64,000 bases of DNA, taken from positions 14,807,756-14,871,755 of the forward strand of contig NC_019880.2 in NCBI RefSeq assembly GCF_002234675.1, given 5' to 3'. Numbering within the stretch: the stretch's first letter is position 1; each line of letters opens with the position of its first letter. The DNA comes from Oryzias latipes. Its lineage: Eukaryota > Chordata > Actinopteri > Beloniformes > Adrianichthyidae. This document shows positions 1 through 64,000 of the stretch, piece by piece. A model generated the notes under the pieces. The model was not told where the DNA came from. It searched no databases and saw only the letters and a list, made by a program, of their open reading frames with translations. The position numbers were made by a program, and so were the translations under genes.

Positions 1-899
1 GGTTTTGTTGGAAAAACTCCACGACTACCTGGTCCTTAAAAACGAATAATGGAGGGATTTATAACAAAATGAATTAAATCTTTAAATCAAAGCCAACTTT
101 ATGAACCATTTTTCATTCTAAAAGTAACACAAAGTGCTATACAGAATTAAAACATATTTAAAAACATAAAAAAATAATCACACACACCAATTCAACCATG
201 ACATAAAAAAGCATAAAAGGAAATACAAATCGAACTTAAAATTGAAATATGTAGAATTTGGATTGATTGTCCCATCATTTTAGTCAACTCATTAAAATGT
301 GGAAAGTGTTTTTCTTAATTCTGTAACTTCTTTAAAGGTCTGTCTACTGCTACGATTTCCATGACTTCAAGTTTTGATACATCATAACTCATTTAATCAT
401 TAAAAAAAAGTTGTGTTCATGATTAGCTGAGGCTATTTAAAGGACAACCAGTCATTTATTAAAATAAAAATAAAAGTTAATTGCAGTACAATGTTAATAT
501 TTTTCCAACTGTGGCATTTTTCTTCAAACATATCAATTTCAAACTGCAAGTATATTCCTTTTTCATCTAAATAGATTTAAAGCTCATTATAAAGTAAACC
601 GATCTGAGGATGGAAACCTCATCCAAAGCCGTATGGAAACATTTTAAAAACCCCAGTGACCTGGGCAACTTGTGGGAAAGGGGTTAAGATTCACCTATTC
701 CTTTTATAATATTTAAAAAAAAACATACTTTAAATTATGACAAAATAACAGATTATAACAAGCAAATTTGTTAAATAAATGCTTCTGCTAAAAAAGTAAA
801 AAGAAAAAACAAATAAATTCAGCATTGCCAACTTCTGTATGTTGTAAAAAAAGAATCATAAATGGATAAAGTAATGGAAATAAAAAGATCAATAAATAC
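1..899. other. spint1 intron sequence at left edge
   Basis: AT-rich sequence beyond the Kunitz 1 exon in the direction of transcription. I saw no LDLa-type or second Kunitz exon here. It is most simply the next intron of spint1. Confidence 0.5.
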
Positions 900-3800
900 C
901 TGTGCTGTGTGAGCCAGAGCAGGCAAATTTGCACTCTTCTTCCAAGAGGTAATTGTTCCGGTTCTCCCTGCAGCCTCCAAATATGAACTGCTCACATTTT
1001 TGGGAGGCAGCGTTGTAGTGCCAGCGAGGAAAAGATCCACGACACGGCCCGACTTTCTTTGGAGCCATGCAGTGATCTGACAGGATATGGATAGGAGAGT
1101 TTTGATTAAAACACCGACATTTTTTTTTTGAATGAAAGTACATTGGCAAAAGAAAATCTGTTAGATCTGTCCCAAATATTTTTAAAAATAAAATCCATTT
1201 ATTTTCACTTGTAGATGGAGCTCCTACAAATCAAACACGAGATACTTTGGTCTCATTCTAACTGTAGTTTCATGAAGTATTTTCTATTTATTTAAATGGA
1301 GAGAAATGGTCCACAATTATAAATGATCATCAATTCTAACTAAAAGCACACAGCCATTATTACCTGAGGTAGTTTAAAAGTTATCAAATGTATTTCTAGT
1401 CTGAAATGTAATTGAAAAAACAGTTTTTTGTTGTTAAATTACAACGCTGATTTGATTTAAATAAACAAACATGGCAGGAACATTACATCTACATCAGAGA
1501 TGGTAAACTTCTGAATTTAATTCTGCACAGTTTTAACCTTAGAACACAAATGGGATGCAAGCTTTTTTTTTTCTTTTGAATTAAAACGCAGCTGTGAAAA
1601 AAAGAAATGGTGGCATGCCTCCTCATCACATGCTGGGCTTGTGCATTTTTCTAAATAAATAACCTGACTATCTTTGACAATCATACTTTTAAAAAACCCA
1701 TGTTCTTAAATAAGAGTTTTTTTTTATTAACAAAGTTAAAAGTTATGTAAAATATCTGGTTTCAGTTTCAGGTGGTTGGTTTTTTGTTTTGTTTTTTCAT
1801 TTAGGTCAGACCCTCTTCCTCTTTAAACATGTCTGTCTGACATGAAACTGCTCACCACATCATGACTGGCAACCTGCGAGTTACGTTAGCTCTCAATACC
1901 ACACGCATACGCGTGTGGTATTGAGAGCTGAACATGCAATCCTGTCTAGTTTTTTGTCTTTGCATAAGAAGGCAAATGCATTTGCAACCGAAAAAATGAG
2001 GAAGAGAAAGCTTTCATTAGTCAGGTTTCTATAGGGCAACACCTTTGCAGGACAAGGTGCCCATCACAAATGAATTTATTACACCGGAAATAAGCGATTA
2101 AATGGATTCTCACAATAGGGCTTTCCATAAAAAAGCCAGTCTAAAAAAGATTTAAGTAAACAATCCAAATCAAAATTAGTTTCAATCACAACAGTTGCGG
2201 AAAAATTGTTTGTGTTATGGAAGACAAAACTCGGCTGACAGGTTTTGTTCACACGGGGGAGGAGGAGAGATGGCATCAGAAGGAGCAAAAAAAAAAAAAA
2301 ACGACCTTTCTCCATTTTTGAATGCCAAAGATTTCAAAAGAAATTTCCTAATCTATCCTTCAACATCAACGGGGAATCAAAACCATACCCAAACTCCGAA
2401 AACAAACAAACCAAAAAAGCGTCTGCCTTATATCCCAAAAATTTCCACTTCCTGCATGAAACTTGCATTGTGGCACAAGCTTTAAGGTTTCCGCATGACT
2501 GCTGTGTCACTAACCAGCAGTTGAACGTGCCATGACAGGTCTGTTGGTCTGAACAGTCCAGCTATCAACCTTAACCACACAAGAAAAGAAAAAGGACTTT
2601 GTTACCTTGAAATAATGTGAGCCATTACTCTGAAGCTCCAGGTATGTTCAAACATTAAAAACTCAAGTCATGTGACCTAAAGAACAATGAATCACCAGAG
2701 TTCAACAGAACCATGACTCACTACGACAGAAACTTGAAGCTAGAACAACTCTGATGTCAGACACTTTAGGAGGAGAATCATTTGAGGCCGTGGTCCTCAA
2801 CCTTTTTATGGCCACAGACCGATTTAATGTCAGCTTAGTTTCCCTCAACTCTGTAGGATAAAGTTTATCTTCATCCTCTGTAAAATATCTGCAGTAGGTT
2901 CAACTGTTTTAGCAGATTAGATTTTGTGTGGGAACCAATAAAATATGATATAGCAGCTTTCATCCTAGTCTAGTATTTTCTAAAAATAGTAATGAAGGTG
3001 AAGCCACCATTTAAACAACTTAATTAGCAGCATCCTCGTAACATTAGACAGCCAGTTGCTAAAAATGAGGCATTCTTTTTATGGTCTGTGGAAACAACTG
3101 CAATCGCATTAAATACATTTTTGGAGTTGTGGCTTTTCTCTGTTAATTGCAGCTTTGGTTTTTCTTTGAAGTCATAGGTTTGTCTTCTGTTTCCTCAGTG
3201 GTGCTTCTTTTTTAAGAAAATTAACTTCCAAATAGGTTTGTTTTTTGTGAAACCTCGCCACCTCAGGAGTATGTATGTATATATAAGCAGACTTAGCTAC
3301 TCACGCTCCGACTCCTGTGGGGTGAGGACCAGGACAGTGAGGACGGTTGAATCGGTCTGACCAATGCTGTCAGTGACAGTCAGCTTAAACTTATATCTCC
3401 CAGATGTCAAATTGGAAACAAGAAGCTGGTCGGGAAGGTTGGTTTTCTAGAAAAAAGAAGAAGACAAAAGTCTTTTCAGTGCAAATGAAGGTTTGTAAAC
3501 TGAGACGATTCTGCTCACAAAATAAACTTGGACTAGATCAGCAGAGCACTGGATTTGCTTTCCTCACCGTTAAGACAGCATGAGGATATTCAGTGATCAT
3601 ATCCCACTGAAAAGACTTTATAGTATGGTCATCTTTGCTCTGGAAGCCGTTCAGTGTCACAGTTTCACCCGGCTGGACGACCAGGTCGAAACCCGCATTG
3701 GCCTCTGGTGGAGTATCAACTTTTGCTGAGGTGAAATGACATTTAAGGGACACAAAACAATTTTGCATTAAGGACATCAGAATGCACATTAGACCAAAAC

Positions 3801-4501
3801 AGAAAGGAGCCTCAGGAATTTCTTGACATGACTGAACTTGCAAATGGAAGGTCTCCTCTGTAAATTTCCTCACTTGTCCTGAATGACAACTTCAACACAT
3901 TTAAGACTCTAGAAGAAGGTTGTTGTCTTTTGGCATCTTAAAACAATACATATAGAAACCTGTTCTTCACATAAAAACAAACATTTTCTTAAATTAAGAC
4001 ATAAGAAAATAGGATTTTAAGTCAAAAAAGAAGGGGGGGGGGTCTTACTTGGTCTGGGTTCAACACTGATGTAGCTGGTATACACTGACTTCGTGATGTA
4101 ACTCGTAAATCCCTGCTGTTTCACGAAGCGGCAGACGTATTTGTTTTTGTACAGACAGTCGAACAGGAAGCAGGACTCGATCGGACCATTCTCCTCATCT
4201 CCTCTCTTCATGAAAGCCAGGTTGCACTTTGGTTCCTTGCAGCAGGCGTTGACGCACTCCTTCTCCTGAGACACTTTGGGCGCAGTGATGAACGTGGCCC
4301 CGTGTTTCACCGACTCATCGGTATCGAGAACAAAATCTTCCTTTCCTTTCTTGAAGTTGGATAAGCACGCCTCACCCGTGTCCTGGCTAAAAGAAGAGTT
4401 TACCCAAAGAAATAAAAAAACAAGCGCATGCGCGCCTCTCCTTTTAGATAAAGTCATTGTCTATTTAGAAGGAATCCTCAGAACTCCTCTCAAATACAGC
4501 T
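900..4501 (-). CDS. spint1: spint1 (HAI-1), Kunitz-type serine protease inhibitor 1, 5' part
   Basis: HAI-1 is a type I membrane inhibitor of matriptase, hepsin and HGF activator at epithelial surfaces. Exons in transcript order are 4501-4049 (ATG at 4457), 3725-3568, 3446-3305 and 1076-900. All have AG/GT borders and compatible phases (1, 0, 1), giving about 295 residues before the window ends. Residues 1-25 form a signal peptide. A cysteine-rich MANSC domain follows in the first exon. The next two exons encode a PKD-like domain (start PPEANAG, end near TVLTVLVLTP). The fourth exon encodes a Kunitz domain with all six cysteines and Arg after the second cysteine (GPCRGSF), the P1 residue type of HAI-1 Kunitz 1. 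The PKD exon splices straight to the Kunitz exon, as expected. LDLa, second Kunitz and transmembrane segments are not visible and should lie left of base 1. I cannot tell which teleost spint1 duplicate this is. Confidence 0.92.
1077..3304 (-). other. spint1 intron between PKD and Kunitz 1 exons
   Basis: A 2.2 kb intron, AT-rich with many A and T runs. It has no second coding exon. Its one striking feature is the perfect inverted repeat at 1888-1929, listed separately. Confidence 0.7.
1888..1929. repeat. perfect 19-bp inverted repeat with 4-base loop
   Basis: The arm AGCTCTCAATACCACACGC (1888-1906) is followed by ATAC and then its exact reverse complement (1911-1929). There are no mismatches over 38 paired bases. 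It lies in a spint1 intron and resembles no repeat elsewhere in the window. Confidence 0.9.
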
Positions 4502-4707
4502 CTGAAAAAGAAGACACAAACAAAAACTATTTAGAAACATTTAGGACTGTAGGCCGTAAAAAAATCGACAGTAGTTTCTAAACGGTTTCCATGCGCGCAC
4601 CTCTTATGTTTTTACAACTATCGTCAAAAAAAAGAAAAGAAAAGCCAATGTCGGTAATTGAAAATAAAAAAGAGTAATCTATCGACGGGTTGCGTATGGA
4701 GACTCAC

Positions 4708-4775
4708 CTGTGAAACACAGGAAGTGAAATTCCACTCCTGACGCCAGCCACTCCCTTCAGACTGTTGTGATCTCA
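4708..4775 (-). other. spint1: spint1 non-coding first exon (predicted)
   Basis: Downstream of the TATA box, the minus strand reads ...TTTCACAG followed by GTGAG at 4707, a strong splice donor. The partner acceptor is TTCTTTTTCAG ending at 4502, just upstream of the coding exon. The 5' end is set only by TATA spacing and is approximate. Confidence 0.55.
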
Positions 4776-4801
4776 CAGGTGAAACCGACCCGAAGGCTGG
4801 T

Positions 4802-4809
4802 CTTTTATA
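4802..4809 (-). promoter_or_regulatory. TATA box of spint1
   Basis: The minus strand carries TATAAAAG about 30 bases upstream of the predicted first exon and about 350 bases upstream of the start codon. The surroundings (4740-4835) are less AT-rich than the rest of the region. A TATA-type promoter would fit an epithelium-restricted gene. Confidence 0.6.
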
Positions 4810-5249
4810 GACTCTCCTCCTCCTCCCCCAGGAGGGACTTATGCAAATTGTACAAACTTTAAAAACAAGAATCTAATATTTAAAAGTAACAACACTAAAT
4901 GCACTCCAAATGGTTCGTTTTAGTTGAATTATTACTATGGTGAGGAGAGTTAGATACCGGGTTTGACAAGAGTTCCTCTGTAAAAAACAAAAAAAGGTAT
5001 GTCATGATAATGGGTGGAATGGGATACAAGCTTCACATACTTCAGTGTATCTGTCAGAGGATGTAGCCTTAAAAGAAAACCTGCAGAAGTGGTTGCTCTT
5101 CTTTTTTTTTCTGACATGTGGTATCACTGATAGGCTTCTGACTTACAAAATAAAATGAGGATTTATAGACCCCAAGCAAGTATTCCATTACATTTTATGC
5201 TTTTTAATTATGCATAAAAATTTTAAAAATGCATTTAATTATGCATTTA

Positions 5250-5482
5250 GGCTGCACGGTGGTGTAGTGGTTAGCGTTCTTGCCTCACAGTAAAAAGGCC
5301 CCCGGTTCAAAAGAACACCAATGGGGGAACTCTCTGTGTGGAGCTTGCATGTTCTGGAGTTTGCAGGTTAATTGATTACTCTAAATTGTCCATTGGTGTT
5401 CATGTGAGTGTGTATGTATGGGTCTTTGCCCATGAGTGGCCGGGTTAGGCCCTGGAACCCCCTTGACCCCTGGAGGGACTAA
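5250..5482 (+). repeat. SINE-like dispersed repeat (tRNA-like head)
   Basis: It begins GGCTGCACGGTGGTGTAGTGG and continues through a 'gcctcacag...ggttcaa' B-box-like stretch. It then runs into the 'gtgtggagcttgcatgttct' and 'ctctaaattgtcc' segments typical of a very common teleost repeat. The same segments recur, reversed, at 9345-9690. The family name is uncertain; the repeat status is clear from the second copy. Confidence 0.75.
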
Positions 5483-6713
5483 ACGGTTTTAGAAAATTAA
5501 TTATTCTTTTACTTTATTCTTTATATTTGTGTGTCTTGTAATAACACCTGTGCTCGCTTGCTGTAAACTGAACGTGACTGGCAGGCATCACCAGATTAGG
5601 AGTGCTGAGCTAAAGCACAAGGTCGTCTGTGTTTTTGTCTGTGCTGAGCTGTTTATGGAACCGAGGCATCTGTGGATTACGGTCTGGAGATGCGGACGCA
5701 ACCATCCTTGACTGGCAGGAAACATTTTACATGTTTACATGTTGCTCTGTTGGATAATAAGAAAAAGGCTGTCTGCTTTGGGAGCAGCGAGACAGCAGAT
5801 GACAGCGGAGCTTCCACCTGTTGGTGTCAGTGCATCTCTCCCCTTTGCAAAGAATTGAACTCTCATGCAGACTCTTGTATGATTTATTTCTTTTCCCAAC
5901 TGCACATTAGATTTTTGGTGTCCTGAACCATCCAAATCTGCGGAGGCCATACGAGGCCGCAACAATTTGGAGGCATGGACGGGTTGGTTAAGGATGATTA
6001 CCAGAGGAATTCTGCCTGGGTGACGAGTTTCTGACTGAGGACACGGGTGCACCCTAGTGAAAGGTAAGCAGAAACCTGTTCAATCAAATTCTGCATTGGA
6101 CGTAACCACATCGAGTGGCCGATGTCCACAAAGTGAGTAACTCAGTAAATTTTAGTATTGTGCATTTAAGATTTTTGAGAAAAGTGAAGTTACAGTTTTA
6201 TGGAATAAAGGAAAGAAACAAATGATGGAATGTCCATACCTAGAGTTTGGTAACTCCAACAGTCTCTAATGAGAGGCTGGTTAAACCTGGTGCGAGGCCC
6301 GGGGAGGTCAGGAACCCAGAATTCCAAAATTAGCCGGTCTCAAGACACTGTAAACAGGTTAAGAGACCAAAATCGCAAGACACTGAAAAGGTTGAACTTC
6401 AGAAAAATTGGCCAGTTTCAAGAAATCATAAATAACAAAGTTTCGAGACCAAAATGCGCGAGATATCAAAAAGGTTGAGTCCTAGAAGAACAGTTCAGGT
6501 TAACCACGGTGTATTAAATAAACATGTAAGACAGTACAGTGTTGTACATTTTGCTATGTGATTTTGATGTGAATGAGGTGCACAGCTGCGTATGTGTGAG
6601 TGGAAGCAGTCTCTGTGCTCTTAAACAGCAGCCCTGCTGGAAACCTGACGGTGTCAACATAAGGCAGAGGTCTGTTGAAGTAGGATCACAAACCTCTGGA
6701 TTAGGATGTAGAA

Positions 6714-6836
6714 TTAATAGACACATAAATATAATAGTTAAGAATAAATCTTATACTATATTTACATATAGGATATAGTATTAATAAACACATAAATACT
6801 ACAGTTTAATAATAGATCCCATACTATATTGTAATA
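6714..6836. repeat. two-copy tandem duplication, unit about 66 bp
   Basis: Two adjacent blocks share 'ttaata-acacataaata', 'tagtttaa-aata' and 'atactatat' in the same order (about 6714-6770 and 6780-6836). This is a short local duplication in AT-rich DNA and has no coding value. Confidence 0.6.
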
Positions 6837-9344
6837 TTGGCATTTTGAGCTTGTCATGGTATAAATAGAGGGAAACCCTCTATGTATACAGGGAAACCCA
6901 TGATGATGGTTGGGGCCCTGATGGGGCATGGAGAAGCGCGAGAGTGCAGTTGAATAATATGAAGATAGTGGTACGGAAGACACGCCTAGTCAAAGAACAC
7001 CGGGGAGCAATGAAACGCATGGAAAGTGATATGGAGGATCTGTTGAAACATGAAGGTGAGCCACAGGAGGTGCAGGGTGCATTAGGACAGTGGTTATGGG
7101 ATTCCAGAAATTCTGTTGGGTAAAGCGTCAGTGGGGGGTCACGCAACAAGAAAGTAAAATAATAATAACCTGTAAGAGGCATACTAAAAGAAAATACTGC
7201 CGTGTAAGAAGCAGCAGCTGACATCTGAACCAACAGCGACAACTTTATATTCTAAACTGTTTGATAAACTGTCCTCCTTTAAAGCCTGACATTTCTGATG
7301 AACTCTAAATTAGAATAGGAACGGTGTTTTGTTTGGAAATGTTCCTTTGTGAAGGAGCAGGGAATTGAGGTTTTACACAGTGAGATAGGTGCAGCTGTGT
7401 ATGCGCCCCAGCAGATCCACTGGTGGAGAAAGGTTTGAGAGAACTGTAAAAAGTTCTTGTCTATGTTGTCCTTTGCTTTGTCTGTGTCTTAACAAACCAA
7501 TTGTGGTTCGGTGTGTAAATTGTGTTTGTTTAATTGGAGAGAAGTGTAAATGGCTAAGGGAGAACAGACAGAGAGAAGCCGGGGCTTGGGGTGCATGAGG
7601 TCAGAGGTGATTGGGAAACCAGTGTGCAAAAGCAAATGAAGAGCAGCAAAGGAGCACCTGATGACATGAGCATGGATACCTGTCAGGAAACTTTTACTGA
7701 AAACAATCTGTAAAGAAATGTGGTAAGTTCGTGCCCAGCTTTCCAGACATACAAATAGATTCAATAAGATTCATTCAAGAGTTAAAAAACAAAACAAAAG
7801 GATAAGCTTTTGAGGTTTTTCTTGCAAGCAGGGGGCGGACAGACAATGGTTACATTCATTCTGTCCACTGAAGGTGTATTCAAAAATCACAATCAGTTAT
7901 ACTGATTGTGACACACATACAAGAGTTCAGCCTCTCCTCGCAGCTGCATGTCGGCAGCCTGGAGTTCCCAGGGTGGTGAAGTCAGAGCTGTTTGTTATAA
8001 AGTTTAGCTGTTTGTTTTAAAGAGGAGAAGCACTTAGGTGGTTGAGTTTCCCTCCCACCTATTTCAACAAAACCAAGGTCAAGTTGAGAAGAGGGAATGA
8101 TCCAGGTGGTTGAGTTTCCCTCCGACTCCACTAAACCTTGCATTTGTAACCTTTGATTCAAACTGAATGGCTTCCCTTTTTGCATAATTTTAAAAAATAC
8201 CCCAACAACATCAACACTGGCAGCAGTTTTAAAATAGATTGTAGTGGGACTTTAATTTGATCAAGACAGTGTACCAGTACAACAATTTGGTAATTTCTCT
8301 TAGCATGCAAATAGCTTGAATAGAAAAATGTTTAGAGGGCCTCCATCCATCCTTGCTCTCAGCTTGGCTTAGTGGGGCACAAAGGAACAGTTTTTGCTAA
8401 GTTATTGCGCAGATGTTCACTTTATGCAGTATTTTCCTACAAAATGTAAGTGATGGCTCTTTGAGAAACTGGTAGGTACAGAAAATGCCAATTTACTTGG
8501 AGCATGTGGGTGTCTCAGTGTTAGGTATTTGTCAGATCATAAAGTATGAAAAATCAATACAATTAAGTTGTTTATTTTAGTAATACAACAAAAATGTATT
8601 TATGTAATCATTATATTGATTTGGTAAATCATTTAGGACAAAACAAAAAGAAAAATGTCTCGGTTTGTCTATGGTGGTCCACCCATTGTTTTCAGGCCTA
8701 CTGTTAGTTTAAAAAAAAGACAACTCGTTGTCTCTGCTGAAGATCTGGTTCTTTGTTTGTGGTTTGAGGTGGCTCATCTCGTGCAAGTCTTTTGCAGAGA
8801 GAATTGACTGGAACTGCATGAATGCAAGCAACTGAAAAACGTTATACGGAACGGCAGGCAAAACCTGCTGGAGATGACTGCAATCTCTGAGGGGGATTGT
8901 GCAATAATGACTGTTGCAAATACCACAAAAAAACAACATCTGATAGGGAGTTAATCCTGAAATCTTTGGTAAACAATTTCTTTTAGGACTGTTTTACTCA
9001 AAAGAGTAAAGGTGTGCATCCATTTTATAGCAGTACCAATGAAGAAACTATTTGAATGTAAAAGATTTGACAAACAACTTAAACAAATTTATTTTACAAA
9101 ATTGTTTTGAGTATTTTTAGTTACTTAAGAACCAAGTGCTTTTTAGTTGCTGCATGTTTTATTATTATCAATAAACTGTCCAACAGAACTGAATAGATCA
9201 CTGTATTACAATGAAACGTGGTTTCTCTGACATTAATTAGTTTAATTCCGTAGATGTCTACACTACAGAGTTAATTATTTTGAGTTTATATATTAGCACC
9301 ATGAGTTACAGCCTTGATATTGATATAACTAATAGATTGCTCCA

Positions 9345-9690
9345 TCAATTTTCCAAACAGGAATGAAGTGGGTTTAGACCCCGTTTGGGGTCACAGGGTT
9401 GCTGGAGTCTGCCCAACCGCTGTTGGTTAAAGGTGGAGGTTACACTCTGGACAGTCCTTCGCGGGGCAACACATTGACAGACAACCACACACACACACGT
9501 TCACAACTAGAGTCAATTAACCTATGAAGCATATTTTGAACTGTGGGAGAATGTTAGAGTACTTGGAGAAAACCTACCCATGTAACAATAGAACATGCAA
9601 ACTCCACACAGCAAGAACCCAGCTGGGGTTTGAACGAGGGCCTTCTTACCATGGGATGAATGTGCTAACCACTACACAACAAATTCAACC
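9345..9690 (-). repeat. second, older copy of the SINE-like repeat, inverted
   Basis: Reverse-complement matches to the 5250 copy include 'gagtcaattaacct', 'aacatgcaaactccacacag', 'tttgaacgagggcc' and 'gtgctaaccactac'. This copy retains a longer middle part ('cttcgcggggcaacaca') and has diverged further. Confidence 0.7.
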
Positions 9691-11170
9691 ACATTTTCAT
9701 CAGTTAACAATGTAAAATGAAATGCTTCAAAAGAAAAAAAGCATTGATCTTTTGTATTTATACACAATATTTATGTGACTGTTGTCTTTTGTAGAATTTT
9801 TGTGCTGCATTTTTTTAGATTAAAACATTTTCATCCACAGGGTGGCAGTGTGACTCCATCAACAATTTGAAAAGATGAGGGCGGTCCCTCATCTTTAACC
9901 TCATTGTGTTCTGACACACTATAATCATACAGTTTATCATTAACTATCATAAAAGTTAAAACTTGCTACTAAATCTGTTTTCATCCCTGTTGCAGTATGG
10001 AGGCATTGAATCATATACAACAGAACCACTGAGGTGGAAGTGTCTTTTTAAGATGAATGTAGATGAGTTGTTGAATTGTTTCACAAATGCAGAAAAAATA
10101 TATTTACAGAAAAATGACTCAGAGGAAGAAAAGCGGCCACAAGTGGCACAATAAACCTTTCACAAAAACACAAACGCTGTTTTCTGCTACTGTTCTCGTC
10201 TTCATCTTCGAGTACTGAGTCACTTGTCTAGGTCAGAGGGGACAGTACCTAACATGAGTCTTGAGCCCAGGAGCTTTTTTTTTTTTCTAGCTAGTGCAGA
10301 ACCGTGCAGTGTGAGACAAGAGGAATTTATTTGTTTGGCTGGAAAGGTGAGCTGCTGGCTGCCTTCAATAATTCAGTGTTTGTAACAGACGGTGCATCAG
10401 TGGGTGAACATGTGCAGCTACGTCTGATGGGAAGTTCTTGCCAAAACAAAAACTAAACCCTATTGTTCATTTGGTAATAGGATATGTGGAAACTCTCCAG
10501 CCTGTTGATTCTATTATCCTATATAATGACAGCTTTGTTAGTTTTTTTAATTGTTTCGTTTGCAGAAATAAGTGTTACTGCTTTTGACGTAAAAACTGAT
10601 CACTTCAGGAAATTACGGTAGTTAAGATTCTTTCATAAAACCTTGGTGTTTTGTTTTGTCCTTCATCCATTATGTAAGGATGCGTAACTGATGACTCTCA
10701 CTGGACTTCAAGGTTTATTAAACTCACATCTGATAATGATAATGATACAGAGGACAAAGAAACTACCACCCCAGAGGAACCCTGGCTAACCTGTCAGTGA
10801 GGCCCGACTATCATTAAAGGTCTGTAAACACAAGACCAGTAACAATGTCAGAACCTCACGAGGTAACTCGAATACTCTTGGGAGAAAGAGTTAGTACTGG
10901 GGTGTGATCTGTGATAAGCAGTGATCTGTGAAAAAAGTACAAAAGTGCAGAGAGATTTTCAACATTTATCACATCAGATAGCCCTTTATATTCATTAAAA
11001 GCAATAACCCCAGGCGGACTGCCCTTTTGCCTCTTCTCCGCTTTTTATTGCTGTAATTGACCTATGCTCTTCCACCTGCCATAGGACGCAGTATGAAAAC
11101 CAAAAGGCAAATACACACCCTGAAAAGTGCTCATATGCACACACACAAAGCCATATCTAATTACCATTCT

Positions 11171-11453
11171 CTTGATACTGCAGCCAGTGGGTGTTGCAAA
11201 AGGAGGAGGGAAGGAGAGCAGGACTGTGAGCTTCGGAAGGAGGGAGGGAGGACGAGGAAAAGGCAGGGAAGCAGAGCCGGCATTTCAGAGACAGAGACTC
11301 GAAAGATAACAGGATATACGAAGCAGCCCCCCAGATAAGCAGTTTTAGAAAGACACCGTGCAGAGGAGTCAGCCTGTGAGTCTGTGAGTCTGTGCATCCG
11401 GGGGGTGATACAGCTCTGTGTGCCTCCACGGTACTCCTGAGGCCGTGGCAGCC
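11171..11453 (+). promoter_or_regulatory. ppp1r14d 5'UTR and probable core promoter region
   Basis: A GC-richer, purine-rich block (AGGAGGGAAGGAGAGCAGGA and similar, 11205-11290) directly precedes the coding exon, in contrast to the AT-rich DNA around it. There is no clear TATA box. The transcription start is not resolved. Confidence 0.4.
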
Positions 11454-14400
11454 ATGGCGTCAGAGCCCAGCACCCAGTCCAGGGTGATGTTCCAGGCGGG
11501 GGACAAAACAGAAGAGCCAGCACACCGTAAGCTGGGCAAGCTGACAGTGAAATATAACCGCAAGGACCTGCAGAGGAGGCTGGACATTGAGGAGTGGATT
11601 GACGGGCAGCTGCAATTGCTGTTTGACTGTGAGGTAGGATAGGGCACACTGACAAACATTGAGATGTAGATTGTCTGAGGAGGAAGGAGGCGATGAAGAG
11701 TGTTGAGGAGGCACTGAACTGGTCACAGGTGCATGTTTGGAGGATCGTGTATGAGAGCGTGCCTGGGCGGAAAGCACGAAGCCTTCACGTGCCGACCAAC
11801 TGTCTGCAGAGTGAGCTGTGCATGGATGCTGCAGTGTCTTACCACAGACGCACCATCATTCTGCAGACACGCCGGTGAAGCCCCAGAGGAGCATTTATAG
11901 GCATGTTGCTATTCTGTGAATCACCTGAGTCACCGCCAGCATTTCAACGCCTCATGGCTCATTAACAATTTAATGTATGGATCTAAACAGTGCTAAGTTA
12001 TGTATGTTAAAGTGAACTGAATAACTAATAACTAAAAAAAGAGAAATTACCAACTAAAAAAAAACAATGTATGGTTTTAGAGCTTACAGAATATAGTTTT
12101 TAAAAAATAAAATGCAAAGCATAAATGCCCTTCAAGCAGGATATTTAGTAATAAGCTAATTAATTGTAAGCATGCACTGGATCAGCACAATCAGCATACC
12201 CACACATCAACACAACCCTCACAACTGCACTCCTATGTTGTGGGATGCAATCCAGTTATGTCAGAGGCTCCATAATGATTTGCTTGGCATTCTTTAAAGG
12301 GAAACCATGGAAACAGATGTCTCTTCGCCCTCTAGAAACAGCGTGGCATAAAGTGGAATAAGGGGGGGGGGTGTCTCCAAGGAGGTGTGAGCATCCAGGT
12401 GATAATGCAGATCAGATAACAATAATGCCTTCTATTAAATGCCAGAAAAAGGCAGTTGAGTGTTTCTCACTTTATTTCAAGAACAACGAGACATCAAATG
12501 GCTTACAGCCACTTGCCTGCTTGGCATTCCCTTATTACACAAGAGATCCATCCATATGGTATAGATGAGAGCTGCAAAACCTGACTAGGCAAAATGTGAA
12601 TACTTCGATTGATTGATGTAGAGAGCAAACTGCAGAAAGTCACAAAAGACTTGAAAATTTCATTTAAAACTACTTCTATTGAAACTGGGTGAGTCATTTG
12701 ATGCAAAAATTCTCCCATTTCATCCATTAAGAAACTGGAACATAAAAACTCCTCAGATGCAGTATTGGGTAAATATTTGCGTAGATCACTCCGGCAGAAT
12801 TTTTCTGTTTCTTTTGCAGGAGCAGTCCGATGAATTTTGTGTCTCTTTAGGGGAAAACTACCCTGTTTGGTCTTCGGCGTGCAAGCATTTACCGACAGTC
12901 CTCGTGTCTCCTCCTGAATTATTTAGCTGCATTTCTAATTCATCCATGCACTGCCTTCGTTCAGAGAGGATCCCTTTATGACATAGTTCACACCTTTTAA
13001 AGAAGAGATGAAAGTTTTATGGTGTGTAAAACTGATCTAAGCCGGTGGTCTTTTAGCAAAGACCTAAAAATACCCTTTGACAGGGTACACTTGAGTACAG
13101 TATGTTTCTATAAATGTTAACATCCTAATATATGTGGAGAAAAAAATCCTTTAAAACACAAATCTTTTAGTATTTTAAAAAAAATCAAAAGGTGGAAAAA
13201 GTATTTTTGAAACATTGTGCTGCTTTTTTACTTTATGAAAAACGACAAGCTTTAGGGTTTTTTCATACTTTATTTGAACTACTTTATGGACATGCTTTTA
13301 AGCTCACTGTTTTTCTTGTAAATGACAGATTTGATAAATTAAACATGAATTAGCAGCTTTGCAAAACAACAGAACACAATTTTCCGGAGCACAATTTCCT
13401 TTCCAAAAACACATTACCTTTGTCGTTAATGTGTTGTTGTAGTATTTTACAGAAAGATAACTAATTACAGGAAATCTGATTGACTTCATTTGAACTCAAC
13501 CACATCTACACAGACTAACTTGGACCAAAGAATTTCCCTAGCCATCCCTTCAAGCCTTTTCAAACATGGTTTTGATCATTAGGTTGAATTTGGTGCAGAA
13601 TGATCAAAACGTTATGGTCACACAGCCTTTGTGTGTGGTGGTTTAAACATCCAGCTTTAATTTCAGGTTTTGAGTCTCTGTGTTTATCTCAAATCAAGAT
13701 GAGTTTTGGGATTAAAAGCTAAAGCTGGATTCAAAGTTTGACACAACATAAACTAACAGTTACACAAGTCAGCACAAAAGAACTACATAAAAAAGACCAA
13801 GATTTACTACAAAAAAAAATGGCTAAAATGCCCTCCAACTTAACCACGTATTTAAACCTTTTTATTGTGACAACACAAGTTGGGGATTGTGGAGTTCATA
13901 ACCATAGAATTGTATTTTAGAGTACTGAAAGTCGCAATTGGACATTTATGAATGCTTCTTTGGTACAAACTTTAATTTTTTTCACTAGCCGTCAGAGTGG
14001 AATTGAGATGTTTATGACATAAAGCCTTGTTAAAATGCAGTGCTTCTCTGACAAAACTAAACAACTTGCAGCTGAGCAAGACGGTAAACTGAGAAAACAC
14101 TTCTATAAAAGACAAAAAACATTGCAAATAATTACTAAATAGTTTTTCTGTCAAATTACTGTTATTAGCTGCTAGCAGTGGTGGAGCTAGACCACTTTAT
14201 ATGGGGGTGCGAGTGGGGGCCAGAAGTCTTTTATAGGGTGGCAAATGAGAAGAGCAGAGTTGACTGCCATTCTAAAAGAAAGGATCAAAAATGCGTATTT
14301 CAAAAAGTGTTACTATTTTAATTATTATAACTATTATTATTAAAACAGCAGGTCTTTTAACTGAGATGCTAGTATTAATGCTTTTAAGAGCTTGTATTGA

Positions 14401-16503
14401 TTTTAAAAAAAGTATTTTTCTATAATTACACTAATATTGGCTCCAAAATTGGGGAGTAAGTGGGTGACAACGCTTTTTGCAGCTGCCTCCCTTGTTCCCC
14501 CTGCAGCTCTGCCTCTGGTCGTTCAGCCTTTTTTGCATCTGTAACTTAACTGCCAATTTAAGGTTGACCAATGCTCATTGAAAATAAATCAATTCATTTA
14601 AAATGCTTTCTACATATGGTATGTTAAAACATCGATGCTAATGCTGTCATTCAAAATTATTAAATTATTAAAGAGAGAAGCATTTCAGCACAGGGACACT
14701 AAAGAACAAAAATGTCCACAAGCACAACAACCCTCAGAAGCTCACACTGCACAGAGTGGACCAAGAGTTCAGAGTTGCATTTATTCTGCAGACATCAGCA
14801 GAATCCCACTGTCCCAAACGGGCAGCTTGTATCAATTACAAAAAGCACAGGGGACTAAAGGAAGCTCCATCAACTGCACTACTCAGCACTTCCTCATTGA
14901 TTAACTTTCTCTTCTCCCAGAGATCCTCAGCCAAGAAAATTCCCTTAAAGATAAAATATTCACTCTAAAATAGGGGCCAAACTTATGAAGCATCGGTGTT
15001 GATCCGCTGACTGCAGATACCTTTATGTTCTACTGGTGAGCACTCCTGGTATCCTCTGAAAATGAATCCTACTCTGTATTTGTTTTTGATAACTAAGGAC
15101 TTCAACCAGTACATTAACTCACCATTACTATTAACATTTACTGCCAGCTTTTGCTAAGTCCAAGGAGATAGTTTATGAAATTACGTTTTTTCTAAGTTGC
15201 TGTTCAGAGACAAATATGTTCTTGAAAGACAATTTAAGTGGAAATCTGACACCATAATGGGGATCCTCTAGTGTAATCAGCTCATTAAACGTGCAAATAC
15301 AGAATTTTATTGGGACATAAATTTGTTATGCGCTATCGGAGAGATTGTCCCGAACAAAACTAAAACCTAGAAGCTCTTAAATATATCATGAGGTTTCTCT
15401 TTGATCTTATCTTCTCTCTTAAATGAGAATGCAAATTGATAAGGGCATTCCTTCCATTTGTGACTAAAAGATGGGCCAGATGCCACCATTGTATAATGCA
15501 ATGATCATTGCAAAAGAGCTTGAAGTACTCACAAACAAGGACATAGGAGCTGTATTTTTAATATATGAAACAGAATACCTATTGAAAATTTCTATACCCT
15601 TTCTTCACAGGAGGAGGAGATCCCAGAGTTAGAAATTGACATCGATGAGCTCCTGGAGCTGCCAGATGAGGGGCAAAGAAGTCGGTTGCAGGTATGACTG
15701 TGAAAAACAACCTTCAACTCTTTAACAATGTAAATGTGACATGAGGGAAGATGTTGTTTTCTACTTGTATGTTGAAGAATTAATGATTATGTTGTGGAGC
15801 CATAATATTATTAATAGCCTTTAACTATATAACTGAAATACTAAGTTTGTAGCCTTAACTTACAAGGGTCTCATATTTAAGATAGAGACGAGCGCAGACT
15901 GCAGTGTGCTAAAACAGGAAGTATTGTGAAAGTCTTCTGCTGCAAAAGTAGAGCATTGTCTGACCTTATCTCCCTTTCAGGTGATGCCCATCAGATATCT
16001 TTGCCCTTTACTGAAATTCAGATGTTTTTCTTACTTGTCTCAAAACATAAAAGCGTATTAGGAATATTGGAGGAAAAAAAACTTTTACTTTAAAACCAGT
16101 ATAAATATTTTAGTTAATATTTTAAGGTTATGGGTGCAAGCTTTTTAAAGGAAAAAGCAATTCACTGTGCTACAGCGCATCAATTATTAAACGGTAGAAA
16201 GTGTTGAAATGGCCAATCTCTCTTTTTTGTTCTTGTTAGGAGCTGCTGCAAGAATGTGGAAAGCCAAAAGAGGTGAGATAAAACATTCTGGGGTAAATAT
16301 ATATATCTATATATATCTATATCTATATAGATATAGATACATAGAGATCAGTTTTTAAAACATGAAATGTGCATTACCATTATCTTTTTTCAATTTAAAT
16401 TATCTTTCAAAATAAAAACGTGCCTTTCCCACAGGACTTTATCAACGGACTTCTCTACAGGATAAAAGGTCTACGCAAAATGTCAGGTCCCTTGAAGAAA
16501 TGA
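11454..16503 (+). CDS. ppp1r14d: PPP1R14-family protein phosphatase 1 inhibitor (ppp1r14d by position)
   Basis: The family comprises small phosphorylation-activated inhibitors of PP1/myosin phosphatase (CPI-17, PHI-1, KEPI, GBPI). Exons are 11454-11633, 15611-15691, 16240-16272 and 16435-16503, all phase 0 with GT/AG borders, making 120 residues. The PHIN core starts GKLTVKYNRKDLQRRL. Thr31 in LTVKY aligns with the activating Thr38 of CPI-17. The acidic segment EEEIPELEIDIDELLEL and the end FINGLLYRIKGLRKMSGPLKK follow. The start is the ATG of MASEPST; an in-frame GTG upstream is not used. Neighbouring zfyve19 and spint1 point to ppp1r14d, as in human, but the acidic segment and C-terminus look more like PPP1R14B/C, so the paralogue call is less certain than the family. 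The 3'UTR ends near AATAAA at 16826. Confidence 0.88.
11634..15610 (+). other. ppp1r14d intron 1
   Basis: A 4 kb intron separating the N-terminal PHIN exon from the acidic exon. It contains a hAT-like MITE candidate (14176-14517) and nothing else coding that I can support. Confidence 0.6.
14176..14517. mobile_element. candidate hAT-like MITE
   Basis: The left end is CAGTGGTGGAGCTAGACC. The right end, reverse-complemented, is CAGAGGCAGAGCTGCAGG. The two are similar imperfect terminal inverted repeats starting with CAG. The flanking octamers do not match well, so the boundaries and class are tentative. About 340 bp, with no transposase frame. Confidence 0.45.
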
Positions 16504-16825
16504 CACTTGATCAAAACAAGGATTCAACACAACAGGATTCTGTGTCTCTTTCCATCTGCCATGTGTTAACCATCTGGATGCCTGTATGTGCAGTTTGTAT
16601 CTCAAATGGACTCCCCGCCCGACTTCCCACTTCCTGGTTCAGTACACGTCTAAAACAAGAGATTTTTTTTTATGGATTTAGTTCCCCCTTAAAGACTCCT
16701 CTATTTTGTCTGCCTTTTGACAAACACATGTGAAGGCTGGCAGAACATTTCCATGTGGCAAACTGTTGATTCCCAGTTGCTTATTTATGTACATAAGTAT
16801 TTTGTTCAGGTAACAGTGTTGTTGG

Positions 16826-16831
16826 AATAAA
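16826..16831 (+). other. polyadenylation signal of ppp1r14d
   Basis: AATAAA lies 323 bases after the stop codon, in AT-rich sequence with a T/G-rich stretch after it. No alternative exon lies between. Confidence 0.65.
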
Positions 16832-17648
16832 ACTGAACATTTTCAAAACGAGGCTGTTCTGAATCATGTGTATGGCTGTGTTGGATTTTAAATGGAGATA
16901 AAATCCTTCATAATATAACAGAGAATCTATAAATAAATAGTGACATGTTTATTTCTGCCATTACATTTACGGTACAAATGGAAAACCCTCTTATCGTTGT
17001 AGCACTTTATTATAACCCAGAAACACAAGGAGTGATTATGTCTTGCCGTCTGGAGATAACTGAAAGGCTTTTTGCCTATCAGCAAATTCCCAGAATGCAC
17101 CATGCTGCTCTTTGTCGTAAATTTTTCAGTAAAGTGATGGATGCAAAAGAACGGGGTTGACATGTCAACCCTGGCAGTAAACAATGAAATCAACAGCCGG
17201 ATGTTCCATCGAGTATGCATTATCCTCGTCCATTTCCTGTCTGTGGTGGTGGTGAGAGGCATGACCAGAAAAGACAAACAGGCAGCGGCTTCCTCACGAA
17301 CCTTAATGGAGCAAACCCCCCCGAGGATGGTATAATTACGCTTCACCCTCAGCTCACTGAACAGTAATGCAGTGATGATTCTTCACTCCTACAGATTGTA
17401 GGGGTCCTTTTGTCGCTATAGCAATTGAACGACTAAACCCCACTTCTGCTCTCTGTTCTTATCATCCATCCATATGGAGAAAACCTACACATAAAAGCTG
17501 CCAAAATATATGTACCCGTTTGTTATCCCCCCTTAAAAAAAAATCACATTAAACAATGATGTTGAAAGAAATTTCCCAAAATGAAAAAGAGAGCCAATGC
17601 TAATGTCTGTCACATCCAAATACAGACTGTAGGAATGACAGCTTAAAG

Positions 17649-18073
17649 CACGTGTCAAACTCAAATGTGGCCCGCCATGTCATTTTATGTGGCCCGTGAG
17701 AGCATAAAAGTTTTTGATTTCTTAGAATAAAAACTAAAAATTTGGTACGTATCTATTCATATCTAGGGGGAATCTGACTTGAAATATTGGATTGAGTAAC
17801 TATACATTAGGACTTAAAGATTGTCCACACAACCCAACCTGACAGACTCAAATTTAAAAGGATTTATGGTAGAGTAACAAGCAAACATGTGTTTTCTATG
17901 CAACTGTAATTGTCACTTAAAAAAAAGTAAATAAATAATGAGTTATTTAACATTAAGGAGTATTTGCATTTATTTTTCATTGCATTTAGTTACATGTATA
18001 AGTTATATTTGGCCCTTTGAGGACAGCCACTATGCTGATGTGGCCCTCAATGAAAATGAGTTTGACCCCCCTG
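17649..18073. mobile_element. hAT-type MITE with intact 8-bp target duplication
   Basis: The left end is CACGTGTCAAACTCAAATG. The right end, reverse-complemented, is CAGGGGGGTCAAACTCATTT, matching the hAT (Charlie-like) terminal repeat. The element is flanked by perfect GCTTAAAG duplications at 17641-17648 and 18074-18081. The interior carries 'gtggcccg' motifs near each end. It is 425 bp with no transposase, so non-autonomous. It lies between the convergent ppp1r14d and zfyve19 genes. Confidence 0.88.
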
Positions 18074-18316
18074 GCTTAAAGGAAACAAAGCTGCCAGTGA
18101 ATCTTTTTACAGTTAACACTTTGGTGTTTTCTGTCTGACAGTCCTAAAAGCCTATGGTATTCCATATGAACTCATGATCCGTGTGCTTTCTGTGTGCACG
18201 GAAAAAGGCAAAAAAAAAAAGTTTACAAGTGCAAACTACACTTCTGGTTTCTCATTCTTGCCAGTAAAAAGTAGGACAACTGACAACAAGTGATGAAAGA
18301 AATCAGTTTGACAGCT

Positions 18317-18322
18317 TTTATT
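18317..18322 (-). other. polyadenylation signal of zfyve19
   Basis: AATAAA on the minus strand (TTTATT on plus), 345 bases past the zfyve19 stop codon. It is the first good signal in the transcription direction that I noticed. Confidence 0.5.
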
Positions 18323-18666
18323 TTTCGCTCTTTGTAGTTGCTTTGTGGTCATGGCACAATAGTGAACATACTTTTACTCTCTACACTCCGAGCTGTTTTT
18401 GGATGAGGTTGGTGTGGGTTTTTCTGGTACCTATTAAATATATTGCTGAGGTTAAACCAGGTTTCAGAAAGCACAGAAAGTATGCAAAGCTCTTCCTGCA
18501 AAGAGCTCCAAATTGATGGGTTAAAGTGAGATCTGCCTTGCGTTATTTAAATGTAGTGTCTACATTTTTAAGGTTCTACTTTAGCAACATTAATAGGACA
18601 CTTTAAAGACTAGAGAGTCATGAAACAACAGCGCCTGATGAGACAAACAAGATAGCAGTTTCACTA

Positions 18667-21128
18667 TCACGTCTTCTTTTTTGTCTTTGGCGCTGTGTAT
18701 TTGGTAGTTTGATGCTCCATTCTGTCATATTTATCGTGGCCTTCCCTGGGGACATAATGGAAAAGGGGAGAATTGATAATTCATCACACTAAATACTTTA
18801 TATTCACGCTGCTTAACAGTACAGCAGCGTGCCAACATTTTATCTGGGTCATAACATGCATTTCAAATCAACACTCTTGATATCAGAGTAAGGATTTCCC
18901 ATAGAGGGCATCGTTTTAAGTCCTGGTCAGGAATATTAGCTCTAAAAATCTGAAATAGTTACCGGAAGCAGCGGTTGCAGTACAGGCTTCCGTCACACGT
19001 GTGACAACGAAGGCTGGCGTCTTGATTACAGATGCAGCACCATGGAAGCTCTTCTTCTTCACTGTCTGATGACTGATGCATGACAGCAGCAGGTGAGATT
19101 CTGCTCTTAGGAGCAGGAGCCGAACTCTACACGCCACAGCAAAAGAAAGCAGTGTTTTAAATAAAATGCAGCCAAACAGCTTAAAAGAAAACACAGAATT
19201 TTGATCAATGAACATACTGATTTTTTAGACTTTTTTTTGTTTTCTGTGTTCCTGGGGCCACTCTGCTCCATGGGTATATTGTAGCCACTAGCTTCATCAA
19301 GAGCTGCCTCTTCTGAAAGCTGGAAAGTCAGAAAAACTAAAAAACATCTTAGCCAAACAGCAGCCTCTTGTGGTCAGAATGAAATGCTGTCCTCAAAAAG
19401 GTGCAACAAAGTAAGTGTTTAGTTTTAACTGCATTGTGAAATGCCCTCTGCTTTTCTGTGAATGCCTTACCTGCTTCAAGATTCTCCTCACAGCCTCTTC
19501 TTCAGTCTCTTCATCACTGTCAGGACTCTGGAAGTCCTCCATTGTGACTAAAAGTGTATTATAGAAATGTCAGTTACAAAGTTTTAAATTCAAAGTCTAG
19601 TCATTTTTCTCCGTCATAAAACTATAAATGTTGGTAAACTGCTCCCTGCACCTTTTTCTGGGTCCTGCCCCTTGAGCTGCGCCAGCCTCTTTGCCATATG
19701 GAGGACCTGCTCTTGGGAATGTTGCTCCTGCCTCAGCTCCTGCATTGCCTCCTCGAGAAGACGGTCTTTGTCCGCCTCCAAATGTTTCACCGTCTGCCGA
19801 TTTTCCTCTAAGTTCTCATCCCATGTGGCACCTTCCCCTTTGTTCAGATCATTCATATGGCTATTTATGTCTTTGAACAAAAAATAAAATATTTAGAATG
19901 AAACCAGTTTTCCATGATTAGATTGTAGGGGCAGTAAATTTTATTGCTTTTTAATTAAAACTATTTTTTTAAACAAGCAAAACATTACTTTGTTCATGGT
20001 TTAACTGCTGGTTGTCAATGCAAACTTCCTCTGTCATCTGAGTAATCAAATCATTAGCTTGTTCAGTCTGAGTCCGTTTATCAGGAAGCTGGTGAACCTG
20101 TCCAGACGAGAGCATAAGGATGTGTTAGCAGGTAGACCATACTATTACCGGACTATTTATGAGATACTTGAGACTCTACCTGGGTTGCATATTTTATAAA
20201 CCATCACCCATAAAAGAGGTGGGGATTTAACTCACAGGAGGAGGAGCTTGAGATGGTGGTGGTTGACCCCGTAGAGCAGCCAGACGGTCCTCCATTTCCT
20301 CTATGGAAGGCACTGGCTGGCTGGGTGCTTTGAGAGCAGCGAGACGAGACTCAAGATCACTCTGAGAGGGAGATGGCTCTATAGAAATGGGGAAAAAAGT
20401 ATGACAAATAGGAGGAAAACTCATGTCTATTATAGGTGTTTAATTTATGCTCATTAAAAAAAGATCCTACTTGGTCTAGTCTCCTCTTTTAATCTTTGAA
20501 GACGCTCAGCAATAATCTGATCTTCTTTACTTAGACCTTTACATGGTAGATGACCCGCTTTGTTGCTCCCTCCATGTGCAGCAGATTTCACAGACTGTCC
20601 CTGCTGTTTGGCCTCAAGGGCGGCGACACGCCTGTAAAAGACAGTAACTTTAGATAGTGTTCTTAATAAACCCACATGTATGTATTTTCCCCCTTTTAAT
20701 CTGATCACATACTAACTTCTTGTAATTTTCTGGTGGGGACCATCTTCCGGCACTGCTCGGAGGTTCTCCACTGATGAAGAGAATAAAAACAAAAGATTAT
20801 TCGACTTTGGAGAGTTCATCAACATAATTCAGCAGCACTTTTTATTTATATATTTATACCTTGTCAGATTACCGTGACATTGCTTGCAGACCTTCTGTTG
20901 AGTGTTTCCGCAGCGAGGCACCACAGCACTAAAAGCCAAACAGCTGGGGCAAAAAGATCGCCCGCAGTTTTTACAGCCCAGCTATAAACACAATATTATA
21001 TAGAATAAGCCTTCAGTACACATTTATCAAAACACAATCGTGTCATGTTCATATTAGCCATGATACTACTATACCTCTTTTTTGAAAAGACTAAACTTGG
21101 ATGCGCAGCAATAACAGCGACCGTCCAT
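18667..21128 (-). CDS. zfyve19: zfyve19 (ANCHR), abscission checkpoint regulator
   Basis: ANCHR holds VPS4 at the midbody to delay abscission when chromatin is trapped. Eleven exons are 21128-21075, 20981-20860, 20770-20717, 20631-20471, 20378-20236, 20097-19989, 19870-19652, 19547-19471, 19319-19218, 19126-18963 and 18745-18667. They sum to 1284 bases in frame, 427 residues (human about 470). The N-terminus is a FYVE-type zinc finger with Cys pairs at 5/8, 21/24, 29/32 and 50/53. Two MIM1-like VPS4-binding motifs follow: LESRLAALK (about 139-147) and MEDRLAALR (about 159-167). Exon 7 encodes a Glu/Lys-rich coiled coil ([17 protein letters not shown]). The C-terminus has a B-box-like finger ([15 protein letters not shown]...CNRCFREGHD). 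The start is the ATG immediately before the first FYVE cysteines. It is head to head with bub1b. Confidence 0.93.
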
Positions 21129-21458
21129 TCTGCCCCTTCATTAAATATGAGGTTATCACATACGATACACCAGCAATTAAATGTGAAAAGAACTTTGCAA
21201 AATTAAGAAAAAATAAAATTAAAAACACAGAAAATGCTTCCTCCTGTTCTTGTATTATATTACTGAACGTAGCTAGAACCAATACCGGAAGTAAACCGGA
21301 AAACGTCATTTGTCGTCATCTTTGTTTTTCCGGTATTTTCAACCCACCAATCAGCTTTCTCCTTGTGTTCTCGCGGGACTTGTTCAAAAAAAACAGCGAG
21401 CTAACCGTTTCAGCTTTGCACGGTCCAAGATTTACCTGCTTAAAAACTAAAGAAGCTT
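21129..21458. promoter_or_regulatory. bidirectional promoter of zfyve19 and bub1b
   Basis: The two genes diverge, with 845 bases between start codons. The interval holds two CCAAT boxes (21279-21283, 21347-21351), an ETS site ACCGGAAGT (21284-21292), a CRE half-site (ACGTCA at about 21303), and CGCGGG followed five bases later by TTCAAA (about 21372-21388). The last resembles a CDE/CHR cell-cycle element in reverse orientation. A strong donor at 21459 (AAGCTT|GTAAGT) ends a probable non-coding first exon of bub1b. CCAAT plus CHR is typical of G2/M genes. Confidence 0.6.
21400..21458 (+). other. bub1b non-coding first exon (predicted)
   Basis: The donor GTAAGT at 21459 follows GC-richer promoter DNA. 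The matching acceptor is CTTTTCCAG ending at 21963, ten bases before the start codon. The 5' end is a guess. Confidence 0.45.
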
Positions 21459-21657
21459 GTAAGTAGTAATAGTAATATTTCATGTTTTATATTGAAGAAA
21501 ATTTATTTTATTCTAATTGATTTGCCGAGTCTAAAAATACGGCCACGATTAATTTAAAGCATGCGAATAAAGTGATGGAATATCCATGGTTACACACTCC
21601 CACCCTACGCTAAGCTAACTAGCTTTTCGAACAACAACAACCTGTCTTTTTTTCAAT

Positions 21658-21708
21658 TCTCAGAATGAAAACATAATCTGTTTTATCTCAGAATGAAAAC
21701 ATAATCTG
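21658..21708. repeat. short perfect direct repeat in bub1b 5' intron
   Basis: CTCAGAATGAAAACATAATC followed by TG occurs twice, separated by a few bases ('ttttat'). It is a recent local duplication in the leader intron. Confidence 0.7.
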
Positions 21709-21973
21709 GCATAGTTGGTTGCAGCTTGTAGGTTTACACGGTAATACCCCGTCTTAACTGTTTTGTCTACTGTTGATATTTGTGGATTATGGAAATCCTG
21801 TAGCAGCACAAACTGATTAAAATAAAATGTATGTATGTAGCAAAGGGCAAAATGACCATTGTTGTGATTAAATTCACATAATCTTTGGTTTGCTTACCTT
21901 TAATATCCTGTGATTATTTCAAAGTTTCTGATTGGAGTTTTTTGCCCTCTCCACCTTTTCCAGCATTTCCACT

Positions 21974-24889
21974 ATGGCGGAAGGTGGTGATGTGGAATGG
22001 GAGCTAAGCAAAGAAAACATTCAACCACTAAGGCGGGGAAGAGACATATCTGCCTTACATCAAGCCTTAAGTCAGCAACAAGATGGACCCACATCAGCCA
22101 TAAACCAGCAGAGACAGTATGGATGCTTTTGCAAACACAGCTATTGATCTGAAAGATTTTCAGCTGAAAATGTTTTGGAGTTTGAACATAGTTTTGTTTC
22201 CATTATTTAAAAATGTAAACTATCCTGTGTTCACAGAACATTTGAGTCTGAGCTACGCATGTATGATGGAGACGATCCTCTTGGTGTTTGGGATAGGTAA
22301 GCGACTTCTAACTAGGAATGCAACAATTCACCTTCCCTACAATTCGGTTCAGACCTCGATTTTTGGATCAGATATGTCCCGATCTGTTCACGCGATTGGA
22401 AATGGGGCCCAAGCTTGTAGTTTAATCATTATTGAATGTTTTATTTCCATCAGGAATCAAATATTTATTTAATTCTTATTATGATCAGTGTTACATACAT
22501 CAAACTTATTATTACAGATAAATGCTCTGCTGGAAGTCTGCATATCATGAACAGATACCAACATTTTATTGCCTTAAAGCTCAGCAGAGTATGGCACTAG
22601 TTTGAGTAGGAGGTGGTTGAAAACAATTGGATAAAGTTAGCAAGAAATTCATTGATACAGACTTTTCAGGATCAATAACTCCTTTTAATAAACATTTAAA
22701 ACTGACAGGAAGTGTCTGTATTGGTTTGTCCTAACACAAACAACATTCAAATTTCATATTAAAAGAAAAATATTAGTTTTTGATTTCTTTTTATGAGAAT
22801 TGCTCAGTCTGTTTTGAGAAATTTGTACCTGAGCTGCCAACTGAGAGGCGGCAGTGAATCTTACACCGTAAATATACTGGAATGCAGTAGTGATGCAATG
22901 ATTAACTTTCACCACGATTCGGTTCATTGGTGTAACAAACTATTCTAACTTTCCCCAGCAGGAAATCAAGCGACTTCTGGTTATGTCCTCTGATTCTTCA
23001 GTCACTGGGGTTTTTTCAGGGTCATGATCTGAAATTGTGCAGCTGCTCTATGCCTCCCGGAAGTCAAATGGTTCGATTTTAAACCGAGATTTGTGGGATC
23101 CCTAGTTCTTACAATAAATTTAACTTGCAATTGAATGTGCCAAATTTTTTCTTTTATTTCTTTTTTTTCTTTTTGAATGTTTGCCAGACTAATTCAGTTG
23201 GTAGAGTTTAAAGATCTTTAGAAAACCACCGATTTTCAAATGTTTGAATCTCTAGATCTAAAATGTCTTTGTACCTGGTTGACTCCTTACAGATATATAA
23301 AGTGGACAGAACAGACTTTCCCACAGGGGGGGAAAGAAAGTAACCTCACAACACTGTTGGAGCGAGCTGTGACCAGATTCACTGAAGACAAAAGATATCA
23401 CAATGATCCTCGCTATGTAGACCTCTGGGTCAAATTTGTACGTACTCCTAGCTTTAGATTCATCTTTCCCTCTGTTAAATCATGTTTTATAATGTTTACA
23501 ACATGTTTGTCCGTTATCAGGCAGAAAACTGCCCCGAGCCCCTGGACATCTACAGGTACATGCAAGCTCAGGGAATAGGGGTGATGCAGGCTTCCCTTTA
23601 TATTGCTTGGTCTGAAGAATATGAAAAGCAGGGCAACTTTCGCAAAGCAGACCTCGTATATAAAGAAGGCTTCACCAAGAGTGCAGAGCCACATGACAAG
23701 CTTCTCCAGTTTCACAGGTATGCAATGAAATTAACATAAAAAAGATCTTTTTTTCCATCTTGTCTTCCTAAAACAATTGTGCGATTGTTTATTATTGTCG
23801 ACAGGGCTCTGCAGGCACGTGTGTCCCGGCAGGTATTGATGACTGTGCATGATGACAGCAGTGACGACGAGCCCCAACAACCTGAGAGAGTTTCTTTAGC
23901 TGATCTCAAACACAGAGGAAAGAAAAAGGCAGTTGCTCCTGTCAACAGAACTGGGCCAGCAATCAAAAGTAAAAAAAAAAAAAAAGGGGCTCCAACAGCA
24001 TTAATATTAAAATGATTTTTGGAAAATATTTTAATTATTGATGACTCTGTGGGCAGGCATTTCTGGAGGCCTGCAGTCCCGTGGTGCCCCGGTTCTCGGC
24101 AATGTTTCGAACAGTCGAGTGGTGATCTTTGACGAGAACAAAAACCAGAGCGCCGACTCGTCAGAATTCACCGGCTCATCAGAACTTGAGCGGGATCCTT
24201 GGTCGGCTCTTCCTACATCAAGAGCAAAAGAGAATGAGCAGAAGCCTGAAAGATGGTGTGATGTTAAGGTAGGAGAGAATGACGGGCCGGTTAAGGTGTA
24301 AGTATTTCAGTTCAGTGCAGACAGCTTGTTTGTATGTTTATATTAATCACAGGTACGGCAGAAAACAAAATTTGGACATGCAGTTATGGCTCCTCCGCCT
24401 CCCAAACCAAACTTTCAACCATTTGTTGAGGAGTCAACCCAGCCTCCAGTAATGTGAGTAGCAAAACACAACATTTTTTATTCAATCACATAGCTTGTTG
24501 AGTCATTTCAAATCTCCCTGAACAGTAAATGTGAATCATATCAGTTTGGTGTTAACTGGCGCTTTAATAGAGGTCAATGAATAAAACATGAGCATTTCTT
24601 TCCTCCATAAAGGACCCCGTGTAAGATCAACCCAGCAGTGAACACAGTTCTGTCGGCGCGTAAGCCAAGCAAAGAAGAAACTCCTTTGAAAAGACTGCAG
24701 GACCATCAGCAGCTCCAAAAAGAAGCAGAAGTGGGGAAAGTGCAGGAGCAGAGCATGTACTGTAAAGAGCTGCTGCTCAGGGGCGCCACAGAGTTCTGCT
24801 TCGAGGAGCTGCGCGCTGAACGATACTTCATGAAGATATTTCAACACTCGCAAAGTGCCAAACAGGAAACAGACCAAGCTTCAGCTTGA
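21974..24889 (+). CDS. bub1b: bub1b (BubR1), Mad3-like form lacking the kinase domain
   Basis: BubR1/Mad3 is the APC/C-Cdc20 inhibitor of the mitotic checkpoint complex. Coding exons are 21974-22116, 22237-22296, 23293-23437, 23521-23717, 23805-23968, 24057-24268, 24353-24453 and 24613-24889. Phases are consistent, 432 residues. KEN box 1 is at 13-15 ([12 protein letters not shown]), the TPR/Mad3 homology domain at about 50-200 ([24 protein letters not shown]), an ABBA-like motif at 258-263 (VVIFDE), KEN box 2 at 294-296 (RAKENEQ), the conserved VMTPCKI at 340-346, and a GLEBS Bub3-binding motif at about 390-415 ([18 protein letters not shown]). The frame stops 17 residues after GLEBS. The B56-binding KARD and the C-terminal kinase of human BUBR1 (about 1050 residues) are absent, and no kinase exon was found downstream. 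It may be the teleost 'bub1ba' duplicate. Confidence 0.9.
22312..23105. mobile_element. candidate hAT-like element in bub1b intron
   Basis: The left end CTAGGAATGCAACAATTC and the reverse-complemented right end CTAGGGATCCCACAAATC form imperfect terminal inverted repeats. Similar 'aattcggttc'/'gattcggttc' motifs occur inside. It fills most of the intron between the second and third coding exons. The target duplication is unclear, so the class is tentative. Confidence 0.5.
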
Positions 24890-25358
24890 TTCACACTTTT
24901 ACAAAGACTTTATATCATGTGACCACTTCATGTTTTTGTGTTTAATTTTTCTGAGTTTTTTTTTTTTGTCTTTTAAGAATGTTAATTTCTTTACACGGTT
25001 TAAAGATCTTTAAACTGCTCTTTATAGTTGTGCTTGTTTTAAAAACGCAGTGAGAAGAAACTCCTGCTTTATTTTTTTTGGCATAAAATCCCAGAATGGT
25101 CAACTGAATATATTGTCAAATACACAAACAGTTTTAAATATGTAAATAGTGTTTTATATAAGCTTTTTTTTGTTTTTATAGGTGTTTGGCTATGTTTTTT
25201 TTTTGTTTTTGTTTAACAGAGTTTTCTGTTGCAACTTCTTGTCTTCACAAAAAAATTCCAGTTTTCATCTTTATGTGTTTCCCTTTATTGCTTTGTTCTC
25301 TAAAACTGCTTATCAGATATGCTGTTTACTTTTACAGCTTTTATCATTCAGTTTTGCT

Positions 25359-25389
<31 letters not shown>

Positions 25390-25459
25390 CCGCTTATGGT
25401 AGTAAGAATGTATTCAGTTTTTTGGTCGTAGATTCTGAATTAATGTTCCTTTCATGCCT

Positions 25460-25465
25460 AATAAA
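25460..25465 (+). other. polyadenylation signal of bub1b
   Basis: AATAAA about 570 bases past the stop, after an AT-rich 3'UTR that includes a (TA)n run at 25363-25388. A transcript ending here would confirm the truncated form. Confidence 0.5.
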
Positions 25466-25499
25466 CCTTCTAAGCACCTCACAGATGATGTATGTTATT

Positions 25500-28400
25500 G
25501 ATGCGTGGTGAGAATGAGGGTATTGCTCTGTCAGTAGGGGGCATAAGAGGGACAACTCACAAGTAATGGGTGTAGAATATCACTGGGCTCTTCTGTTGCT
25601 GTGATTATTACAGAGGATTTTCTTACAAAATGCCTTAACATTTGCCCTTACATTACCAAGCTGAAACAGCCTCAAATAGGAATGACTGAATTCCTCCAAG
25701 ATGGTGGCTGGTTGATAAGCAGGTAAATTCACCCCATGATAGCAGGTCAGTTTTTCCCTATTAAGACTACCGCTGATGGTTCATGCAATGCTTCTTGAGC
25801 TTCTTCATCAATGTTCTCCAGTGAAAGATAATGTACACAATCCATTGTGTACACCTTCCACTCACACACAGAACTTTTAAAGTGCTTTACAGAGAGACAA
25901 CATTAATGCAATTAAAACAATATAAAATAAAGGATTAAGAAAAGATTTGCTGCAAAAACACAACATATTTGTGTTAGATCTATGCTTAGATGTTTTAATG
26001 GTGCAAACATGTAACTTGCAGCTTCTGTCTTCAACACTTTGGAAAAAGGACACAAATAAGAGAAGACTTGTTAAGGTTTAATTATTTTTATGTGAACTGA
26101 CACTACTGCAGATAAAGAATGTCATTGAATCAGTAATTAACGGTTTCATTGTTGCAGTGTTTGACGTTTAACTTCTGACATAATGATTCAGGGTCTTCAG
26201 ATCGATCCTCTTAAACTAAAAAGGTTATTAATTTCACGTTTATTCATGTTTGTTACCTCTATTTTGGCCCTGGTCTATCTCTGACAGACTTTCTATTTCA
26301 TCTTTGATGCTTTAAAAAAATAACAGGCATCTACGGCATTTTCCATCAAAACAATCAAAGCATTTTTGTAATTTTTTCAAGGCTTACTCAAAAACGCATG
26401 TGTTAAATGGTCATAAGTGCTGGAGATTCATATTAACTTTGGAAAATGGTTGTGTGGCAATGTATCTGATGTGTGAAGTTACACGAACTATTGAGAAAAT
26501 GTGCATTTTGTCACAATCTACTTTTACAATACACTTTACAGACCTGTTGAGGTGTTGTTGGTTGTGACATAAAAACAGAAGTCTTTATTTTGCAGAGACA
26601 GCTGATTTTATTTTTTTGGACAGTTCTTAATATTATTTTATACAGTTATCTTTCTATTTTCTACACCAGCATCTGTTCTTCTCTTGATTCAAGTAATTGC
26701 AATAAATAATTGCATTTATTTCATCACACTTTTTTTTTTTTATAAATAAAAGTGATTTGAGTTTTTTTTTTTTAAGTGGTGCACACGTTTATATTTGTGA
26801 AATGCAATAAAAATCCATACATTAATAATCTATCAATACAAAGTTTATCAGTACGTTTTTGAGCAAACCTTTTTTTTTTATTAAAAATATTGAAGAAACA
26901 TGCAGAATCACACTGTTGTAAGTTTTTTTTTTACACCTCTTTATTCAAATATTTGACAAATCACAATTTTAGTTTGTTCTGAGATAAAACAAAGAAATGT
27001 TAAAGAAAGAAATCTGTTTTTGTTATATTTTTAAATGATGATGGGTACAGAAAATGAAAGGGCATCCGTGTTGCATGCTGGGACAGAAGCACAACTTTGT
27101 TTGGAAGGTTTTCTCCCTTTCTGCTGTTACTTTACCTCTTTTTTGTTAAAATTGTTTAATGTAGAAAATAGGAAAATGGAGGAAAGGAAAAGAGGAGAAA
27201 AGATGCACAGATGTGGATTTCAGAAACCTTAATATTTCCGATTCATATTTAATAAGTTGTTTTTATGTTTTCCTCAAGTGCATCACAGATCTAACAAACA
27301 TAATTATTTAATTTTTCCTGCAGTTGTTTTGTATTTGTGGTAACACAAAACATTAAATTCCTGTCATCTTCACTTGTGATTATTTTAGAACGCCTACATT
27401 AATATTTAACAACAAGAACAAAGCCAACTTATTGTCAGAATAATGGAACATAAACATTTTAGATTTAATTAAAATAATCAGTTAATAATGATATAATAAA
27501 CCTATATAATTCTGCTTTATTTACTGATATGGATTGCCTTGTCAGAAATTGTACCACTAAGCATTTTGTTTACATTATAAAAACAAGTTAAAGAAACTGT
27601 ATGATGTGGGAAAGGGGGAAGAATTACAGGAGTTATTTTATAGTCAAATAAATAAAGTATTTAAAAGTCTAAAAGAAATGCTAATCATATCACAATAAAT
27701 CCCATGTTTTTTGCTTTATTAATACAGACACATTGAATAAAGGATAATGGAACAACAAGAAACTATTTTTGTTGCCTCATAAGATGATCCCTTGTGACAA
27801 ATATTACAATTCTCATGCTTTCATCCCAACCTATAGGATAAGAAGAAATAGTATTCCGAAAGGCTTGATTAATGTCAAGACATCTTGACTTTTGCTCTAT
27901 CTACCATCATAACCATATTTTTTATTTTGAAATATTTTTAACTATACCCAATTACCAATTGCAGTAGCACAATCATAAACATAAATTACATGGTGTGGTG
28001 CTGCTCAGGAAAAATGGATGCTCTAACATTTGCAGAAATCCATCTTAAAATCCTTTCAGAGTTTTATTAGTTAGGATTTTGACTTGTCAGTTATGTTGAA
28101 GGACTCAGCTCAGCTGGTTTGGGGAAATTAAATCCTTTTTGTGACAAGCATCAAGAATGGGGACATGTTACGAAACAGTTTTAGTAGTCTTCACAGCTCT
28201 GATCCCAAAATAACCACATCAAATATGCAAAGCAAGACAGTAAAATATAGCTGCACCAGCAAACATGAGCATCAGGATGATGACAACAAAGATTTTTGCT
28301 TCTTGGTGATTTACTGGAGCGCTTCCATTCCACCCTACCAACAGGAAATCGCCCCATTGCTTGCAGATTGGGGTATTTTCACATGACTTTGTTTTATTGG

Positions 28401-29000
28401 TTAGAAGGAACATCACGGTTCTAGTCTGTTCTTGCATCTTGGTAAATACTTTCATGTTGCATGCATGCCCTAAATCTGACTCACTCTTTGATGCAATTTC
28501 TGCACGACTTGACCCTAATACATCTTCCTGCTTTGAGTCTTGTCCTAGCAGCTCTATGAATTATTCAGGAAATGATTGTAGTGAAACGAAAGGGGAATGT
28601 TTTACTCGACTAATGATGCCAGATCTGGATGGAGGACAGAAGCAGCCAGTTGAAACTCATCTACAATGATTTTTGGGTCAAAAAAATAAAAAAATAAAAC
28701 AAAAGAAAAGGTTGTGAGGCTGGGATGAGAATTGCTTTTTGAATAAAAGTGGTCCCACACCCCCTTTATGATCATCCGGATACAGCAACCCCCCCCTTTG
28801 CCATCTGCCATCCCTGACTGCCCCTCCATAGATATTGCATTTGACTGAACAGCAGCAAAGTGGGTGAAACAGCCCATGTGTTCTCATGTCACCCACATTG
28901 AGGGACGGTGGTGGTGGTGGGGTGGTGGGGGTGGGGGGCATCTCAGGTGATGAGATGTGGAGGAGCTGCCCTTGCCTAATAGTCACCGGAAACCAGCTTA
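25500..29000. other. AT-rich intergenic stretch, no gene seen
   Basis: About 3.5 kb between bub1b and the pak6 promoter. Many T and A runs and several AATAAA-like words. I looked for BubR1 kinase exons (HGDL, DFS and other kinase landmarks) and saw none in the translated frames supplied. Confidence 0.6.
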
Positions 29001-29580
29001 ACACGCACACACACGCAAAATGACATAAACACACACAGCTATCAGTTCTCCTGCAACCCAATGAGGGAATGGGAGGAGGCGGTGAAGGAGGGAAGTGATA
29101 AAGAGAGAGGGAGGTGGGAGGGGGTGTTTGTAAGAGACGGGCAAGCTTAAGAAGGAGAGAAAGAGGGAAGGGGGTGGATGGATGGAGCTATATGTGCTGG
29201 TGATATTCCCTTCTCCTGGATGCTGCCTTTCCTTTTCATGACTTTGTCCCTGCTTTCCACCGTGTCTGTAGGAGCAGACACCGGTACTCAGCGCAGCACT
29301 CAGCCACAGAGCCGGGGATGAATCAGCTCCAACAAAGAGCCTTTGAGATGGCAGCGTGTGCCTGGAGGGAGGAACGCATCAGGCTTTCCCAGGCAAGCGG
29401 CAGCCTGCAGTGTGCTCCTGCTTGAAAGCCAGCCCTCCTCGTCGTGGTGTGTGTGAGAGCGGTTTATGGCCGTGAGTGTGTGTCTGAATGTGAGTATATG
29501 AGTGTACAATAGTGTGTATGTGCACACTCCTGCTTCCAACCCCTCTTGGAGGAGAGCTCTCCTCTTCACTAGACAGAAAG
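29000..29580 (+). promoter_or_regulatory. probable pak6 promoter and non-coding first exon
   Basis: A GC- and purine-rich block (29060-29180, GGGAGGAGGCGGTGAAGGAG and similar) is followed by CAGCGCAGCACTCAGCCACAG and ends at a strong donor AGAAAG|GTAAGA (29581). The next good plus-strand acceptor in front of a recognised exon is the pak6 coding exon at 38268. Transcript support is needed. A flanking ATG (29319) opens no recognised frame. Confidence 0.4.
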
Positions 29581-32500
29581 GTAAGAAGGAATAACTGCTT
29601 TTTTTGTTTCTCCTCTAACAATGACTTGTACCTCCAGAGCCCTGCGTCCTCTCTTTCCACGATGAGTGGGGGTAAAGGTGGGAAGGGTAGGAATGAGATG
29701 TCATTGATAATAAGCGAGCTAGTGTACGCCTGACGTGAACCCATGGTGGAGGAAGAAAGAGATGCAAAGGCTGTGAGCAGAATGCAGCTCAGCCAGATGC
29801 AGATGAAAGGAGAAATGGAGAAAAAGGCACAGGCGAGTCGGATGCTGGAGGCTTCCAGTTATGGACCAGATCTCAGAAGAGATGATGCTCACCCTCCTCC
29901 TCACAATCTTCTTGCCTTTAAAAATGATCAAATACTATTAACATTTTCCTCTATCAATCACTTTTTGAAGATGATCGGTACTGCTTTATGCATTCTTGAG
30001 GGATGCTTCTTGTTTTTACGACCGTGTCCTCTAGTGAGTGCTTGTTTGAGAGTCTTTTGAAGAAGCTAAAAATAGTAACCTAAGAAAAAACAGTAGGAAA
30101 CAGATATATGAGGTTTTTCTATGCAGTGGAACCTGTAGATTAAAAGTTTGCATTGATTTAAAAATTTCAAAACAGTGATCTGGACTCTTTGATGCTAATT
30201 AAGCCAAAGTAGGAAGATCTCTTCTCAGCGTAGGGTAAAGTTGGTTTGTAAAGTCTCTCTGTAAGTCTCTTTATTAAATGCAAAGTGTCAAGTGAAAATC
30301 AATCTAAGGGTAAGGTGTTTAAAGGAAGAGTATGGATTGCAGCTGCCGTCCAGAGCTTTGGCATCAACAATGGACTTCACTCTCACTGACAGCGTCACAA
30401 CCAAAAACAGTTATTGATCCTGACTTTATAACGTCACCTGTTATCTGTGCACAGTCCCACCAACAGCAGGCAGGAGCTCTCTGCGGACGAGCCGAAATGT
30501 TTTATAGATTCTGTGGGATCAAAAATAGGCTGTAGGTTCTGTAAACCGCTAAGGATGATGTAACTTGAAGTAAAATCTGTGTTCATGACTGAGGAGGAAG
30601 AGGAGGCAACAAAGAAAAGCTGTCACATGAAGCTGAAAATCTGCTTTAATGAAGTTGGTGTGTCCAACATCTTCAAGATTTAGCTTTTTTTGTTTTTGTT
30701 TTTAAATATATTTTTTAAGAGGTTGCTTGGCGCTTCAGCTTATTGTTTTGCAGGCTCCCAATGACACATGAACTGTCAGGCAGCACAGACTGCAGAAGAA
30801 ACAGACCCAATACTAACAGGACAAGAAGTGATAGCACCCTCTCAAATCCTGGTGAACACACCTGCAGAATTCACCGTCGTGTTCGGCAATGTTTGCATCA
30901 TGCAGTGTTCGCACAGCGCATTCCTAATGTACCATCTTCCCAGGCTGTGCCTTATCAAGCTCCAAGTAAAAAAACAAAAAAGAGGACTTGCATGATAAAG
31001 TCCTTTTATCTGTGCTGTAAATATATAGCTCAGATCCACACTTAAAGAAAAACTATTTAAAAAGCAAATACCTCAGTGCTTTTTTCTTGATTTTGAATTA
31101 CAAGTTCACTATTCAAATTGATTAACAATTCAACACTATTTAATTAAACATATTGTTGTTGCTTTTCATTTCCATCCAGTTTGGTTGTTAAAGTAAAGGA
31201 GTTAAAGATAACCAGTGATTGAAAGTGATTAAAAGACAGACCTTTCATGGAAAAATAAAGAATTTCCACATTAAAAAATCAATGAAGAATTGCATTTTCT
31301 GCTTGGACAGAAATTACAAAAAGAAAAATCAATACATGGATGTGATGAATCAATATTGCATTTTCTAATATCGATAAACCAAACCAACCATAAGCACTGT
31401 TGAAGCTAGATGCATTAATAAAAGTTGAAAATGCTGTATTTATTGTCAACCACTCAAAGTATGTGGGAGAGCCAAGAGGATCTTTAATTAAGTGGAGTGA
31501 TGGTCAGTGCTGCGTGTCTGTTCAGACACTGTTCAGATTATAAAATGCAAACAGTTACATTGCATGAAGATACAAGCTGACCTGACGGCTTGTTTTTGTG
31601 TGAACATCCAGATCAGATAAAGATCCTGAGATGCTGCAGGAGTTGTTTTTACAGCATCACCATCAATATTTGTTTGTGGTCTGCAGCGCAGCGGCGGCTT
31701 TTAAGGTGCCGTTATGTCCTCAGAGCAGGAACAACAAACTAGTTTTCAATTTTCTCATCGAGTGGAATCAGTGTCATCATGTCAGGTGACAAGATGATGC
31801 ATGCAGTGTATTGATGCAAGTGTGCACTGCTGAAGTCCCTTTTTCTGTCACCAGTTTACTATAGAAGACATGATGGATGAAGGATGCCAACAGCATCCAT
31901 GTGCCTCCAGATGAGACCAAAACCGTAATGTTCACTGACAAATATGATCAGCATCCATTTTCTAAGTACTCTCTTCTGTTTCCCTGTGACAACAGCTGAG
32001 TGTTCATCCTCTCTTTGCCTCCACTCATCTGTCAATAAGAACACAGGAGAGGGGAGCAGCCTTTCACAAGATATCTGTCCTTGAAAAACTGCATATCGTT
32101 TGGCTCAGACATTGTACAAAGTGTGTATTTTCGAGTGCAGACACGCTTCACAACCACAGGATTTCTCCTACCTAGAAATAAAGTTAGCAAATACCAGACA
32201 AGCCTTCTGATCACGGCTTCTAACATTTCCTGCTTGCATGACTTCCTGCAAAGGTTTGAGGTAAAGCATGATGTTATTTCCAAGTACAGTGAGCTCTCCT
32301 TACGAGGGCCAGCTAAATCCCTTCACAGACAGAAGAGAACAGATACAATATGGATATTCTGCCATTTCTATCAGTGTTGTTTCATGCTATTTTCCTGAAA
32401 CTTGCTCTCAGCTACATCCAGATTATTGCTACCAACAGATTATATTCTGTTACCAGTCTATAGCATCCATTTCATTTGCCCTTGGGTGTGCTCGACCTAA

Positions 32501-32789
32501 GGACCTTACCGCTTATAACAGATAGAGATACTTCAAAGACAACTGCTGTCATTTGAAAAAATTCAAACACAGCTATTCATTTTCTTTTGCTTCCTTCACT
32601 GGCTTTACCCCTGTGCTCTTTCCTTTATTTTCACTGAATGAAGTACAGATGTTTGGATGTTTTAGAATTTGTGGAAAACTGCTGACTGCTCAAAGGAAAC
32701 AACAAAACATCAGCACCGTCAACTAACTGCCAAAACTTTTAAATTAACTGACCATGATTTGATTAATGGTGAAGATTTGATTCTTTGTT

Positions 32790-33412
32790 TATGTTTTTTA
32801 AAAACCCACTGATAACAATTTTTGTGTTTTTGGTGTTTTAAGCGCGTTTTTGTGGCATTTTGTCATAGTGGAGGACATGCAGTAGTTAAAGAAAATTAAG
32901 CTTAAAATTGCATTTCTCTTTTTTTCTTCAAATTGTTGTGAAACAGGAGCAGACGCCAAAAAAAAAAGCAGTTGGAAAAAGCTTGTAAATGTGATGAACA
33001 CGTTATTACGCCAAACCACAAGCTCTCTGCTCCTCTCTATTTGGATGCGTCCACTTGCAGACAAACAGATCCATGTACGTCTTTGTTTTCCTTGTCTGAG
33101 CTGGAATCTGACTCACTGTACGGCTGGATAGCTCCAATATTGCTCGCCATTTTTGTTGCACCAGTAATGTTAGGTTGGGGTTGTGAGGGGTTGTAAGCTA
33201 GCAGGAGAGAGTCTAAACAAAGGGATGATGGGAAGGGAGCAGGCTTACTCCACGCCAACAGTCCCACCCACAACTCAGAGGTGACTACTACTGCTGCTCT
33301 GCAGAAACTATGTCCTAGAAAAACGACACAGGTCTTTTTTATTTAGTCGGAAAACAGCATAATCATAGTTAAAAGACCACTTTACGATAGAGGGGGTAGT
33401 GGGACTTTAAGT
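32790..33412 (+). repeat. dispersed repeat family B, copy 1
   Basis: It shares long segments with 40730-41112 and 54375-55550, such as 'tacgtctttgttttcctcgtctgagctgg', 'tgtacggctggata', 'tccaatattgctcgccatttttgttgca' and 'ccacaactcagagg'. It ends in 'agtgggactttaa', the reverse complement of the 5' end type 'ttaaag-ccaact' seen at 60847. These ends suggest a non-autonomous DNA element with TTAAAG termini. No transposase is present. Confidence 0.8.
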
Positions 33413-35758
33413 CTACTGTGGAACATCAGATCACCAAAGCAAAATATGCATTGCAGCACCTTGTTTTCCCTGTCTATGGATGCGGCCTGTTATTTCCTTT
33501 TTGGAATCCATGCCCGTCAAGGCCATTCCGAAGAGAAATTAGACATGAGCTAAATCCCAAACCATGCTCAGATCAGTTATCTCCTGTGCCTTGCACTTTT
33601 TATGCTTTTTAATAAAACCTGTATGCTCAAATCTGGAAGTCTTTGCTACCCCTCTAAAATGAAGCATCATTTCAAAAAAGGACAAAATAATGATGGAAGA
33701 ACAATCTCTAAGCCCTTCATGCTTAATCTTAAAGCACCACAGAACAACATTTATGTTTTTTATCCTGTTATATGAAACAGTGTCTATGCAGCTCCTGTGA
33801 TTCTGTAGAGCAGGATTATTGTTAGACGTGCATTTATGAACAACAAAAAAAGAGGATATCTACCATTTCTCGTCCTCACCTCACTGTTTGACATGAATCT
33901 AGCACAAAATAAACAGGCGTGTGGTACTAGAGAGGAGAGGGGGATGATGTGTACTAAAATTAGATCACTGAAGGGCTGAATAAAATACTAATCCTGCAAG
34001 CACAGTCACCTGCACATTTGCTACATTTCTGCACGCACGCCAACAAAAAAAAAAAAAAAAAGGGAAAGGAGCAGAAATCAGGGCAGATAAAAAAATCATC
34101 ATGGCCCGCAGCTCTAACATTGAGCAAATCCAGTATCTTTTATCTCTCAATCTCCTCCCACTCAACCACAACTCCTGCTCAGGGTGATTTAAACATGAGA
34201 GGAAGGCATGGCGTGTTGTCCGCGGGAAGCATATGGATTGCCCGGGTAAATGACTGCATCATATGAGTGGCCAAGGTGAAGAAGCTCCATCTAGTCTGGG
34301 GTAAGGCTTGGACATTTAAACTTGGATTGAGTTGGGAGAATATTGGGGAAAGTTGGGTTTATTTACAGTTTTTTTATCAATCCTTTCGCGCTTTTTGTGA
34401 ACGAATTGCTTTTTAGCTTTCAGTCATTTGGATCTCACTTTTTTGGTTGCTGCAGCGCAAAATTGGGCAAATGAAATAGTGCTGCCCTTAGCAGATTTTT
34501 TCAGATGATCTCATCTTCTCTGGCTCTTTGTATTCCTGACGGCAACTAAGCAGTTGAGTTTTGCCTCAGCACTTTGATGGATTCAACATAAACCAGTGAG
34601 GCACAGGGTCAGGTCCCAGCTGTTTTGAGGGATGTGACCTGAAAGCTGGATTATACGCCGCACAAATTCAGTGGGCAATCCAACCAGGGAAGAAATCAAT
34701 GAAGTGCCGTGATCAAAACTGTCAGAGGCATGACTGAGTCTAAGAGGTCATGATGGGGTCAGATGCATGTGATTAAACCTTGTAAATCAATAAACTCATC
34801 AACTTCTGAATTTGTTCTGTTGTCTGTGTGTACACAGACTTGAGTCGTTGAATCATCTTCACATTTTAGAGACATAAACCATCTTGCCCATTAATATTGG
34901 TAGCATCTTATTGGTGACAGTACAGGACTGTAGCTTGCATTTTCTCTCCAGCAAATATCGATTCAACTGTTTGTAAAGGATTACTTGAGTGTTAATGTGT
35001 AAATATTTGTTCATGCAATGCCAGGATCTCCTCCCTGAACAGCAAGCTAAGCAGATACCTGCATGTGAAACAGAGAGGGGGGAAAAAGATAGCAATCTTT
35101 GCTTTGCAGTCTGTTTTCTCTGGTTTTCCTCTTTTTTTGTAACAGGGAATTGGTGGTTAAAAGCTTTCCCGTGTTTGTGGAAATGAAAATGCTCCCACAT
35201 ACTCCCAGGTCTGAGCTGCGGCTCCTCTTCTCCCACCATAATGTCCCTGTCGGATAGAATTAACATCTTACCCGGCATCAAAATTTGTACATGGGGAGAG
35301 CACAGAGTGATACATTTATGCAACACTTAACATATTAGCCTTGTGGTTGAATTATCCTTGGAGGGTGACACATCTCTCTGAGCAGGACCCCCACCCCTCT
35401 TTCTCTACACTGAAACGGCGCTTGGCTCATGTGATTGGTGGTCCTGACCTTGCTCTACCCTCTAGTGATGCAGCAGGGTGAATGGCATGTGTTAGTCACC
35501 GGCATATCTCACAACAGGCTCCACTGACACAGATTAGCGACATGTTGGTCTTAGGGTTCAAAGTGCTAAGAGGAAAGGTTGCGACTTGATCACATACTGG
35601 GTCGAGGAGGGATGCAAAACTCATTAAGGAGTGCATTGGGAGGGTGTCACTGAGCCTAAATCTCTTCTGGGACACAGGTCCCCTGTGGCTCTTCAGCTTG
35701 TAAAGGCCTGCATTAAAAAAGGAAAACCAGCATTTTACACATTACATAAATTATCTTA

Positions 35759-35868
<110 letters not shown>

Positions 35869-37563
35869 AGACACTTTAACAATTTAGTGACTTCAAACTA
35901 AACATCTAATGTTTTAAAGGGCTTCTACTTTATTTCCCACATGAATGGAGGGCAAAAAGTGGCAAAACCCAATGAAAATCAATTACATTTTTTTTACTTC
36001 ATCTGCTTCCCACTATCAGCAGTTGCCTCAGAGACGTAATTTACGCATTCATTAAAAATATTGTTTTACACCAGATGCCTTTTCTTGCAAAATGTGACAA
36101 AGTGAACCTAGAATTGAACCTGCTGAATTTAAATTCCTTCACAGTAGCGTTTAAAAATAAAATGTAATAATGATAAAACAACAGGAGTTGTAAACAAAGC
36201 TCATAAACGTCTTATTTTGTAGCTAACCAAGCTGTGTAAGTAAAGGGTTAGGTGTAAAGTTAAAATTCAACTATTTCCGTTATTTATTAATTAATAATAC
36301 AGATTTTAGACACATATGTAGCCGTTTTAAACATGTGCAGAATATTTTCTAAAATGGAAATGTTAATGCTATATCATTGTGCTGTGCTATTATTATTTGC
36401 TTTGTCAAAGGATTGTGATGAAGCAGATAATAAAATACTTTATATATTTATTTTAAAACAATTAATTAACTTTATTTAATCATTTGGGATGTTGTTAGTG
36501 TTTTCTAGACATTTTAAATGCCTATAAGTGAATAATTAATCTGCAATGACCCATACAGTTATTATACTCAATGATTAATTTAACTATTTTTGTCACTTTT
36601 GATCTTCTATACAAAAAACGTGTTGCAGCAAAAAGATTTACGTCAGTTTATGAGAAAGTCTCTTTTGGCAGCATAAGACCCTCACTTTTCAGACTTCAGT
36701 CAATTTTTTTTTTACTGTTTGACTGTGACATACTCAACCACAACTATTTTTTTTTTGTTTTAAATGAACAGCATCAGGCAAAGCTTGTCTTCATCTTAAA
36801 TATGGGTCTTGTTGTTTTATCACCTAGACAACAGTGAATCCTGTTACTATTTGGTGAGAGTGAATATTGTGACAATAAGAGAGAATTTATGAACCAAGAC
36901 CCTGGACAAAGTTCCAATCCAGAATGAACAATTAGAGGTGTGTGTGCATTAATGCAAGCTACTTAAAGCTGTATCCATAATCATCTTAAGATTTATATGC
37001 GGGTGGTTATCTCATCGTACAGCTTTCTTGCTAAGCAAATTAAATGAGCTGTATTTAATTATTTCCCTCCAGTAGAATGGAAAGTGAAGCTGCACTCACA
37101 GTAAACCTGGATTGGTGGCTTGGTGAAGATTAAGTGGTTGCCCTCCCTGAAATCAAGGGCATACAAGCTACTAATTAGGATATGAAAAGCTTGTGGAGGA
37201 AGCTATAAAGGATAGCTTCCCACAACATTTTTTGTTTGTATATACACATATGTGTGAGTGCTTTTTTTTTCATTTTGTAAATGCACAGAAAGCCTTTGGG
37301 TGCTGGTCAGCCCAACCGTGTGCTCATCCGTAAAAGGACACAAAACGAATAAGCTCTAATTGACCCGATATCCTTCATTACACATGTGCTTACAAATCCA
37401 TCCAATATCCTTGAAGCTGTTTTCAACTAATCAAGCATGGGACAGCCAGCAGGACACAGAAACAGCCAAATTCTGTTTGCATTGTCTGCAATGCACAAGA
37501 AACTTGCTGGTTTTAAAGGAGAAAGATTGTATTCGTAATCTGCATGTAATAACAGTACAATCT

Positions 37564-38224
37564 GGGGTGTTACAATCGATTTTAACAATGATTCGATTCG
37601 TATCATAATTTATTGTTGACAATCTATGTAATTCATAGTTGATATTGGTTCATTTTGAACGATCAGATCCACAGACCTAAAATCGACCAAGGATATCTTT
37701 AGCCAGAAATCCAACCTTTGTGACTCAGAGATAAATACCTGGGTTCTGAACAGTGCAGGTGGAGTTTTCCAGATTCCTTGTATTTCTTGCAAAATATTCG
37801 AGTGTAAATTTAATGTGTGTACAAACAAACAAGTGAACAAGAATTAATGTCAAATCCATTCACATTTTTGCTTCATAAAGTTCAGCCCACTGCTGGTTTT
37901 CCACATCACAATAATCCAAAGGGGAATATTATTAGAACATTCTACCAAACTTTATGGTCACATTTCTTTGCATACTTTATTCAAAGTGTTTCCACACATT
38001 GGACTGTAATGATGGCTTGATCATTTTTTACTGCCATCACGTGTGTGTTATCTGCTGTGATGCACTTGGTCGTTTTTACGTCACAGTAAAACAAACCTTC
38101 CGTCCCTGAATCCAAAGGGTTTTTTCTAATATCGACATAATCAATTTGTTTGTATTTCAGAATAGTATAGGTTGATTCATTTTGATTATCAACTTGCGTC
38201 AGACGGATCGATCTGATTGGATCT
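37564..38224 (+). mobile_element. repeat family A, uninterrupted copy (hAT-like MITE)
   Basis: The 5' end is GGGTGTTACAATCGATTTTAAC and the 3' part runs 'ggttgattca...gatcgatctgattgga'. The element matches 49527-51155 in reverse. Shared landmarks are 'gaatctggaaaact(t/c)cacctgcactgttcag', 'ccattcacatt' and 'cacattggactg'. It lacks the 958-bp insertion of the other copy and so gives the empty site. It ends about 45 bases before the pak6 splice acceptor. Confidence 0.75.
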
Positions 38225-38311
38225 CTTTTGCATTTCTTTTAATCAGAATGTTTTTTTTTCTCAACAGGGAGATTTTGAGGCTGGCGAGCAGCTGTCCTTG
38301 TAGACCTAAAA

Positions 38312-44290
<5,979 letters not shown>

Positions 44291-45089
44291 CCGCGCACAG
44301 CCTCTTACATCAAACTTCAGCCTGGCCTGCCTCAGACGAGCGTAGGTTCTAGTTCTTCTAGAACCAGCAAAATGGGCTATCAGCTCCAGAGAAGCAAACC
44401 CCGGCGGCATTTTGCAGCATGAGCGACGGCAGTTGACAGATATGGCTGACAAGGTCCAAAGCCCGTCAGACACCCTTTCAGGAGTGAGTTGAAGGCGGCA
44501 TGCAAGTCTTCACCTTTCAGCTGAGTTTGACCAGAACACGGATCCCCTTTTGTAACATTTTGTGCAACTCACCACAAGACAACATGGTGCATACACTGAC
44601 AGCAAAAATCAATAATCCTTTTAAATATATGAACCAAACCCATGCTAGTCTAAAAATCCTAGATAGTGTTGTTAGTGGGCTCCGTTGCCAGCAGTGTGTG
44701 CTTTTAAAGCTGGTATTAGGGGCAAAAACATGATAGGCCATTGTGAGAGTCTAGCTACCCTTTATGCACACTCACTAGAGAATAAACTGACTGAAACACT
44801 CTCTTTGCATGGCCAAATGGAGGCACACCTGGCCTGATGTGAATGCTTGAATACATACCTAACTGGGATGTGAAAGACAATTCTCTCCTATTAGCATAAT
44901 AAATGGGTAGGTAAAAGCCCAGCTGCTACTGTTAGGCTACTGGAAATATCCCCAGTACCGTGTTCTTTTTATATATATATATATAAATATATTTATTCTT
45001 TATTTTCATAGGACATTATTGGTTGTTTGTATAATGTGAAGTTGTAAATAAGGCTTCATAATTAAGTATGGACTTGAATTGACCGTGTA

Positions 45090-45095
45090 AATAAA
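45090..45095 (+). other. polyadenylation signal of pak6
   Basis: AATAAA at the end of an 800-base 3'UTR. The interval to the convergent ankrd63 (about 850 bases) also contains a G-run and T-run pair at 45271-45293. Confidence 0.6.
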
Positions 45096-45731
45096 ATGAC
45101 AGGCTGCTGAGTCTGTGCACCGGCTGATTTGCAGCGGTAAATTATATAAAAATTATTTTGAAATGTTAATTTTATTCACTGAAATGTGAGTGCATTGATG
45201 TGCGTGTGTGCGTGAGGGCACAGGTGTGGAGACTTTATTTCTGATTTTACCCTCTGTGAATTGTGACAGATTTTTTTTTTTTTTGGGGGGGGGTCACTGC
45301 TGAGGATGATGTCTTTAACTGCATTTGCATTGGTTTGCTTAGATAAAGCACACAGGTCTAGCATGTAATGCTGCAGGACACAAAACAACTGAGAAACACT
45401 TTTGCACATAGTCTTTGTATTCTCACACGGAAATGTGTCGAAACCTTTCATGTCTTTCTATTTCTACGTGGATCACTCATGAACAAGAGAATAACACAGT
45501 TTAATTTTGTATAAATCAATAAATAATGTGTATTGAAATGAACCATTTATACATATATTTTTAATTATTCACACAAATACAACCCCAAATGCTTTTTTAA
45601 TTGTCTTTATTTGATGTTTTGCATTAATACACAATGAATATCTTGAGCAAAATACAGTTTATTTTGAAGACATAGGAGCAATATTAAAAGCTTCCAGGGA
45701 ATATGAATCTTGTATGTGTTTAAAATGATAT

Positions 45732-45737
45732 TTTATT
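45732..45737 (-). other. candidate polyadenylation signal of ankrd63
   Basis: AATAAA on the minus strand about 200 bases past the ankrd63 stop. A further TTTATT at about 45658 is an alternative. Confidence 0.45.
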
Positions 45738-45940
45738 AATTAGACAGACTGATTTGGTGACATTTAAGGATTTTAAATGTAGAACTCATCGATATAAAAC
45801 AAGAATTGAAGAAGTATTTAAATTTGTTAATCTTATAAATAGATAAACAGAGAGCAACAAAGCCGACCAAGCACACAAACTGCAATTTTATAAACAAAAG
45901 TAATAACATTAACAACATTGTCTGCTGTCGGGTCCTGAAC

Positions 45941-47548
45941 TTAATCAAGGGTGTACTGAGATGAGTAGCTCTCAAACTCACATTTCACAACGCTGATGCT
46001 GTCAGCGCTCGGCTGACTGTTCACCTGCTGCTGTGTGTGGGAAAGAGGGAAGGTATCAGAGCGAGACATCTGACCTCTGCCTTTTGTGGAGGCAGATGAA
46101 CAGTCTAACACCATCCTCATGAAATCTGGTGCAGTAAACCGGCGCAGCAGCCGGGTCCCCAGGCCCACGAACCCTGCTGTCTGGTTCGGGATCTTCTGTG
46201 CCTCCATCTCTGCCCTGGCGGAAAGCAGCTTGTTGTGTCTTGTAGTCGAGCCAAGGCTCCCCCTCTTCTGCTGCTCTTTTCTGTTTGACGGAGCCGTGTC
46301 ACCGGCCTCAGTGTTCTGTGATTTGACATTTGTATGGAGGGCTTTCACTGGCTGACCCTTGCTGTTTAAAACAGGTTTTGGCACTGGGATAGTTTTGTTG
46401 CAGTCATTTGTCAGGCCCCGAGTGTTCCCTTGACAGTCCATCTTGTTTATCAGGCATCGCTCATCCTGGAGCGAGGCTCTCTTCAATTTGCTGGCTGACA
46501 GGCTCATGTCACGCACATCACCCTGATAGGACTGCTTTCTGCTGCTCACAATGTCCAGGTTAAATGACTTTGCTTTTCCCCAGTGAGGGAAACATTCAGG
46601 TACTTGCTCTGGGAGCTTAGCATCCTGGCTGACATCTTTTTGCTTTGGCTCAGGAAAAGAGTTTGGGATTTTCTGCCCCCTCAGCTCTCTAAACTGGCGG
46701 TTTTGCAGCTGTTTGGCAGTAAAGAGAATGGCGTGATCCCCCTCATTCTGGCTCTTCTCAAGCTGAGGAGACAAATCCCAACTATGGTCATGATTGTCCT
46801 CTTGAGATTGGCTTCTGGGACATCTGAATCGGCTCCACAGTCCACTGCCATCTCCAATTTTCATCTGTCTTTGAAATACACTTGGCAGCTTGTCCTCATT
46901 TGTCAGTGGTTTGGAGAACCTCTCCAAGACATGCCTAGGGAGCTTGTTGGGTAAACGGGTTTCTCCTTCAACAGCAGCGCTGAAATCAACAAGTGGATCA
47001 TCTCTGCTAAACTTCCTGCAAGGAAAGTTTAAAATCTGTACACACTGATTGTGTCCAAAAAAGTTGGCCACCTCAATGGCTGAGTGTCCCGCGTTATTGG
47101 TTCTGTCCAGCCTCAATCCCAGTCTTTTGAAAGCCCTGATCAGGAACTCCAGAACCTGGCTGTGTCCAGAGAAGGCAGCATACATTAGAGCGCTGTTACC
47201 CCAAGCATCAGAGACGTCTGGATCAGCATTGAACTGCACAAGAAGTTTGACCACATCCAGGTGACCCATCTCACAGGCATGGCTGAGGGCTGTGCGGCCG
47301 TCCTCATCCTGACAGTTGACATCTGCCCCTTTCTCCAGCAGCAGCCGGATGAACTTGGCTCTTGTTCCGGGATCTTGAAGGCAGGCGGCACACATGAGCA
47401 GTGTGCGGCTGTTTTCTGTCTTGGAATTGATGATACGCCCGTCTAAGGCGTCCAAGATGAAGCGTGCAAGATGGACTTTGCCACCCTGCATGGCATCCAG
47501 GAAAGTCTTGGTACCGGAGCCGTGACCTAAGTCTTTTGGCCGCATCAT
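45941..47548 (-). CDS. ankrd63: ankrd63, ankyrin repeat domain protein 63
   Basis: A single-exon gene of 535 residues. The start is the ATG at 47548 (MMRPKDLGHGSGTKTFLDAM), in a good context with A at -3. The frame continues upstream only through a GTG at 47629 and has no earlier ATG. Residues about 13-180 are ankyrin repeats (KVHLARFILDALD, DEDGRTALSHACEMGHLDVV, WGNSALMYAAFSGHSQVLEF, NNAGHSAIEVANFFGHNQCV). They match human ANKRD63 closely. The rest (about 180-535) is polar, Lys/Gln/Ser-rich and probably disordered, with short conserved-looking patches such as RRFTAPDFMRMV. The human protein is, as I recall, about 380 residues, so the tail here is long. The molecular role is not established. 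The position next to pak6 matches human. Confidence 0.92.
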   Translation of the reverse strand: MMRPKDLGHGSGTKTFLDAMQGGKVHLARFILDALDGRIINSKTENSRTLLMCAACLQDPGTRAKFIRLLLEKGADVNCQDEDGRTALSHACEMGHLDVVKLLVQFNADPDVSDAWGNSALMYAAFSGHSQVLEFLIRAFKRLGLRLDRTNNAGHSAIEVANFFGHNQCVQILNFPCRKFSRDDPLVDFSAAVEGETRLPNKLPRHVLERFSKPLTNEDKLPSVFQRQMKIGDGSGLWSRFRCPRSQSQEDNHDHSWDLSPQLEKSQNEGDHAILFTAKQLQNRQFRELRGQKIPNSFPEPKQKDVSQDAKLPEQVPECFPHWGKAKSFNLDIVSSRKQSYQGDVRDMSLSASKLKRASLQDERCLINKMDCQGNTRGLTNDCNKTIPVPKPVLNSKGQPVKALHTNVKSQNTEAGDTAPSNRKEQQKRGSLGSTTRHNKLLSARAEMEAQKIPNQTAGFVGLGTRLLRRFTAPDFMRMVLDCSSASTKGRGQMSRSDTFPLSHTQQQVNSQPSADSISVVKCEFESYSSQYTLD

Positions 47549-47666
47549 TCTCGAACTTGTAAAGCTGATCCAGCAAGTGGCGAGAGGACACTGACTGTCT
47601 AAGGTTCTCTGTGATGACAGTGACTGCACTTAACTCAGAGTAAGACTCAGAGAGGAGCTGGCAGTG

Positions 47667-47674
47667 TTTTTATA
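47667..47674 (-). promoter_or_regulatory. TATA box of ankrd63
   Basis: The minus strand reads TATAAAAA about 120 bases upstream of the start codon, giving a predicted start near 47640 and a leader of roughly 95 bases. The surrounding sequence is GC-richer (CTCCCTCTCCGCATGCC on plus). Confidence 0.6.
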
Positions 47675-49526
47675 CCTCCCTCTCCGCATGCCCTCCCCAC
47701 GTTGCCAAGGAAACAAACGTCTGAGGACCATTATGCAGTGGCAGCATCCATTCAACCCAAGCACTCTTTGCCTGGAGAGAAATATGTGCTATTTGAACAG
47801 AATAATTACTCAAGGAGAAAAACAGACACTGTTTTTCATTCCAGATCTAACATGACACTTCAATGCACCATTTTACATGCACCTTATTTAGTTTTAAGAT
47901 AAACCAATGAATAAATGATTTCCAGTAGAGATAAAAGCACAATTGTATGGCTCAAGTAAAATGTGAACCTGTCCTTTGCTATGTCCAATTTGAATTCAAG
48001 ACAAAATTGTTAAGAGGTTTAAAGTAAGACTGACAGGTCGAAGGGTTCACTTCAGCGAGAGAAAGCAAAAGGGAAAAAAATGAACACGTGCCTGTTATTA
48101 TTTTTTTTCACAGCATGTCCTTGAGATCTTTCTTTGTCCTGTTTTTTTCTTTCCATTTTATATTGCTTCAGCCACAAATCCTCCTGCAGTAAATCTAAGT
48201 GAAAAGCATTTTTTAGACTTTTTTCTTTCTGACTTTTTCAGGAAGGATTGCTGTCAAAATAAAGGTTTCTGTGATAATATCACATTTTATTCATTTGAAT
48301 AAGGTTTTCTGACAGTGAAAAAATTTTGCTTGACATAATTTGCTGACAGCCTCCTATTTCAGTTGAAGGTCTGCGACATAGAGCCCACACACTCTCTTAC
48401 ATCCCACATAGGACCACAGTTTAATTTTAATTGCTAATATAAATCACAACAGGACTAAAACTGTGCCAACCAGAGGCGACAGAAATATAACCTGTTATTT
48501 ACTCTGTTCACCAGTCACTATGCAGCTTCATCAAAGCCTCAGCAGGTTTTTTAATGCGGCACTGAGAGCCATGTGCTCATCCAAATGTGGCTCATCAATT
48601 TCTAGAGGGATACTTTCTCTCAAGGCATTCTCCACATATAATTTTATTGCTTTTTGAAAGCCTTCGTGTGAAATGCTTTATTCTTTATTTTATCATCTTA
48701 AAAGTAACATTTTTTGATGCCATAGGAAGAAATGCTTCATTTGCATTCTTCTGCTTTTGAAGTAAAAGTTGAATATAATAAAAAATGGGTTATATGGTTT
48801 TATTTCTTTTTTTTCCTGCTGATTGTTAGTGTCAAAACTGACTTGGTCCCTTGGAAAAATAAAACGTTGATATGGTTTGAGAAGGGGCAACCAATTGCAG
48901 AGTCATAGGAAGGTGCGGAAATGAAAGAACTGTCGTAACTAGCTCTCAAAAAAGGTCACATTTGTTGTGAAGAACAGTTTTACTGTGATAGGTCTTTGCA
49001 TGGAACTGCATGCACAAATACTGACAACCAAAGGAAGGAATAGTAGTGAGCAAAGGAGAGAGGAGCCTATTGAAGTGTATGATTAAAATGACATGATAGA
49101 TGTGTGGCAAACAGTAAAAGGATCCATGTGTAAAACGGTAAGCATCTGAGCGACAGCAGTGATGCTGTTTTTATGACGGGACAAGCAGATTGTGAGTTCA
49201 AGTCCTTCAATGTTGGCACCAAATTGATTTTTCCTTCGTATCTATTACAAGTATATTTTTGAGGGCAATTGCTGGGGCAGTAAGATTGCAGCAAATGATT
49301 GGATGCGGCTAAACAAACCAAAGAAAAACGCTGGCTCTGTTCTGCTCTGGAGCAGACTGTCAATAGAACGAAAATATGTAAGAAGAAGAACGCCATGGAT
49401 AACCTTGAACATCCTCTTTACACCTCATTCCCAAAACAACAGAGAGTCTTCAGTCAGAGGCTTCTTCCCATTCGACCGCTAAAGGAGATATTTCCTTCCC
49501 ACAGCTGCTGCAACTTTACTCATACT
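47675..49526. other. intergenic, no gene seen
   Basis: Upstream flank of ankrd63. AT-rich beyond the first 150 bases, without recognised coding or repeat signatures. Confidence 0.5.
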
Positions 49527-51155
49527 AGTGGCATAACAATTAATCGATGAAACGAGTTATCCAACCAGATCGATTTGTTTGAGAAAAGTTGTTAATTGAA
49601 TCAACCTTTACCATTATTACATCGTTTCTAAAATAAAAAAGTATACAGATGATATTTATAACTGAGAAACACCATTTGGATTGAGACATGGTAGGTTTAT
49701 TTAACTCTAAAACGTCAAAATGCATCACAGTGGAAAACACAATGATGGCAGCAAAAAATGATCACTCCAGTCCAATGTGTAAAAACACTGAATTTTTGTA
49801 GACATGTGGCCATACAGTGTAGGTGAATGTTCTAACAATCTTAAGTTTGTATAATTTTGATGTGGAAAAATATCAATGAGCTGAAATTTCTGAAACTACA
49901 ATGTGAATGGACTTGCCATTGATTACTTGTTTGTTTGTACACAGATTTAATTTACACTCGATTATCTTGCAAGAAACACAAAGAATCTGGAAAACTTCAC
50001 CTGCACTGTTCAGTACACAGGTATTTATCTCTGAGGGTGTATTAAGACTGGGAAAATCTTAAATTGTCCCGCAAGTCCTGAACTTTGGATTTGGCCTGTA
50101 TTCAGAATGCCGGCGTTTCCTGATTTGAACCAAAGCTAGTAAACAAAACCACGTGTCTCTTCACTCATTGGTCAGGAATTGTGAGGGCAGAGCAAAGCAA
50201 CTGGAGACAGAAATATGGAAGTCCTGCGCTTTGCAGTCCTTGTCAGGGTTAGTTCATTTAAACCTTAAATTTTTTGCTGACCAATTTTGAACATCTGTAT
50301 CAACGTCAGGCTCAACACTTTTTACTCACTATTTTGGTCCGGTGGAGGCCTGCTGCAAGGTGGTTACTGGCAAGAACACGTCTAAGAAGGTACACTGATA
50401 AGTGTTTATGACATTTAGATTGTTGGAAAAACAGTGAGAACCAATGTGTATCACGTTAAAGTTGTTTTAATGAGATTTCATTCATCCAACCACATTTCAA
50501 CGAGTTGATGTGTCTCATCCTTGTGCTGTTATGATATTTTTTTGACAGAATTCTGTTAAGGTAGTTTTTAGGATGATGTCATAACAGCACCTGCCGCACA
50601 ATACGACACAGAAAGGCATATAAAAAGTGTTCCAACAAATAAACAGTTGGGCCCTTTCCCTTTGATAACATGAAGATGGTTGCTTTACATTTGTCTGTGA
50701 CTGATCTGTTGCTACATTCCTACCGTGTTTAGATCACGTGACGACTGGCTATGGGCCATTTTAGTTCAGATGTTGCACTCCGAGGACGGATTATATTCAG
50801 ATTGAGGAATCTTAGAGCAAACTGAAGCTCAGTACTATTAGAAACCGAGACCAACTCAAAAGATGGGAGGTGGCGGTTCCTGGTCCCGGACCAGGGTCTA
50901 CTGAGGTGTATTCAGACTGAAAATTTTTTCACATTTTAGGGGGCAACTCTGGTTCACTTTAAGCGGATCAAATGTGTCAAGTCTGATTACACCGTGAGTC
51001 ACACTGGTTGAAGTTCTGGGAAAAGATGTTTTGGATCGATTTAAGGTCAGTTAATCGGATTGTTCAAAATGAAGCAATATCGACTATGAACCGTATCAAC
51101 AACCACAAATTATGATATCAATCAAATTGTTGTTAAAATTAATTATTTCACCCCC
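49527..51155 (-). mobile_element. repeat family A, copy split by a second transposon
   Basis: The reverse complement aligns end to end with 37564-38224. At 50035 the match stops inside 'tatctctgag' and resumes at about 50995 with 'tgagtcac-ctggttgaagttctggga'. That is the exact continuation in the other copy ('ctctgagtcacaaaggttgga'). The outer ends are AGTGGCATAACAATTAATCG and, on the other side, 'ttaattatttcaccccc'. Confidence 0.75.
50036..50993. mobile_element. TIR transposon nested in family A
   Basis: The left end is GGTGTATTAAGACTGG and the reverse-complemented right end is GGTGTAATCAGACTTG. TGAG appears on both sides, consistent with a short target duplication. A further 'ggtgtattcagactgaaa' at about 50908 suggests an internal or nested end. 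It is 958 bp with no transposase frame. The superfamily is not assigned. Confidence 0.65.
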
Positions 51156-52850
51156 ATTGAAAACAGAAGGTGACCTGTATCAGTTTTCTGCGAACTGCAC
51201 TTTAAAAAGTGGGATTTGAACACCACAACACTCAAAACAGGTGAGCTTTGAAGTCCGGTTTTAGCAGCTGTGCTGCAAATTTAGCAGATTGCTGTGAATT
51301 ATATCTCTAACAAATAAGCTGTTTCATAGTTGTTGTTTTTTAGTGTATCTAATTACTACACTTTGTTAAAGAGCCTTTGAGAATTTCACCTATTTCACTG
51401 GAATTATCCAAGATCAGCAATGCAACAGAGAAATGTTTCAGTGAGTGTCCACCCACAACGCTGAGAATTGTGGGATCAGCTTGATGTTTTAGCAGCTTTG
51501 AAATGGATTTCGCAGAGATAACTAGCGAAAACCACAACAATGAACTATAGACTTTCATAAAACTGCAAAACTCGAGAAAATGACATTTAAAGAAATGTGC
51601 TGAAACTTTAAAAAGCATACATTTATAACTATGACTTTTTGTCGCATACTTACTGAATAGAACGCAGAATGCGACAACAAAGCTACACAAAGATTGCTAA
51701 CGAATAAGATGAAAACCTTCACCGTTCCAATTTGTGATGTGGTATCAAAACAGGTGTTTTGGCATTAAAATAAAAAAGTTAATTAGAAAAGCTTTATTTC
51801 TTACAAAATTTCTTCAGTCACTTTAAACGATGAAAACATCACATTAACTCAGTTGATGATATACATTTTTTCTTGGTCTCTGCCATTATTCTTTTCAAAA
51901 ACTGATAATACATGTGCAGTGTTTTAAATGTTAAAATATTTTCAATTTCGGTATAATCTCAGATTCATGCTGATCTTCTCCTTGAACTGTTATAAGCCCT
52001 ACATGTCCAGAAACTGGACACTATATAAGGGATAATGCCCGATGAAGTGTCCATTATCAGAAATAAAAAGATGGCACGGACACATGAACCGTCCTCCACT
52101 CCCCATTGGATGGTTGCTTTTGTAAAGTCTGTTAATTCCTAATAATGGACACTGTTATCCCGCTTATACTATGGTCACTTACAAACAAACAACAACAACA
52201 TTCTATCCATTTTTAGTTTGTTCTTGTTATTTTTCCGGTTTGAATCACTTTCGGGTTGTCATGGTAATGACTGAGCTGGCACCAACCTCGACTTTCCATA
52301 GAAAACATGCTGATCGTCACGACAGGTTAAATAAAGCATCAGTCCAGAGAGAAAGTTCAGCTCTTACCGCTTGTTTTTGTCCAGACGATGACGCAAAAGT
52401 TTGTTTCAAAGAAGCCAGCGTAGTGATATAGAACATTTAAGCTATGTGACCGGAACTCTTTTTTTGTATAATATTACTGTCCATTATCACTTTTAAATCC
52501 ACACCCAGCAGCCAATCAGAATTGAGTATTCACCCAGACCATGGTACAATGCCCCTTGGTATCTTTTACCCTTATGCAGTTGGACATCGTGTTTGACCTG
52601 AGCTGCTCTTGTGTTGTCTTTAATTAAGCTGCTGAGTTACAGTTCAATGGATGACAAGGAAGGAATAAGCAGCCAACAAAGACAATTTAAGTATATGAGT
52701 AACAGTGTTGAGTTAATAACAAAATGAAGATCCCGCAAATGACTCTCAGAAGATGAAATATTCAGAACATACACGAGTTGGTGCCAAGAGACTTGCTAAT
52801 TGGACAGATGTATGCAATAAAGCAAAAATATCATGGTAAATACCTGATCT
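51156..52850. other. intergenic, probable unclassified repeat at 52010-52560
   Basis: No gene. The stretch 52010-52560 has mirrored words ('ggataatgcccgatgaagtgtccattatc' against 'aataatggacactgttatcc', and later 'ctgtccattatcac') suggesting a transposon with internal symmetry. It occurs once here, so repeat status rests on that symmetry only. Confidence 0.35.
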
Positions 52851-53460
52851 CCCATTCATTGAGAGCTAGCGCAGACTGGACCCACGCTGAATGTCTGATT
52901 GGAAATTAAATCTCGTGTCAAGTTAAGGTGTTATCCGCAGCTCTAAATGTCTTAATTAGCCACTGGGGAGAATGCTCTCCCGGAGCTACTAAAACAACAA
53001 AAGCTTATTCACAAAAACCTTTGCATATGGAAACAAAACGCCTAGCAATTTCACTTAGCTCCCAACACCTGGGACTAAATTAGTGCATGAGCACAAGATG
53101 GGAAATTGAGTTAAATTGAGAGCAAATGCTACTCCTATTTACCGCTACTAAATATGTTTTCTGTGAAGTGATTCAACATGCCCTTGTTCTCCTCGGAGGG
53201 CTTCATCTTCTGCCCGCTAATTGAGCACACCTGAATGTGACGTGTTAAAGGTCACTGCCTGCTTTTGTGATATGACAAACAAGATGCAACTAGTAGCAAC
53301 CTTTCCATTTTCCGCTCGCAACAACAAATTTGTAATGAGAAAAACAGGCCAAGCTCGAGTCCAATTAACCTAATCAAGCTCCAATGTACAATCTGGAGAG
53401 ATTAAACCTTCCCAGAACATGGCATAATTATTAGAGATCATTTTTCAGAAACACAACATA
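52850..53460. promoter_or_regulatory. candidate conserved regulatory element (homeodomain and octamer-like sites)
   Basis: A high-complexity stretch without repeat features. It contains TTAATTAG (52952), TTTGCATAT (53020), CTAATTGA (53217), CAATTAACCTAATCAA (about 53362) and TAATTATTAG (about 53425). This density of TAAT cores with balanced composition is the texture of vertebrate developmental enhancers. Conservation cannot be tested here. Confidence 0.3.
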
Positions 53461-54374
53461 TAACGGTCAGGCTTTTGTGGTCTGTCAGTTATGTAACACC
53501 TTAGCAAGAGTAACACTGTCCAAGATAACATCTCCTGCAGGGAACAAAACATTGAGATGATGTATTCCCATTCAGCAAGGACAATCATGTGTCTATATGT
53601 CTGTTCAGTTCCTGGAATGTCCTTTTGATTCGATACAAGGACACAGCAGTCGAAGGCTGATTTGGGATATCACACTCCCTCTGTTCTGGGAAAGAGGCAG
53701 CAGCTGGCCTGCTGTCACTGTGTAACTACAATGTATGCATCATCACCAAAGTTCAGGCGAGGTCATGGCACTTCCATAACAGAAAACAAATGCCACCTTT
53801 AATTTCATCATTTTAGAATGAACACCAAAGCTCACTGGAAGACATCCACTCATTAGTTCCAGAAGAAATGGCAACAAAGAAAGCGTTTTTTTGTGGTTTT
53901 TTAGAAGATTCAACACTGCAGGGGGAGAGAGGAAGAAGACAGCTGTGCAGAGTTACATGGTTGCAGTTGAAGTATCTGACAAGGAACAATCAAGAGGGTT
54001 GCTTATATGCTGTTGACCAAGTGGCTGCCCTCATGCTGCACGCTGCACTCATCAATTATTTCCCTGCATAGAGCAAACCAGGCTGCTTTGACAGATGGTA
54101 AACAGTAGGCTCTTCCTTTAGCCTTTGGATTTAGGAGACTTTAATATCAGCTCTCAAACTGAGCCATTTTGGACAACTAAATATTTGCACTGACAGGGCG
54201 TTTCCTTCTGACATGGCAACAGAGGACAGGACTGATAATTAAAGAATGTAAAATCGCTACATGGGTACAAATGTGTTAGGAGCTACATCAATGTTGTTTT
54301 TTAACATACGTTTAGTTAATACAATAAAAGACACAAACTGTTGTTTTTCTAAATTGAGTACAAAATACCTTGGT
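53461..54374. other. intergenic, no gene seen
   Basis: Mixed-composition sequence between the candidate element and the third family B copy. The short open frame at 53868-54071 has no family resemblance. Confidence 0.5.
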
Positions 54375-55550
54375 TTAATTTAAAATTTTGGATTTTGTTT
54401 TTAAATCAGCACGTTCTTAAAGAAAGGAAAATGTTTTTTTGGTATTTTTTAATATATTCTTGTGGCATTTTTCTCATGATGGAAGACATATAAAAAAGAT
54501 TTAAGACCAAAATTGCATTTCTGTGAGTGATATGGGCAGGATAACCCATTGCATTAGATTGTCCTGAATATTTTTAAATAATGGCACAAAATTTAATTGC
54601 ACTAAATCTGATAGACTGGAGGAGTATAATGGCTTATTTAAAGTTGGCTTTAAATCACAATTGAGTGAAAATGGCACTGATTCAATCCAGTTAATGGAGT
54701 ACTGGAATGATAATGGATGAAAATGCGTCAATAACTGTCAGTCCTCTGGAGAATGAAGATTGTGAATTTTGGAGGAAAAGTAATACATCATCTGCATAAA
54801 GACTGATTTTATGATGGATGTTTCTTGTTTTGATTCCTTCTATGGTTTTCTTTTGTCTTATGGCTGCCACTAGAGGTTCAATAAATAAATAAATCAAAGA
54901 GAGAGGGGGACGGTGGACAGGACACCCCTATCTGGTGCCTCTTTGAAGGACAAACTTTTTAAAGTTTTGTTCATTGGTTCTCACAGATGCATTGTGATAC
55001 ATGATTTTAATTCAATTAATTAATGATTTACCAAACCCAATTTTTACTAAAGCATACAGCAAGAAAAAAACTTTCAATTCCCCCTGTCAAATTGGAAATG
55101 CATTTCTGAATATTTCTTTATTCAAATCGTGAATCAGGAGCAAATGAGAAATCGCCGTAGAAAACAGTTTGTAGTTGTTACTTGAAACCTACATCAGCAG
55201 GCCACAAGCTCCCTGCTCCTCGCCATTCCAATGCATCCACTTGCGGACCCATGTATGCCTTCAGACATCTGGCTTAGAACTTTACAGCTGGATACCTCCG
55301 ATATTGCTCGCCATTTTTGTTGCACCATTAATGTCAGCTAGAACTAGTGAGGGGCTGTAAGCCAGGAGGAGAGCATGCAAACAAATGGGTGATGGGAAAA
55401 GAAAGCAGGTGCACCAACAATTCTGTCCACAACTCAGAGGCAAATTTCTCATGAACTCCTGTTGCTCTGCAGAAACTATGTCCTATACAACATGTTTTTT
55501 GATTTTGGCTATAAACAGCATCATCAAAATTAAAAGATCACTGGGAACAC
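54375..55550 (+). repeat. dispersed repeat family B, copy 3, interrupted
   Basis: The left part (54375-54523) matches 32810-32915 ('ttgtggcatttt-tcat', 'aaaattgcatttct'). The right part (55099-55550) matches from 'atttctttattcaaatcgtgaatcaggagca' through 'tccgatattgctcgccatttttgttgcacca' to 'ctatgtcctata'. The two parts are separated by an L1 fragment with a perfect 10-base duplication. Confidence 0.8.
54524..55098 (-). mobile_element. L1-clade reverse transcriptase fragment, dead
   Basis: In the minus-strand frames the order is FGFGKSLIN-IK, NFKKFVLQRGTR-stop-GCP, IYLFIEPLVAAIRQ, ISLYADDVLLFL (the RT active site), then YSINW and a 'SDLVQLN..PLFKNIQDNL..W' segment. This is the L1 RT domain in correct order. 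A stop replaces Gln of RGTRQGCP and there are frameshifts. Both ends of the element are missing. TGCATTTCTG is duplicated at 54514-54523 and 55099-55108. Confidence 0.85.
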
Positions 55551-55762
55551 TTTGAAAATCAATGGAAAGGGAAATTCCCAATACTGACATGAACTTTTAT
55601 GACAGATTATTAAATTTAATATGACAAAAAAGAAAAAACGGACAAAACAAGCACCTGTTTAAAAAAAAAGTAGTACATTTTACATAAAAGCCTGATTGCT
55701 GATTCAAAATATGCATTTTTGTGTATCATATTGAGAAGTCAAGAGGACAGTATCTGTCACAT

Positions 55763-55768
55763 TTTATT
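55763..55768 (-). other. polyadenylation signal after orphan terminal exon
   Basis: AATAAA on the minus strand, 31 bases past the stop codon of the 55799-55884 exon. The short spacing supports that exon being terminal. Confidence 0.4.
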
Positions 55769-55798
55769 GAAAGACATAAATCTCTGCAAATAGAAACC

Positions 55799-55884
55799 TC
55801 ACTTCTTTTTAACTGCAACCTGCAGACCCTGAAGCCTTGGCTGCTGCTTCTTCCACATGTTCTGCTGCTCACGTTGTTCTAAGT
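55799..55884 (-). CDS. orphan terminal coding exon of an unidentified gene
   Basis: The minus strand shows a pyrimidine tract and acceptor (TTTTTTCTGTCAG), then 86 bases of open frame and a stop: two leftover bases, then LEQREQQNMWKKQQPRLQGLQ, VAVKKK and stop. An AATAAA follows. The Gln/Lys/Glu-rich, low-complexity-helix composition looks like the C-terminal tail of a coiled-coil or basic nuclear protein. I do not recognise the family and found no partner exon at higher coordinates, so the gene would start further right, possibly outside the window. It may also be chance or the tail of a decayed retrocopy. Confidence 0.35.
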
Positions 55885-57189
55885 CTGACAGAAAAAATGG
55901 CATTAATGTCGGTTTTTTTCCTCAACTACATGTCAAGTGAGTTTTTGATAAGGCCATTATTCTGTCTGAAGGAGAGACTCAGCACATTAAGTGCTTAACA
56001 TGAAATGCATGTCATCTTGACACTGTGGGGGTCGGTCTGTGGATCAGAGAAGTGCAACTATTCTGCATGAGCCGCTGCTTGTGATGCACAATCACATATG
56101 AAAATGAGAAGCACATTTTTCTTACGAATATCATCTGCTCACAGATGACAAATTTTTTGTGGGTCACCTGTTTGTTAGTTACTGAAAAAAAATACCATTG
56201 TGTTGTGAAGTTTTGTTGTGAAGTGGATTTTTTGGAGAACTTAAAAAAGTAGGAAGTTTCAGGAATGACATGAGGAGGACCCAAGAACAGGAGGCAGGCT
56301 TGTAGACAGGAATGTAAGTATTGAGAAAAAGAGAAACCTGAATTTAAACAGGACAAAACATAAAAACATGATGTCCCTTTCTCAGGGCTACCATCTCAGT
56401 AAAATGGCTGCTCTCACTACAGTCTTCTAAACCCTTTCCTTCAGTTTCGCTTACACTCTTTTGTCACACATCACATCTAAACCTGTTTGCACATGCCTCG
56501 TCTTCACGTCTTTCCCATTATTGTTCTGGACTGTACTTGAGTTCCTATTATTTACACACAAATACTGTTTTCCTGAGGGTTCCTCCATTCCTCTTCTTTC
56601 CTGAACAAACCTCCACCTCTTGATCTTCCTCCACCTGCTCCTTGTTTTTACTATGGATCACAATGTCATCTTCAAAGACCGATGATCCACATAGATTCCT
56701 GTTTAACCTCATCTGTCAGTCTGTCCATCACCACAGGCAACAAGAAGGAGCTCAAAGCTCATACTTGGTGCAATCCCACCGTCATTTTGAACTCCTTCAC
56801 CTACAGCACATTTCACCTCTGTCTTACAGCTCTAATACATGTCCCCAACAACTCCAAAGTCCTTCCCTGCCATTCTAGACTTTTTTATACAAAAACTCCT
56901 TTCTCTTTGTACTGTCATAAATATCCAAAGATACAGTGCAGTCCTCAAAGTCCTCAAAGCAAACGTTTTCTCTATGATTCTCTTTCTTTGCATGAAACCA
57001 TATGGTTGCTCACTTCTGACTTCACCCTAGCTCCCACTACTGTTTCCCTTCACTTTAGCTGAATCATCAGCTTTAATCCATTGTAATTGTCCCAACTCTA
57101 CCTTCACCTTAAGAAAGTCAGCTACTTAATTCCTCAGATATCCTCTCACTTTCTAAAACAGAAAAGTCAGAAATCTGGAGGCATTTCTC
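55885..57189. other. intergenic, no gene seen
   Basis: Contains short open frames without family resemblance. The 56390-57060 stretch is C/T-rich on the plus strand with no splice-supported exon. Confidence 0.5.
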
Positions 57190-57193
57190 TTAA

Positions 57194-57581
57194 CCCTTGT
57201 GCTATCTTAGATGACCCCACCCTTCCATTGACGTGTTCTCCCTACTAAGACAAAGGTGGATAAAGGTGGAACGATTTTATGTAATCCATGGACACCAGTG
57301 AAGATCACAGATCATTGAAGAACAAAGGTTCAGAGCACCGTCTAGTGGGTCTAGATGACCCAACTCCCAATGGTAACCCTTGTGCTATCCTAGGCACTTT
57401 AACATTGGGAGTTGGGTCATCTAGACCCACTAGACAGTGCGTTGAACCTTTTTTCTTCAATGATCTGTGATCTTCACTGGTGTCCATGGATTACATGAAA
57501 TCTTTCCACCTTTATCCACCTTTGTCATGGTAGGGAGAACACGTCAAAGTAAGGGTGGGGTCATCTAAGATAGCACAAGGG
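57194..57581. mobile_element. piggyBac-like foldback MITE
   Basis: Flanked by TTAA on both sides (57190-57193, 57582-57585). The ends are CCCTTGTGCTATCTTAGATG and its exact reverse complement. The arms, each about 180-190 bases, are near-complete reverse complements ('gtggataaaggtgga', 'tggacaccagtgaagatcacag', 'gggtctagatgacccaactccca'). The centre carries an extra copy of the terminal sequence ('taacccttgtgctatcctagg', about 57375). There is no transposase. TTAA plus CCC...GGG is the piggyBac signature. Confidence 0.88.
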
Positions 57582-57585
57582 TTAA

Positions 57586-58071
57586 ACATTTCCATACCCC
57601 CACCACGACCAAATGTCTTTTGACATATTCTTCAAAGCCTTCCTTACTTTATCCTAAATGATTGTTGCCTTCTTCTGCTCCACAACAGCCAACTTTAAAC
57701 AAAAAAAACAAAAAATACTAAACAAAAATAAACCAAACTAACTCAAGAACTTGATGTGGCTTGACAGAAATGCAGAAATAATAAATAAACTCACTAAACT
57801 AAATTCTGGCAAAATTCTTCATTGTGGCATTTTGACTGGGGTTTACTTCTCTTTACTCAACAGCTTCCAAAAAATGGGTGATAGAGCAAAGTGAACGTTT
57901 TATTGCATCCACCATGTTAACAATCAACAAGACAGGCTGCTAAATATGCAGAAACTCAAGCTGTACTCAAATCAGAACAGCTGTTCAGTGGATATTTATA
58001 GCAGGCCATATATCGATTTTGAAATTTAAACATTTTAACGAGGCAGTTAAAGGAATAGTGCTTTTTTATTC
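57586..58071. other. intergenic, no gene seen
   Basis: AT-rich, with A-rich runs at 57700-57790. Nothing supported. Confidence 0.5.
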
Positions 58072-58165
58072 TCAGTGGCCTGGTGAAAAAGTGTCTGACC
58101 TGAGACTGGTAGGTCGTGGGTTCAAATCCAATCTCAAGCCTCCTGAGGTCATTTGAGGAACTGCA
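58072..58165 (+). repeat. fragment of a tRNA-derived SINE
   Basis: 'agtggcctggtgaaaaagtgtctgacctgagactgg' followed by 'gtgggttcaaatccaatc' has A-box- and B-box-like segments in the spacing of a tRNA-derived head. It cannot form a proper tRNA cloverleaf and is a SINE head rather than a gene. Confidence 0.5.
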
Positions 58166-59760
58166 ACATTTGGGCAACCACTCAATATAATACCATACTC
58201 TACATGCATATTGTTCTATTCAATATGTGTATTATTATGTTTTTTATTGTATTTTATTCTTTGCAATAAAGGGCTTTATGCATATGAAATGGTTACTAAA
58301 AACAACAATAAGAAACAGATATGACTGAGATCTCCAGAATGCAAAAAAGAATGGGGGATAAAAATCTAGAAAAACAAGCAGAGAAAAATGTGAACTACTT
58401 GTAGAGAAGGATGCCTTCTGTTCATTTGGCATCCATCTTTTTTAGACAGAAGGCTTTTTCAGTATAATTTTGTTTTTATGTCTTTCTACCAGTTTTTTCT
58501 TTAGGGACAATCACACTTTTTAGCTATTTGACAAATGTCATGTTTGTTTTTCTTTTTTTTGGGTCTTTATTAGCAACAATCTTTGAACTAATTTGACTTG
58601 TCATATCTGCTATTTTATAGTCGCTAAGGTGTTAACCACAAATACTTCACAACAGTCATGTTTTATCAGAGGGAATATTTTAGCACTGACCTCTTCTACA
58701 TTTTTAGGTAAGATCAACCGGTTGAAACATCCGGTTTTTGCTTGTTTGTTGATCGGTTCTGCACACAAACCCACTTTAAAATAAAGATTTCTTGTGAGAT
58801 TTGAGGAAAAAGCTTTCAAATTCAAAGTCCTCAACCCTCAGCCTTAACAAGGGGACCCCAGACATTTTTTCTGCTCAGTCCCCAATGCCTGGAGCCATCA
58901 TTCGATTATGTAACAGAAGTCAGCTGCCAAGCTGCTGAGATCACTCCTGTCCCTCTGTGGCAACTCATGATGGGACACATGCTCCTGCCCCCAGAGAGGC
59001 TGGGGCCATGGAGTTATTATTATGCAGCAATGAACCTGAATACTGTAAATAAAATGAGGCTCTAAAAGAGAGAATCAGGAACTGGAATACATGTTGCCAT
59101 GAGAGAGTTTTCTACTTTTCAATGCTATCCCAGTGTGTTGAATATGCCCACTAAGTGGATGGAGACAGTGGATCTATGAGAACGTGACACAGTGTGAGAG
59201 AAAAGAGCACTACAATTATGATTTTAATGAGATTATAGCTATAAAACCTTAACATGTATGCAAATAGTTTAAAGAAGTAATTATTTTGAAGCCGTCTGTT
59301 ATGTTTAAAGAAGGCGTAAGTACATCTCACAGAATTATCCACAGCCTGCAATGGCGCAGCCTCAACAGGTGGTGTTTATGTGGGTGGTGTGCGTGGGTGA
59401 TTAATATTCATCCAGGATGGCATCCAATTCAAGGCAGGATGGATAACCATGACTCCAGCTCCTGTGGGTCAGTTTCCTCACTCGGCTTCATTACAGGAAA
59501 CAAAAAAGACACAATTGTAGTTTGTTCTTGACATGCTGTCTGCTTCAAAACGCTCTTATTGTATTCTGTTAGCCTGTTTTCTCATTGTTTTTACCCTGCA
59601 AATGTAGCTAAAATTTAGTCTAATGCCACCTCCTCAGTTTGCAGAGAGTAGCGTGTCTGTAAATATGTTAAGACTTAACAAAATGAAACCTTAACTAGAA
59701 AGAGCTGCATTTCCAGAAGAAAATGCAGGGTGGAAGGCTGTCTTGCTGAATTAAAGTGAA
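58166..59760. other. intergenic, no gene seen
   Basis: AT-rich sequence with no recognised coding region. The stretch 58850-58990 is locally GC-richer, without further signal. Confidence 0.5.
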
Positions 59761-59769
59761 TTTGCTGAA

Positions 59770-60560
59770 GAAATGACTGAACTGTCCTGGAAAATCCTGG
59801 AACATCTTGAAAGGTTCTAAGACCAAAAGTCATAGCAGGAATAAACTGAAAAAGCTGAACATTGTAATAGTAGAATGGCTAAAATAGGTCAAAATGTGTA
59901 GAAGGAGTTAAGCATGATAACGGAAATTGTTGAAAAAATGGCTGAACTGTTGAAAGTTTGAAGAACGGTGTCTCTAGCTAAAAGTATGTTAAAGTTATAA
60001 TGGTTGAAAGAAACAAAGGTTTTCAAGGATTCCCCATGTATTTTAATGGAACAAAAAATCCTGGAAAATCCTGAAATATCTTGAAAAGTTCAAGGACCAA
60101 AGGTCATAGCTGGAATAAGCTGAAAGAGCTGAACATTGTAAAAGTAGAATGGTTGAAATAGTTGAAAAATTTTAGAAGGAGTTAAGCGCAAGGATTCCCT
60201 ATGTATTTCAATGTAGGCAAAAATCTTGGAAATCCTGGAATATCTTTGAAAGTTCAAGAATTTCAAAAACCAAAAGTCATAGCACAAATAAACTGAGGAG
60301 CTGAACATTTTAACAGTTGAACGGTTAAAAAATTTGAAATGTCCGAGCCAGGTATTGAACCAGCAACCTAGTGCACCAAGACTTCCCTATGTATTTTAAT
60401 GGAGCAAAAAATCCTGGAAATCCTGGAATATCTTGAAAAATTGAAGGATTTCAAAAAAAACAAAAGTCATAGCTGGAATAAACAGAAAGAGCTGAACATT
60501 TTAAAACTTGAATGGTTAAAGTAGGTGAAAAATTGTAGAAGAAGTTAAGTGGCAAAAAAC
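59770..60560 (+). repeat. degenerate tandem array, unit about 160-190 bp, four to five copies
   Basis: Each unit contains, in order, 'aatcctggaa(a)tcctggaatatcttgaaa', 'ccaaaagtcatagc-ggaataaactgaaagagctgaacatt', 'gaatggttaaa', 'gtagaaggagttaag' and 'ttccctatgtattttaatgga'. Units start near 59786, 60055, 60217 and 60406, with a partial unit between. One unit (about 60340-60380) also carries 'gagccaggtattgaaccagcaacctagtgc', a word order like the B-box part of SINE heads. Confidence 0.85.
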
Positions 60561-60846
60561 GGCGGAAGATGGTGACAATAAATAAGGAGAAACAGGAGAA
60601 CAAAGGGTTGAATGCTTTACAGCATTTAACCAACTATTCTTAGATGTGAAATGTTAAAGTTGATCTGGTCCAGAATGCTGCAACAAAGACATCATACTCC
60701 TACAGGAGACACCCTGCTTTATGTGTTTTTATGATTTAAAAAATTGGATTACTTTTCAAATCACATATTTTTTGTAAATTGTTAATTTGTGAAAATTTTA
60801 TTAATACCTTTTGCAGTTGTTTTTTTGAAGTTTCTTTTGAAACATT

Positions 60847-60900
60847 TAAAGACCAACTCTGATAAAACTTGTGTTTTTAGTATTTCTACATGTTCTTGGC
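60847..60900 (+). repeat. terminal fragment of repeat family B
   Basis: 'taaagaccaactctgataaaacttgtgttttt' matches the 5' end region of copy 1 ('aaacccactgataacaatttttgtgttttt'). The match ends where the retroelement remnant begins. Confidence 0.5.
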
Positions 60901-61720
60901 TCTTTTATAGTTAGACACATGGGGCTCCCAGCGGCCACAGTAAGGTGTTATCTGGGGGGCTAGAGTTGGTGACATTGAGGGAAACCTTAAGATGTTAGCC
61001 GAGAGCATTTTAGGTTCTGTTGAGTCGTGATTCACGCAGGCGGTAACAACACCAGACAGAGACAATCAGAGGTTCTTAAATTAAACGCAGAATCTGTGTT
61101 CAAACTTGCGAAGTCGATGTCAGACACTTTTCTCTGGTCCCCTGCCGAACCTAGTCAGTGTTGAAATGTACAGCCGCTTTTCATCATTTAACCGCTGGTT
61201 AGCTAGCTGGTGCCCAGAAAGCATTGTTGGCTTTGTTGACAATTGGATTGTTTTTTGGGGAAAACAAAGTCTCATGCGGAGGGATGGCATCCATCCCACT
61301 TTGGGCAGAGCCACTCTTCTTTCTAGAAACATTTCTGCTAGCCTTAGTCGTGCAACCTGACAGACCCAGCAGTCAGAGCTGAGAAGAACCACATATTCTT
61401 GCTACTTTCAGCTCTGAGGATTTTCTTGCATTTTTGGATAATAAAATATCAAATAATAGACAAAAGTTGAATCAGGTTCTTCCTACTATCAGCCCAGAGC
61501 AGGCTGAAGTGGTAGAAGTGAAGGCATCCATAGAAACCTCTGTAACATTAGACTGCTTCACTGCTGTGGATCAAGCGGAATTAATATCAGTTATTACGTC
61601 CTCCAAAACCTCAACTTGTCTCTAAGCCCAATCCCCACTAAGTTTTTTAAAGAAACCTTCCCCCTAATGAATGAATCCATATTAACTATAATAAAGACCT
61701 CTCTAGAAACACGTTACATG
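60901..61720 (+). mobile_element. L2/CR1-like retrotransposon remnant: SGNH hydrolase plus pre-RT linker
   Basis: The frame at 61106-61360 reads LFSGPLPNLVSVEMYSRFSSF, then RWLASWCPE, FVDNWIVFWGKQSLMRRDGIHPT and LLSRNISASL. This is the C-terminal half of an SGNH/GDSL-type esterase with its D-G-I-H catalytic block. The earlier half (60980-61105) is recognisable in other frames. About 20 codons later comes 'EDFLAFLDNKISNNRQ...LDCFTAVDQAELISVITSSKTSTC' (61410-61625), the linker that precedes the RT in fish L2/CR1-type LINEs. It is frameshifted and dead. Confidence 0.65.
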
Positions 61721-63440
61721 CCACTGTATTTAAATATTTGTATATGTATATATTAAAAATATTTTAATATATATAAATATTTGTACTTCAACTTTTGTTC
61801 ATGAAGTCTTGGACTTAATCCTCAACTTTTCATCTTTTCTTCCTGTTAGTCAGTACTTTGTGTATCATCTCCACCTTTTTGACTTATTTATCAATGAGCT
61901 GCAAAGTGTGTGTTCATGATTTCAGGCCATTCCCTGGAGGATGTGTCGTTTGTCTTATGTAAGATTATAACCCCTGTGATTCAGGGCTGACTGGATTCAC
62001 ACTTGGAAGTTAACAGTTCGTCTGTGTTGTGCATGAGGTGACAGGACTCTCAGGCACAAGATGTGTCTCCTGGTGATTTGCCCCGGTTCCCCGCTCTTAA
62101 ATGTCAGTCAAGTCTTTTGGTTCAGAAAAAGGGTGTTGCTACTAGATGAGTTTAAAAAGAATCAAGAAAACAGCTACGGTTGGTGAGTCAGAGAGGAGCA
62201 TGGTTCTGTAATAAACACACACACGGGAGTGACAGGATGGAACAAGTAGCTATTACTAAAAGAGATGTATTTGGAGATTAAATGAACGCAGAGCATGCTT
62301 GGATTTTATGAGGTTTTTACTGGCATCCAATCTGTCCTCTTATATAGTAGGGAAAAAATGTCATGCTTTGTGTCTTATTGTAAATTCAATGAGACATAAT
62401 GTTCCTCTGGTACTGGAAAATTAAAAAAAAACCTCTGTGCAACAGAAAGAAAAAAGACCTTGATGGCCCTTATAGACTACATGTGCTAAATGGATTTTTT
62501 GTTTGTTTTTCTTTATGGATGTTTCGTTAGTAATATAAATTTCAATGCTTTTTTTGTTTTTATATTTGTTTTTAAATATCTGCACCTTGGATTTGCATAT
62601 AAGAAAAAGAAGTTATATTACTGCAGCCATCTGAATAAAATAAGGATGCAGACACTGCATAAATGCATGTGGAAGGACATCTCGTGCAAAAGAGATTACA
62701 CGTGCAGAAGACTCAGCGGCTGGCTTGACAGACATGTTAAAGGATCCATTTATCCTCCTAACTTAACTTAAAATGGTAAAAAGCTTCATCTTCTATTAAA
62801 GCACAAAACCAAAACATGGGAAATCGCTGGTGGAGACAAAATGTGCCAAGAAGCAAATGAAACCATGAAATTAACAAAACAAAGAGCACCATCTCCTAAA
62901 TAGAACTTGAACCAGGAGTGAATATGCCAAGGCAGGAGCGAGATAAAAACTGAGCAGAGTTAAGTAGTTTCTAAAAACCAAATCACAATTTAAAATACAT
63001 GAGAATAAAATTGAAATCCCAGGACCTCACCCTCAAGCAATCAGACTGTAAAAATGACTAATGCTTTTGCATTTTTACTAGATTACTTTTCCCTTTTCTG
63101 AGACTGACTGGACGGCTTTTAAGTTTTGTTTTAATGTCATCTCTTTCTTAGTCACAGGAACTAAAGCCTGTTCCAGCTCTCATCCGACCAAGCAATTAAA
63201 AACTGCACATCCGAACATCCACCCATTATCCATATCTGCATCCTGAGTGGTGTCGTGGGGGCAAATGAAGCCTATTCCATCCATCATACAGCAAAAGCAT
63301 TTTACGCTTTGAACAGGAAGTCAGTCCATAGAAGGGCTTCATTCACAAAGTGATCATCATACTCAATTCCTGAGAGGCAATGAAGAAACACTAGTTTAAC
63401 CTCTTCAACATGTTTTTAGACTGCAGGAGGGGGGAGAAAA
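61721..63440. other. intergenic, no gene seen
   Basis: AT-rich DNA without splice-supported exons. The open frame at 62490-62771 is hydrophobic by composition of T-runs and matches nothing I know. Confidence 0.45.
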
Positions 63441-64000
63441 TTAAAACGTAATACTATGGGTGCTTTTCTCAGTCTATAGGCTCCTACTGCCTCGGCTGCT
63501 CTAGGTGCCTCTGTCAGTCCTGGGTCTTGGGGGCGTAAGTTGGGACATTCACACCTGCCCTATGGGTGAGGTTTTTTTTAGTGGAATGACAGCGGGTGTC
63601 TACCCATGAGTGTTTAGTTGGCTGGAGGCCCCACTGAAACCCTTGTGGTCAGCTCTGGCAGGTCAAGTTACCTAAGTCAGTTAAACCCCCATCAAAGCTC
63701 CGACTGAGGGGACAGTGTTCAGGGGCCTGGGTCTGCTACTGGGGGCTGACGATTACATGCCTCCTCTTTGTGCGTGTAGGGTAGCTGGGCCTGGGGGTGT
63801 CAATGTACCCTGCAATGCCTCTGCCACTTCTGCCTAAAGGCTTGCTTCCCCTCATCTGGGGGGTTTAAAAACTGAGAACAGCTTGGAAAATGTCCCAAAC
63901 TTCCCACTTTATCAAACCAAATTTCCTTAGGCATTAGAGTTTTTGGGGAGGGGTCAGCCTGTGACATACCTTGGATGTTTTTGGCTGAGGATCTTTCCCT
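63441..64000. other. GC-rich right-edge block, probably repetitive
   Basis: An abrupt shift to G/C-rich sequence full of 'cctgggtct', 'gggggct' and 'ctctgcca' words. I see no long open frame or splice-supported exon. The texture resembles a known type of G-rich fish repeat, but there is no second copy here to prove it. Confidence 0.3.

Follow-up and report, generated by a model that had tools for sequence, protein, structure and literature searches.

A medaka BubR1 gene with an apparent Mad3 architecture

In a 64-kb window of the medaka genome (the whole stretch of DNA that was analysed), the sequence supports the presence of a BubR1 gene that has the architecture of Mad3 and lacks the 3' half. 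It is the combination of intact N-terminal motifs, the lack of an LxxIxE motif and the lack of any downstream exon match, in a search whose control was positive, that points to this architecture. The gene is very probably the teleost N-terminal ('MAD') product of a published BUBR1 duplication and fission, and is presumed orthologous to the published fish genes. We favour this assignment because its eight-exon frame is intact, its product aligns with BUBR1 up to residue 427, the ABBA1-KEN2-ABBA2 cassette is present with its tryptophans, and no C-terminal exon is detected on the plus strand of the next 13.4 kb. The first-pass annotation of this DNA had already inferred that the locus reached the Mad3 architecture through loss of its 3' half; the gene model, the BUBR1 alignment, the lack of matches in the downstream plus frames and the control all support that view.

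Gene structure and relationship to BUBR1

The bub1b-like gene occupies positions 21974-24889 of the plus strand, and its eight exons join in frame to encode 432 amino acids followed by a TGA codon. Every intron has GT-AG borders, and the 1296 coding bases contain neither a frameshift nor a stop. Coding exon 1 (21974-22116), defined by its GT donor and in-frame join, encodes KEN1 at residues 13-15 and the start of the alignment to BUBR1, from residue 19 of the latter. The TPR domain is encoded by exons 2 (22237-22296), 3 (23293-23437) and 4 (23521-23717), which are placed by their splice borders and by the Pfam family Mad3_BUB1_I, exon 3 being recovered in the PDB search of the control frame as well. 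Splice borders and a motif scan define the next three exons: exon 5 (23805-23968) carries a D-box-like RxxL at residue 210, exon 6 (24057-24268) carries ABBA1 (residue 258) and, between W285 and W303, KEN2 (residue 294), and exon 7 (24353-24453) carries ABBA2 (residue 328). Exon 8 (24613-24889) is the last coding exon; it is supported by its splice borders and by the BUBR1 alignment, and holds the GLEBS-like segment and the TGA at 24887-24889. The first AATAAA or ATTAAA 3' of the stop is an AATAAA at 25460-25465 on the plus strand, ~570 bases away, a candidate polyadenylation signal.

Within intron 2, at 22310-23107, there is a pair of 20-nt inverted repeats (22310-22329 and 23088-23107) that are 80% complementary and 758 nt apart, with CTAGG/CCTAG near their outer ends. 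On these features we take the element to resemble a non-autonomous element of the hAT type.

The protein was compared with the PDB using phmmer. The best match was chain 6tlj_S, BUB1 beta, of 1050 residues, where residues 5-419 of the query aligned with residues 19-427 at an E value of 1.1e-116. At E<=0.001 there were 10 distinct sequences, all of them BUB1 beta, BUB1 or MAD3; the BUB1 TPR chain 4a1g_A (E 6.7e-32) and the MAD3 chain 4aez_C (E 2.2e-28), which we take to be yeast Mad3, were both far behind 6tlj_S. Pfam placed Mad3_BUB1_I (PF08311) at residues 45-166 (E 1.6e-46), so the TPR region (Mad3/BUB1 region 1) expected of a MAD paralogue is present. Mad3_BUB1_I_2 gave an E value of 8.6e-05, too weak for the cut-off of the family, and no further Pfam family, including region 2/GLEBS, matched the 432-residue protein at E<=0.1.

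Motifs in the predicted protein

KEN tripeptides are found at residues 13 and 294, the first of them (KEN1) near the N terminus and inside the segment aligned with BUBR1; two or more KEN tripeptides arose in 0.4% of 20000 shuffled versions of the protein. Strict matches to the ABBA motif begin at residues 258 (VVIFDE) and 328 (FQPFVE), and the three positions 258, 294 and 328 form an ABBA1-KEN2-ABBA2 cassette in which W285 and W303 stand on either side of KEN2. A cassette of this kind, with two flanking tryptophans, is described for MAD paralogues in the motif account of Tromer et al. 2016 (PMC5204127), which also describes the D-box as occasionally lost. The medaka protein has RxxL at residues 190 and 210, a pattern so short that it is weak evidence for a D-box.

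A GLEBS-like segment lies at about residues 388-411, its limits drawn by eye and its identification based on the pairwise alignment with BUBR1 up to residue 427 and not on Pfam. The stop comes 13 residues after the last residue aligned to 6tlj_S. The motif scan found no LxxIxE (KARD) anywhere in the 432 residues.

Much of what the first-pass annotation had described thus holds: the eight in-phase exons giving 432 residues were recovered when the exons were rebuilt on GT-AG borders up to the TGA, and both KEN boxes and the TPR domain are present. Its single ABBA-like motif is real but undercounted, since two strict matches flank KEN2. Likewise, it had placed a stop in the same exon 17 residues after GLEBS; the stop does fall in exon 8 and a GLEBS-like segment is seen by alignment, but the count shifts with the end point chosen for GLEBS.

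The medaka protein resembles human BUBR1 (BUB1B) in aligning with it over BUBR1 residues 19-427 and in having a PAK-type gene downstream, and differs in that it stops at 432 residues, whereas PDB chains of the human protein run to 1050 residues with KARD and pseudokinase. Yeast Mad3 has KEN boxes and a TPR domain without a kinase; the medaka protein shares this architecture as well as the match to 4aez_C, but its form would have arisen from a vertebrate BUBR1 that lost its C-terminal half.

The downstream region and the fission of BUBR1 in fishes

The C-terminal half of BUBR1 was sought between the stop codon and the next gene. None of the three plus frames of 24890-38300 gave a PDB match at E<=1, though the PDB includes BUBR1 chains of 1050 residues, and in the three plus frames of 24860-39700 the sole Pfam match at E<=1 was a PBD at ~38342, which belongs to the next gene. 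On the minus strand, Pfam matched nothing in 24860-34700 at E<=0.1. As a positive control, one of the three frames of 21974-24889 was handled identically, and it recovered BUBR1 (E 6.1e-43) in four stretches. In about 13.45 kb of the plus strand (24890-38341), neither the PDB search (plus frames to 38300) nor Pfam therefore detected an exon for the C-terminal part of BUBR1, be it from the KARD region, the pseudokinase or elsewhere, a negative that rests on the sequences in these two collections, which short and strongly diverged exons could escape. Neither in the protein nor in the downstream plus frames was there thus any sign of the KARD (LxxIxE) and the C-terminal pseudokinase that mark a full-length vertebrate BUBR1, and the earlier statement that no KARD or kinase exon is visible in the 13 kb before pak6 is upheld by both searches with their one-frame control.

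Plus-strand open stretches of at least 60 amino acids number 32 in 24890-38300, an excess over the 13.9 that 30 mononucleotide shuffles gave on average. The longest open frame has 119 amino acids; in the shuffles the longest averaged 109. No PDB or Pfam match lies inside these plus-strand stretches.

A BubR1 split of this kind in bony fishes has been in print since 2016, and the medaka gene would be one further example. The caution in the first-pass annotation that teleost duplicates might already be catalogued was therefore justified: Tromer et al. 2016 (PMC5204127), as duplication #7 of their figure 1, give BUBR1 as duplicated and split by fission in teleosts, and their section 2.1 states that the C-terminal fission product was kept only in the zebrafish lineage. 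Cordeiro et al. 2020 (PMC7608062) list gar with a KARD-bearing MAD. These two statements are a further reason for regarding the medaka gene as the MAD product of the fission and, because gar is so listed, the loss of the C-terminal half would date to after the gar-teleost split. By its published description, the teleost fission product, whose C-terminal counterpart is missing outside the zebrafish lineage, is the closest known system to the medaka gene, orthology again being presumed. In zebrafish, bub1bb appears as a genome-editing target in PMC4263700.

Compatible with the gene being the MAD product is a reciprocal fission, in which a second bub1b elsewhere in the genome would keep the KARD/kinase half and the ancestral roles would be divided between the two. 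Such an arrangement is published for the zebrafish lineage, but the same passage of PMC5204127 confines the C-terminal product to that lineage, which makes a medaka counterpart unlikely. It speaks equally against the second, full-length bub1b that the first-pass annotation had entertained as a possible partner. We consider it distinctly improbable that the gene is in fact full length, the stop belonging to a short isoform or the 3' exons having been removed by an assembly deletion. BUBR1 does have 1050 residues in the two longest PDB chains, and a misassembly is possible in what is a single assembly; however, no C-terminal exon was detected before the next gene on the plus strand, the entire window of this one assembly contains no N, a candidate polyadenylation signal follows the stop, and the fission of BUBR1 in teleosts is reported in the sections of PMC5204127 cited above. 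That the gene is a decaying pseudogene remnant is least probable of all, for although the greater part of the ancestral protein is absent, the coding frame and the GT-AG borders are uninterrupted, the KEN and ABBA motifs are retained, and the GC content of the exons is 43-52% compared with 38% downstream.

Proposed function and neighbouring genes

If the gene is the MAD product of the fission, bub1b would now terminate in the exon that holds GLEBS, and its protein would be expected to act like Mad3, as a checkpoint effector. GLEBS is the Bub3-binding segment, and the GLEBS-like segment of the medaka protein is predicted to bind Bub3. KEN1, the putative D-box and the ABBA1-KEN2-ABBA2 cassette would contact Cdc20 and block the APC/C within the mitotic checkpoint complex; contacts of BubR1/Mad3 with Cdc20 through KEN, ABBA and D-box are described in the corresponding part of PMC5204127. 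The same source assigns to human BUBR1 a KARD for PP2A-B56 recruitment and a pseudokinase for stability, and PMC7608062 places the docking of PLK1 just N-terminal of KARD. The KARD-based recruitment of PP2A-B56 and the stabilising pseudokinase appear to be gone from the medaka gene, and the C-terminal functions (PP2A-B56 recruitment, stability and PLK1 docking) would either have been lost or be carried elsewhere. We tentatively raise the possibility, to which we give somewhat less than even credence, that no BUBR1-type KARD or pseudokinase is left in the entire genome and that kinetochore PP2A-B56 recruitment and BubR1 stability are supplied otherwise, for example by a KARD kept in Bub1. If so, most teleosts would represent a natural knock-out, among vertebrates, of the BubR1 C-terminal half. 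A vertebrate BubR1 without KARD and pseudokinase would offer a natural test, revealing the BubR1 functions that are not needed or that another protein can take over.

Downstream on the plus strand lies the PAK-type gene, called pak6 in the first-pass annotation, with a PBD-coding stretch at 38342-38497 (Pfam PBD, E 4.6e-14) and, after it, kinase stretches at ~41644 and ~42825; in human, PAK6 presumably likewise follows BUB1B. Upstream is a divergent gene on the minus strand that is zfyve19/ANCHR-like, with a B-box stretch at 18962-19042 (Pfam PF22586, E 4.6e-08), so that bub1b stands head to head with it (18962-21974). ANCHR is an abscission-checkpoint protein and, given the head-to-head order, two cell-division checkpoint genes may here share a promoter region.
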